From: Polytrichum commune
Lineage: Eukaryota; Streptophyta; Polytrichopsida; Polytrichales; Polytrichaceae
Reading direction: 5' to 3'
Length of the DNA stretch: 64,000 nucleotides
Assembly (NCBI GenBank): GCA_950295325.1
Contig: OX485803.1
Coordinates: 28,150,001 to 28,214,000, forward strand
Notes under the pieces: model-generated
What the model was told of the DNA's origin: nothing
The model's database searches: none
The model's input: the letters and a program-made list of their open reading frames with translations, nothing else
Made by a program: the position numbers and the translations under genes
Part shown: positions 1 through 64,000 of the stretch, piece by piece
Position numbering within the stretch: the first letter of the stretch is position 1
Layout of the letters: the number at the start of each line of letters is the position of its first letter

Positions 1-1482
1 TCTATAGAATAAATCAGGTTCAATTTAGCTTACAAAAAAACAAACTAGGGCTATTCAATGTTTCTATGTGTTTTCACCCTCCCCCATGGTAACTGCCATG
101 AACCTTTGCTTAGTTGCAATCTTGTTATTTTACATGGTTTTCTACTCTACAAAATGCAAAGATAACCTCCCTCAATAGTGCTCTCCCAAAATGGCTCATG
201 AATTGGTCATGCCACTGTATTGAATGTGAGTGCTTTGCAAAGCTTAGCCTCAGGGATATTGTATGCCTCATTTGGGCATTGACTGATGGATCTCCCATGT
301 TTTGTCCCTCGCTAGATTTCTTGAAATTAACTTATAGAATGTACATGTTGCCATCTTAATCTTCTTGATGTAAGAATTTTGAATAACAACGTTACAACCA
401 TGACCCACTCTCATCTTACTATAGTAGCCTTGGAGGCCAAGTCCCTAGATGATTTTTTTAAAATTTTAATTCCTAATTTGGGGGCTTGGAACTTTATTTG
501 TACGTTGTCTTCTAGCAAGGAGAAAATAAAAGTACACTCATATGTGATATAAATAATAAAAACACAAGATATGTATACTGTATCCATGGCACTCAAGTTG
601 TGTATTTGAACCTAAATGTTTAGTATCAATAAGGCTATCAATTGATTTGTAAAGAGCACTTGAAGAATAAGTAAATCTTATATAGGTTCATTAATGACAC
701 GAACGTTAATGACATGATACTAGTTAAAAATGCAAGTGTGTAACCTAATACACGTTTTTGTGCATGGAGAAGTCAAGGTTTGGTCTCTTAAATGCTCAAG
801 GGTGAACCCTTAAACGTCACCAAGACATCGACAAGCCTTTACAAACCATGGAAAATGAAATTTGTTGCTTGTTAATTCCATTCTTAAGTCACATTTAGAA
901 AGGTTACCCTTATCGAAATAGCTTATCCTTGTAGTGAGGTTCTCCGATTGAAGAAACATGTTAACAATAGATATAGACACAGTAAAGTGCAATGTAAAAT
1001 ATAACATATAATCCTTGTAACGTTTAGTATTTTAAACCACCATTTCTACATATGTGTGTGTGTTTATTTTTGTAAATTCTCTTTTATATATATATAAAAT
1101 GGACCCCGTACTTCTTCAAAGTAGGCTCAACATAGGTTAGTTTGAACACACTTGACGCCTTGTCAAGAGGATAAATTTAGATTTTGACAACCTTATTGTA
1201 CAATTCTTATGTGTTTTGCAAAATTTTCTTTTGTGTGAACAACATTTGAGCATTGAATGTCATTGAAGTCATCTCTCTTTCAAGAAAACTTGGAGTTTTT
1301 TTGTTAAGGGTATCCCCCTAGAGAACCATTAGTTCTTGTAGTTTTGAAACTACAAGATTAATTTTGTTATTAGCTATGCATGCCACCCATGCTTTTAGAC
1401 AGTGTAAGTTGGGACTCATTGCAAGCCAATTAGAATCTAACAATAAGAATCTAGAATAAAAAGGATACCCCTGATAGTTCTA

Positions 1483-2130
1483 CGGTAATCTCCCGCTTAA
1501 GTATGCACTTTGAACCGGAGTTGTTGACGCGCACTTAGTTGGTAGATGCATACTTTACTAATATCGCTTTCTAGACCCTCTGATTCGATGAATTGCAACA
1601 GGAAACGGATGAAACTTGAGGCAACCTGCTTGACCGAAGCCCAACGATGTGAAATCATTGCAAAGTTGAGCAAGCCGAATGCGCCGAGCAAGCGGGCGCT
1701 AAGGCGGGAGTGTGAAGTTAGTGAAGGTGCTATATGGAAAGTTATGGAAACGATTCGAATTGAAGAAGAACCACCTATTGATGACGAAATCCAACCTACA
1801 TAGACATTTGTTGAATCCAAAAGTGCTACCGACTTCAAAGGCTTTGAAGCTCTACTGTCCTTGATATTGACGACCAATTACTCTGCTCCGATGTTCAAAC
1901 AGAAGCTGGGTAGATGTATGATGGACCGTGACGGTCATTTGAGACGTTTCAACGAAACGTTAACAAATTGACAATGAATGTCCAGCATAAAAAATTCATG
2001 CATTCACGGCAAACGACTCTACATGACATGTTCAAACAATAAAGTATGAACCCTAATTTTTGTCAAAAATTGTGCGCACTTAACTAGGATGCGTACTTAA
2101 ACGGGTGTGTACTTAAGCAGGGGATCACTG
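1483..2130 (+). mobile_element. Deleted pogo/Tigger-like (Tc1/mariner) transposon
   Basis: The ends are imperfect inverted repeats: the left end runs CGGTAATCTCCCGCTTAAGT and the right end, reverse-complemented, runs CAGTGATCCCCTGCTTAAGT. Both abut a TA dinucleotide (1481-1482 and 2131-2132), the target duplication of the Tc1/mariner superfamily. Further CGCACTTA-type motifs lie just inside each end (near 1530 and near 2075-2095), as sub-terminal transposase sites often do. The 648-bp interior holds only the DNA-binding N-terminus of a transposase and no DDE domain, so the copy is non-autonomous. Family assignment rests on the ends, the TA site and the helix-turn-helix ORF together. Confidence 0.8.
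1546..1803 (+). pseudogene. Truncated pogo/Tigger transposase, N-terminal HTH only
   Basis: An open frame of 85 codons. Residues about 28-68 (LTEAQRCEIIAKL ... SKRALRRECEVSEGAIWKV) have the layout of the CENP-B/Psq-type helix-turn-helix that opens pogo and Tigger transposases: an LT-x5-I-I start, basic spacer, then a second helix ending in a GAIWKV-type recognition segment. A lysine/arginine-rich stretch precedes it. The frame ends at a TAG at 1801 with no second HTH or DDE catalytic region after it, so this is a fragment that at most could bind the element ends. The first ATG (1546) was taken; the internal ATG before NCNRKRMKLE is an equally good start. Confidence 0.7.
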
Positions 2131-2848
2131 TAAAACCCTAGCATTGAATTATTTAATGTGAGCCACTATACTTGTCTAGTCAGGTTGGAATAACGTGGGT
2201 CCAAGACTCAAGTCTTCCCTTAACCTTCCTTGAGACTTTTGACAAACACCTCAAATAGAATAAAGTAGTCACTTTACATTTTGATTTAATAAATTACCCA
2301 TTTGTTTTTATAGAAATAACTATTTTTCTACTAAAAATTTAGATAGTTTAGAAATGATATTACCCATGTTAATTTTCATTATGAAAATTAGCGTGGGCCC
2401 TAGAAAATTAATAAAAAGCTCAATAATAGGACTATTTAGTGCACCTATCATAACAATGTGACATTTTGACATTATAGTCTTTGGCCACAATTTTATGTTT
2501 GTTGTTTATTTGATCTTTTGGCACTCACAAGTTTGTATCATTGGCTATGGTCTTTACATACAATGTTGGCTAAACCCATATTATGAAATATTATGCTCAT
2601 TAGAGTTATCCTCTAACTAATCATGTGTTTGGGATGGAGTTCAATCGGGAGTTATCCATCCTACCATAGTTTGACAAGTAACTGTTAATTATACCTATTC
2701 ATGATCGATCAAATAAATGGGCGATTGACCCTTTAAAATCCAATGTGAGACAAGGGCATGGACCATGGTGGGCTGCCCGGTTCCCATATTTAGACTCGTG
2801 CTAGGTGGCCACGATTTATGAGTGATGTCATTGGTTGATGTTATCATT

Positions 2849-2862
2849 GGGGGGGGGGGGGG
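2849..2862 (+). repeat. Poly-G tract (14 G)
   Basis: A run of 14 G residues in AT-rich flanks, followed by CGGCAAGGCC. Comparable runs occur at 31853-31865 (13), 33305-33315 (11) and 33748-33759 (12). Such tracts can form G-quadruplex or triplex structures and are also error-prone in sequencing. Confidence 0.9.
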
Positions 2863-2899
2863 CGGCAAGGCCTAAATATGGGCGTTTCAATGAAATTTA

Positions 2900-3262
2900 G
2901 CATTTATAATTGCAAATCAACGTTCCCACATGACCAGACTATGACCCAATGGCTTTTCAACGTTCCTAATGACAATTCAACGTTTGCACATAATTTCAAA
3001 CGTTTCCAATGATTTTTTAGGGTTTCCACATGGCAAACTCAACGTTCCCGGTGACATCTCTACATTCCCACATGACGTAGCCTACAAAATAAAGTTTCCA
3101 AAGATTCAAAAATGTTCCCGATGACAAAATTGGCGTTCCCATTCACATATGAACATTCTCACATGATGTACCATAATAAATAAAGTTCCCTACACTTAAA
3201 ACGGGTTCCCGATGATAGAATCAATGATCCCTTTCCCGTATCAACGTTTCCACATGCTTTAG
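2900..3262 (+). repeat. Degenerate short-period repeat (GTTCCCACATGA core)
   Basis: About a dozen diverged copies of a unit of the form (C)AACGTTCCCACATGAC follow one another every 15-30 bases. They alternate between a 'cacatga' and an 'atgaca' ending, for example near 2921, 2959, 2979, 3000, 3048, 3068, 3115, 3134, 3155, 3208 and 3243. No open frame spans it. It looks like an old, decayed minisatellite. Confidence 0.6.
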
Positions 3263-3358
3263 CTTATAAACAAAGATCATTGTGCTTTAAAAATTTACAA
3301 TGGGGGCAATTACGACATAACATTAAATAGTAAGTCCGGATTTACCTTTTTAAAAGAG

Positions 3359-3386
3359 CATCAAACCAGCGTGTGCCGGTTTGATG
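3359..3386. repeat. Short perfect-arm hairpin
   Basis: CATCAAACC (3359-3367) pairs with GGTTTGATG (3378-3386) across a 10-base loop GCGTGTGCC-like spacer. No gene lies beside it for which it could serve as a terminator. Confidence 0.6.
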
Positions 3387-3626
3387 TTTTTTCAAGAGCA
3401 AAGATAACACTAAGTTTGAGGTTTACTTAGGTTATTTTTTGACTATTTGGGTAGTTACTTTTAATGTTTGAAATTAATTTTATCCGTTTCTAGGACAAAA
3501 CTAATGCTAAGTGGTGGTAAAAGTTGTAGTCTAGGCTAAATTACAATTTAAATAGCTATAAAACAATGGAAAAGTTGGTGAGGTAAAAAAGGTAGTTGTA
3601 CTTTTTAGAAAAATCTCCCAAAACCT

Positions 3627-3782
3627 GCATTGGAAACCTCTTTGATACCTTTTCAAAGCTTCTATATTTGATTAATTATCTATTCATTCACCTTTGCTTT
3701 GCAAACGTTTTTCTTCTTGTTGAGGTAAAATTGTGGGTACTGAAAGGATATCCTCCTAGCATTGATACTTAATGTTATAAAT
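3627..3782 (+). repeat. 155-bp dispersed repeat, copy 1
   Basis: Begins GCATTGGAAACCTCTTTGAT and ends near ATTGATACTTAATGTTATAA. It matches 6102-6254 at roughly 85 percent by eye and in the same orientation, 2.5 kb away. It could be the terminal direct repeats of a short retroelement or two independent insertions. No TG...CA ends or primer-binding site were found, so I keep it as an unassigned repeat. Confidence 0.65.
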
Positions 3783-4465
3783 TCGGATACCAAGAATGAG
3801 TGTCTCATGGTTAGAAAAACTAAAGTAGATAATTTTATGTAGGTGGGTATGCTTAGATTTGTATTGTAAAGCATATTTCATATTATACCTATATTTAATA
3901 ATAAAATATATGTATGGGCACATGACACTTACACCAAGGTAGTAGGATGCAAAACTTAAAATAATTCACCTCTGATGTGCACTTTAATAATCAAATTGCC
4001 ATTGACGTATGGCCCAAACAAGTTCTATAACCTTTCTATAAGTCTTATGACATATCTACTAATTTCATAAAAGATTTATATGTTATTGATATATTATTGA
4101 TCGCTTGTGTATTATTGGTCTCTTCATGTATTCATTTATAAAATGTCACAATTAAAATATTCTCATTATACCAATACGTATGTCCATTTACACCAATAAA
4201 TATGATGCAGTTTGTTGATTTGGGATACATTTTCACTTGCAATTTTTGTTGCATATGTAGTATTATGTATTTTTCTTTCGCTCTTAAGTCTATAGATATG
4301 AGTATATCCTCATCAAATAGTGATGAAAGTTTTTTTTTGAGTCTAGTACACAATCATCTTTCAGTCCATCTAGTAGAGACGAAGGCATGATTCATGAATA
4401 GGATCAAAAGACATACATGTTTTTGCAACTCGCATTCGCAGCAACTTGTAACTCATCCGAGTTCT

Positions 4466-5700
4466 TCAATGCAAATGAATTCGAGGCATGAGATCATCAT
4501 TCTGTGAATCTTGCGGAATTTGTTTGGGATCAATTAACATTACAACATATGGGGTATTTTGTGACTGGTGACTACATGATGTCATATTTGGCCATGCCTC
4601 AATCTTTGGGTCATATAGCACTGAAGCATTTTGCAAATGTACCGTATACGACATATGAGAACGATGTGTGTCTTCATAGGATCGGAAACGACTAGGAACA
4701 TGTCTGGTGAACGCCCAATCATATGTGGCAATCACATTTTTCCATGAGTCATATTCTTCAGTCATATTTTGAACGTGGTCATTTTTTTCCTTTTTTTGGG
4801 CAACCCTTGAAAATGTAGGCTGCCCTAGACATGCCGCTTATGTTTTTGCCCCATTAATCATTATTGAGTACTTTTTGTTCTACGGTATGAATGAAAATGA
4901 ATTGGGTGATGAAAATTAGGAATGGCCCATGTTTATTTTTTGATTAATTAATTGATTGATTTTTTATTCAATATAGGAGAGAAATTGAGGAGGAGTACTT
5001 AAAGTAGTTCTTGCCAGGAAACTAAATCAACAGGTGCGGTCACAACACAACCAATTTGAAAGGGGCAGTGAGGTTTTTCGTATGCATGATACAAATTTTT
5101 AGGGTTCCCGGATCATGTATCTAAATATTAACCTTGGACTGATGCATGTGATTGTCCTAGAAATTTTGAACAAGGATTCCCGTGTAACTTTGGTAGGTCG
5201 TCTTTGTTTATTATGTACTGATGTAGAAGTTTACAAATACATGAGCGAGCAATGCGAGGAGAGGATGGAATTAATGTGCAAGTTATATGGCCAAAACAAT
5301 ACTACACTGCATATGCACGTGTCAAATAATTGCCCACGGAAGTTTCATGTATACAATTGTCTTTCTCGGCTGGGGAGTCAATCACCGTCAGAGTCGCAAT
5401 ACTCTAAGTCATCTACCGATGCGTCGTCATGTCCCTCTAGACGTTCTAATGCTTTAGCAACCACTTCCGGCCCCACTTCCACTGCATCGCCCAAGATGGG
5501 TGTCTTCGGTACGAGATCGTCATATAAGCCCGTCGCTTGCATTCTGGAAAAATCTAAAGTCATGCCCAATGATATACATTGTACTTCATCCGTTCTCTGC
5601 TGTTTGGAGAATACCCGAACGCCTCTTGGTTCCTTGCGCAGTACAACTTGTCATCCACATTTGGCCATGTCGGGTGTATCCACATCCCATTTGTCATAAT
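4466..5700 (-). pseudogene. Decayed coding traces, family not recognised
   Basis: On the minus strand three interrupted open stretches have protein-like composition: near 5570-5690 (IHPTWPNVDDKLYCARNQE-type), 5378-5569 (acidic, ending LERLEGHDDASVDDLEYCDS) and 4466-4765 (tyrosine/serine-rich). They are in different frames and separated by stops. I recognise no family. They lie between the two 155-bp repeats, so an old mobile-element interior is one possibility. A plus-strand frame at 5115-5699 overlaps but has no recognisable domain. Confidence 0.2.
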
Positions 5701-5859
5701 TTATTTCACATAACTTTTATGTTCCTTCTTTTACGTTTGGACATTTATGTGGGCTTATTCTAATCCTAAAAGCTACTTAAGTTGGCGGTCTATTTATTTT
5801 GTGAAGTGATCGTTAAATCCAATATCCCTCAAGAACCGGTTTCACGTGGCATTTGAAGT

Positions 5860-6100
5860 GTGAAAGGGTCCAGCTAGGGCTCTCAGCCTTGTGTGTGAAG
5901 TGGCCCCCAGCCAGCTCCCTGCTCCGTGGGCCCGAGCTTGTAGGCGAGCCCTGTCCCCCCCCTCTTTACCTCCCTACCCTGGAGGCAACCCGGGGTAGTT
6001 GCCTGGCCCATTAAGGGCCGTCGATGGGCCTGGGGCGCATCCATGGCCCACATTGAGTATGCGCTTGGGGCCATGGAGCACCCCAATGACATGGGACCCC
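5860..6100. other. GC-rich block without a gene
   Basis: A sharp GC-rich island (runs such as CCCCCCC near 5955 and GGCCC words) in AT-rich flanks. The frames across it are low-complexity and I do not support any as a gene. The composition resembles the terminal regions of the foldback element seen at 26.1 and 49.5 kb, but there is no sequence match. Confidence 0.35.
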
Positions 6101-6101
6101 C

Positions 6102-6254
6102 GCATTGGAAACCTCTTTGATACCTTTTTGAAACTTTTATATTTGATTAATAATCCATTCATTCACCCTTGCATTGCAAGCTTTTCCCTTCTAATTGAGG
6201 TAAATTTGTGGGTACTTAAAGGGTACCCTCCTAGCATTGCTATTTAATGTTATG
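6102..6254 (+). repeat. 155-bp dispersed repeat, copy 2
   Basis: Partner of 3627-3782. It starts with the same GCATTGGAAACCTCTTTGAT and shares the internal GAGGTAAA(A/T)TTGTGGGTACT block and the CCTCCTAGCATTG block. It directly follows a GC-rich stretch (about 5860-6100) that has no counterpart next to copy 1. Confidence 0.65.
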
Positions 6255-7261
6255 ATTGAGCAAGCCTTTGTGTGTTGTGTGGCAATGATGAATACGAGAT
6301 AAATAAAATTCTTAATTGAAACTTATAAAAGATAAATAAAATAAATAAACAATTTGATGTATGCATGAATTGGATTAAATGTCATTCTAATTAAGGAAGA
6401 ATTACTAACCCCAAATGGATGAAGATACTTTGGAAGACTATATGACCAATATGAAAGACAATTGTCCAAGCTCTTGAACTTCATGACTGACATAGTGGAT
6501 GGAATTAAAGTGACAGGAGTCCACTCATGTAGGACGGAACCACACACGACTGAGAATGCACCAATGAATTCCAAGAGTGTGAATTAAGCTTAATGAAGGA
6601 GCAAAAAATATCGATTATCATTAAAAGCCTTAATCCAATGTAACACTAATCCTTATAAACACTAGCTCAATCTTCCTTGAGACCTACAACCTTGGTTGCT
6701 TCATTGGGTTGGTTTGGAGTGATAGCAAAAGTTTAACTGCAACAAGACACCCGTTTTTTGGATTATTAGACACCCAACAAACGAGTTGTTTCAAGACTTG
6801 ATAGATGATGGGTGGGATATCAAAATCACAACTGGTCCTGACATTATGAGATGTAAAGTTGACTTGAAGATAGTTGGCTTCACATTGGTACACCACATTC
6901 CAGTTTAATAGAAAACGCATGATATCTCAAGATCTTTGGGAGGCTAGAAGCCATTGTTTTTTAGAAGATCATGTGTGAACTGGAGGAGATAAAGTACTTA
7001 AAGTGGGCCAACACGGTAACTTTCAAATTTACGACAATAAAATCTCATGTGCACTGGTCTGGATGGTACTTCCCATGGAGAAGGTAATATTATCATTCTT
7101 TATTTGCTCTTATATTTCAAAGTGAACTTCTGTGGGTCACATACATTTATAATTCTGGACAAAGTTTGTTTCACCTATCACATGAGTCCCACATTACTAG
7201 AAATATGCAGTGTCGACTTTTGTCAATATGTATCAAGAAATTCTGATTTCTGATCAATCAA

Positions 7262-8587
7262 TCATATTACATTATTTTGTCTTGCAGTTATATTTGATTC
7301 ATATTGGTTTTGGCAAATACATCTTCCAATATCAAAGTTTTCTCCTTTGGGAAATCCCAGATTAATAGAACAACAGAGAAAGCAAGGAGGGTTTCTGAGG
7401 TCATTGGGGAGCAACCTGCAAGAGTTTGTTGCATTGTTTTTGATTAATAACTCTTCGTCATCAAATGCAATTGGCATCAACTTCCTCCTCAAAAAATGGA
7501 AATTCTAACTTGATCATTACCATGGGCACCTTCACTGGATGTTGCTGCATCTAGTGCGATGTCATGTTCATCTCCAACACTTGTTCTTGGATCCACCTGC
7601 TTCCAACTCATCACATTGAGCTCGCCATTCTGCTGCATGCTCACAAGTACTTGATTCAAGTGACCTCTCACGCTGAGCTTCAATTTGGGCTTCCAGTGGA
7701 TTATTTTGTTGATCATCTACAGTATCCTAGATTTTTTGCTCTCAAAACCTATACTAGCTGATTTGCTACCAATGCACTTAGGTTTGTAGAATGGGATTTT
7801 TTTGGTTTTTCCTCCATTGTGTTGGGTGTGTCAGAGTATGTAGATTTTGCTGCTTTGTGTGAACACTCCATGCCTTGGCATGACCACATTAACAGACTAT
7901 CATATTGGGCCACAAACCGGGGTGTGCTATATGAGCACATGCTGTCCAAACTAGACACTGATTTTGAATGTAAAAATTGGCTTGAACAATTCAAAGTTTG
8001 TGTGATACTATCACATTTATATGATAATGTTTTGAGATAAGTAGATAGCAAGAGTGATGTTGTACATACCACGTAAGGGTGAGATGTTGTTCACCAATAA
8101 AAACCTGATAAATTTTTGACCCCAGTTCTCAGTTTTTGTCTTGTAGGTATCGATCTCTTCATCTGAGACTTAGGCCAGTGAGATATGGGCGTAGGTTCTC
8201 AAACTGCCATATTTCAAATTTTCTCTTCTGTGAGATCCATTATCAATAAACATTCTCTCTGCTGCAACCAGATCCTTCCACACTCTATCAGACCTTCCCT
8301 CTAAAGTGCTTGGCTTGAACAACTTGTCAACGTGTGCACCACCAAATGAAGGTTGTTTGGGACTGAGTTGGTCTTTCCAGAGAGTTGATGATCCTTTAGA
8401 ATTTCGAACTCCCCTCATGTGCACCTGTTGCAGACAATACCCTTTGCATTTTATCTATGGCCAACTTTTGATCCCTTTCATCCCAAATCGTCCACCAAAA
8501 TTGTTTACTGCAACTCCCATGGTACACCAAAAATTTAATGCACAGTGACATTCGAATTGGTGTCATGTTGATTAGAGTGGTCTTCAT
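7262..8587 (-). pseudogene. Fragmented unidentified coding region
   Basis: Several minus-strand open stretches look coding but do not join: 8170-8424 (contains SSTLWKDQLSPKQPSFGGAH and a WKDLVAAERMF segment), 8396-8587, 7489-7716 and 7262-7492. A plus-strand frame at 7819-8040 lies opposite. No domain is recognised. The pieces may be exons of a decayed host or transposon gene. I could not place convincing GT-AG junctions joining them. Confidence 0.2.
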
Positions 8588-8629
8588 GACTTTTCATGTA
8601 ACACCAAATGTCATCTGACATCCTCTCTA

Positions 8630-8854
8630 CACTAAATATTGTATTTAGTGTCATCAATTCTATTGTCTAGCTCACCACTAATTATAAAAATATTTCATTA
8701 TATAATTAATAGGATGCAGAATATAACAAACTAAAAGTAGATGAACTGATATTAAGTTGGGATCAGATACCTTGTAAACTTATTCATAAGAAGTGTCATT
8801 AGAAAAGTTACCAGTAATATAAAATACAATATGGCCCTAAATACTTGATTAGTG
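8630..8854. mobile_element. MITE with CACTAAAT ends and TA target site
   Basis: Starts CACTAAATATTGTATTTAGT, itself a near-palindrome, and ends TGATTAGTG. TA flanks both ends (8628-8629 and 8855-8856). The start matches the element at 49957-50258 and the end of the one at 25321-25629. Terminal similarity between its own two ends is short (CACTAA), so the right border is less certain. Confidence 0.55.
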
Positions 8855-9279
8855 TAGTGTGGGCTACTTTAGATGATGAACAGTGTAGGCTACTCTAGAT
8901 GATCTATGTGGGTCAATGATGAATAGTTTGGGCCACTCTAAATCAGAAGCTTAGTGTCGTTGCGCATGTGAGCCCAAAACAGTGCCCACATGTGTTGTTA
9001 ACCCTTAAAAAGTTTGTGAGGACTTGATTTTTAAATTAGGATTGCTATTCAAAAAACTAAAAAGAGTGCAAGCCTCGAGCTTGGATTGTACTTGAGTTAA
9101 CGATGAATTATCATGCTCGTATGTTGTGAGAGGATTGTTGATAAGTTAAATTAAATTAAAAAGATTTACGGGTAGGAACTTAGTGTTAGAGGGTTGAATT
9201 GATTATTAAGGGGTTAGGCTTTAGGCACGGGAGTAGGACCGGCAGCTGGGTTTTATTGACCACATTAGGATTGGGTAGT

Positions 9280-10260
9280 GATTGGTTTGGGGTGGGCACA
9301 CTAGTGACCCTAAAGAATTCCTGAGTTTAGGATTACGCAACGGTTGCTGCTGTGTCTCTCGGCTCTCTCTCTCTATTCTCTCTCTCTCTCTCAGGTGGGA
9401 CGGCGGGAAGGCTGTAGAGGCCAGGCGAAGCCTCTGCCGGAATGCAGTTCGGGGAAGAGGCCGCTAAGGATTCAGGCTGCAAGGAAGATGCTTGGCTGCG
9501 AATGCAGCTAGGTAGCTCAGTGAGCCAGGAGGTAGAAGGGCTAGATTCCGAGTGGGCACTTGGCAATTCCCAAGTCTAGAGGTAAGGGCAAGGGAAGAGG
9601 AATCCCTGGTAACTGAGGGTGTAAGGGGGAAGCTCCCTCCGGCATTACAGATCTACTGAGAGGGTCGCGGAGGCATCAACAGGCGGCATTCTGGGATTTC
9701 CCTTGGTCAGGGAGAGAAGAAATCTGAGGCCCGAGGTCGGAGGAATTCAATTCGCCGTCACCCAATGTGACTCATTTCGGGTAGGATAAGAGGCTAGTTG
9801 GGTGCAGGAATTCGGTATGAGCTGGGCAATCTGGAGGTTTTAGTGGCAAGCGGGGGACGGCGATCAAATTGAGCAACATCCGAAGAGGGAAGCTCGGCTG
9901 TGCAGCTAAGTTTTGATGGAGGGGTTGAGTCTGGGCTAAGGAGCTCGGGCAACAATGCTGCCGGATTGCTAGAGCCTTGGGAAATCACACTCACGCCGAA
10001 TGCGGGCGATCCAGGTTCTGGGCTGGAGTGCCTACGTCAAGGAGCCCAACTTCAAGAGTCCTGGCAGTGGAAGAACGAGGGAAGGAGTGGGCAATCAAGA
10101 AGGTGATGGTCGGGACTGGCCAAAGACGACCCACCAGGGGGACTGGGAGGCAGCTGGGCGTTGCGGCAGGGGAGTAGGAACTGCAGAGTAAACCATTAAG
10201 TGTCCACAGCCGAGACTCACCAATATGAGGTTGGCCAACCGACTGCTGGTATTGGGAAGG
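9280..10260. other. GC-rich island with pyrimidine tract, no supported gene
   Basis: A kilobase of clearly higher GC than its flanks, opening with a (CT)n tract at about 9358-9393 of the kind common in plant 5' leaders. Several short frames on both strands cross it (for example the ATG at 9441, about 46 codons). None has a recognisable domain or a convincing splice partner. It lies immediately outside the left inverted repeat of the large element and could be a host promoter/first-exon region or part of that element's terminus. Confidence 0.3.
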
Positions 10261-10270
10261 GGAAAGTTAG

Positions 10271-10295
10271 TATGCGAGCGGAGAGCGGAGAGCGG
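10271..10295 (+). repeat. Left inverted repeat of the large element
   Basis: Begins TATGCGAGCGGAGAGCGGAG and continues with one more AGCGG. It matches the reverse complement of 25278-25302 with one difference (A versus T at position 12). A weaker partial echo (ACCGTGGAA words about 150 bases inside this end, and CCGTGGAA about 140 bases inside the other) hints that the original repeat was longer and has diverged. Confidence 0.65.
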
Positions 10296-11496
10296 CGATT
10301 TGGAGAGCGGAGAACTCCATTTGAGACATGAATTAAGAGGGGAAATGCACCTATAACCGTGAGATTATGGGTTTAGGGTAGAGCTATTTTAAGAAAATTT
10401 TATGAGTTAGGGTCTCTATTACCGTGGAAATAGAACAACATTTCCCCATTTGAAACGTTTACATATTTTTGAAACATATATATATTATAATAAAATACAA
10501 AATTAGGGCTTACATCACTATTACGTCATAAATACAATTACCAAACTTGTGTACTATAGTACATATCACTGTAAATCAAATAAAAATTACTATATGAAGG
10601 AAACACGAAGGAGGTATGTGAAAAGAATTCCCCACATATAGTCCACTCTATTAATGTTACACCTATAAATGTTAACCCTTTCTAATTGTTAACTTTATTC
10701 TACTCCCCACATATTGCACACTTTTAAATTTGACTCTATATATGTTAACGAATGAAATGCAACCATAACTACTCTTTGGAAAGACTACGTTTGGCTACGT
10801 TTAGTTCTAGTGACGGAAGTGTAAGAATGGAGGCACATGAGAACTTCCATTAGAAGGTACATGGAAACACGTTCATGTGGGTGTCCAAGTATGTGGGTTT
10901 GTTGGTGCAAATTGAGAAATATTTGCAAGTTGTGCATGCCCATGATTCATACTTCACCCATGATTTCTAAACTTCATATTGAATAAAGTTTTGATTGGGT
11001 TTGCAATTTTATGAATGGTATTCTCTTACAAGGACTCTTAAAAAATGCTTATATTTATAAATGTTAAGATTTGTATATTGGTCGATAAAACAATTTTATA
11101 ATTGGTAACTGTTAACACCTTAATAAATGTTAACTATGATCGTTTCCCGAGGGTTAACATTTGAGGGTGAACATTATAGAAAGTGTTGTGTGGTGTGCAA
11201 CTTAAGTATTATTGAGTATTTATGATTTAGTGAAACAAAGAGGAGGTGTGTGAGGCACCAACTTTATATTTGAATGGGTGGATGCTACATTAGCGGTTAA
11301 GATTGTGAGAGGCATACCGTTTAGGGATACTTGAACTATACTTAAGGGCTAATCCACAAACTAAAAATATTTACAATAATAATTGAAAAATGCAATGCGG
11401 GTTGACATTATGGGAATGAAATAAAGAAGAGCAAGTATGAGACTTGCGCCGGAAATCTAAAAGCCAAAAATAATACAACCCAATACAAAATGGAGT

Positions 11497-14400
11497 TCAA
11501 GGAATAAACTCATCCTCACTCTCCGAAGCACTTTGATCTATGTATCTAAGTACTCTTGGATCGTATCTCTCACGTGGACTAGAAGAGGCACTAGAGCTAT
11601 GGGAGGAGTATTTGGCATAAGCTACTGCCATATCCTCGGCATAAGAAGGAAGTCGCATGGTAGGACTAGTCGGCGAGCCGAAGTATTGATCCATCAGACT
11701 GCACCAACAGAGGAGAAATTACGATTGTTAGAATACTTCCAATCAAATGCAACATACTCAACATTAAGTTTAAGATGACAACAAACTTACTCACATAGAT
11801 TAACTGCACCCTGTTGAGGGAGGGCATCGTCGTCGTCCTCGTCAAGGTCTACAACGTGAGTTGGATCGACCCCTAGAGACTCCGAGGCTGCGACCTGTAT
11901 TGGGTGCAAAATTTCTTCGTACAATTCCTTGTCTCCCTCAAGTGCCACTATTGCCATGTTAGTAGATTGTGCTGCAAGAACCGAGGCACCTACAAAGAGC
12001 AAAACAAATGAATTAGTAGAAGGTGATTGAATTGCCTAAGTCTAGAGGCATGGGAATGTTACACAAATTACTCATACCAGTTCCAGCAGTGAGGTCACAT
12101 ATAATCCCGCCTGGAGGGCTAAGGCCACTGATTAGAAGCTGGAGCAGGGACACTGCCTTCTCTTTAGGGCCCCTCCAGAATGTGTCACCGTCGTTGCGCT
12201 TGAGTGCAGTATCAGAGGTGACAATGTTGAAAAGAACGTCATCATTTGCAAGGTCAACATCTTCAAATTTGTCACTGGAAGAAATAACAAACTCTTTGGG
12301 TGGCCTAAGCAAAGGTGTGGAGAAAGATCGAACCAACACGATTGCTTTGAATTTCAGAGTCTGGACATCAAACATAGGCCTCGAATTGTTAGCAATGTGA
12401 TTGAAAGTATGAATGACTTCGAACTTGAAGAGTGGGAAATGGCTACAATTACTCACCCGCTTAGAGTTATGCATAGGGTGAGTGAGGTGTAGAGAATTAA
12501 CGATGGTCCATTCCTCCTTGACCTCCAAGTTGTTGTTGTAGAGAAAGCTCAAGACCTCCTTCTTGATTTGCACACTGTCAGGATAAAATAAGAGGAGTGC
12601 GCCATCGTCGTGAAGATAGCCCTGACAAAAACCAATGGTGAACTTGATAAAGTTCTGAACCTGCTTATTCCAATTTGGAACTTGCCCCGGGAATTCAGAA
12701 ACTCCTGGGACAGGCAAACCATCAGGATACTCTGCAATGACGAGGTCCACCGCAGCCTTATGCAACACCTTGCCGAAGAAGAAGAATTCCCTGGATGCTC
12801 CAACCTAAAAAGAAAAAACCCGTGAACGGCATATCTCGAGAGGGTGCCGTCAACGAAAAATTTGATTTTCATTACCATATCAAGCATCCTAATATGACCA
12901 TTAACCAAGAATTAAATGAACGTAGCGGGTCCACCTATATGACCAACCTGAAATTTCTAACCATATTCGGTCATCCTAAACCTATTAGTGCATATCCAGG
13001 CCATATATGAGCACCAAAAAAATAAATAAAAAAGTCCCCCGAGGGGGGTGCCGTAAACGGCAACTCTCGGGGGCACCACATATTAACCTCAAAATCTTAT
13101 ATTTATGAGTGTATTATGCATCCTAATATGACCATTAACCAAGCTTTAAATGACCGTAACGGGTCCGAATATATGACCAACCTGAAATTTCTAGCCATAT
13201 TGACTTACCCTCAACCTTAGAGTGCATAAACAAGCCATATTCAAGCACCAGAAAAAAAAAAAAAAACCCCCGAGGGGGGTGCCGTTAACGGCACCTTTCG
13301 GGGGCACCACATTTTATCCTCACAATCTGATATTTATGAGTATATTATGCATCCTTATATGACCTTCAACCAAGACCAACATCAACTTAAGGGGGTCCGA
13401 ATATATGACCAACGAGCAATTTCTAGCCATATTGACTTACTCTCAACCTTAGAGTGCATAAACAGGCCATTTTCAAGCACCAAAAAAAAAAAAAAAAAAC
13501 CCCCGAGGGGGGTGCCGTTAACGGCACCTCTCAGGGGCACCACATTATAACCTCAAAATCTGATATTTATGAGTATATTATGCATCCTTATATGACCTTC
13601 AACCAAGACCAAAATCAACTTAAGGGGGTCCGAATATATGACGCACCTGAAATTTATGGCCATATTGACTCATCCTCAACCTTACAGTGTGTAGACATGC
13701 CATTTTCAAGCACCAAAAAATTCAAAAAAAAAACCCCCGAGGGGGGTGCCGTTAACGGCACCTCTCGGGGGCACCACATTATAACCTCAAAATCTGATAT
13801 TTATGAGTATATTATGCATCCTTATATGACCTACAACCAAGACCAAAATCAACTTAAGGGGGTCCGAATATATGACCAACCAGCAATTTCTAGCCATATT
13901 GACTTACCCTCAACCTTAGAGTGCATAAACAGGCCATTTTCAAGCACCATAAAAATAAAAATAAAAACCCCCGAGGGGGTGCCGTTAACGGCACCTCTCG
14001 GGGGCACCACAGTTTATCCTCACAATCTGATATTTATGAGTATATTATGCATCCTTATATGACCTACAACCAAGACCAACATCAACTTAAGGGGGTTCGA
14101 ATATATGACCAACGAGCAATTTCTAGCCATATTGACTTACTCTCAACCTTAGAGTGCATAAACAGGCCATTTTGAAGCACCAAAAAAACCAAAAAAACGA
14201 CCCCCGAGGGGGGTGCCGTTAACGGCACCTCTCAGGGGCACCACATTATAACCTCAAAATCTGATATTTATGAGTATATTATGCATCCTTATATGACCTT
14301 CAACCAAGACCAACATCAACTTAAGGGGGTCCGAATATATGACCAACCAGCAATTTCTAGCCATATTGACTCATCCTCAACCTCACAGTGTGTAGACAGG

Positions 14401-17400
14401 CCATTTTCAAGCACCAAAAAAATAAAAATAAAACCCCCAAGGGGGGTGCCGTTAACGGCACCTCTCGGGGGCACGACATTATAACTTGAAATTTCTAACT
14501 ATATTGAGTCATCCTTAACCATATAGTGCATAACCAGGCCATTTACAAGCACCAGATAAATTTAAAAAAAGTCATCCGAGGGGGGTGCCTTTAACGGCAC
14601 CTCTTGGGGGCACGACATTATAACCTTAAAATGAGATTTTCATTTGCATATTAAACATCCTAAGCAGACCATGGCGTTAAGGGAAGATGCATTTGGTGAA
14701 TAGAGGAAGGTGAGCCGAATTGAATGGGAATTAAGCAGAATATTTACCTCATTGAGAAAAGCAACCATGTCATCGTAAGTTGAAGGGAATTTGTTGTGCT
14801 TTGTCTTATAATCTAACATCATGTGGAAGGAGTCATTAAGTAAAAGAACCCGAGGAGAAGCAGGGGAGGAGTTGTATGCCTGGGATGAAGACATTGTCTT
14901 GACAGCAGGTGGGATGAATCTGATGGGATTGGATTCACCAGCAACTCCTAGGCGAATACGCTTTAGAGCAGATTCCCGCGGAGTATGTGAGATAAGAAGG
15001 TCCGCAAGTGAATCAGGTTGATCACCGATATCCTCTGTTACTTGAATATCTTCGTCCATTGGCTCCTCAACCACCTCAGCAGCCTTCCGCTTAGATACCC
15101 GAGGCCTACTCCCTGTAGTAGCTGTCTTGCTTTTGGAGGAGCCACCCATAGGAGGTGTAGGAGACTGTGAGACAGGAACTGATGCGGCGGGAGAAGGTAA
15201 GAGAGGTTGGATGGAGTCCCTGAGTGCGATGTCAAATGGAGGAGGCTTCTTGAACGGACAGTCCAAATACCATCCGCACTGTTGAAAATGGATTGGATCC
15301 CATGTCCTTATAATTGCAGTAGTGAACATGGAATCAGGGCTTTCGATATCCAGGTAGTTAGGAAAGAAAACGGGTACCTTAGAGATGGCCTTCCTCGGCA
15401 GGAGAACGTACCGAAAGTACCTGTAAAAGACCCTGCGGACAGCTTGAACGAAGAAAGGTTGCTTGTCCGGGGGGTTGTTCTTGTGAGCACCGTTATCTCC
15501 ACCTAATTCAACAAAGAATGCAATCTCCCAAAGTTGACACCTCATAGCCTCCACGTAATCGAAAATAGTTAGGATCGGATCTTCGCCATGGGGATTGTAG
15601 TCAACAACTTCTCCAAGATCTGTGAGAACACCCGAGAAGAGCTCCTCAGCCTCCACCGCAATCTGATGCCATGCGCAATTAGATATAGTATGAAAGGTTA
15701 AGGTTGATTTCCATAGCTCATTACTGGACATGCAAATGACAACATGAACTTTGAGATGAATGCTCACCTGCGCCCACCATGTTGCACGATTAAGCCACTC
15801 CGGGAACTTGGAGTCGGCGAAGGCAGTTTTGGGAAAGCGATGCGCATCCCGGATTGCCGCAGAGGAGTTCCACCTCTGGAGCCACTTAACCATCATTCTT
15901 GAAGGCATCGCTGAAGTAGCTAGCATATACAATTTCTCTTGAAGCATCTCAGGTTCATCAAACTTCTCATAATGAGCCTTCACTTCCTCTAGAAAAGCAG
16001 GAGTTAATTTAGGATCCGCGACAGGCAAATGCTTCCTGAGCTCCGCGACAAGCTTATCCTCCACCTTCTTCACAGCTTTCCTAACCCATTCCTCTGCATT
16101 ACGCTCCGTCCAATTGCTAGAATCTGGGTTCTTCATCTTGTACTTGTCCTCAGCGGCATGGGCAGCTTCTGCAATCTCTTGCTATAGGTCAAACAAACAA
16201 TACAATCAGTTACATGAATTGCATATGCATAATTCAAATGACACGATAATATTAGAGGTTGAGATTACCTGGTAAAGGACCGCATTGAGACCGTAAACGG
16301 TGAGGGTGAACCATGTGCGATGTTTCCCAGCCTGCTTCTCCCTTGCAGCCTCCAACATAGTCGGAGATACTAAACTCTCAAAGTAGGACAGTGGCTGGGG
16401 TGCTAGATTCTGTATGCGAAATAGCTTGTGAACTAGGTTTGTGGTGACGTGTGATTTTTTATTCTTCCTGGAAAACCAAAATATATATTAGAATGATGCA
16501 TGATTAAAAACAAAATTCAAAAGCATGGATTAGGATCTTACCAATTAACTTCGTACAGAGCGGCTATCACGGATGGAACGTCTCCTCTAGGTTCAAGGAT
16601 TACACCCTCAACACAGAAATGCCCATTAATATCATGAGGGTGAAATTGCTCAATGATAGGCATCCATGCTTGAAGCCGATGGTTCCCATCCCAAACCATG
16701 AACATCTTATTAGAAAATATCTTCAAATTGTCATCTGCAAGAAGTTTCTTCTTAAATTCGTCATTCACCTCCTTCCACTCCGAAGACCACTTGGCAACCA
16801 CATTGGGTGTCACGTCATTGGTGTGTCCATGGTGGTCCTCCAATGCCACATAAAAGAAACCACAGTCCTCCATGTAGCCATCAATCATAAAATGAATAGC
16901 AAGTTGAGATACATCATTTTTAAGAAACGGTCTCACAACAGGAAGAGGCATCATGCGACAAAGAGGGATAAAGAGACGACCCTTTTGTTTTGGTTGCCAT
17001 TTAAGTTTCTCAAGCCTAGATGCGGTTGGAACGCTCTCCTTAATGGAAAGGTCGTGAAGCTTGAGTTTCAACTGTCCATCTGTAAGGCGGACTTCATCTG
17101 AACAAAGGTCTCAGCATCAAAATACATTAGAAGTGATAAAAACTTGTCCTTAACTCCAAACAATTAAACTAAACCGCACTCTTAAACCTTAAAATCAGAT
17201 CAATAACCAAAACCTGAAGCTTCATAATCAAATAAAGAAAAAAAACCCATTAAGGGCCACCTGTAAGCGCAACGAGAAACCTCAAACCATATTCAGTCAT
17301 ACTAAGCCATACTCAGTTATCCTAATGTATAGAGTACATAAACATGCCATATACAAGCAACAAAAAAATAAAAATAAATACCCCCTAGGGGTTGCCGTTA

Positions 17401-19660
17401 ACGGCACCGCTCGGGGGCACCACATTACAACCTCAAAATCTGATATTTATGAGTATATTATGCATCCTTAGATGACCTTCAACCAAGACCAAAATCAACT
17501 TAAGGGGGTCCAAATTTATGACCAACCAGCAATTTCTAGCCATATTGACTTACCCTCAACCTTAGAGTGCATAAACAAGCCATTTTCAAGCACCAAAAAA
17601 ATAAATAAAAAAGACGCCCGAGGGGGGTGCCGTTAACGGCACCTCACGGGGGCACCACTTTATAACCTCAAAATCTGAACTTTATTAGCCGATTAAAGAC
17701 CCTGCTCATACAATTAACACAGATAAAAAACCTAGAGAGTCCACAAATATGAGCAATCAGGAATTTCCAAGAATATTCAGTAGTCTTAAACCTTATAATG
17801 CACAAAGAGGCCATATACAAGCATCAAAAAGATCAAAATAAAGTCCACTGAGGGGGTGCCGTTAACGGCACCCCTCGGGGTCACCACATTATAACCTCAA
17901 AATCTGATATTTATGAGTATATTATGCATCCTTATATGACCTTCAACCAAGACCAAAATCAACTTAAGGGGGTCCGAATATATGACCAACGAGCAATTTC
18001 TAGCCATATTGACTTACCCTCAACCTTAGAGTGCATAAACATGTCATTTTCAAGCACCAAAAAAATAAAAATAAAAACCCCCAAAGGGGGTGGCGTTAAC
18101 GGCACCCCTCGGGGGCACCACATTATAACCTCACAATCTGAACTTCACTCTCATATCAAGCACCATGTTCGGTCCTTCAACGAAGACCAAAATGAATTCA
18201 GGGGGTCCGAGTATATGACCCACCTGCAATTTCTAGCCATATTGACTCATCCTCAACCTTGCAGTGTATAGACAGGCCATTATCAAGCACCAAAATAATT
18301 AAAAAAAAAACCCCCGAGGGGGGTGCCGTTAACGGCACCTCTCGGGGGCACCACATTACAACCTCAAAATCTGATATTTATGAGTATATTGTGCATTCTT
18401 ATATGACCTTCAACCAAGACCAAAATCAACTTAAGGGGGGCCGAATATATGACCCACCTGAATTTAATGGCCAAATTGACTCATCTTCAACCTTACAGTG
18501 AGTAGACAAGCCATTTTCAAGCACCAAAAAAATAAAAAAAAGACCCCCGAAGGGGGTGCCGTTAACGGCACCTCTCGGGGGCACCACATTATAACCTCAC
18601 AATCTGATATTTATGAGTATATTATGCATCCTTATATGACCTTCAACCAAGACCAAAATCAACTTCAGGGGGTCCAAATATACGAGGCACCTGAAATTTA
18701 TGGCCATATTGACTCATCGTCAACCTTGCAGTGTGTAGACAGGCCATTTTCAAGCACCAAAAAAATAAAAATAAAAGCCCCTGAGGGGGGTGCCGTTAGC
18801 GGCACCTCTCGGGGGCACCACATTCTATCTTCACAATCTGAACTTCACTAGCATATCAAGCATCATGTTCTGTCCTTCAACCAAGACCAAATTGAACTTA
18901 GGGGGTCCGAATATATGAACCTGAGTCTCCGCTGGACACTTCGGGTTCCATCCTCGGCCTCCAAATCCTACCTCACCTTACAATCAAACCCTCAACAACA
19001 AAACCCTTCCACACCCTCGGGGGCACCCTAGAGCTCCAAAAGATTCCCTCAATTTTCAAAGTTGACTTCACTCCTTGGCTTTACCTTCAAACCCTAAACC
19101 CGTAAACCTTTGGACCCACTCGGGTGCACCCTAGGGCTCTAGAAAGATTCCCTCAATATCGAAATTTGACTGCACTACTAAGCCATACAATCACTTCCGG
19201 AGGGGTGCCCTTGACGGGTCCTATTTTTTGGCTACTCTAAGCCCACCACTTTTTGGGCTAACTTCTATTCCGCGTCTAAATTCTTTCAAAATTGTCAAGT
19301 TTAGGGTCCGAGGAACCAACCTTCTGGTTCCATCAAGTTCGTTTCTTCAACCTCTTCCTCGCCACTCTCCTCCTGCGATGCTGGATTGGATGCGGGATTG
19401 GACTCTGTCCCCACATCCTTTGATGCTTCTCGACACTGTGTTCCTGGGCTCTTGGATTTTGAGGGACCCAGAGATTCGTCTATCGTCGATAATGTTCCGT
19501 TCTCCTCAGTGTCGTCAAAATCTAAAACTTTGTTAATTCCACTAGTGTCATATGTTTCAGGCGCCACCTTCTTCCTCCCCATCCTGCTCGACTTCAATTT
19601 CTTAGTGCTACTGAAATATAACTTCCCTTTCTTCTTTCTCCTCTTGATAGGGGCCTGCAT
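11497..19660 (-). CDS. ParB-like / beta-class DNA methyltransferase fusion protein
   Basis: Eight exons join in phase: 19660-19321, 17097-16542, 16467-16269, 16181-15768, 15662-14748, 12804-12078, 11989-11791 and 11698-11497. All introns are GT-AG and the product is 1183 residues. Exon 1 (about 1-113) is basic (KRRKKKGK, a likely nuclear signal) then acidic. Exon 2 carries a ParB/sulfiredoxin-like domain: an FIPL...RPFL start and a VWDGNHRLQAW box near residue 250, the ParB nucleotide-binding GxxR motif. Exons 4-5 are helical, with a second basic stretch (RPRVSKRKAAE). Exons 6-7 form a methyltransferase in beta order: VDLVIAEYPDG (motif IV position, about 833), a GALLLFYPDS strand, then SPPGG-CDLTAGTGA (motif I, about 1044-1051) and VALEGDKELYE (motif II). 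The usual (D/N/S)PP(Y/W) tetrapeptide reads EYPD, so catalysis is doubtful while SAM binding may persist. The in-frame 105-base intron 4 could be retained. The weakest junction is the first donor (GTTGGT), supported by phase. ParB-methylase fusions are known in bacteria and phages; the role here is unknown. Confidence 0.8.
12822..14632 (+). repeat. 233-bp tandem array with palindromes, intron 5
   Basis: Eight clear units plus one degenerate unit at the left edge. Each has a CCCCCGAGGGGG-type block, the palindrome GGTGCCGTTAACGGCACC, then a CTCTCGGGGGCACCAC block, an AT-rich segment and a poly-A/AAATAAA run. GCCG landmarks fall at 13050, 13281, 13514, 13748, 13981, 14215, 14448 and 14586. Spacing is 231-234 bases except the last, truncated unit. 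The first unit has GCCGTAAACGGC and the last GCCTTTAACGGC, so edge units have lost perfect symmetry. The array fills the intron to within about 20 bases of the exon 6 acceptor, yet splice sites are intact. Confidence 0.9.
17250..18920 (+). repeat. 233-bp tandem array with palindromes, intron 1
   Basis: Same family and same orientation as the intron 5 array. Palindrome landmarks are at 17394, 17629, 17858, 18092, 18325, 18558 and 18792 (229-235 base spacing). Most keep the GTGCCGTTAACGGCAC core; 18092 reads TGGCGTTAACGGC and 18792 reads GCCGTTAGCGGC. A last vestige (CCGGAGGGGTGCCC) is near 19198. The array lies wholly inside the 2.2-kb first intron of the ParB-methyltransferase gene. Confidence 0.9.
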
Positions 19661-19901
19661 GTCACGTGTCACCCTTCCTGTGCATGTCTACTCCAACACT
19701 CGCAAACCCTCCCGTCAATCAAACACGTCTTACGCCTCTCATGAAATTCATAACTTTTGACACTAAGTGAAAGGATATGAGTTTCACGAAATCTAAGACA
19801 AGACTTTCCAGGTGTGACATTCCTTTATTTAATGCCTAATTGGGATTTCATTAGACTTCCTATTCCTGTCCTGAAACGTCATGCCTAATTATGATTTCAG
19901 G

Positions 19902-19908
19902 CTTTATA
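19902..19908 (-). promoter_or_regulatory. Candidate TATA box for the ParB-methyltransferase gene
   Basis: The minus strand reads GATATAAAGCC, a good plant TATA box, about 245 bases upstream of the exon 1 ATG (19660). The same 430-base interval separates this gene from the plus-strand promoter at 20091, so it would be a bidirectional control region. Confidence 0.4.
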
Positions 19909-19937
19909 TCGGCGCCAACTAATAATATGTAATTGCC

Positions 19938-20140
19938 TGTCAAGTAGTATGTCTACCATGACTTGTACTCTCTTATTTTGTATATCGTGACAGCGTTACA
20001 AATTTTAAAAATATTAATGTTACTCTCGTTTAGAGTACCTCCGTCATGTGGAGCTTGTGCATCGCAGTTCTCTTTTGGCAGCACATTCCTAATAAATAGG
20101 TAGCCCACAATGTTGAGATTCTTCTTTCATATTTCCATTG
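19938..20140 (+). promoter_or_regulatory. Promoter/leader copy 1, upstream of the 139-residue gene
   Basis: Contains TGTCAAGTAG-ATGTCTACCATGACTTG, a GTATATC-GTGACAGC block, the TATA box AATAAATAGG (20091-20100), then CCCACAATGTTGAGA and a CATATTTCC leader. The same blocks in the same order recur at 20846-21080 ahead of the transposase. The first ATG of the small protein (20319) lies about 195 bases below the expected transcription start. Confidence 0.65.
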
Positions 20141-20318
20141 TAATACATTCTAATCCTTCATGCTACAGTTTATCACAATTTACATAAATACATATTGACT
20201 CTATATTGATCTAACAGGTTATCAAATATTCTAAGTACATTGGTGTCTACCCTAAGTGTATATAATACCCGATTACTTGTACCCATTCCTTCATGTAATC
20301 TACTCATATTCTTCTCAA

Positions 20319-20738
20319 ATGGGTACTGACGCAAGTCCCCCCAACCTTCCTCCGTCAGGTGCTCCTAGTTCCTCTGGAATTCACACCAAGTTGACCATCG
20401 ATGGTTCTTCAGACGTCAACATCATTAAGATTGCCAACCCACATGACTGCTCAGTTCCTTCGGTTGTCGTCGTTCACACTCCTCAACCACATACTCCATC
20501 TTTGCAGGCAGATGTTGCAACGCTGAAAGAGGACAAGTCTACTTTACAAACTCATGCCTATTCTAGAGCAGGGGTTATTAAACCGGGCACTTACTCTAGA
20601 TCCCTGTTTAGGAATGCCAAAGGTCAGAAACTCGATTGCGCAGCATGCACTGCAGTTCATAGTTTGGGGATTGACCATTGTCATAAACATGACGGTGACA
20701 AATATGGCAAAGGGCCCCATAAGCGTATTCATTGTTAA
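20319..20738 (+). CDS. Small Cys/His-rich protein of the element
   Basis: A 139-residue open frame starting at the first in-frame ATG (MGTDASPPN). The N-terminal half is proline/serine-rich and disordered. Residues about 70-85 could form a short coiled coil (ADVATLKEDKSTLQTH). The C-terminus has a dense Cys/His cluster (CAACTAVHSLGIDHCHKHD ... HKRIHC) that could bind zinc. I recognise no family. It stands between the divergent ParB-methyltransferase gene and the transposase and has its own copy of the promoter used by the transposase, so the two are probably co-expressed. A DNA- or protein-binding accessory factor is an inference. It could also be a truncated duplicate of a larger gene. Confidence 0.55.
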   Translation: MGTDASPPNLPPSGAPSSSGIHTKLTIDGSSDVNIIKIANPHDCSVPSVVVVHTPQPHTPSLQADVATLKEDKSTLQTHAYSRAGVIKPGTYSRSLFRNAKGQKLDCAACTAVHSLGIDHCHKHDGDKYGKGPHKRIHC

Positions 20739-20845
20739 TAACAATGTTGCATTCTAATGTTTGGAATTTCCTATTCATGAGGTACTATCATGTTTAGTGT
20801 ATATGCATGTTATTGAATTCTACTATTTGAAAATAAATACTATCT

Positions 20846-21080
20846 TGTCAAGTAGAATGTCTACCATGACTTGACTGATATAATTTGGTATATCTTGACA
20901 GCCTTTCTGCTCCCTTTCAGACTCCTTGGTTTGGGGTGGGTCATTTTTAGAAGTATTTATTCATGCTTTCCTTCATCTTTCATCCGTCATTTGGATCTGT
21001 CCATCATTGTTGTCTTTGGCCATTCATTTCCAATAAATAGGTTTCCCACAATGTTGAGAAACCTCTTCCATATTTCCATC
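20846..21080 (+). promoter_or_regulatory. Promoter/leader copy 2, upstream of the transposase
   Basis: Repeats the blocks of 19938-20140 (TGTCAAGTAG-ATGTCTACCATGACTTG, GTATATCTTGACAGC, CAATAAATAGG at 21031-21041, CCCACAATGTTGAGA, CATATTTCC). The TATA box sits only about 20 bases before the ATG at 21051. Transcription should therefore begin beyond that ATG, which argues for the ATG at 21108 as the transposase start. Confidence 0.65.
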
Positions 21081-21107
21081 ACCGCGCAAGGCCTCATTCC
21101 CCTCATC

Positions 21108-24100
21108 ATGGCTCATGTGCCTGCTAACGGAGAAGTCGGTATGACAATCCTCAGAGCCGATGGAGAGAGAGTCCCACTTACCTTTTGCATGGATGACAGC
21201 GGACTAGCTTACGTGACGTCCCAACATCTAAGTATTCGGTTCGGTTTCAGAGCGGACACTATTGTTGTTGACGAGGATATTTTTGATGTTGTCACGTCCG
21301 AGCTTACACATACCCTAGGTCGCATTTCGCATCGTGATGAGAACAATAACATGTTTTGGACTCTTCATCCAGGTAGTTACCGAGTCTATGGCCTCACTGA
21401 ATCTCAGATGGCTGCTTCTACTGAGATCCTCACTCCTCGCTCTTCCTCTACCTGCACCATTCAAACTCCTCTGCCACGTGATGTGAAGGTCAAGCTCGAA
21501 CCCGGTCTCGAGACGCCTATTGTAGACAACTCTAGAGTAGAATCTGTAATTACACTTTCTTCAGATGACGAGGTCAGTCCCACCAAGCCCCCGCCTCAGG
21601 TTATAGTTGGTGGGGACGCTCCTAAAGTATATCATTTTTCGCAAGATACTGTTAGCATAGTACCATTATTAAAACAACTTGTAGCAATGCCGGGAAAAAA
21701 AAACATTCTTAAAAAAATAGACTACTCGGTGATTAGACACGAGAGGGTAGAGTACCTTCCTGCTTTGTTCGATGGTGCTGTCATCTTCGAGTTGCCACCC
21801 GTTGGTCATACGGCCGCACGGTCACAGGCCAAGTCTATGCAGGGAATGGACAAGCGTTACGACGGCCATGTGTGGACCAAGACCATCACCACCAACATCA
21901 CAAACGACTTTGGTTTGTCCTTCCGTTCTTCCTCCTGCGTTGCAAGAACAAGGAGTGCGAATATCTGATCCGCCGACCTCGTATTTTCGAAGTCAACGAG
22001 ACAGAGTTTGAAGGTTGTACCCTCCAAGCCTTTGTAGTGGATCAAGCACCCCCAACTGACTCTACGCTTATTTGCAAGGTGTGTAAAGAACCCCCGACAT
22101 GTATTGCTACATGTGGGGCTAAGATTTATAATTATGTTGTTGGCAAAATCAACCATACAAGAGCGTGTATCCACCTTGGAATTCACGATCACCCAGTCAA
22201 GGTGGGCGACTACAGAGACACTAAGGCTGAGATCAGTGGCCTAATTGAAGAACAGATCGAGAAGACTCCCCAGGCTACCAGGAGTGCGGTTGTGTTGGAG
22301 GCTAGCAAAGTTCTAATTGGCAGTTATCTCCTTCAACCCGATGACGCGCCAACAAAGAAGCTTTCTCTTGAGGAACTTGTTCCAGTATTCGACCGGTGCA
22401 AGGACATGGCTTCCCCAAACATCCGCAACAAGGTCATGAGCTTCCGTTTCCTCAGAAGGTATGGTGTCATGGACTCTATCACCAAACTCCGTGGAATCAG
22501 TTTATGGGCATTTGTGCAGGAGAACAAATTCCCAGGTCAAGGGGCAGATCTTGACAAGGTTTTTGTCTTTAAGATGTCGGAAGTCGGGCCTGGTAGTGGG
22601 GTAGACTTGGTGAAGCATATGCAGCCCGGCGAAGATCTGGAGAATGCTTGGATTATGTTCGACCATGTGAAACAGGTGAGACAGTGGATCACAATGGCAT
22701 GCCACGTGTATGACTCCACGTATTGTCGTGTCATGACCATTGCAAGCTGTGACATGCAATCGGAGGACTGTGATGCCCAGATCGTTTTCTGGAAGAATCT
22801 CAATGTTGTGATGGAGAGGAATGGCGTTGTCGATACCAACTTCAAGGGTTTCATGGCCGACAGCGCCCAGGCCAATTGGAATGCAGTTCGGGTCATATAT
22901 GGCAATGGGAAGAAGGAGGACCGCATGGATGACCGGGAAAGAACCTGTCAGTTTCACTGGACCCAATCTATGGTTAAGTATACCGAGAAATACATCCCCG
23001 AAGAACTCTGGGAGCAACACAAGAAGATGTGCCACCAATATAGGACCGCCAGGACCATGGACGAAGCGGAGAACCTGTACCACGGGCTACGTGCATGGTG
23101 GGTATCCGCCGGGGCAGTGACAGAGAAGGCACTTGACAAACTCGAGCTCTGGCTTGCATTCTGGCACTTCCGTTATCGCCAATGGGGAGGCTTCATGACC
23201 GGGGTATGTTCACCCTAAACTTGTTGTTTTTCTTTCTTTCTTTTCACTCTAATATGAAACAACTCTTCTCCAATTTCTAATTGCTTACACTATGTACACG
23301 CAGAAATTTACAGTAGAAGAACTAGCAGAAATGCCTTCATGTAATCTCGCCGAATCAATACACAACAAGTGGCTTCAATCGTCTGGAAACAGCGGCGGCG
23401 ACCTCTATGTTGCTACAGTGGACGACTTTGTTCAAGGCTTCCTTCAGGTTGTCAATTACTACCAGTTCCTGAAAGGCGATGTTGGCGGTACAGGCCCTAC
23501 AAAGAAAGAGCTCAAGCTAAGGTTGGCAGAGCGTAGGGCGAAGCAAACGGGTAATCCTTTAGTCCTCGAAGACCCCATGATGGACATGCCTGGAGCAGAA
23601 GAGTTCTGTACCCGGGTGCCTTATATGGCTGGGGAAGAGGTGTTCGGGTCCACGAAGCGCAAAGCAGAGCTACCTCTTGGAGCAGAAGAGGAGTCGCACA
23701 GACCTGATAAGGTCAACTTCTCACATCCCCGTGCCTCTAGTAGGGTTGTCCGGACTCGTTCCACTGACATGCCCATAATTGTTGAAGAGGAAGATTCCAA
23801 TGTCCCGGAAGTTGCACCCCCGGCGCCACATGCGGACGATATCGTCCCGTCCCCCATCCCCGTGGGACGGATCAGCCACGTCACTGCCGTCGAGGAGACT
23901 AGGGTGAACGTGAAGGAGTGGCACATCGCTCGGTTGCCAAAGACTTCTGCCAAATGTTGTTGGGCACAGAGAGCCGTCACCAAAAAGAAGTGTACTGAGA
24001 GAATCGTAAGGGGTGCAAAATCAACCCCTGCTCCTACGTACACCGGTCTATGGCACAACACTAGGAGAAATGTGAAAGAGACCACAGAGTTTTTCTTCTG

Positions 24101-24788
24101 CTCAGATGATATCCATAGGTGCGTTAAGGGTAGCAGGCGCAAATGGGTTGTTCAATACTCTGCGGAACAGGAGAGGCCAAGCATTCCGGATGTTTGGCCA
24201 GTGAAACTTGGGACTAACCTCAAGCAATGTGAGATCCTGGCCCTCGAGGCGGCCAGATTCCAACTGCCGCAGAAAGTGCCAGTCTCACCCAGAAGGCTCT
24301 TTTCCACTGCACCGTCTCCGGCAAATTTAGACTCCGTGCCGGTGCCAGCAGATGCGGACAGGTATCATGGGAAGAGAGAAGGGAAGTTCGTTAAGTGCAC
24401 CGCAACCCGTCCAAACCCTCAGCAGCGGTTATCCATGGGCTTTGCGGACTCCCTCAAAGCTCAACTCCGCTCGGTGACGATGATTCCTCACCCTGGCCAT
24501 GGCTGCATCATTGCGCTAGACTCGATGACGCCACCCGACGTGACACAATACCACATCACCATCAGTTCCCTCCCGGGTTGCACCTGCCCTGCATTCAAGA
24601 AGACAATGACCAACTTTCGAGGGCGGAGTCAATTCTCGTATTGCAAGCATGTTTACTATATTTTTTTAAAGGTCTGCCATCGCAATCCTGATGTAGACTT
24701 TTTCATCCACGCGCCAACCTTCAGCTTCAACGAGGTCAAAGTTATTCTCGAGAGTGGAATTTTAACTCACCCTTTAGATCGGGCCTAG
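21108..24788 (+). pseudogene. Mutator-like transposase with SWIM zinc finger, frameshifted
   Basis: Exon 1 is 21108-23203, a 100-base intron follows (GTATGT...CACGCAG, 23204-23303) and exon 2 is 23304-24788 (TAG). The frame breaks once, at about 21941: coding continues in the next frame exactly at CKNKECEYL, consistent with loss of one base. The N-terminal part has a sumoylation-type site (VKLEPG) and an acidic SUMO-interacting-type motif (VITLSSDDE). The catalytic region follows: MTIASCDMQSED, FKGFMADSAQANWNA and RTCQFHWTQSM, the D, D and C/H blocks of MULE transposases, with a likely E in DKLELWLAFW. Exon 2 has Cys pairs (KCCWAQ, FFFCSDDIHRC) and a C-terminal SWIM finger (CTCPAF ... CKH). 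This enzyme class cuts and joins element ends. If the frameshift is real, this copy is dead while its ParB-methyltransferase neighbour is open throughout. Confidence 0.8.
23204..23303 (+). other. Transposase intron
   Basis: The donor GGG|GTATGT and acceptor ACGCAG|AAA join codons G and K in phase 0, giving GGFMTG-KFTVEE. Without splicing the frame stops at 23216. Confidence 0.85.
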
Positions 24789-25277
24789 GATTTACTCTAA
24801 GTGTCCCTTTCTCCCATCAACATGATAGATGAAGTAGTGCCTATTCATCCATGCTTCTAATAGAGTACACCATATACTAAGTGATATAAGATTTTCATTG
24901 AATAATTAAATATTGTCAGCTCAAAAATATAATAAATATAATCCCATGGATTATTTTTATTCAGCTCAAAAAGTTGGATTACAATACTCAACCGTATCAT
25001 GTGTCTCTATACATATTGGGATCATCATTGGTTTTTATCATCTACTTAATTATTATATCACAATTTTACGATCATTTTGGCACTTCACGGTTCTCAAACT
25101 AAATCAGACCATTTCAAATTCAGGGCATTTATTTTATTTAATGCCCACACATTCCACGGAAATAGGTCCCAAAAATTTCTATTTCTGGCAGAATCTGGAA
25201 TATTATAAGTATATTCTTTTACTATTTTTAGGTAATTCTAAATTTAATGCAGAATCTATCCTATTTTTACCACATTT

Positions 25278-25302
25278 CCGCTCTCCGCTCACCGCTCGCA
25301 TA
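25278..25302 (-). repeat. Right inverted repeat of the large element
   Basis: On the minus strand it reads TATGCGAGCGGTGAGCGGAG and one more AGCGG, 24/25 identical to 10271-10295. It sits about 490 bases beyond the transposase stop codon and is followed by about 19 unassigned bases and then a left-truncated MITE. Confidence 0.65.
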
Positions 25303-25320
25303 CAAGCCTCGTCCAGATGA

Positions 25321-25629
25321 AGATTAGTGTTAAATGCAATAGTTACCTAAAACACTAATTTTCAACTGGTATTACAATTAGTGTTTGAATAGGGTTTGAA
25401 CAAATTATATCTTTTACGAGGTTCTCATATTCTTCTTCGTTCAATTCTTCATTCCAAGATTTACAAAATATCATCTAACACTAAATGCGCTCATGTAAAT
25501 ATTTAAAGTTACTACTTGGTACAAATAGTGTTAGAGTTGACATTTAGTGTTCTAACACTATAGAGACAATTTACATTTAGCGTTTTCGTCGACTATTAGT
25601 GTTTCCAACACTAATCTACCTATTTAGTG
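25321..25629. mobile_element. Left-truncated CACTA-end MITE
   Basis: Dense in AGTGTT/AACACTA motifs. Its right end (TATTTAGTG then TA at 25630-25631) matches the family of 49957-50258. The internal AACACTAATTTTCAA and CTAACACTAAATGCGC words are shared. The expected CACTAAATAT left end is missing, and the match starts about 19 bases after the large element's right inverted repeat. It is inserted at the TA of an ACTAGTTGG motif of the adjoining foldback element. Confidence 0.5.
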
Positions 25630-25631
25630 TA

Positions 25632-26364
25632 GTTGGTTACCCTTACTCTACTTACTAAATGACTAGTTGGCTACCCTTACTCTACTTACTAAATGACTAG
25701 TTGGTTACCCTTCCTCTACTTACTAAATGACTAGTTGGTTACCCTTACTCTACTTACTAAATAAGTAGTTGGTAAGCCTCTCCAATACTTTAACGCATCA
25801 AAGCTTAACTTCAAGACTTGCACATATACCACTCAAATATACATGTCCAATTAAGAAGAGTGACCATAAGTAGAATAAGGCTCACCAATTAGTTATTTAG
25901 TAAGTAGAGTAAGGGTAACCAACTAGTCATTTAGTAAGTAGAGTAAGGGTAACCAACTAGTCATTTAGTAAGTAGAGTAAGGCTAACCAACTAGTCATTT
26001 AGTAAGTAGAGTAAGGCTAACCAACTAGTTATTTAGTAAGTAGAGTAAGGGTAACCAACTAGTTATATAATAAGTAGGCATAGCCACTGGGCCCGCCTAG
26101 CCACTAGGCCCGACACCACCCTAAATCCGGCCTCCCCAAAAAAGACATGAGGCCCACGGCCCCACCCCGCCTTGGTGGCAAGCACCACCCCTGCCCCCCA
26201 CCCCACCGCCACCTAGGATCATTGAGGCCCTTGGATGGGCCTTGGTGGATCAACGGTCCGGATGCACCATGAAGAATCTCATGTATAGCGCCTCAGTGAC
26301 ACGACAACCGAACCGGCAAAAACGTGTGAATCTAGCCAAAAAAGGTGTGGAAATAGCGATCCCC
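25632..26364. mobile_element. Foldback element, copy A (left arm truncated)
   Basis: The left part is about four direct copies of a 34-base unit (ACTAGTTGGTTACCCTTACT plus CTACTTACTAAATG). After a ~120-base spacer the same unit recurs five to six times inverted (to about 26070), so the centre can fold on itself. The right terminal region (GC-rich, ending GGTGTGGAAATAGCGATCCCC at 26364) matches both ends of copy B at 49358-51142. The corresponding left terminus is absent. Confidence 0.7.
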
Positions 26365-26365
26365 T

Positions 26366-27560
26366 AATTCAAAGGGGGTTAGATAAAATAAAAATGCCTC
26401 ATATAGAAACAAGTGGGTGCATCATGCGTTGCCAACCTATGATTACTAGTCCGGTTATTTTTAAGAAATTAATATGGGCGGACATTAAAAACCCCATCAC
26501 AAACTTTCGGGGGTCTCAAATTTGGGCTAGGGCAACCCTCTAAAGAAATTTCTAAACCCGATCGAAAATTGTTGCCCATCTCGAAAAAAAAAATTGCCCT
26601 TGCATTCTTGAAGGCCGCTTGACTACGAATCCCATATTGAGTGCATTGAAGGTCTAAAATCCAATATATATGTGCATTTCCAATTAGTGAATAAGCAATT
26701 GATTGGGATTTCATTCCGGAAGTGAATCCTCATTACAAAATCCTCATTAATATTGAGGTTATAATTTTGTGACTTACCATTTAAAATCATCTTTGTCATC
26801 TTAATGATAGATTAATGCAAATGTTCATAAGATGACCAAAATCAAACAATGAACATAGAATATAAAACATACAACAAAAAAATTCAATAAAAATTCAATT
26901 TATTTTTTGGTAATATGATATGAGGTATAAATAAATAGTATGTTATTTGGAATTAGACTTGTGGGACAACATTATGGATGGGGTATACTCAAAAAATCAT
27001 AAGTTTTTTACTATAGCCTATCTGAAATTTTGTAATATTTTATCCTAATCGCATATTGTATTCTCTTAAAAATCACATAGTTTATATTGATTATTTTCAA
27101 ATAAATTTTATTATATGTTTATAATTATAATTATATTTTTGATTTCACCAATTTACCATAAGTTGATATATATTATTTTGACATATTATAAATGTTTGAG
27201 CAATCACACCCCTGCAAAATAAATGAATTATGAACAAAAAAATGTCTATGACAACACATCATAATTATATGTTGCACACGTTGATATCTTGTGATATTTA
27301 TCAAAATACCATGTGGAAGTCAAAGCCACATCATGGCCTTGGAAACAACTCATGGAAGGTTAGAACATAGGCTTAGAGCATCCAATGCCACATCATTGCC
27401 CCTTGCCAACTAATTGATATTTACAAAACCGCTAGTAGTTCACAATAGCTATGAGGGAGAAAATAGGTCTTACATGCCAACTCGGAGGCGTTTCACTAAA
27501 GTAAGCTCCATCTGAGCTTCTTGATGGACTCATCCGATTTTTGTTACCGGATGACTTTAC
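26366..27560 (+). repeat. 1.15-kb dispersed repeat, copy 1
   Basis: From CAAAGGGGGTTAGATAAAAT to about GCCACGAATCC it matches 40262-41515 nearly throughout. It contains the hallmark GGTTATTTT-AAGAAATTAA and ACAAACTTTCGGGGG words. Both copies end in a short exon-like segment beginning GATGGACTCATCCG. No open frame or terminal repeat identifies the family. Copy 1 directly abuts the end of foldback copy A, so that element probably inserted into it or at its border. Confidence 0.75.
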
Positions 27561-27639
27561 TTGAGTGCCACGAATCCCCGGCCGATCTTGACCCCCCGAA
27601 TCGATACCACTTGACCACCACCTTCCTACTCCAAATCCT

Positions 27640-27830
27640 TAACACGGAACAAAGACAATTGAGGAGGAAGATTGCTCAATTGCGAGCCGAAATGAGACCG
27701 GGTCTAGGTTTCTGAAACTTCCTACCAAAACTATGCCTGGCTCATCAACTTTATATAAAACTTATCAACTCCAATTGTCCACTTCTGGTCATACTCGATC
27801 GGAGGAGGAAGATTGCTCAATTGTGAGCGG
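27640..27830 (+). repeat. Local duplication
   Basis: A 25-base segment of the form GAGGAGGAAGATTGCTCAAT occurs at about 27662 and again at about 27796. The plus-strand frame ending at 27715 runs through the first. No product is recognised. Confidence 0.4.
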
Positions 27831-28239
27831 CCATTGCCGAGCCGGCCGAAAGTGCATCATCATCAGCATCTGGAGGTGTCCGAGAATTTACCTAACGCAA
27901 AGGTGAGGCCGGGCTGGGGAAGATAAGGAGCGTCTGTTGTTCCACCCGGCGTCGCATTGCATTCGGCGTGTTCCTCCTCCACAAGCAACTTCCAACCGTG
28001 TTCCATGGGAAGAACATGGGACATACTCCTTAAATACCATGGGTCACAATGTTATAGATGGGAGGTTTGCATGTCCCATGATAGAGGGGAATCATCATGG
28101 GTCAAACCAAAGTGAGATGCATCAAATATGAGAATTTGTTTCATCTCGCAATTGTCCCTCTTCATCAAAGGGACAATATCAACTTTTCAATAGTGGGAAT
28201 ATAATATTTTATTTCAAAACATGAAGGCCCCTCCACACT

Positions 28240-30790
28240 TGATAGTTTAGGGTTTTTACTTTGACATTGAATAACGTATCATTATGAACTCCAAAAATTA
28301 TCGGAAATGTGAGTATATACAACTTCAATTTGGATTTTCTAATCATCTCATACTAATTGCATGTTTATTATTGGAATGTCCATGAAAGAATGTTCTATCT
28401 TTGTTTCACATTAGAGATCTTGTAGAACTAGTCTAGATCAAGATGTGACTTACCTTCATAAGTAATAACCTGAGAGAGCTGACTAATCTTGTCATGATTA
28501 AACTCTAGTCATAATAGGTTATGTCACCTTTATGGTAGAGTCATGTTAGGTAGTATAACTGACAACATACATCCCTGGTTCATCAGGGTCTTGATAATCA
28601 AGTAGTATGGGGTAACAATTCTTCTATAAGTAAAAAATGGTCTGGTCATGAATAATATAAGCAGGTAAATTACTTCTTGGTGTAGACCACTAATTTAGCA
28701 ACACCATAGATTCCGTATAATATTGCAGATTATACGTACTCGGTTAGTAAAATTGTTTTAGAACGGCATAGTTTCCAAGCAGTCAGTATTATCTTATCAT
28801 CCTGTCTTTCCTGTATCTGTGGAGTAGAATGAAATGAAGCCCTTCATTGTTCATTTCACTACAAAAGAATACAGGTGATGGTTATCCCATGAAAAACTTT
28901 TCGGGATACTTTACTGTGGCCATTACCTCAGACGGTCACTGATATTTCATCCGGTTATGAACCTTTATATTATCAGAGTACATTTCTGAGTCCATATTAT
29001 TCTGATATGATCATCGAATCATAGGACAGAGATGTATCACCTCCGGGTTCTATTCCCAAGTGTCAGATTATCTCTCATTTGGTTAGTGAAAGATAACAAG
29101 TATGTGAGTATGCTAACTTAGACAGAAACAATCACACTCGCTCTTTATGATTGTGCTAAAAGACCCTCGTGTATTCAGATCTTGGAAAGATTCCTTCCCC
29201 AAGAATATTTTTGTATCCATTAGAACTCAACTGTTGGCTAAAAAGTAATAAGTAATGGAAAATGACTTCTCAACGGATGTTCAAGCCAGTTTACAAATAA
29301 TTAGCATGTAGCTGGCTACTAGTGTTATTTTAGAACACCAGGTGACATAATATATATGGTATCTGGTCCAAGAATGCAACTAGTTCAGATCCTCATATAT
29401 AAATCCGTATACAGATAATTTCTTGTCAACATCCACTTATAACCATTTCCCGAATAGGCACCGAGATAATTCTAGGTTATGGGTATTCGCCACAGAATTG
29501 TAAACTGTCTGTGACCAGATTCTCAAACTACCTTAGAGATATCACATTTCAAGTGAGGGTGAGTTCTGGGTCTGGTAGATCAAATACGGTAATTCATTCT
29601 TTATAGTTCAAATATCAGAAAGAACCATAATGAGTTACCCTCTCTTTACATTCCCCTTTATTCAGACTCAGTGTTTTCTGAACACCTCTCAATCTGGTGA
29701 CATCAGCATGTAAAGGTAGTAAGTCCTTATACAGGCCGTATTACTGTTTTATCGAAACACTGTTTCCCTTCCTATTTACTGGGGTACCATATAGACAGAA
29801 CATAGTGACGATTACTGAGTTAACTGCAACATCGTCACTGGGCAGTCCATGTAAGAATCACAGTGCATTCTGTTTAAGCAGAAAGGTTCAATAGACTAAC
29901 AGGGTAGTGCCTAAGAATTCACATATTGTTCATATATCCTGGTTATAGAATCATAAACAGGAATACAGCAGCATGTAGAGCGAAAAAAAAAATTTCAAAA
30001 AGAAAGAAAGACTCAAGTTCACTATTCCAGATTTCAAAGAGAAATTGCTTGGAAAGATGTGATGAGTGGACGATTTCTTCGGAAGGTGCATAGCCTTGTA
30101 GAAGAGGTCCTCACCTGTGCCCATGCTCCCCAACATTACCAAACAATAAGTTAGTAGAGCGTACATCAGGTGTAGGCGGACCTTCTTACTTGTTATCGAT
30201 GTCAACAAGGCAATACCCCTTTCTTGGAAATAGGTATAATTCATCATACTCTACATATTTAGATGCATTGATTGAAAAAGAACTAAGATCATGCAATCTT
30301 GAATCAAGAATTGGTTGAATTCACTTAGATAACTGCCGGTCCCATGTAGTCGCATTTTTCTTTTCATTGTAATATGTGCAATGAAGTCAAAACATGGATC
30401 TACACCTTGAATTCGTCCTGAGATGAGCTATTCTGTTTCATCTTGACGCTTCTGTGGGATCTTGAATATTGTGAATTGTAACTTTCAGAATCTGACTACC
30501 ATGTACTGAAATCAGATTGCACTTGGTCTTCGTAGTGTCTATAGACTGAAACTTATGCGAAGACAGAACATCGAGGTAGCATCACTAGGTATTACTCAGT
30601 CTGTCCTGGTTGCTTACAGAGGTCTGCACATACTGAGCCTCGGACTGGGAAATCTACAAGCACTGTCTACTACTGTACAGAAGTGAGTCCGTCAGGCGGG
30701 CTTCTGTATTTAGACGGCCAGTATTTTTTGTTTCATTTCCGGGCAACCCATAAGGGTTTTCATGGAGCCCGTTAGCCAAGAGATCAAGAT
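28240..30790. other. Long stretch without recognisable features
   Basis: 2.5 kb of mixed composition with stops in all frames and no open frame above 100 codons. I see no RT, integrase, transposase or host domain and no tandem structure. It may be the interior of an old element whose coding capacity has gone. Confidence 0.4.

Positions 30791-30792
<2 letters not shown>

Positions 30793-30824
<32 letters not shown>
30793..30824 (+). repeat. (AG)n microsatellite
   Basis: Sixteen uninterrupted AG units. An (AC)n tract near 38844-38860, GT/AT runs near 38416-38442 and GA-rich runs near 45490-45515 are the other simple repeats worth noting. Confidence 0.9.
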
Positions 30825-30826
<2 letters not shown>

Positions 30827-31109
30827 ACCGCCTACAAGTGTTTTTCATTCATCCAACAAGAAGCCTTGAAATAATAAACAAGGCTCAATTTACTATTTTA
30901 AGTCATTTAGACACCATATTTAGGTTCAACAACCCCAAATTAATCTAGTCCAAATTATTCGAGATGAATCCGCCAAAACTTTGTAAGGGACAAGTTTTTC
31001 TGTTGGATGGAGGAGAGGTGTTTTAATTTCTACATTCTTACATTACAAGGTAATTGCCGGCTTTTCATATAAATTGGTTAAAAACCCTCTAGACCCACAT
31101 GTAATGTGA

Positions 31110-31235
31110 AATGAGTCAATGGCTAAGGTGTTGGAGTAGGGTTGTGAGGTCCAAGGTTCAAGTCCATTCGTCAACACTCCTAGATCTAATCTAGAAGTGG
31201 GAAGAGCGTACTTATAGTTTATTCCAAGTTTATGG
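31110..31235 (+). mobile_element. Probable tRNA-derived SINE
   Basis: A polymerase III promoter can be read: an A-box-like TGGCTAAGGTG (31120-31130) and a B box GGTTCAAGTCC (31155-31165), spaced as in tRNA-derived SINEs. The following segment does not fold as a tRNA (no acceptor stem) and continues into CTAGATCTAATCTAGAAG, a small inverted repeat. No poly-A/poly-T end or target duplication was fixed, so the right limit is approximate. Confidence 0.5.
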
Positions 31236-32769
31236 AATGTATATGATTATTTATTTCTTGATATTGCCCTTTGAAAAAAACTCCCAAGTAGCATATTCCC
31301 ATCATCCATACAAAATATCCCATCTACACAATTTCTCATGTTCAACTCAACATTCCCATTATCAATCAAGTGACATGAGCAAAATTCCCACTCTTTCCAC
31401 ATTCCCTTCCAAACCTTATGAACCACATGATATGAAAGGGAATTTTGAGAGTTTTTCCCGTTAGGACACAAGTGAAAGTTCCATGTGCTCCTCCTCACGC
31501 CGCATTGCACTCAGCGTTCCTCCTCCTCACGCGAACCACAACAAATGGCGTAGGTCGCAAGGAGCACAACTCCAACCCCTGCCGCATGTGGAAGCCGGCC
31601 TTCAACTAGACCCGGTCTCAAAACCTTGACGGGCCCGCTCTGTATGGGGAACCTAGGGTCAAAGATGTTTTGAAGGTCTCCCACACCTTGAAAGGAGTGT
31701 GGGTCCACATTTTTTTTTAAATGTTGTTGATGGGTTGGCTTTTTCGTTTCCGGTGGGTGAATCCCCTAACCCCCCCAACTCAATAGGTGTTTAGGGGGGT
31801 TAGCGGATAACTCTATTGGCCATCAAAATTTTATATCTCATAATGAAGACAAGGGGGGGGGGGGGACAAAATATGCCATGATGTCAAAGTGACTTTTGAC
31901 CATGACATTGTAGTCTTTGACATCTATCAATTTCAACTGATATTGTCACGAAGGTGACCAAAGGCTACCGGATTGCTAAAAACATGTAAGCAAGCACAAC
32001 ATAGGCACACATCAAAATGGTGTGGTAGTTGGTCACGTAAAGTATGACCACAACATTGTGGTCTTGGTCTCTAACACACGAACCTCCATGTGCCATATGT
32101 TGCGCTCCCTTTATTCCTAAAGATGGAACGAAAACCTCAATGTTGCCGCCAATGTGACTTGCGGTCTTGCTTTACCTTCGGGTTTGTCTAAGCCCATATG
32201 TAATCCCATAATGGGTATCACGAGAATTAGAAGGCCCTCAAAGAACATTGTCTCCAACCCTAAACAAAGGCATGTATCATGCACTTAGCCTCACCCCGGG
32301 CCCCAAATACATTGCAACAACCAATCACACAATTCCTTTATCGTTGTTGGGTGGTTTTCCCCCTTGGATGGAGAGCCAACCAAAATAAACACTGATGATT
32401 CTCTTGTTAATCTTTGACACCCATCAATTTGTATTTCATATGTGGTAAAGTTGACCCTTATTGCAAGAACCTAGGGCATGTTTACACTAGGGTCCACGAC
32501 CAATGAAACTCTTACATTGAGTTTTCCTCTTGGTTGAGAATGTTTTATTGAAAACAAAGGTTTTACACTAAAGTTCTAGTCAAGGTATGGAAAAACGAAG
32601 TGGCACTAATGTGGCATCACATTCTCACCAAATCTTGACAGCCCCCACTGAAGGAAACACTCATCCAAAATTGCAAAATCAATCTTCAAGCATAGTCCAA
32701 TGATCCAATTTTGAGTCCAAAAGTAAAGTATACTCTAAGGGTGTCTTGGACCTAGACCCTAATGTAAAT

Positions 32770-33120
32770 CCATTGTTATTAAGGTGGACATGTCTTAAAT
32801 GGTTACTTTTTGCGACTAGCCCACTTCTCTCATGTTCTAAAATATGCAATCTGTACAAAATGGTTAGCAAATCCAAATTGAGACTTTAGTTACTTTTCTC
32901 ATTATTTTTGGAGCTCATATGCATATCTTATTCATTATCATATTGAAGACTATCATGCTCTCTAAATGGTCATATAGATCCCCAAATTTTGTTAACAATT
33001 CAACCTAGGATAATAATCATATTTTTGATCAAAAAATCCAATCTTGTGTAAACAAATGTCTTTTTGGTGTCTGCTCTTGGAGCTACACCAAACCACATAC
33101 ATTCCATCCTATATATATGT
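32770..33120 (+). repeat. Dispersed repeat, partner at 37630-38440
   Basis: The blocks CTTAAATGGTTACTTT, GGTTAGCAAA-CCAAAT, GAGCTCATATG, GGTCATATAGATC and TGTCTTTTTGGTGTC occur in the same order at 37640-38400 with intervening differences. Both copies are non-coding. The partner copy is longer because of extra sequence around 37700-38100. Confidence 0.5.
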
Positions 33121-33376
33121 TACCACTTTGAAGCAAGGGAACTTGTAGCACTTTTGTGGTGTTAACACTTTAAAACTTTTTGGGGGTAGGTTAGACAATT
33201 TGTAACACTTACATGCAACATAATTTTTGCAAATTCATTAACAATTAAAAATTCACACTTAACATTGCATTTTTGCATTTTTTTTATTTTTTATTTTTTC
33301 CCACGGGGGGGGGGGTAAAGCAATCTTCCTTAACACACATGCAATTTTAACACTTATCAAGGTAAGGGTTTGTTGC

Positions 33377-33412
33377 CATGTAGGCCGCTTTGGTGGGCAA
33401 GTGGCCTACATG
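33377..33412. repeat. Hairpin CATGTAGGCC/GGCCTACATG
   Basis: Perfect 10-base arms (33377-33386 and 33403-33412) around a 16-base loop. Flanks show no gene. Confidence 0.6.
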
Positions 33413-33489
33413 AAAACCAACTCTAACACATATCGAGGGTGGACTGTACCACTCAAATACATGTGTCCTATTTAGGTAGATGGGTCTTA

Positions 33490-33890
33490 AGTGACTCGTT
33501 TTCTTAATTGGACCCCTATATTTGATTGGTATCTAGATTGGTGAGGATCAAAGAGCAAACATCATAGAGACACATGTTTAAAAGAGATTGGACTACGTCT
33601 TCAAATAACAACTACTGAGTCTACACTCTACTCTAGTAGCTCTAATCTAATAACTACTCTACACTCAATAATGAACACAATTCGGAGGACCTGTATATCT
33701 GGTTAAGAAATCAACAAACATGCACTTATGATAATCATAACTAAATCGGGGGGGGGGGGTGTGATATTCAATATGGTTTTTGTAAACGTTTCAACATAGA
33801 TTTGCTAATACAAAACAAGTTCTGTTGTGTAAATCTAATTTGTAGCAGTTGGAGAACATGAACCAGATAACACCCACATGCCTGAAAAGA
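33490..33890 (-). repeat. Dispersed repeat, inverted relative to copies at 57-60 kb
   Basis: Reverse-complemented, this segment matches 57040-57360 and 59850-60000: GGGTGTTAT near a CATGTTCTCCAACT block, GGATTTACACAACAGAACTTG, and GATCCTCACC-AAC. The other copies belong to the duplicated region before the TIR receptor gene, so a piece of that cluster was moved and inverted here. Confidence 0.55.
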
Positions 33891-34051
33891 AGTAACCAAA
33901 TAAATGTTGTCTACCTTAGGCACTTCCTTTGGGGGTCGAGATAACCTCCTAAAGGTCTCGGTGTCACAATATCTACTATGGATGTAGATTACAGTGAGGG
34001 TCCCATTCGGAAAAAACACTCACATTCTGAGTCCAGAAACGCCACGCCGTG

Positions 34052-34213
34052 ATGCCGGTCCCTTTGATGGAGCAGCTGCAATCGCCGGGGTCACAGAGAA
34101 GGAGGCAGCAGCAGGAGAGATTGCGAACTCCGAAGCAGACAATGAAGGAAGAACAAGAGACTAGAGACAAAACCCTGAAAGCCTGGAATGAACACCAAAG
34201 CCCAGTTGGATAC
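34052..34213 (+). CDS. Possible first exon of an unidentified gene
   Basis: ATG at 34052 opens MPVPLMEQLQSPGSQRRRQQ, a glutamine/arginine-rich segment continuing with KEEQETRDKTLKAWNEH. The composition is higher in GC than its surroundings and resembles a plant first exon. An in-frame candidate second exon (acceptor TATTGCAG near 35331, arginine-rich RRRRFPISRMRSLWELQRAE) lies 1.1 kb downstream. No domain is recognised, and the splice pairing is unproven. Confidence 0.25.
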
Positions 34214-35864
34214 AGAGTTTGCGTTAACGTTTTTCCTTTCATGCTCGTGGAATGGCTCTATGAGCACAGTAAACCCTTGCAACTTGGTTGATTCTCATTC
34301 TTTCATCTTAGGAAGAGGGAGGCAAAGAGACGAGACTGTTTCTCCTGGTCAAGGAGGAATTGGAGAAACCAAGATGTTACTTCTGGCGTCCTGGTTTGAA
34401 CTCTGAGTGCAAGGCTACCTTAACTTACTCTTGTGGAATGTCCCTTACATAATTCCATGGGAATATATTCTCACCCTTGCTTTCTCGGAAAGAAGAAGAG
34501 AAGAGACTTATTTTGGTGTTATAATGAATGAGAAACAGGAAAACTTCAAGCAAGTTTAAAAATGTGATATCCATTTAACCCTTATTTCTCCAGGAATTAG
34601 ACGAACTGTGAAATGCAATATAGTCTATGTTTGTAATTCCTTGTGATACTGGCATGACAAAATTGAGGGGTCACGGCAATCAGAGGCTTTGCCAAAGCTC
34701 GTTGACAAGGGTCGCTTATGATTCAAAACATAATCGAATTTTTTGTCAGGGGCATGCGGTTTACTAACAAAAATATATCACACAACCAAGAATGCTCTCT
34801 TCCAACTGAACCTAGGTGCGTCTTGCAAGCAAACTTTGAGATGTTGATTTGATTGAAGTGACTGTGTATGTAACAAGCACATTCATTAGGAAATGTAGAT
34901 TGAAGAGACACATAGCTGTCTACGCATAGACATTGCTATCATCCATGGGGATAAATTTTTAAAAATGATTGAAATTTACTGCAAAAGTATATCTATTAAA
35001 ATATACACTCTGGTACTGAATCAATGATCATTGACAAAATCACCAGATAAAAGTCGTTGAATCGTGTTCATATTTATAATACTGCAAAATGGAATTCCTA
35101 TCCAATGGTTTATTGCCGTTAGCACCAAGAAGAAACTGCACTTTCTCACCCTATCCCCTTGCATACAACGAAGTGATCAGATGACAAGAATACACAGATG
35201 TGCTCACTTCAGCATTGAACTTGTAGAATCTCGCAATGAAGGACACACAACAGCATGATTCCTGCTAGGATGGTTTGGGTAGGTTGAATCTGTTGTGTTT
35301 CATTCTGTTGTGGATGTTTGTTATTGCAGAGTGACAGCTAAAGTGAGGAGGAGGAGGTTTCCGATATCGAGGATGAGATCATTGTGGGAGTTGCAGAGGG
35401 CGGAGCGATCGCAACCTCAAAACATATGCAGGGAGGTGCCAGTGATAGTGACAAAACACTCTAGCTCTACTTGGGGGTATGCAAACCTCAATAATAGTTA
35501 ACTGCGTTACTTTTGAGATTATGAGGAATGACACCAAGATGACTCCAGCATCTATAAAACACCAAAATAGGAGCAATCTCTGCAGAGTGTTTGGATGCCA
35601 AACAAGTGCAAAGCACAACAGTTTGTGCATCCTTCCTCGATCCCTTCCCTTATCAGAAAAGATAAGTTATAGACAGTTCGCACTTCACCTTCTTGGTTAA
35701 ACTCACAAATTAGCACACAAATGCCAAGAAAGGATCTTTCAAGCACCAATAATAAACCGTTAACTTAATATCGCTTGTGAATTGAAGTCAAGGCTAGAGT
35801 GCTGGTCCTTGAGCAAACATTGATGGAGTCTGCAATGTTACTGCAAGCAATGCAAAAGAATTAC

Positions 35865-37189
35865 CTCAATCCAAAGTAATTGCCTTGAATAATTACAACC
35901 AAGCCCACTATGCCAATGAGAAGAAAAGGGAAGCTTGAAACAACGTTGAGTGTATTTGGAATCCCTGCACAATACAGCACCAAACAGATGAACCAAGGTT
36001 CCTGCAGAAGCTGTGAACAAATGTTGGACCGGTATATAGGTGAATGCATGGTATGAATAATCAACATCAATAATGGTATCAAAACTGGCCCATGGGTTTC
36101 AAGGTGAGGGAATCTTTACATACCCAACTTATTATTTTGGTCAAAACCGTTCTAAACCATATTGATACAGGGCAATTTTGCCTAGGTATGAAGGTTCTTG
36201 CATGGTACATAGACCCGACTAGTATCCGATACAAAATACTTCGGGTGGAAGCATACTCTCTTCCAAATGGAAATCACCTAGATTATACAGGAATTTATTT
36301 GAAATCTCCCAGCTGTAAATTCAACATGCATCCTCACAACCCTCCTGATGCTCACAATTGCACAAACATCACAACATAGAATACCCCATTTTGTCAAAAC
36401 AGCCGATGACGGTGTCGAATTATGTGTGCATGACTGTCCAGTCTCAAACTTAATGTGTAATGTCATTCGCCATCAATGGTCCTTCAAGCTTGGAGGTTTA
36501 TTCTGCTGTTTCTGATGAGAATCTGCATACCCTACATATAATATTGAACTACATTTCTTCTGTAGGTAGTTTTCTTTGCCATAGATTGAGATGTGAAATG
36601 TTGACTTAATTACAGTACCTGTGATTTGTTAGTGTTCAGTACTCCAACTATCAGATTCCCAACCCCAATCAGGAGAACCCTAATTAAAAAACACGAAGTC
36701 CAGTGTCACTGATATGAATAAATAAATCCAGCGTTACCACCATCACACCCCTCTAAATTCATACATCATTAACACTTATTTCACATTGACTAACTCACAT
36801 TAAACTACATCAACATTGAATCAGTGCCTACCAAACATATGGTTTCAGTTTGAAGCTTATGTTTCTACATTTCTGTTCAGTAAACCCTAGTCATTTGCAT
36901 TTTGAGATGACACGCAATTGGAGCCTACATACTCTGACAATTAGGCGCAATGATGCAAGTGTTTGGCAGATTTCAGCTCCACCCCTAACACCTAAAATCT
37001 CGTTGCTGTTCTCATCATCTCAAAAATTTAACAGAGAGAGAGAGAGGGGTAACCGAAGAAGTTTCGCTTGTCTGCAAAGTTATGATACTTTTGATCTTGA
37101 GGGATTTTGGGAGTGACAAGCATTAGCACCACGAGTAGGCAGGCCGCAGTGAACTATACTGCCGCCCTTTGGCCTCTCTCTTCCATCAT
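35865..37189 (-). pseudogene. Alkaline ceramidase-like gene fragment with stop codon
   Basis: Exon 1 (37189-37054) reads MMEERGQRAAV, a TAG, then FTAACLLVVLMLVTPKIPQD and FADKRNFFG. Exon 2 (35964-35865) reads GIPNTLNVVSSFPFLLIGIV and ends QGNYFGLR. The junction G|GTTACC...TGTGCAG|GG is in phase. These are the first transmembrane helix, the FAD-R-F-GIPNTLNVVSN segment and the second helix of the plant alkaline phytoceramidase-like membrane family, which hydrolyses ceramides in the endomembrane system. The TAG at 37154-37156 sits where a tryptophan would fit (one base from TGG). The next exons are not found downstream. I infer a 5' fragment of a duplicated gene, broken by truncation and nonsense. 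A start at the internal LMLVTP methionine would lose most of the first helix. Confidence 0.6.
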
Positions 37190-39496
37190 CCTCACCCTTT
37201 TGAACTTCCAACCTAATTCAGCAAACCCTTGCTCCAAAATTTCCAACAAAACAGTTCAAGCTCCTCCTCATCACAAAATCGATTGTTCTGATGTTTTGCT
37301 CATCGTCTCCACTAAACTTAGCACATCAAACTTACACATCCGGAGACTGATACCTAAGTTGCAAATATCCAATAAAAAATCTGGCAAATACTAAGTTGAG
37401 TTCAACTCTTCATTCCAACAATCACAACGCATACTGCTCCGACCCATTGAATTAGTACTGCACAACCCAGAAATTCATATACCGTCGGCACTAATTAATT
37501 GGTTTTCCACTCTTCGTGAAAAAACCTTGAGTGGGTGGGACGGTGAGGATTCATGCGTGTCAGGCGAAACCTTGTTTATTTTGGCAGAAGTTGCACATAC
37601 GGTAGGACTTGCCAGTAAGTTGAGTGCTAGTAAGGTAGATGGCTCTTAAATGGTTACTTTGACGATGAGCCCGCTTCTTCTTGGATGTGAACACGCGTTT
37701 AAGGTAGATATACGGAAAACGGTGAAAATAAGTTGATTTAGCCAAAAAGAGTGGCTTGAAATTTGTGCAATAGTTTTTAGAGATAGGGTACTAGAAGAAA
37801 TGATGAGGAATGCAAGTTGTTTTGTAATTTTATTTTTTTGTAAATAATTAGTTAGTTTTTTTCAAAGAGGCAAGTAAGTCAAACTTCTTATTTGTACACT
37901 AGAGTCACCTGAATTTGAGCATCAAGATATCCTACTATGGATACGAATGCACACAAAAATGGCACCCAAAACTAATCGCAAGTGGTGTGAAACATCATCT
38001 ATCTAGCCAACCACTACATCCCACCTATCATTACATCTTTTTTAATCCCCCCCCTTTCTAAAATTAGCCATTTTGGGTCCACACAAGAACCATTATACGT
38101 CTAGTGTAGTGCACCAATAATGGTCAATCACATGTTTTCGGTTTTTCTACCTTAGTACAAGATGGTTAGCAAAGCCAAATCAAGGTTGTAGCCACTTTCT
38201 TGAGTCATTTTCAGAGCTCATATGAAATTTTTTAATTCATTATCAAAGTGAAGATTATTGTGGTTATTAAAAGGTCATATAGATCTCTCAATTATGTTGA
38301 TTGTTGAGTTTAGAATGGTTATCATATTTTGAGCATGCAATGTAATTTTTATTTCTATGCTTGTCTTTTTGGTGTCCATTTTGGAGCCACGTCAAATCAT
38401 ATCCCACTCAACACATGTGTGTGTGTGTGTATATATATATGTAATAATAAAAGTAATTGAATAAGGGTTGCCTACTTTACAATGACAATTTATTTGCCTC
38501 AACCTAACAATGAGGTCATTATTGTGGCCACGCTACTACTAAGAGGAATATAGAAGACATTCTTGTAATTTATACATGGCTTCAATAGTAACCTCATCCA
38601 CTGAGGGTGGAAAGTAGATCCACTCATAGTCATCACGGCTGGAGCTAGAGGTACTATGAAAACAACTCCCTCAACAACACAACTAGAAGAAACATTTAAT
38701 TTGTTTGAAACCTCCATCAAAAACACATTCAAAACAATAAACACCCATGCCATACATTATGCTGGATCAATTCTCCTACACAAAAGATGTATAGAAAACA
38801 ACCAATCAATACCAACAAAATAAGACTCCAATATTGTATTACACACACACACACACACCATAAAGACAACAATTAAGGACCCGACCGGTATTTAAATAAC
38901 AACTATCTAAACCTTCAACTTATAGTTATTTTCATTGGATACTGATCACTACAATGTCTATTCTCGACAGATGATAGTAGTAGTGTCCCAATGAAATTTT
39001 GTCTGGTGGACATTTGGTCGGAAACATTACGAACATACACTTTATTCACGCCAGCCTTGCAAGAGGTCCGGAGTTCTTACATATATATGGCTTGAATGAT
39101 ATAATGTCTCATAATAGAAATAAGGGCTCCGGGATGCTCCACCCAATCGTTGACGACAAATGGTATATTTAATTACAATTTATGATTTGTAATTTCAAAT
39201 ATGTATTGATTTATATTTGGATAATGAGGAATGTTAGGAAGATCTTGTTGTTCTTTGGCTTGAATGATATCAGGTAGTGGTAAAGAAATTAGACTGATAA
39301 ACAAGGTCTCGATATGATGACTTAGTACCACGACACATTAGCAAGGGCATGGAGTGGTATGAGCAAGATGGAGGAATAGTGTAAGCCAAGGGGAGACCTA
39401 GTAAGAGAACTTTACTATCAGGGTAGGGCATAGGAGATTAATAAAGTATTAGCAAATAGGACAATCTAACTATAGGGGGGTTTTGGAATGGTAAAC

Positions 39497-39705
39497 TAAA
39501 TATGACATTTAGTGTTACTTATAATTTGGGATTACACAATGCAACATCTATTTATGCAAAATTGGTTGTTTGAACAAATGTCAACTTGGTTGTTTGAACC
39601 TTATAAAACAATGAAAAATGTACTTGGTAGAAAATTACATCAATAGTATAAAGGCCTAGCATTGCGTAATTCCAAATAGTAAGTGACACTAAGCATCAAA
39701 TTTAA
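39497..39705. mobile_element. Short inverted-repeat MITE
   Basis: The left arm 39497-39542 (ATGACATTTAGTGTTACTTA ... GGGATTACACAATGC) pairs with the right arm 39659-39705 (GCATTGCGTAATTCC ... AAGTGACACTAAGCATC) at about 80 percent. The arms flank a ~115-base loop. Target duplications are not clear. A second tight palindrome (AGGAGGTACTACCTCCT, 39715-39731) follows. Confidence 0.5.
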
Positions 39706-40261
39706 CGTAGTACTAGGAGGTACTACCTCCTACTAGACTTAAAATACTACCAAAATCGTTAGGGTAAGGTAGTCGATAAGGAGGGGACGTCAATTATTAA
39801 CAAGGAGGAATTTTAAGCCAAATGACGAGGAAGGGGGTCAATACTAGTAGAATGAAAAGAGCCGATGGCAACTTCAAGTATGAGTTACATGTAAAATATT
39901 TTTGTAGAATTGTTGGCGGTGGTAGTGGTGACGGTAATTGGTTATATACTATGACTAGTAACTCAGTAGCCCATTGGGGTGGAAGAAGAGGAGCCGGTAG
40001 AAGTAAAAGAAGAATGGGTGGTATAGGCAATGTTACCGTTACTATAGTAGAACTGGTAGGTGATAGAAGGACAATCGTATATAAGGAGGTCGGTCAGCCG
40101 GGGATTCGTGGCACTCATGTATTTTCATTAGTGAGAGTTCATTCATCTTTGTGGATGAGATGAACCACTTTAGACACTACCTCACGTTGTCGGCTCCTTG
40201 TCTCAAGGGTTTCAAATATACCAAGTTTTAGTAGTTCTATGTTCTAATACTTAAGACAATA

Positions 40262-41515
40262 ATACAAAGGGGGTTAGATAAAATGAAAATGCCTCATATA
40301 GAAACAAGTGGGTGCTTCACGCATTGCCAACTTATGATTACTAGTCCGGTTATTTTAAAGAAATTAACATGGGCGGACATTAAATACCCCCTCACAAACT
40401 TTCGGGGGTGTCAAATCCGGGCTAGGGCAACCCTCTAAAGAAATTTCTGAACCCAATCAAAAATTGTTACCCATCCCGCCCAACTTCGGAGAAAAACATT
40501 GCCCTTGCATTCTTGAAGGCCACTTGACTACAAATCCCATATTGAGTGCACTTCACTTCAAGGTCTAAAATCCAATATATATGTGCACTTCCAATTAGTA
40601 AATAAGCAATTGATTGGGATTTCATACCGGAAATGAAACCATCAATGAAGCACATAATTAACTTGGAGGTCAAAAACATTACAAAATCCTCATTAACATT
40701 GAGGTTATAAATTTATGACTTAAAACTATCTTTGTCATCCTAATGATAGATTAGTGCAAGTGTTCATAAAATGACCAAAATGAAACAATGAACGTAGAAT
40801 ATAAAACATACAACAAAATAAATCTATAAAAATAAATCTTATGTTTTAGGTAATATAATATGAGCTATAAATAAATGGTTTGTTATTTGGAATGAGACTT
40901 GTGGGACAATGTCATGGATGGGGTATGCTAAAAAAATCACAAGTTTCTGACTATAGCTTATCTGAAATATTGTAATATTTTATCCTCGTCAAAGATTGTA
41001 TTATCTTTAAAATCATATGATGTATATTAATTATTTTCAAAGCAATAATAATAATAATAATGAATTTATTTTTGAGTTCACCAATTTATCATAAGTTGAT
41101 GTATATTATTTTGACATATTACAAATGTTTGAGCAATCACACCCGTGAAATATAATGAATTATAAACAAATAAATGTCTATGACAACACATCATTATTAT
41201 ATATTGCACACGTTAATATCTTGCGGTATTTATCAAAATAACCATGTGGAATTCAAAGCCACATCATGGCCTTGGAAACAACTTATGGGAGGTTAGAAAA
41301 TAGGCTTAGAGCATCCAATGCCACATCGTTGCCTCTTGCCAACTAATTGATATTTACAAAATAGCTAGTAGTTCACAATAGCTATGAGGGAGAAAATAGG
41401 TCTTACATGCCAACTCGGAGGTCTTTCACTAAAGTAAGCTCCATCCGAGCTTCTTGATGGACTCATCCGATTTTTATTACCTGATGACTTTACTTGAGTG
41501 CCACGAATCCTTGGC
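40262..41515 (+). repeat. 1.15-kb dispersed repeat, copy 2
   Basis: Second copy of 26366-27560 in the same orientation. It includes an extra CACTTCA and a CCCGCCCAACTTCGG segment where copy 1 has lost bases. At its 3' side the two copies diverge after GCCACGAATCC. At 40475-40505 it shows the empty version of the site that is filled by the foldback element in the third copy. Confidence 0.75.
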
Positions 41516-41650
41516 CGTCAAGATCATGGTTGTACGCAAAGAAAAAGGAAGAGGAAGAGAAAGAGGGAGGAAGATGAGGTTGTGTAAGTAGCGAAGTCTT
41601 AGGAAGATAAACTTGGCAGCACGAGTTTAGGGTTTACAGTCACGGTTTCG

Positions 41651-41770
41651 TGGAACTTCAATCCTTGATGGCTGCTGGAGAGTGCGGTAGATCCTTGGGG
41701 TAGGATTTATGCATGTGGTATTTATGTGCGTGGTCTGTACTTGTCTTAAGAATCCTTCATTTAAGAATCA
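41651..41770 (+). repeat. ~110-bp direct repeat, copy 1
   Basis: TTGATGGCTGCTGGAGAGTG through GTACTTGTCTTAAGAATCCTT recurs at 43718-43818, about 90 percent identical. The 1.95 kb between them (GC-rich hairpin segment plus tandem repeat) is therefore either an insertion between duplicated flanks or the product of an unequal event. Confidence 0.6.
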
Positions 41771-42042
41771 AAATCCGAAGCTCAGCTGTCACGTTCAATT
41801 TGTAATTGCGGGTTTCGTAACTGCGGAATTTATTCGGAAGAGAATTTGGATTCAAATTGTCTGGACTTAGGGCCACTTCATACTTGGGACCGGATTGAGG
41901 GCTGGCCTGAATTCTCAAAATTTGGGTCAATAGGATCGCTCCATTTCATCAAATCGGGCCCAAGGGCTTTATACTTGGGGCCGACCCGAATACTCACTTA
42001 TCCCATGTGGCATCTTAGGTGGCACAATTTTGGCGCCAAACC

Positions 42043-42108
42043 ATCGGGCCCTAGATGAGAGTTCGGGACGAGCTTTTTCTCGGCCCGAACTCCCATCTAG
42101 GGCCCGAT
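42043..42108. repeat. Strong GC-rich hairpin
   Basis: ATCGGGCCCTAGATGAGAGT (42043 on) pairs with its complement ending at 42108. The stem is about 28 bases with a few mismatches and a loop of roughly eight bases. It may be the centre of a MITE whose ends I could not define. Confidence 0.6.
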
Positions 42109-42179
42109 TGGGCTCCTCTGTTGGATTGAGCTCATCTTGTCCGTTAGTCATTAGGGGGTAAATTCTTTTCCTCTCCTCT

Positions 42180-42895
42180 TCACTCCACTCCTCTAATAAC
42201 ACAACAATTAGCATAAATATGATTGCATTAGACTAATAAGACAACAGTTAGGGCGTTAATTACACACTGAAGATAAAAATGAAACATTCAAAGCATTTAA
42301 TCAAGCATAGAGTATGGCTTAGGCTATGGGTTAGTCTAATAACGCATCAATTAGCTAAAATATGATAGCATTAGGCTAATAACACAACAATTAGGGTGCT
42401 AATCACACACTTAAGATAAAAATGAAACAATTAAGCATTCAATCAAGCAGATGGTATGACTTAGGCTATGGGTTAGTCTAATAAGACAACGATTAGTATA
42501 AGTATGTTAGAAATAGGGTAATAACACAACAATTAAGATGCTAATCATATAGTTAAGATAATAATGAAACATTTCAAGTTGTCAATCAAAAATTTGACGT
42601 GCAATAGGTAATGGGTTAGTCCAATAACATAATAATTAACACAAATATAGTAGCATTAGGCTAATAACACAACAATTAGGGTGCTAATCACACACTTAAG
42701 ATAAAAATAAAACATTTAAGCATTTAATCAAGCATATGGTACGGCTTAGGCTATGGGTTATTCTAATAAGACAACATTTAGTATAAATTTGGTAGCATTA
42801 GGCTAATAATACAACAATTAAGGTGTTAATTATACACTTAAGACAAAAATAAAACATTTAAGCCGTTAATCAAGAATATGGTGTGCCTCCTAAAC
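42180..42895 (+). repeat. ~150-bp degenerate tandem repeat, about five units
   Basis: Each unit contains TTAGGCTAATAACACAACAA, GGTGCTAATCACACACTTAA, AAAATGAAACATTTAAGC and GGCTATGGGTTAGTCTAATA blocks. Starts fall near 42190, 42345, 42500, 42650 and 42795. It is non-coding. Confidence 0.75.
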
Positions 42896-43717
42896 CACAC
42901 CCAAAACGGTCAATTCATTGAACATGGTAGATAAATTTATGAGAGCATTTTGACGCCGGAGTAGATTCAAAGGCTCCAATTTAGTCTAGTGGGACCCAAT
43001 TTCGATTCACTAACCACAACCCTATAGATGTCATCCCCCATAGTATTAAGTGTCGTGAAACTTAATTGTCGAGAACACCAAACATTGACCATGGTAAGTT
43101 CTATGAAACTTAACCCTCAAGACCATCGAGCCTTAGAATCGGGCCTCACCACTTTACATGTGACAAGGTTGGGTCCCAAAAAAATTCATAAAGTGGAGCC
43201 GGATTGAAGGCTTCATCGGGCGGGTGCTCCGGCCGGCCCTAGGCCGTGTATAAAGCCGCCCTTAACTAATTACACAACCAATAGGTCGATCATTCTTTCA
43301 TCTTGTGGTTCTGAATCTTACCCTTCAAAAGAAATTTAATCATTCAGCTTGTGTGTGCACACTGCATGCCGCACACATTCGATATAACCTGGTAGTTTTC
43401 TATGTAGATCATTCATCCTAGGCCTCTCTTCATGATGTTGTTGAAACATAGCCATCCTTTTAATATGCCACTTGTGTCATGAAAAACCTTTGACACAAGA
43501 CGTCTGCTGATTAGGAGAAATGTGTTTCTGTTGTATTGCGAGAATATGTGTCTGAATGACGTGTTTCATTATTGGGACAGTGGTGAATATGAAGGGCTTA
43601 CAATCTCTTCCTAATTGGTTTTATTGGAGGTGATCCCTTCATATTATTGTATAGCATTAAATTGTGAATTAGCGGCACCTAAAACAATCTGAAAGTTATG
43701 TGCACACAAAAGTACGT

Positions 43718-43818
43718 TCAATTCTTGATGGCTGCTGGAGAGTGAGGTGGATCCTTGGGGTAGGATTTAGGCATGTGGTATTTATGTGATCTGTACTTGT
43801 CTTAAGAATCCTTGTATT
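43718..43818 (+). repeat. ~110-bp direct repeat, copy 2
   Basis: Partner of 41651-41770. It runs directly into the exon-like open frame at 43919, whereas copy 1 runs into sequence without a comparable frame. Confidence 0.6.
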
Positions 43819-43918
43819 TATTGAAGATGTTGATTTTGTCTATCTTTTTATAGGCATCACTGGTTCCAATAGTGGTGAGTTTGGAAGAAGATGGAGATAA
43901 GGCCGGGACGCTAATAGG

Positions 43919-44368
43919 TTGTCATTGCCACCTCGCCCATCGAAGGCACCTAGGCGGGGATCAAGACCTATTGTGGATTCTCTCCACTTATCATGTCTAG
44001 TAGCATCATGCAACATTCATTTTGCCAAGTATTGTAAAGGTCGCAAGCAAGTAACCCAACTTGTATCTAGTCTTGTGTGGAAGGAAGTGTTCAAAGAGTA
44101 TAAGGATCATTATACCGACTCTCCTTTTGTTGAAAAGACCTTGAACGAGATTGAAACATGCACTAGTAATGAAGACAATTCCAACAAGGCCACTCTTCAA
44201 TGCGATGAGGTGTTGGAGCAACTAAAGTGCACCGATGGTCATGCGGCCTGGAATGTGTTGAAGAAACGGCAATCCATCATGGACCGTTACTCGCCGAATG
44301 CTTGTGAGGCCAAATCCACCACCCTTAAGCGTCCTAGTCCGGGTGATGACTTTGAGAATCACATTTAG
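43919..44368 (+). CDS. Exon of an unidentified, probably transposon-derived protein
   Basis: A 149-codon open frame with no good ATG (it opens TTG after a possible acceptor, CTAATAG|GTTGTC). It begins basic and proline-rich (PPRPSKAPRRGSRP). The middle is charged and helical (VWKEVFKEYKDHY, VLEQLKCTDGHAAWNVL), and it ends DDFENHI before TAG. I recognise no family. Decayed coding at 45857-46290 in the same orientation could be a later part of the same gene, separated by a minisatellite-bearing intron or insertion. Confidence 0.35.
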   Translation: MSLPPRPSKAPRRGSRPIVDSLHLSCLVASCNIHFAKYCKGRKQVTQLVSSLVWKEVFKEYKDHYTDSPFVEKTLNEIETCTSNEDNSNKATLQCDEVLEQLKCTDGHAAWNVLKKRQSIMDRYSPNACEAKSTTLKRPSPGDDFENHI

Positions 44369-44849
44369 ATATTACAACATTGAACCATGTGCAAAGTGAT
44401 TTTCATGTTCAAATGAACATGTATTGTCTCACTCATTGTGCTTTATTAATGTTGGCCTCTTGGTTTGTGCTAGAGTTGGCTTTCTCAAGAGTCCAACCCG
44501 CGGCCTTGGCCACACATGCCCTTAAAGAGATCCCTCTAGACTTCTTGATCTTCACTTCCTTTATCTTGTCCTTGCTAGGATTCTCCACATTCTCCATTAC
44601 TTGTGCACGTAATATATTCCAACCAAAGAGTACGAGTGTTTAAAAACACTTGCCTCAATGGATAACCATCAACACATTTAAAAGTCACACACACTTCTAC
44701 TTTCCTAATGAATCCAACTCTACCTAAAACCAAGATGGCATGAAAGAATCTAGTATGGTCTAGTAATCCCGCAAGGGATTAGCCTAACTACAACCCCCAA
44801 AGTAGCCTACTTATTAAAGCCTTAACCTTAAGCCCCACCCGCTAAACCG

Positions 44850-45242
44850 GGTTAGCCCCAGCTTTAATTCGTCTAAAACCAGCTGCTGCCTGGGTCAGCT
44901 CCCGCCTTAATTCGTCTAAGACCCGCTGCTGCCGGTCAACTCCAGCCTGAATCCTTCTAAACCCAGCTGCTGCCTGGGTCAGCTCCGGCCTTAATCCTTC
45001 TAAACCCAACTGCTGCCTGATTAGTCCCAGCTTTAATTCGTCTAAGACCCGCTGCTGCCGGTCAGCTCCAGCTTGAACCCTTCTAAACCCAGCTGCTGCC
45101 TGAGTCAGCTCCAGACCGAATCCTTCTAAACCCAGTTGTTGCCTGGGTTAGCTCCGGCCTTAATTCTTCCAAGACCAGCTGCAATACCGGGTTAGCTCCA
45201 GCATGAATTCTTCTAAGCCCAGCTGCCAACCTGATTAGCTCC
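44850..45242 (+). repeat. ~41-bp minisatellite, about ten units
   Basis: Units of the form CAGCTGCTGCCTGGGTCAGC followed by TCC(A/G)GCCTTAATTCTTCTAA with regular substitutions. The array ends abruptly at 45242 in CT-rich sequence. Confidence 0.85.
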
Positions 45243-45856
45243 CTTCACTCCCTATCTTATCTAAACTTAACTCTACTCACTATCTCCTCTAAACTTCCTC
45301 TAATCACTATCTCCTCTACCTCGCTACAACACACACACACCCACACAAGAGAGAGAGAGCTTAACTAATTAACTTCACTAAAAACTAATGTCCCACACAC
45401 GTGGCTCAAGCTCTTAAGAGCTTGCTCCCTTGAGAGCGCTTGATGGAGAGAGATGCAAATGAGAGAAAAAACACCTTAAGTAGCAAAGAGGGAGAGAGGG
45501 AGAGAGGGAGAGAGAGGTGAGGATAGGGTGAGAGGATTAGCACCTCCAATCACAATCCTTTAACCCTCTCCTCCAAAGTAGGGACTAATCCCCATCCACC
45601 AAGCTTCCTTCTTCCTAAACTACCAAGGTGGATCCAAAAGTGGGCATTTAACCCGCGGAGCTCACCTTGCTTCACCTTACCCCCTACTCACATAATCAAG
45701 GCATCCTCTTATTGAAATCAAACCTTGAAATAACTACACAACACATTCTAATGCCTAAACTTAAATCCACACCACACTTCACTCTTTTTATGTTTTGTGA
45801 ATAATCATAACACATCAAAGTCAAACTAAAATTGGTTTCGAAGAGTTAATCACCAC

Positions 45857-46290
45857 ATGTGGGCACCATTTTGGGCTCACAATGCTTCAAGTGGAGATTT
45901 AGAGTGCTTGATACCGGTGTCACCCGGTGCACAAGATTCTTCTAGGGGCGTGAGAGGCTCATTTTCAAAGGATGTCAAAACTCCCATAGAGAAACCTCTC
46001 ACCAATGTTGAGATGTTATCCGCACAATCGAGGAGTTTGTTGCAAATACCAATCATTTGACTAATAATTTTAGCAAAGAGGAATTGTTCCTTGCAAAAGC
46101 GGAGGAGAGACATACAAAGGCATAAGCGAAGCGAATCTTGCTTGTATAGAGTCAGAGAAGCGTAGGGGAGAGTTCGTTGAAAAGAAAAAGATATCGCAAA
46201 AGGTTAAAATTTTGGAAAATGCCCGTGATTTTGGAGTGATTTTGGAGGAAACATTCAAGTCAAGAGTGGCCAACCTTCTCGTCTCATAGA
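45857..46290 (+). pseudogene. Frameshifted remnant of an unidentified coding region
   Basis: Three consecutive frames carry protein-like segments: 45857-46057 (GVRGSFSKDVKTPIEKPLTN), then about 46020-46128 (IEEFVANTNHLTNNFSKEEL ... KAEERH), then about 46108-46290 (ANLACIESEKRRGEFVEKKK ... LEETFKSRVANLL). The last two are strongly helical. Two frameshifts separate them. Possibly the decayed 3' part of the gene whose exon lies at 43919-44368. Confidence 0.35.
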
Positions 46291-46765
46291 GGCATATTGG
46301 CTGATTTTGCATTTTTTTATGTCGTTTTTGGTAATGTGAATACCACATAGGCTGATTTTACTCTACTTGTGAGGTTTTGGATTATGTGAGTCACAAGAAG
46401 GCTGATTTTGCAATTCTCACATCATTTTATGATGTTAGAATAATATCATAGAGTATGATTTTACATCAAATGACTTGATATGAGGTTGTATGCTTGACAT
46501 AAAGGTTGATTTTGCAATTCTAAGGCAAATCGAGGTTGTATGTGTCACATGAAGGCTGATGTTGCATTTTTTGAGTACCTTGAGGTTGCATATGCTACAT
46601 TAATGTTGATTTTGCATTCATTAAGTATTGTGAGTATATTTGTGTCGCATATAGGTTATTTTGGTTGTGAGTGTCTAGAAATGAAGTTATATGAGTCACA
46701 AGAAGGCTAATTTTGCAGTTTTTGCATAAATTGAGGGTGTGTGGGCATATATGTTGATTTTCCAA
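46285..46765 (+). repeat. ~60-bp degenerate tandem repeat
   Basis: Seven to nine units containing GGCTGATTTTGCATT-type and GAGGTTGTATG-GTCACA-type blocks (for example near 46291, 46351, 46399, 46503, 46552, 46602 and 46706). It is non-coding and begins exactly where the decayed coding region ends. Confidence 0.7.
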
Positions 46766-47863
46766 CGCTACCCTAAAGTTCGTTCGGAAGTCTTCATATG
46801 AGGTCATGTGATGAGCATATAGGACAGACATTGGAACATCACCTAAACCGGTTAACTCATGAGTACATTAAATTGTGGTGGATGGTAATCAAACATGACC
46901 AAATGTTTTGGTGATCAAGAAGTATATCTTATGAGAGATTATTCTCGATCAAGAAGAATGTCGTATGAGAGTAATCAATCACCCCATGTAGACCAAAAGC
47001 TTCGTTGCACCCAAATTTGGTTGAATGTACATGCATTTCAAGTTACCATCCTCGTAATTCTTCGTTTCAAAAATATCACTTCACTATTATGATGGAAGTC
47101 TACTCCACATGTAGAGGGTAGTTCACTGGTTGGGTATTTCTACCTTGTGCGCAACCCATAGAATAATAGATGACAAGAGAAGGTAGGGTCTTGGCCAATG
47201 AATGAACTTGTCCATCATCTAAGACAATATTGGTTCACTCATTCATAAGAATGGCGTCATCAAAAAAAGTTATCAAATTGACATAAAATACCATATGACA
47301 CGAAATACAATATTTAGTTTAGTACAACTCTCCGTGACAAGGATTTCAACATACAAACTAAAAACAAGGGATCTATGCCCTGATAAAAATGAATCATTCT
47401 CTAGCCACATGGCTTAAGTGCAAATTTGTGACTCCATAATGGAAAGAAGAAGTCCTCTTGAAGAAGATTGCTCTTTAGTATGTGTGCACACATTGGACAT
47501 TTATGTGAATAAAACATGCCCAAAAACAATGGTTGAAACTTTGATAGTTGAGCACTTCGGAGCTCATCACAAAGGCCTTAAACCATCTCCGACTTTAGGT
47601 CGTCAATGGAATTAAAATATTTCAAATTTTAATAACTGATAAGATACTGAATGCAAATCAAACCCTGACACACGCACACACGCATGCACGCATGCACATG
47701 CACAACTATAGAACTATATTTACGTATTTGTCAAAAATATTATATTATATAAAACATTCACTCATAACTTGTGTCTTAAATTAGTTCCACTTCTTCTTCA
47801 AACCCTTAAAAGAAATTGTATTGACCATAATAAAATCATTTCCAACTCTCATCTTTTGGTCTT

Positions 47864-48340
47864 TTGAGAAATGGAGAGGTTCGAGAGGAGTTTGATGTGG
47901 ACGACCATTACATGGGGCCTGCTAGTAGTCGTCCTCCACCATCTTTCCACATTGCAGTGGATTGTCATGAAGGCTATATGCTCATTTTGCGTCCTGGAGA
48001 TGAGACATATGCAAAGCCAGTGTGGGTGGCAAAAGCTTTGTCCAAACCAAATTTTGTAACTTCTAGCCCTCATTTCCGGCAAATTGAGGTGGAGCACTAC
48101 CGACCGATGGCACGGAATGAAGATGTGGTTCGGCATTACACGGGTTGGGATACAAACCTAAACTTTCGGTGGAAGGTGGATTCTGAGCACGGTCCATCTT
48201 GGATAGATACAAATTCCATATTCATAGCATGGAAACCACGGAAAAATCATAGTGGATCAGTGTCCATCCCTCAAAAGTACATAGCTTTTGCTAAGGACAA
48301 CCTTGCTCGGATCGAACAAGAAGCATGCCACGTTGAATGA
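47864..48340 (+). CDS. Orphan C-terminal exon, conserved-looking, function unknown
   Basis: A 158-codon frame ending in TGA with no ATG at its start, most easily read as a 3' terminal exon (possible acceptor near 47862). The sequence is compact and rich in W, Y and H: CHEGYMLILRPGD, VWVAKALSKPNF, VEHYRP, YTGWDT, W-I-T-SI and AWKPRK. The spacing suggests a folded beta-rich domain, perhaps a chromatin-reader-like barrel, but I do not recognise it as a named family. No upstream exon could be assigned; the preceding 700 bases are AT-rich. Confidence 0.45.
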   Translation: MRNGEVREEFDVDDHYMGPASSRPPPSFHIAVDCHEGYMLILRPGDETYAKPVWVAKALSKPNFVTSSPHFRQIEVEHYRPMARNEDVVRHYTGWDTNLNFRWKVDSEHGPSWIDTNSIFIAWKPRKNHSGSVSIPQKYIAFAKDNLARIEQEACHVE

Positions 48341-49956
48341 GAAGTTGGTAGGATTGTGTTATCATAATAATTATAGTTCCATATGTAACTATAGTAGGCA
48401 CATATTAGTCATATGTGTGCTCCGCAAAATAAAAGTAGAGTGTGGGTTGAACTTATGAACACTCCAACTCCATTGGGGTTGAATGAATATCCATATACAA
48501 CATTTCATAACAAATGTGACATTTATTTTATTATTTTGTTTGGGACTAAATTGTTGGGTTGAATGAATATGCATTTTTTGCACGACGCTTCCAAGGTCGT
48601 AGTATCTATATTTTACTTCATATGCTAATAATAGCCATTATACTATATGATTTATTTTGTGAGGTTCGTTTCAAGTGCTCCACCCTTGTGGTTCTGTTGG
48701 TGAAGCTGGTTTCAAGTGCTTTACCCAATGTACTTATATCGCCAACCATTGATTTTGGGATATTAGACTGATAATATATTTGAGATTGTTGACAATATGA
48801 TTTCGGGCAAATTCATGTTGTTGTGGCCCATATATTAATTTGAGACAAGAGAAAGTCTCAAACTAACGAATATAGTGTTTACTTTCACAAAGTTTTCATA
48901 CGCATTTAAACTAGTTGAGTATGATTGAAAGTAACTAAGTCTAATTGATCCTGATTAATTCTCATTAAGACCAATTAAATCAGAAAGCATGCTTACCAAA
49001 TTAATTAAGCCTAAGTAATTATAAAATGTACTTACTGTAATTAATCATGATTTACTAGAATTAAACCCAGTAAATATAACTATCATTAATTAGAATGACG
49101 CAAACCCTTTGAATGGTAAGTCACAGAAATCATAACCTTAGTGCTAATGAGGGTTTTGTAATATTTCTAACTTCCAAGTTAATTAAATCGTTTATTGGTG
49201 GTTTCACTTTGAAAATGGAATTCCAACCAATTGCTTATTTACTCAATGAAAGTGAACATATATATATATATTGGATTTGGGACCTTGAAGGTGAAGTGCA
49301 CTCAATATGGGACTTGTGGATAAAGCGGGCTTCAAGAATGCAAGGGCAATAGTTTTTGGGGATCGCTATTTCCACACCTTTCTTGGCTAGATTCACACCT
49401 TTTTGCCGCTTCGGTTGCCGTGTCACTCAGGCGCTATATATGAGATTCTTCATGGTGCATCCGGACCGTTGATCCACCAAGGCCCATCCAAGGGCCTCAA
49501 TGATCCTAGGTGGCGGTGGGGTGGGGGGCAGGGGTGGTGCTTGCCACCAAGGCGGGGTGGGGCCGTGGGCCTCATGTCTTTTTTGGGGAGCCCGGATTTA
49601 GGGTGGTGTCGGGCCTAGTGGCTAGGCGGGCCCAGTGGCTAGGCCTACTTATTATATAACTAGTTGGTTACCCTTACTCTACTTACTAAATGACTAGTTG
49701 GTTACCCTTCCTCTACTTACTAAATGACTAGTTGGTTAGCCTTACTCTACTTACTAAATAACTAGTCGGTAAGCCTCTCCAATACTTTAACGCATCAAAG
49801 CTTAACTTCAAGACTTGCACATATACCCCTCAAATATACATGTCCAATTAAGAAGAGTGACCATAAGTAGAATAAGGCTAACCAATTAGTTATTTAGTAA
49901 GTAGAGTAAGGCTAACCAACTAGTCATTTAGTAAGTAGAGTAAGGCTAACCAACTA

Positions 49957-50258
49957 CACTAAATATCATATTTAGTGTTTGATTAGATTTAATGTTTTAC
50001 CACCCTACTTTGCTCAACACTAATTTTCAATTCTTTGATAATTAGTGTTAGACATAAATGCGCCGCCGCTGCCTTCCTTGTTGCCACCTCTTTCCTACTA
50101 GTGTAAACACTAAATTCGTGCATGTAACTTTCACATATTACCATAAATGATATTTAGTGTTTGAATTTACATTTAATGTTACTTACTTTCATAGGGTTAG
50201 TGAGATTTAGTGTAGTGTTCGTATTTAGTGTATCTAACACTAAATATCATATTTTGTG
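49957..50258. mobile_element. CACTA-end MITE nested in the foldback element
   Basis: Begins CACTAAATATCATATTTAGT and ends with the inverted sequence (one substitution in the last five bases, TTGTG for TAGTG). It is flanked by TA (49955-49956, 50259-50260). Removing it restores AACTAGTTATTTAG, the intact repeat unit of its host element, so borders are firm. The 2-base TA duplication with CACTA ends leaves superfamily open between CACTA and mariner-type. Confidence 0.8.
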
Positions 50259-50281
50259 TAGTTATTTAGTAAGTAGAGTAA

Positions 50282-50824
50282 GGGCCGCTTTACACTAGGA
50301 GTCAAGGCCGTTTTGAAGCCAAATCCTTGTTCCCCATTGGTTGAAATTTGGAAATCGGCCCCAAGGCCTTTACACTAGGAGTCGAGACCGAAAGTCGGAA
50401 AATTATTTTAATGTTTAGGGGACAAGATATGACACGGCCCCAACTCCAAAAATTGGGTCCGCCGAGAATGGAAGGCCAATTCATGGCCTTGGGGCCGTTT
50501 CCGAATTTCAATAAAATATGATTTTTTCATTAAAGTATTATTTTGACAAGAGATCGGCACCGGAGGATGGATTGGAAATTGAACGGCTCTTCTTGGTCCA
50601 CTCTTTCTTTAGCTTCTTCTCTTCTTGTCATTCTCTATCTCTCTCTATCTTTATACAACGGCCTTGACTCTTTGGCCCCGAGGCCTTTACACTAGGAGTC
50701 GAGGCCCCGGTTATATTATTATTAAAATGACCACTTGAGGCCGACCTTGAGGCCATTAGGGCTCAAATTTAGATTGAAACGGCCCCAACTTTTGATGGCC
50801 TCGACTCCTAGTGTAAAGCGGCCC
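50282..50824. mobile_element. PIF/Harbinger-type MITE nested in the foldback element
   Basis: The inverted ends GGGCCGCTTTACACTAGGAG are perfect for over 20 bases and flanked by TAA on both sides (50279-50281, 50825-50827), the classic PIF/Harbinger target. Excision in silico restores GAGTAAGGCTAACC, the host repeat unit. Internal copies of TTTACACTAGGAGTCGAG at 50370 and 50686 show sub-terminal repetition. A GGGCATGTTTACACTAGGGT word at about 32475 may be one end of a relative. Confidence 0.85.
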
Positions 50825-51199
50825 TAAGGCTAACCAACTAGTTATATAATAAGTAGGCCTAGCCATTGGGCCCGCCGAGCCACTAGGCCCGACACCACCC
50901 TAAATCCGGGCTCCCCAAAAAAGACATGAGGCCCACGGCCTCACCCGCCTTGGTGGCAAGCACCACCCCCGCCCCCCACCCCACCGCCACCTAGGATCAT
51001 TGAGGCCCTTGGATGGGCCTTGGTGGATCAACGGTCCGGATGCACCATGACGAATCTTATGTATAGCGCCTCAATGACACGGCAACCGAACCGGCAAAAA
51101 GGTGTGAATCTAGCCAAAAAAGGTGTGGAAATAGCGATCCCCTAGTTTTTTCGAAGTCCGGCGGGCGGGCAACAATTTTCGGTCGGGTCCAGAGAATCT

Positions 51200-53530
51200 T
51201 GATTTTTTGAACGGACCGCTGCCCCTGCCCGAATCTTCCTCCCCAACAAACTTCGTGGGGGGAACTTAACATCCTCGGTAGGACAAAGGAGGCGAATCTC
51301 GAGTAAAATAAGTAGAGACAATTCGGGCAGCAAAGCTGGAGTCATGAATACTCAAGAATCTTGTAACCAAAGTCGTAAGTATCGCTCAATGCGTGCCTGG
51401 ATGCGTGCCTGGATGCGTGCCTGGACTTGGCAAGACTTGAAACAGTATCACATTGATTTATTTAAACGTGTCTGTCACTCTCAAACCCACTGCAGAACAA
51501 TTATATACTCACATTGAGTGCGAATCTCGCCAAATTGCAGACACTTTGAACAGCGTTAGAGCTACAGGAGAGGGAGGATTCCAAAAAAATCGGTAACCCA
51601 TGCTGGGCCAAAAGGCACAACCAAGCCAGGTGACCAGGTGATGCCCATGCATTATGAACCTGGACTTGGCCGAGGAAACTCACTCTGCTCCCACCTTCTT
51701 CCCCGCCATAGCCGCCCTTCCGCTTGTGTTGCTGGCTCTCCTTCTCCACCACAGCTCTCACCATCAACCCACTCCCATACAGGCTTTTCCTAGTGTCGGT
51801 TCGTGGCTCCTGAAGGGCACTGATGTTCTCATGCTTAGGCTCATGGGCGTTTTCCTACTCTTTGCCCTCCTCTTACACTTTGCTTCCTGGCTGGTCTCCT
51901 CTTATCCCACTTCGGATTGATGAACGAAAGGCAGTGCAACTGCTACCCTCCCTTCAGGAGTTTCTTGCTTCAATCCATTGGTCCTGATGATCAAGTGTTC
52001 AATTTGTGTTCCATGATTTGGCGGATCTCTGAAGTTGGTGTGCTTCATGCTGAGAGGACCAGAGTAAACAGGAAGCAACGGGCCTGGAAGCATATATTTG
52101 TTGGTGGTTCTTTTTGGTGATGAGACTAGCTCGTTGTTGAGTTGGGTAGTGGTTCAGCGTTGGTTCGACACTTTTGGGGGCAAGGGAGAACATGAGGAGG
52201 GACTCTATGGATGCTCGCTTCCGCAAGCCTCATGAGGATTGGGATGTCAATTTGAAGGAGCATCTAAACACCAAGTCGCGCCTTTCATAGGTATGTACGA
52301 TCCTTTCACAAAGCTGCATATTTTTCTGTATCTCAAGATTGCTATGTGGTTGCATGATTCCTTGTGAGGACCCACATCTAGCTTGTTGTTGAGTCGAAAG
52401 CACTTCCAACTTTGAGGAACATTGCATGGCTTGCAAGAAGCACAAGAATTTTTGGGTCATAAAGTTCATGAGGGACATTTGCGGTCTTGTTTTGAACCAA
52501 TTTGTTGACATTTAGGATCAAAATAAATGTGTAAGAAGAATCTTGATTTGCTAGAGGATGAGTTGCATCTCACCAGGGGTGAGGTGGTCATGTCGTTTGT
52601 GAATCCGCCAAGCCAAGCCAGATCAGTCGAGTGCCGCTTGGATTACCAAGAAATAAGACATAATGTTTAACAAGCGGAGAGTTCGATTGCTTGATGAGAA
52701 TTCTAGATATGTGGTAGACTTTCACCTTCCAACTTTGTTCCGCTTGAGTATTTGTGGTGCCTTCACCATGTAAGGCCATAGTCAAAGTTTGTTCAAATAT
52801 GTTATGAGAGGTACAACAAACTTTACCACGTGATAATAAACATCAGTCGAATTTTGAATAGTGAGTCGATGACAATTGATGTGACCCAACCCAACTGAGG
52901 TGGTAGAGATTATGAGTGACATGAACTTGTCCGATCCTCAAAGATTATGTACTTTTAATAGCATGATCATGTGAATGTAGTTTTAGTGTTATTTAAGGAG
53001 CGAGTTCCTTTTGAGGTGCTTGCGTTGGTCCAGTTTGTGAATCCATCAAGCCAAGCTAGTCTAGAGACTTTGGGCTTAATATTTGGAGGTTTAATATTTG
53101 GAGATTAAAAGGTATGCAACTAACAGTTTGACCACTCTAATCATACATGCTTGCATAATATTTTGGATATTTGATAGACTTTGCCTTCAAACATTGCTCA
53201 AATTGCAACTATCATAGTTGCACATGGTTAGTCATGTATTCCAATAATTTCACATCAACTCAAAACAAATTGAATTGTCATTTAAATCTTTTTGGTTATA
53301 CCACTTGTTTAAAATTAATAAGGGATGTGCACTAGTGGGGACAAAAACATGAAAAGACAATAACAAAAGTAACAACACATCAACCACAACTTGAAATGTT
53401 TGTATCCCATGTTTGTTAACCATCATCACATTCCCTTACTTTCATAATGGCAGTTGGAATTGTCCAAAATTCATGCATAACATGTTTGCTTGTTGCAATC
53501 CCCATGTTGTAGCTAATGGCAGTGTAAGGC
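51200..53530. other. No supported gene
   Basis: Several short frames on both strands (for example 51654-51920, a hydrophobic leucine-rich frame, and 52203-52289, MRRDSMDARFRKPHEDWD). I find no domain, splice partner or repeat family. A 14-base triplet GGATGCGTGCCT is tandemly repeated near 51390-51424. Confidence 0.3.
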
Positions 53531-53537
53531 ATTAGCG

Positions 53538-53756
53538 GTGTTGGACCTATTTATGATACAAAAGCAAGGTCGAATTGTTTATATTTTCGTTCATGGTCAT
53601 GGTGGAGTTGGGACGTTACCAAAGAGCTTTGCTTTGCCCCAACACTTTGGAAGCAAAAATATCATTTGGTTCAAGATGTCTTGTGAGAAACATGATGTGC
53701 GTTTAAAGGTTGATCTCAATATGACTTGGAAGTCACGTCCATGCATAGGTATGTAT
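53538..53756 (+). CDS. Possible exon, unidentified
   Basis: Open frame with VYIFVHGHGGVGTLPKSFAL and FGSKNIIWFKMSCEKHDVRL ending at a good donor (CATAG|GTATGT). The amino-acid composition is protein-like. No family is recognised and no neighbouring exon is placed. Confidence 0.25.
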
Positions 53757-55692
53757 TCTCCCTATAGGAAGTGCATATCCACTTCATTATTTAAATTGTG
53801 TTAGGAAAAACCATCGCACTATCCACAAACAAACCATCACAATATGCAATCACATGTCCATCTTTGTTGCATGGATGACTTGTAATTATCCACTAATACC
53901 AAATGCATTGGGTAATTGCATGTGCAACAAGCAGGTTGCTACATAGTCATGTGTAGTTGTATGACGGTGAAAGGTTTTGTAATTCTTCACTTATTGTGAT
54001 ATTGGGTTTAATTGACAAAATTCGTTATTTTCTGGGGTAAAGCAAGTGATTACGAGTTCATTTCTTTCAAACCAACCTAATTCCACATAAGGAGGGAAAA
54101 TTCAATTGCACTTAAATTTTCCACTTTGAGAATTGTTATAATCCATTGTCAACAAAAATGTATAGAGAGTGTCTGTGAGGGATGAATGGAATTATTGTCC
54201 CATGTCAAAATTTGTCTAGGATCATTGTTTGGACTTTATTGCAAATATTCAAGGAAATAGAAAGCTCAACAATCTGGTGCTCAATTACTGTGGATTTTTG
54301 TTCTTGGCAAGGGGGTTGTGTGAGTGTTTGAAGTTCAAGAAATCATTTTCTACAAAATTTAGTTCAAGAGCAATCCATCATGACATTGAACACCCACATA
54401 AATATAATCTCCCATATTTAAGACATTGTTTTGGTTCTAAAAATCATTGCTTAATGTTTTGCCATGATGCCATAACATGTTGATTTTGGTCACAACTTAT
54501 ACATTTCAATAACTATAATTTGAATATTATAACTATTTGATTATGTAAAGAAATTAATTAAACATTCTTAGTTTGTATTGATAAGGTTCTAGGTATCTTA
54601 TGGTGCAATTGATAATGTCAGTGAAACTTCAGTGTTTCTACTTTGTTCGAGATTCAGCGAACATCATGTGTGCAAGAGGTTTAGGTGTTCGGTGACGGTG
54701 GTTGTCCAGGTCTAAATCTAATGATGATGATGCTATAGCTCACAGTCAGTCTGGCACGAGGAACGTATTGTTTGAAGGCAAGTTTGTAAAGCTACAATTA
54801 ATTATTGACTAGCTAAGCCAGCTCGAAGGAACCGGAGTCAGAGTCAGATTCTAGCATTGCCTGCTCTTTGTTTCCATCAGAAAGAGGTAATACATATCCA
54901 CCACGTTCAGAAAATGTGTTGTGGCCCACTAGATTGTTTACGAATTCTTTCAAAAAACGAGGGCGTAATCTCTTTCCAGGAAACTGCGTTCAAAAGTGGC
55001 CACTGAGTGGAAACGATTACCCTCAAACCTAGGATGCAATAATATAAGTGGTACGTTTATTGTTACACTGTCGTCTTCGTGTAACAGTTTAGGAACAATG
55101 GTCGTCATGTTTCAACTTTTCTGCCAAAATCATTGCAAAGCTCCATAAAATTTCTTCAAGGTACAACCTGCAAACTTTGAGAAAATTCCTATTTGTACCT
55201 CCAGTGCACATGTTTAGGGGATTCTGCAATTGTGATAATCCTCTCTCAAAAGTCACTCGTCATTGAGCCTCAATGATATCTTTGCTAGTGCAACATATAA
55301 GCCGGGTCAAAATTCTTTCCACCATTTTCTATTGCATCACAATAGATGCGGATGCCAGTGGGCACAAAACTTGAGTTCGTTGTTGTCATCTTCAATTATG
55401 GCCTTCCAACACTATTACCCATGTCAAATATTAGCACGAGAGCAGCCGTTGATGGACATTATGTCCTAGTTTAAACCATATGATGGTTTCTTCTGTCTGG
55501 CATCTGTTGCAGTCATTGTATGACTCCTCTGTTTCTAACTTATTGACCGAAGTGAGCCACTGAAGTCATTTGACATCTTATCACTTAGTATGCTACACTA
55601 CTCATCATATCATCCTTGTAGTTCATGGAGAGATTTATGGTAACAGGTTGTTTGTTGGAAAAACCCTCATTGGATAGTCTTTCATTGCAGTT

Positions 55693-56795
55693 AGGGGGGC
55701 TGAGAGGTGAAGTATTCAACTTATTAATGCGCACATGCTGGAATTCACAAGTTTAGTCTTTGTGGAACAGAAGAGTTATTCTTGGAGGTCTATGGTTGTG
55801 AAGCGACGTGGATGCAATTGCATGTTTTATAATTCAAAGTCTATCAATTTGAAGAGCAACTCAGAAGGTGATTCTTGTGCACCTCCATTAGTAAGTAGTG
55901 GTCACAGAAGATGCAGAGGTTTAGGTTGGAGAGGCGAATTATTCATCTAATTGTGCACATATTGAGAACTACGCCGTGGGATTTAAGCATACTAGTTTAC
56001 TGTTTTTGGAACAGGAGGAGCTAGTCTCAGAGGCCAAATGGTTGCTGAGGGATGCGGGTGTGCGTGCATTTTTTTGATATCGAAGGTTGTCAACTCAAAG
56101 AACAACTTGGAGGGTGCGTTCTTGAGCAGCGACACAAGTGAGTAGGTGTCTCAAAGTGCGTTTACACACAATCACCGTTTCGGTGGTTGATGGTTGTTCT
56201 TCATTCTCTTTGTCTCCATCTGTTTGTAGTTACTATGTGGTTGCAGGAGAAACTACAAGGCCAAAGCATGGGAGAGGATTTCTAGGAGGCAATTTCTCTT
56301 GTACCACCTTTCCACCTGTACCCAAATTTTGTTTGTCTCCACTGCACGGATTGGAGCAATAGGAGGGACAATCTTTGAGTTCAAAATCCACTCTTCAATT
56401 ACTCTTGTGGTGGTGTGGAAACGAAACGAAATTGGGGTTGTGTTTGAAAGTGGGGCTGAACCACAACTCAACGACCGTGATGGTTTTGTGTAAATGCATC
56501 TTGAAATTTGCATATATGAAACCTAGTCCTCAAGTGGTCAAAATAACTTCAAAATTCTTCCCAGTACATGTCTCAGAAGATGCAAGATGTAGGGCCAAGA
56601 GGTGAAGTATTATGCTGGTTGTGCACATGCCGTAATATACAAGCTTAGTTTTTATGGAACATAAGAGTTGTTTTCGGGGGTTTGTGGTTTGGAAGGAGCG
56701 CAGATGCAAGTGCATGTTTTTGGTATTCAAGTGTATCAACTTGAAGAGCAGTTCCGAGGGTGAAGTCTTGAGCAATGATATAAGTAGTAGATGGT
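55693..56795 (+). pseudogene. Three diverged tandem copies of a coding segment
   Basis: Units at about 55693-55880, 55930-56135 and 56600-56795 share a gagaggtgaagtatt-type start and a segment encoding TSLVF(V/M)E(Q/H)KS ... RR(G/R)C(N/K)CMF ... INLKS(N/S)SEGE. Copies 1 and 3 remain partly in frame; copy 2 has shifted. The family is not recognised. The position inside a cluster before a TIR receptor suggests decayed C-terminal exons of such receptors, an inference only. Confidence 0.4.
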
Positions 56796-57744
56796 GACGA
56801 TCTTTACTTTCTGGTTGCCTGCGACAGATTCCTGAAGAACTCGCCGAGCATTACTTGAGCAGAAGCGGCTTCCACTACCCAGATATTTGTGTGTACGCGC
56901 CCCCTGCTTTCTGAAATTTACGTGTCTGTTTGTTTTGGATTTTATAAATTATTTGCTACAATGCGTGAAGGTTAAGCTGTCATTGGTATGGAATTATCTC
57001 TTGGTACTGTTAGTTTTGAACTTTCAAAATTTTGATATACTAAGGTATGTGGGTGTTATTAGATTTGTTTTTCATGTTCTCCAACTTCTGCCAATTGGAT
57101 TTACACAACAGAACTTGTGAATTGCATTAGCAAATCTACAATGAAGCATCAGCAAAAATCAGATTGAAATTGGACCTCCTCCGATTTAGTTATGGATATT
57201 GGAAGTGCATGTTTCTTGTTCCTTAACTGAATACATAGGACCACCCAATTTGTTTTCACTATTGAGTGTGGAGTAGTTAATAGAATTTGAAGACGAAGTC
57301 CCATCTCTTATAAACATGTTGTCATTATGGAGTCTGATCTTTGATCCTCACCTAACCACAAACGCATCAAATATGTGAGTCTGATTTAAAAAACTAACTG
57401 AATAACACCCTCGTACCTTATACATCTCATTAAGTGCGGCCCACACTAGGCATCATCGTTGACCATGTAATGATCTTCCAATTACTGGGTGGCAACCAGA
57501 GGAGGCGACACGGGACACTTGCTGCTACATGAAAAGTCATGGAGGTCACCTTAGTTAACGTGGCACACCAATTTTGATGACACACTAAATCAGATTAGTG
57601 TAGTTCTGCGAGAATTTTTCTATTTCTTGCTGTTCATGCAGGTTTCTGAATGGAACTGGGCATGGGCGAAGGATTCTCAGGAGGTAGTAGGGAAGGTTTG
57701 CTTGATGCTTTCAGTTACTGTGACGTTGATCTGGGAATGCAGGT

Positions 57745-58290
57745 GGAATGAGCTGTGGTTTCTTGCACAGACTTGAAATGTGTTGTCGCAATTGTGATGG
57801 TTTGGTCTCTACGGCTTTTGATGATTTCCTCTCATAAATTCGATGGCAGTCAATGGTCACAGTGAATTTTTCGTCCACAGTAGATAACGTTAACTTAATG
57901 ACTGCTATGCCTGAGAATATTCTGAAGGCTCTGTGACCTGTCTGTTTGTTGATTTGTTATTACAGGTCGGCAGGTAAGTTAACTTAAATTGCAGCTCTAT
58001 GGCGGAGGAATCGGATGAACTTTGTCTCCAATCGTCCATCGTTCGGTTCAGAGCAGGTGAGCTGTGGTTTCCTGTATAGACTTGAAATTGTTTGTGTCAA
58101 TGACGAAGGTTCATTCTTCGAGGCCATTGATGATTTCATCTCTTTCGTTGATAGTCAACCGTCACAGTGAAGTTTCGTGCACAGTAGGTAAACTTAGCTT
58201 AATCACTGCCATGACCAGAATCGATCAGAAGGTTCCGTGGGGTGTGAAGAGTCTGTTTGTTGTGGATTGCCTCCTGCTGATCGGTAGGTA
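57745..58290 (+). repeat. Tandem duplication, two ~230-bp units
   Basis: 57745-57975 and 58060-58290 share GAGCTGTGGTTTC, CAGACTTGAAA, GATGATTTC, GTCACAGTGAA, TGTCTGTTTGTTG-type blocks in order. Between them, ATG at 57999 opens a 58-base exon-like stretch (MAEESDELCLQSSIVRFRA) ending at AGCAG|GTGAGC, a possible first exon without an identified partner. Confidence 0.5.
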
Positions 58291-59139
58291 AGTCTATTAA
58301 TGGGTTTTTAGTGTCGGAATGTTGAAACGAGAGAAGGAAGGAAGGTGCGTATGTAGTGGCGACGATCTCCTGGACTATCTTATCTTGGCGCTTTGCCAAA
58401 AGTTGCACCGAATTCTTTTTCCCCATCGTTAGTGTCGGCAAGTTGACTTGTCGCATCACAAGTGAATGGCGGGTGGATGTGTACTAAGTTATTTCTGTAA
58501 GTTTCTTGAATTGTTGGGGAGAATATTGCACTCTTCTGTCTCAATTTCTGGAAGTAGTACTCTGTCGGTATGACTTGTCTGTGGCCTTGCGTGCTTGAAC
58601 TCTTTGATTCTTCTCTTTGGTTCGTCATGAGTAATTCGGTATAGGCAAAGATGTCCGACAGCGAATTGCCGACAATGGCAAGCAAGTTGCGGGGAGGATT
58701 CATTAGGCCTATTGCGTTGAATGCTAAACTTGCGACTTTAGGAATGTCTTTCTTGATCATCGAACGGGAGAAAGAGCCTCTAGTGCACTAGAATTCTAAT
58801 AATTGTGCTCTGGGATCGTGGGTACGTCAATCGGTGGTGTCAGCATGCACAGGCGAGTAATCTCGTGCAATGTCAATTATGGGTAATTGCACTCACTCAG
58901 AATCATGGGTACATTTGTTGCAGTTGTAGGTTGGACAACCCCGGGTATTGCTTTGTGTTGGTATGCAATCCTGTAAGGCATGTAGTTGTTAGTCAGTGAC
59001 TTAGCTTACATTGATCAGTTTGTAAGTCTTGAAATTTGTGTTGCACTAGGAAATTTATGATGAGGCATCAACAAATTTGTCAGTATCTGGTTTAAGGACG
59101 CAATCACAGTAGCAGTTTCAGGGAGAGACTCACTGAAAC

Positions 59140-59560
59140 TGAATAAATCAGGGAACTAATCACTCTGATTGTAACAATACCCAGTTGGCTTCTGTACAAA
59201 GTCTAGACTACGTTCTAAGTAATTTTTGTTCTGTTAAATGGCTTTTAAAAGCCACATCATTTCACCGCCTTTTGTCATGTGAACCCAAATGGTTCAATGG
59301 ACTGTCTTTAATACCCATATTAGTTGCAAATGTTGCAAATTAATATAAGGAAAGGTCTTTGTTTCGTTTAGATTTGTCACGTCGGGGAGTTCCCACACCT
59401 CAGGGTTGTAATCACGCCTGTTACCATTCAAGAGTCCTCGATGAACAGGGTGCACAAGATGTTTGACAGCTACCGGACCAAACAGGACGGAACTCTAATA
59501 TTCAAGAAAATCTTGGCACTGGAATTCAATACAAAAGGATAAATTGTTCAATTGGAGTAT
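59140..59560 (+). pseudogene. Duplicated segment with conserved exon, copy 1
   Basis: About 88 percent identical by eye to 60170-60560. Both contain an acceptor (CGTTTAG) followed by an open segment reading CHVGEFPHLRVVITPV, QESSMNRVHKMFDSYRT and DGTLIFKKILALEFN. This copy ends at TAA (59540). About half of the codon differences between the copies are silent, as expected of coding sequence. Family not recognised. Confidence 0.45.
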
Positions 59561-60169
59561 TTGGAGTGCATAATCGCGGAAAAAAATCCTGAATTGTGAT
59601 CTGATGCCTTGGTTATGCGTATAAATGCACATGTTTCAGGGTTTACTGGAAAGTTTATTTTGAGTCACATCCAAAGCATGGTCTAAAATTTGTTGAATTT
59701 CATAAGTTTATTGTCGTACAGTTAATAAACTATGTGACAAGAGCTTGTGGCCTAGATTATTGATGTCAATGTCAGATATGAATGTATTTTAGCTCCTTGA
59801 CATAAGATAATGCACTAAATAAAGCTTCAAACCTGTAGATATAAAAGAATGACTTGTAGACTCAGTTATGACCAGTTGTGTTCAGTATTGAGTGTATAGT
59901 AGTTATTGATATTTGAAGACTGAGTCCAATCTCTTTCAAACATGCATCGCTATGATGTTTGCTTTTTGATCCTCACTGAACCACATAACAATCAAATCTA
60001 GAGGTCGGATTAAGAACACTAGGTACTTCAGACCCATCTACCGTAGTTGCAATTGGCCCCAAAGTTATTCTCTACTTATGGAGTGGGTCTGAATTGAAGG
60101 GCACTGCTTTCTTTGATGCACCCCTAGATGTTGTGAGCCGGAACATTGTAAGACTACCTTGGCCCAGGT

Positions 60170-60654
60170 CACCCTGATTGTTGCAATACCCAGCTAGCTT
60201 CAGTACGAAGTCCAGGCTATACTCTTAAGTAATTTTTGTTTTCTTCAATGGCTTTTAAAAGCCACATCACTTCACCTCCTTTTGTCATGTCCACCCAAAT
60301 GGTTCAATGGACTCTTTTTAATACCGGTGTTAGTTGCAAATGTTGCAAATTAATATCAGGAAAGGTCTTTGTTCTGTTTAGTTTTGTCACGTTGGGGAAT
60401 TCCCAAACCTCAATGTTGTAATAACGCCTGTCGCCATTCAAGAGTCCTCGATGAATAGGGTGCAGAAGAGGTTTGACAGCTATCGGACCAAACGGGATGG
60501 AACTCTAATATTCAAGAAAATCTTGTCATTGGAATTCAATATAAAAAGGATAAATTGTTCACTTTCAGTCCGGTTTACAATCTGGTTATTGCAGATGTTT
60601 CATCGTAGGTTTGCTATTGTAGCATGGGTTTGGTTGTGTAAATCCAATGGGTGA
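60170..60654 (+). pseudogene. Duplicated segment with conserved exon, copy 2
   Basis: Acceptor CTGTTTAG at 60381, then CHVGEFPNLNVVITPVAIQE, NRVQKRFDSYRTKRDG and LIFKKILSLEFNIKRIN. It stays open to 60654, longer than copy 1. It might be a functional internal exon. A GGCTTTTAAAAGCC palindrome occurs upstream in both copies (59240, 60250). Confidence 0.45.
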
Positions 60655-61399
60655 AAGTTGGAGAACATGGAAAACGAACCAAAGAACACCCACATACCTT
60701 ATGGTCCAGCTCATGTTTTGAAGTTTTTTATAACAACTCTATATTACATTATTATAGAATTATTATCAGCTCTGAAATGGTTTTATTATGTAAGGACCCT
60801 TGGAGTATATCCCACTTGCTAGCACCTTGGGCCAACACTGCCCTTGTTTAGTAGTCCTTTTGGTGCTTTTGTTTTACCTCTGTCCATGTGAATTGTTGGA
60901 CATTTGGCAGGTTTGTGAACCGTACATAATTGTGGACAAAAGTCCTTCTGATGTAAGAGGATCATCCATGGTGACTTTTTTATTAGTTGTCTACATATCG
61001 TGAAGCATACTTGTAGTGTGGTGGTTTCTTTTGGAGTTTCTGGGAGAGACCTGCTATCGAAGGATCTGGAACAATTTACAAAGTGCTAAACTATGTGTAG
61101 GGAGTGCTTGATTGCATGTGGTTTCTGTTGGTAGTGAATATTCATCTAATTCAAAGGGTCTCGTCGGCTCAAGAGAGGATGCAGGCGTGTAGGTTTGAAA
61201 TATTTGCAGTCCTGAGTGAAGGGAGAGACCACCTTGTGATATGTTGAAGCAAATTATTAACGTGTAAGGGCTTAGGGGTCTATCAGATTCTACTCTTGCT
61301 TTTGGCTCCCTTAAAGTGAGTGGAGGTTGAGAATCGTGTGGTGGGGTTTGTGATGCCACTATCAAACAATGGTGTCATCCCAATCTTTGTTGCGAGTTG

Positions 61400-63350
61400 A
61401 TTATGAGATGAATTCCTCAATTTGGGTTCCCCGTTTTGATGTTTGGTCAACTGTCTCATTCCAGTCTATTGTGCATAGCAACTCATTGCTGCCATCTTTC
61501 TTGGTCATTGTTTGTAGGAAAGATGTAATTCATGTTTTGATAGAAAGTATGAATTTCAGGGTGCATCATGGTCTTCATGTGTATTGCAAAATCATAAAGG
61601 AAACACAATCCACATATTGTCCACATTTTGGATTTGGTTGCAAGGGTGTAGTAATTCGGAGAGCCTTAGTAATGTTGGGGTGACGATATGTGTATATGAT
61701 GTATAGTGACTCTTTATCACTCGAATTTCACACTTGAAGGAGAATATATAGCCAATCAAGTGGGTGCATCCAATTGCCTTGTATTTCTTCAATGAGGGTC
61801 AAGGGAGTGCTTCTTTCGAGTATGTTTGTCGTTGCTTTAAGGTAATATTGTAAATTATTATATTTTGAGCTATTAAGAAAAAAACTTCATAGTAGTAAGA
61901 GTAATTTGTGTAAAATATCCTCTTGAACTCTTTGATTCACCTACCTTATCGAAATGCAATAGAGACTCAATTTTTAGATGTTGAGGCCTTGTTGGAATTT
62001 AGGGTCCCGTAGGTGATCAATACACCTCCTCTTGATTGTGGAGTATGATGTTTGTTCATGGTGAACTCAAAGACATATTCACTTTGTGGCAATAAATGTG
62101 TTGGGGTTTGGATGACGGGTGCCTACATTAGGGTTGTTACACTTCTTTCTCTAGCAACAATTCTTGTGGATTGGTGTTGTTTGATTTTGAGTTGACTTTG
62201 GTGTTGGTTTTTGCATATGTTAAGTACGTTCATGCATGTACAAAATCTATCAATCTACCATGAGGATGTACATGGAGTTGAAGTTTTGTTGTCTATATGG
62301 TTCATTGGTAAACTCTTGACAAAATTGGTGTGGAACAATTCAGATGGAGCATTGAACTACCGTAGTCTAGTAACCCTCTTGGAAGTTTTTTTGTCCTTTG
62401 CCCATGTGAAATGTGGGACTTCCAACATAATTTCATCCTTACAAGTGTCAGGTTCTTAGAGAATTTGCCGAGTGTCAATTGTTCATTTTAAGCCAATTAC
62501 AAGTTTCCTTTGGATTATTTAAAACAAGTTCTCCAATTTGCGGTTCATTTGGATTGACGTCTGATCAACGGTGTTGTTTCAATCCATTGTGTGGCATGTC
62601 ATTACAATCGTCATTTTTGGTGATCGATTGCAGGGAAGATGTGATTGATGTTTTGGGGCATCCTCATCCTCATGTCTTGTAAAATTACAACATTTAGTGA
62701 TTCTAATTTCCAATTGGTCACCTGGAAGGAGACTACATAGCCTATCAAGTGAGTGCATCCAAGTACCTTCTAATCTTGGATTATCTTCTTGAATCATGAT
62801 TCACCTTGTTTTTAATAGTTGATTAGCTTGTGTTGCCTAGTGGTTTCAAATTACAAGTTCCAAATTTTTGGTCGTAGTCTGAGTATTGAAAGTGGGCTAG
62901 GAATGATTTTATGGGTGGTTTTTGATTCTAATAGGTGTCAATGTGACAAATTTATTTGGTTTCCTATAAAATTACTATCATCTAGGTATTGAGGACATAA
63001 ATATGAGGAAGACCAATTCTTGTAAAATATAACGTCGATAAACCTACCTTATTGGAATGCAATGGAGACTCCATAATAAGATTTTGAGGCACTTGTTGGG
63101 GTTTAGTAGGTGTATGCCCCATAAATGTGGGTTCATGGTCAAGTCAATGACATCATTCATTTTATGACAATGATGTGTTTGGGTTTGTAAGAAGAGGATT
63201 ATGTAGGAGGGTTGTAGGAGCTACTTCTCTAGCAACAATTCCTTTGGTGTTGGTTTGCATATGGTAATGAGCGTCTTGCACATATGATTTGGATCCATCA
63301 TGAGAACCTAAATAAAGTTGAAATAGTGATCTTTGTATGGTTCATGGATA
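61400..63350 (+). repeat. Two ~1-kb diverged tandem copies upstream of the TIR gene
   Basis: 61400-62310 and 62520-63350 share ordered blocks: CAATCCATTGTG-type, TTTGGTGATCG/GTCATTG-AGG-AAGATGT, GAAGGAGA-TA-ATAGCC-ATCAAGTG-GTGCATCCAA, CCTACCTTAT-GAATGCAAT-GAGACTC and CTTTCTCTAGCAACAATTC. They contain short frames but no recognisable domain. They probably record repeated duplication of receptor-gene flanks or 3' exons. Confidence 0.55.
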
Positions 63351-63383
63351 CATTTTTGATATTATCGGTGCAGGCAAATCCAA

Positions 63384-63979
63384 ATGGGAAAAAGAGGGAG
63401 CTCTTCATTCGAAAATGAAATAAATGAAAACAAAAAACAAAAACAAAGTGCTTCATTTGAAAAAGAAAAAGAAACAAAAACGGAGGATGTCAACAAAGGG
63501 ATGGAGCTTGATTCACAAGATGTGAGCCCAGAGGCATTGGGCTATTATGATGTTTTTTTGAACCACCGTGGACCGGATGTAAAACGTTCCTTTGTTTCGC
63601 ACTTGTATAAATCACTTCGTGATCGTGGTTGTAATCCATTTTTGGATGCTAAATCTCTTATTAAGGGTAACCATGCCTGGAACTCCATCAATGAGGCTCT
63701 CCATGGGGTTCGTGTGCATCTTGCAATATTTTCTAAGGGTTATGCTGAATCAAAATATTGTCTTAACGAGCTGGTTGATATGATGAAAAGCCCCAAGAAG
63801 GTTATCCCTGTGTTTTTTGAAGGTGTTGAGCCTGGGCATCTTCGTTTGATCGAAAGTGGACCCTTGGCTAAGGCTTTTGAAAAGCACTTGGGAAAGAATC
63901 GAGACGAGGATGTAAAGAGGTGGAAGAGTGCCCTATTGGAAGCTTCTCATCTTACAGGATTTCGATATTCCGATTACAA
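63384..63979 (+). CDS. TIR-domain immune receptor, first exon (partial)
   Basis: ATG at 63384 opens a lysine/glutamate-rich leader of about 50 residues and then a plant TIR domain from about residue 54: YDVFLNHRGPDVKRSFVSHL (alpha-A/BB region), FLDAKSL, IFSKGYAESKYCLNELVDMM and VIPVFFEGVEP. The glutamate of CLNEL, at the position of the catalytic NADase residue in plant TIRs, is present. The exon ends at AA|GTAAGC (63979), phase 2, and the window stops 21 bases later, so NB-ARC and LRR exons, if any, are outside. TIR receptors detect pathogen effectors and signal by NAD-derived molecules. An acceptor-like TCGGTGCAG lies 14 bases before the ATG, suggesting a 5'-leader intron. It could also be a TIR-only gene. 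Confidence 0.85.
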
Positions 63980-64000
63980 GTAAGCACCATATGGACCTCT

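Follow-up and report, generated by a model that had tools for sequence, protein, structure and literature searches.

A transposon accessory gene with a methyltransferase fold and a putative ParB-like region in Polytrichum commune

How does a gene that seems to join a ParB-like region to a DNA methyltransferase fold come to lie in the genome of a land plant, and what could it do there? The initial annotation of the window, which is the whole stretch of 64,000 nucleotides analysed here, viewed the locus as a gene captured from a prokaryote or phage and domesticated by a transposon. We examined the structure of the gene, its genomic setting, its two halves and the repeats in its introns.

A spliced gene inside a two-gene transposon

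The minus-strand exons at 11497-19660 join into one reading frame and 8 of 8 introns have GT..AG boundaries, so that the annotation of one spliced gene stands. Our gene model has nine exons and 1151 amino acids, whereas the eight exons and 1183 codons given initially are reproduced only if the 96-nt stretch 12456-12361 is retained. We prefer to treat this stretch as an intron, because the reading frame meets a stop in its equivalent in two relatives (L007 and L054).

19321..19660, minus strand: exon 1, basic N-terminus (splice model; related exon-1 ORF in L009)
16542..17097, minus strand: exon 2, ParB/Srx-like region with the DGNHRLQAW box (splice model)
16269..16467, minus strand: exon 3 (splice model; flanking intron positions common to L055)
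15768..16181, minus strand: exon 4 (splice model; flanking intron positions common to L055)
14748..15662, minus strand: exon 5 (splice model)
12457..12804, minus strand: exon 6, methyltransferase motif IV region, AEYPDG replacing DPPY (splice model, CcrM alignment)
12078..12360, minus strand: exon 7, motif X and the start of motif I (splice model)
11791..11989, minus strand: exon 8, remainder of motif I and motif II, LEGD (splice model, CcrM alignment)
11497..11698, minus strand: exon 9, C-terminal tail and stop (splice model; tail conserved in L001, L005 and L007)

Both motifs that had been pointed out earlier, DGNHRLQAW and a CDLTAGTGA divided by an exon junction, were found in the window gene. 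Exons 2-3 had 199 matches in the same genome (150 of 1659 candidates scored), with certain copies counted twice as they match in two pieces, and in a homologous gene on another contig, L055, four of five introns coincide with those of the window gene in alignment column and phase. Because of these matches and shared intron positions, the splice model goes beyond chance and the gene is real.

The mobile-element context is also confirmed, in that the gene sits between the terminal inverted repeats (TIRs) of a 15,056-bp transposon.

10259..25314, unstranded: whole transposon copy, 15,056 bp (ends placed where copies cease matching; target-site duplications)
10259..10303, plus strand: left TIR (repeat detected at 10270-10303; copy ends)
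25270..25314, minus strand: right TIR (repeat detected at 25270-25303; copy ends)
20856..24788, plus strand: SWIM-type, MULE-like transposase gene (frame shifts near 21,935-21,962 in the window copy)

The element carries two divergent genes on opposite strands, the ParB-like/methyltransferase-like gene and the transposase. The transposase exon is frameshifted in the window copy and open over 762 amino acids in several other copies, and many copies carry stops. Among ten copies read, a 10-bp target-site duplication was exact in seven and retained 9 of 10 bp in one more; none was seen at the window copy and one other. A ParB-exon match was listed within 12 kb of 71 of the 139 transposase matches, and 65 of those 71 pairs were divergent, against 2.4 and 0.65 under random placement of the 138 transposase matches on large contigs. 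This count draws on 142 and 146 listed ParB places from two ParB-exon searches, leaves out second pieces of copies and ParB matches on small contigs, includes a few ParB loci that are present in both lists and whose starts differ slightly between them, and scores the F elements as unpaired since they sit just beyond the 12-kb limit.

The transposon is thus a large two-gene TIR element that comprises several families and is present in the genome in hundreds of copies, whole or partial; the window gene is its accessory gene. The many element copies rule out a lone captured gene. We take the transposase to be MULE-like from its motif layout, the other basis being the length of the target-site duplication. 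Searches against Pfam gave no MULE or Mutator profile match; the transposase matched SWIM only, short of the cut-off (E=0.14-0.17), in addition to off-target weak matches. The 10-bp duplication and the presence of a TIR agree with the 8-11 bp duplication plus TIR of MULEs, for which lengths are tabulated in PMC6446971.

The two halves of the protein

The label "ParB" is provisional and rests on the DGNHR box, the DGxHR or GxRR box being of the type found in the ParB/Srx superfamily. The ParB domain of the initial annotation was not confirmed: searches of Pfam, NCBIfam, PHROGs and PDB were empty or off-target, and in hhalign comparisons with phage ParB 14-17 of 150 shuffles scored as well. Twelve ParB regions were fetched, of which L044-L046 were dropped because none of them gave an unbroken stretch with the box; stops interrupt L044 and L046, which nevertheless keep DGNHR, and L045 reads DDNYR. 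GNHR is invariant in the resulting alignment, from which the near-duplicates L037, L041 and L042 were omitted, but the rows had been chosen by that very box. There was a weak match (E=0.052) to DUF1015, presumably a relative of ParB/Srx; in a post hoc test hhalign gave probabilities of 7 and 3%, and 0 and 1 of 150 shuffles matched as well. Phage_tube_C (E=0.0032, short of its cut-off) was among the off-target weak Pfam matches of this part. AlphaFold2 models from one or two input sequences had a mean pLDDT of 32.5 and 39.8, too poor for a fold search.

The C-terminal half, judged by its sequence, is a beta-class methyltransferase fold with the motif order IV-X-I-II and in which SAM motifs I and II are retained, which bears out the prokaryote-type DNA methyltransferase fold annotated initially. 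PF01555 was matched by 6 of 6 members at E-values up to 0.1 (best 3.5e-9), with the window domain alone scoring 22.3-22.7 bits, below the cut-off of 26.7, and the best match in the structural database was CcrM (6pbd, E=4.6e-9, profile positions 12-230 of 240). The consensus of the catalytic motif IV is [DNS]PP[YFW]. This consensus was read in 0 of 20 copies, which include same-family members and are not independent, and a canonical active site is thereby ruled out. Instead, the position fits [DEQ]xP[DE] in 18 of the 20, with DIPY (L031) and DISE (L051) as the exceptions, although the regular expression used for motif IV would itself favour P[DE][GN]. In the loci picked by that expression, whole-gene tblastn pointed to the same single methyltransferase exon, and the CcrM segment around the catalytic motif aligns onto the altered motif of the transposon protein.

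The exons of the accessory gene are under purifying selection. Among pairs hand-picked from stop-free exons, dN/dS was 0.079-0.249 in 5 of 12 ParB-exon pairs, namely those not saturated, and 0.090-0.280 in 5 of 9 methyltransferase-exon pairs.

Palindromic arrays, families and origin

Two introns of the window gene hold tandem arrays that share one palindrome.

17333..18918, unstranded: intron 1 tandem array, 233-bp units, palindrome GGTGCCGTTAACGGCACC (repeat and palindrome analysis)
12877..14485, unstranded: intron 5 tandem array, 234-bp units, palindrome GGTGCCGTTAACGGCACC (repeat and palindrome analysis)

Such arrays, each with a long family-specific palindrome and placed in the introns or on the upstream side of the accessory gene, were seen in about six of the ten families read; the palindrome of family G is CTGTCGGATCCGACAG. 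The window palindrome occurs 259 times genome-wide, versus 0 for the pattern read backwards, and among the sites listed 50 of 50 (of the 259 in total) lie between mapped element ends, in five clusters that are all on contig C1. In 19 of 26 arrays at element loci (in effect 25, since L009 and L010 contain one array cut in two), no more than 2 of 200 shuffles equalled the inverted repeat, as against one of five control arrays (L092, a 45-bp unit that beat all shuffles), but copies within an array are not independent and tandem spread multiplies chance palindromes. The imperfect inverted repeats of A2 (L007) and F (L008, L085) were equalled by 10-28 of 200 shuffles, and no inverted repeat was found in the L081 array or in one array each of L082, L087 and L088. 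No array was present in the parts of family B that were read (L005, L083). Exact palindromes of at least 10 bp in at least three copies were absent from L001, L005, L006 and L008, the L006 palindrome being derived from its consensus unit. In a tree of ParB domains set against the palindrome core, core type seemed to follow the ParB grouping, which is suggestive and not leaned on here, as five row labels (L036, L038, L039, L040 and L043) were imputed from the family and long branches are unsafe.

Both domains occur together in families A, B, D, F, G, G2 and G3 and in L055, while family C was seen by its ParB part alone and family H by its methyltransferase part alone; the H locus L087 is the upstream side of that methyltransferase ORF. 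The accessory genes of F and G adjoin transposases that are 96-97% identical to that of the window, and their ParB exon is 34-37% identical to the one there.

L055 was the sole yield of one genome-contig scan and is assigned to a cyanobacterial bin. Its GT-AG introns lead us to judge it misbinned eukaryotic DNA, apparently from another eukaryote. Its array, with a 32-bp palindrome in the consensus unit, is located just upstream of the first ATG. Since this homolog shares intron positions with the window gene, any capture would be old. The prokaryotic or phage source postulated initially did not emerge from the pattern scans and tblastn run: a phage tblastn with the ParB exon gave nothing below E=1, and scans of viral contigs with two family alignments and a DGNHRxxAW DNA pattern gave no clear relative. 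Capture from a prokaryote thus stays putative. The viral scans also yielded a short box-bearing ORF, L079, with a HMMER E-value of 0.0023 in a small local set and without a Pfam match.

Possible functions and known systems

The mechanism that we favor, with a probability of roughly 0.45, is self-recognition through the palindromes coupled to anti-silencing. The accessory protein would bind its own element at the palindromes, as ParB binds parS, and bound SAM and/or the methyltransferase fold may then alter the element's chromatin or methylation state and so let it escape host silencing, working like VANC of the Arabidopsis VANDAL elements. A point against self-recognition is that the array and the gene lie in the same cassette, and co-inheritance is no proof of recognition. 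More tentatively still, the element may represent a parS-like self-recognition system in a eukaryotic DNA transposon, in which a SAM-binding methyltransferase fold whose catalytic motif has undergone a conserved replacement reads long palindromes in the introns of its own gene and controls the epigenetic state, the gene and array forming a cassette swapped among elements that have one transposase in common.

One unlikely alternative is that the protein is enzymatically active and places N6-adenine or N4-cytosine marks on its own transposon, with a motif IV that is altered but functional. The same suggestion has been published for an Ectocarpus protein (PMC12477816), and it is consistent with the retained SAM motifs, the constrained exons and the DIPY of L031. 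It is weakened by the lack of [DNS]PP[YFW] in all 20 copies and by the alignment of the catalytic stretch of CcrM with the altered one.

Equally unlikely, the protein may assist transposition as a cofactor, either together with the transposase or at the termini of the element, as the second gene of MuDR does, and the palindromes would then be incidental minisatellites. Of the 71 transposase matches that lie within 12 kb of a ParB exon, 65 are divergent from it, which speaks for this role, as do the TIR and 10-bp duplications, which show transposition of whole elements. However, transposases that are 96-97% identical lie beside ParB exons that are 34-37% identical, so a partner-specific contact is unlikely, and the 259 palindromes against 0 for the control pattern also argue against incidental repeats.

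MULEs capture host gene fragments (PMC6446971) and many copies carry stops, as would be expected of a host or bacterial gene carried in a Pack-MULE-type element with no function for it, but this very improbable reading is largely refuted, and we reject it, on the low dN/dS between stop-free copies, and the two domains kept together across families A, B, D, F, G, G2 and G3 and L055, as well as the intron positions common to L055, also contradict it. Least probable of all is a host gene beside a transposon and domesticated from one, for although the window copy is open despite its frameshifted transposase and absent target-site duplication, it lies between TIRs, its exons have 199 matches in the genome and other copies are equally open.

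Self-recognition with anti-silencing can be set against several known systems. In bacterial and phage ParB-DNA methylase fusions, such as the 501-aa ORF L029 on contig C12, the ParB-type part comes first and the methyltransferase second, with motif IV before motif I, as here. However, L029 has ECDPPYG and a ParB part recognised by Pfam, whereas the transposon protein has neither and its middle region is long. Motifs X, I and II also occur in CcrM and other beta-class amino-methyltransferases, from which the transposon protein differs in the replacement of DPPY. The cytosine methyltransferases that retrotransposons of dinoflagellates and charophytes have captured (PMC5890265) are likewise transposon-borne DNA methyltransferases, in the green lineage too, but these are described as C5 DNMTs in retrotransposons and differ in fold and element class.

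ParB-methyltransferase accessory genes are known from algal transposons, with Sola1-1_Ec32 of Ectocarpus as the example described and green and red algal cases cited (PMC12477816). Likened by description, the Ectocarpus protein is also long (1104 aa versus 1151 here), with ParB-like and N4C/N6A methyltransferase parts, and its gene lies on the opposite strand to the transposase, as here, where the ParB half is provisional. The algal system is a Sola-1 transposon, whereas the Polytrichum element is MULE-like and resides in a land plant, and the accessible text of PMC12477816 makes no mention of palindromic arrays or an altered motif IV for the algal proteins. We found no such accessory genes of land-plant transposons in print, and the present case would carry them beyond algae into a land plant and into a MULE-like transposon.

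The VANC/VANDAL system of Arabidopsis is similarly a MULE-group transposon with an accessory gene (PMC5735166, PMC13317346). The targets of VANC are described as noncoding tandem repeats that vary from one related element to another (PMC5735166), and the palindrome arrays are candidate targets here; in this comparison by description, the long palindromic motif and the methyltransferase-fold protein set the Polytrichum element apart. With every listed site inside an element, the family-specific palindrome offers a concrete candidate target. If the binding is true, the accessory protein would be a sequence-specific, possibly non-catalytic, methyltransferase-fold reader and would provide a second anti-silencing design alongside VANC.

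The transposon and its two genes

Similarity to copies elsewhere in the genome ends at two common positions, and an inverted repeat encloses the accessory gene together with a second, divergent gene:

10259-25314, transposon copy
11497-19660, minus strand, accessory gene with ParB-like and methyltransferase-like halves
20856-24788, second gene, divergent from the accessory gene

An exact 10-bp target-site duplication was found in seven of the ten copies with flanks read and 9 of 10 bp in one more; it was absent in two, the window copy among them. The inverted repeat, the common copy ends and these duplications bear out the mobile-element context proposed in the initial annotation. The second gene carries a SWIM-type CxC...CxH motif, Pfam returned SWIM at E=0.14-0.17 only and no MULE profile was matched; we infer a MULE-like element from the target-site duplication, the terminal inverted repeat and a motif layout that we take to be that of this group. 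The frame of this gene shifts near 21,935-21,962 in the window copy, whereas an open transposase frame of 762 aa is preserved in several others. A family-B locus (L005) has a divergent transposase upstream of its accessory gene and a second transposase homolog (L005:7396-8786, core about 60% identical) convergent behind it. Directly outside the right end of the window copy, 34-bp tandem arrays are set as a 150-nt inverted repeat (25630-26077), and a TIR-domain-like ORF at 63360-63983 presumably resembles plant resistance-type proteins.

Matches in the genome, where one copy may match in several pieces, number at least 199 for exons 2-3 (150 of 1659 candidates scored), 226 for the methyltransferase (150 of 1636), 150 for the family-G ParB query (150 of 1085) and 139 for the transposase (139 of 1797). 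Among the matches listed, a ParB exon lies within 12 kb of 71 of the 139 transposase matches, and these pairs are divergent in 65 cases, convergent in 3 and on the same strand in 3; random placement would give 2.4 pairs in all and 0.65 divergent. The ParB exons are identical in four family-G loci, which we read as a sign of recent spread.

The accessory gene and its two halves

In a reading-frame check of the window the exons splice in frame, and keeping the 96-nt in-frame stretch 12456-12361 gives the eight exons and 1183 codons first described. However, the frame meets a stop at the matching stretch in two other copies (L007 of family A2, and L054); the stretch is therefore treated as an intron, and the predicted gene has nine exons and 1151 aa. 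A 4.1-kb stretch (L055, CADCWO010000058.1) filed under a cyanobacterial (Synechococcales metagenome) bin offers an independent check on this model: its homologous gene is open for at least 1030 codons, runs past the contig edge and has five GT-AG introns, four of which match the window gene in alignment column and phase, with 272 of 971 aligned residues identical. The introns make the bin assignment look wrong.

The methyltransferase fold claimed initially was recovered by profiles: each of the six family members matched PF01555 within an E-value of 0.1 (3.5e-9 for the best), CcrM aligned across the domain (E=4.6e-9) and PHROG family 3008 matched five of the six. Motifs I and II are retained. 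The canonical motif IV, [DNS]PP[YFW], occurs in none of 20 copies; 18 have [DEQ]xP[DE], with the variants AEYPDG, ADYPDG, LQFPDG, AD[IL]PE[GN] and VDIP[DE]G, and FDVPED in L055. The exceptions are DISE (L051) and DIPY in a family-H copy (L031, C1:9662150, DIPYG), whose close relatives L030 and L053 have DIPDG. Of nine pairs of methyltransferase exons, the five that are unsaturated have a dN/dS of 0.090-0.280. A site that is conserved and constrained yet non-canonical speaks less for decay than for an unusual enzyme or a reader that binds SAM. Separately, a 61-kb contig of the assembly, perhaps bacterial or phage contamination, holds a 501-aa ParB-methylase fusion with DPPYG (C12:28827-30332; L029:328-1833), with relatives in IMG/VR (L032, 75% identical) and a Desulfofustis phage (37%).

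The ParB label for the other half is provisional. Exon 2 contains P-x-x-V-R-P and the DGNHRLQAW box on which the label was based, but ParB profile searches were empty or off-target, and in hhalign against phage ParB 14-17 of 150 shuffles scored as well. Against DUF1015, a profile chosen post hoc, 0-1 of 150 shuffles did so at a probability of 3-7%, and AlphaFold gave no usable model of this half. Of 12 ParB-exon pairs, seven are saturated; the remaining five, two of which come close to saturation, have a dN/dS of 0.079-0.249.

Palindromic arrays and probable exchange between elements

Introns 1 and 5 of the window gene contain 233/234-bp tandem units that include a perfect palindrome, GGTGCCGTTAACGGCACC, present in 10 exact copies and in 15 when up to two mismatches are allowed. 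It has 259 exact sites genome-wide (reversed-pattern control, 0), and the 50 listed form five clusters on C1, all inside mapped element ends. Other families and L055 have palindromes of their own: AGGGTGGCCGTTGACGGCCACCCT in family C, AAACCCTGTGCGTTAACGCACAGGGTTT in D, CTGTCGGATCCGACAG in G, GGTGGTGGTCGG-GT-CCGACCACCACC in G2, GTGTCTCGG-TC-CCGAGACAC in G3, a weaker one in H and GAAATTGGGTCTCGGATCCGAGACCCAATTTC in L055, which shares the 10-bp core TCGGATCCGA with family G. An inverted repeat that no more than 2 of 200 shuffles equalled occurs in 19 of 26 arrays, against one of five control arrays (two from the rest of the window, three from 59.4 kb at six fixed places). As counter-evidence, families A2 and F have imperfect repeats only, L081, L082, L087 and L088 include arrays that lack a palindrome, and no array was found in family B (L005, L083) or L084.

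The transposase half of a family-G element (L009/L010) is 91.7% identical to that of the window element over 4.47 kb (20844-25293). Identity is 83-89% and 73% at the left end and 73% over 19525-20138, and nothing between 11310 and 19525 matches at the DNA level. The transposase core has a dS of 0.15, whereas the accessory gene has reached synonymous saturation (pS 0.79-0.81). Likewise, a family-F ParB exon (C3:48373827) is 37% identical to that of the window, and a transposase 12.3 kb away is 96% identical. A faster rate of protein evolution does not by itself saturate synonymous sites, and one of the two halves has therefore probably been swapped between elements.

Origin and relation to known systems

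The initial annotation proposed ancient capture from a prokaryote or phage. The fold is of prokaryotic type, and any capture would be old because introns are common to the window gene and L055, but the scans run turned up no relative of the fusion among prokaryotes or viruses. Among the papers listed by literature searches on ParB, none was recognised as describing a transposon of this kind from a land plant.

An Ectocarpus Sola1 element is reported to have a gene with ParB-like and N4C/N6A methyltransferase parts opposite the transposase (PMC12477816), and the VANC proteins of Arabidopsis, which induce methylation loss, bind short motifs in tandem repeats that differ among related elements (PMC5735166). 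We favor the hypothesis that the accessory protein would bind its own element at the palindromes, may use SAM and would have an epigenetic effect, since the element appears to unite, by analogy, the Ectocarpus type of gene design with the VANC type of repeat design.
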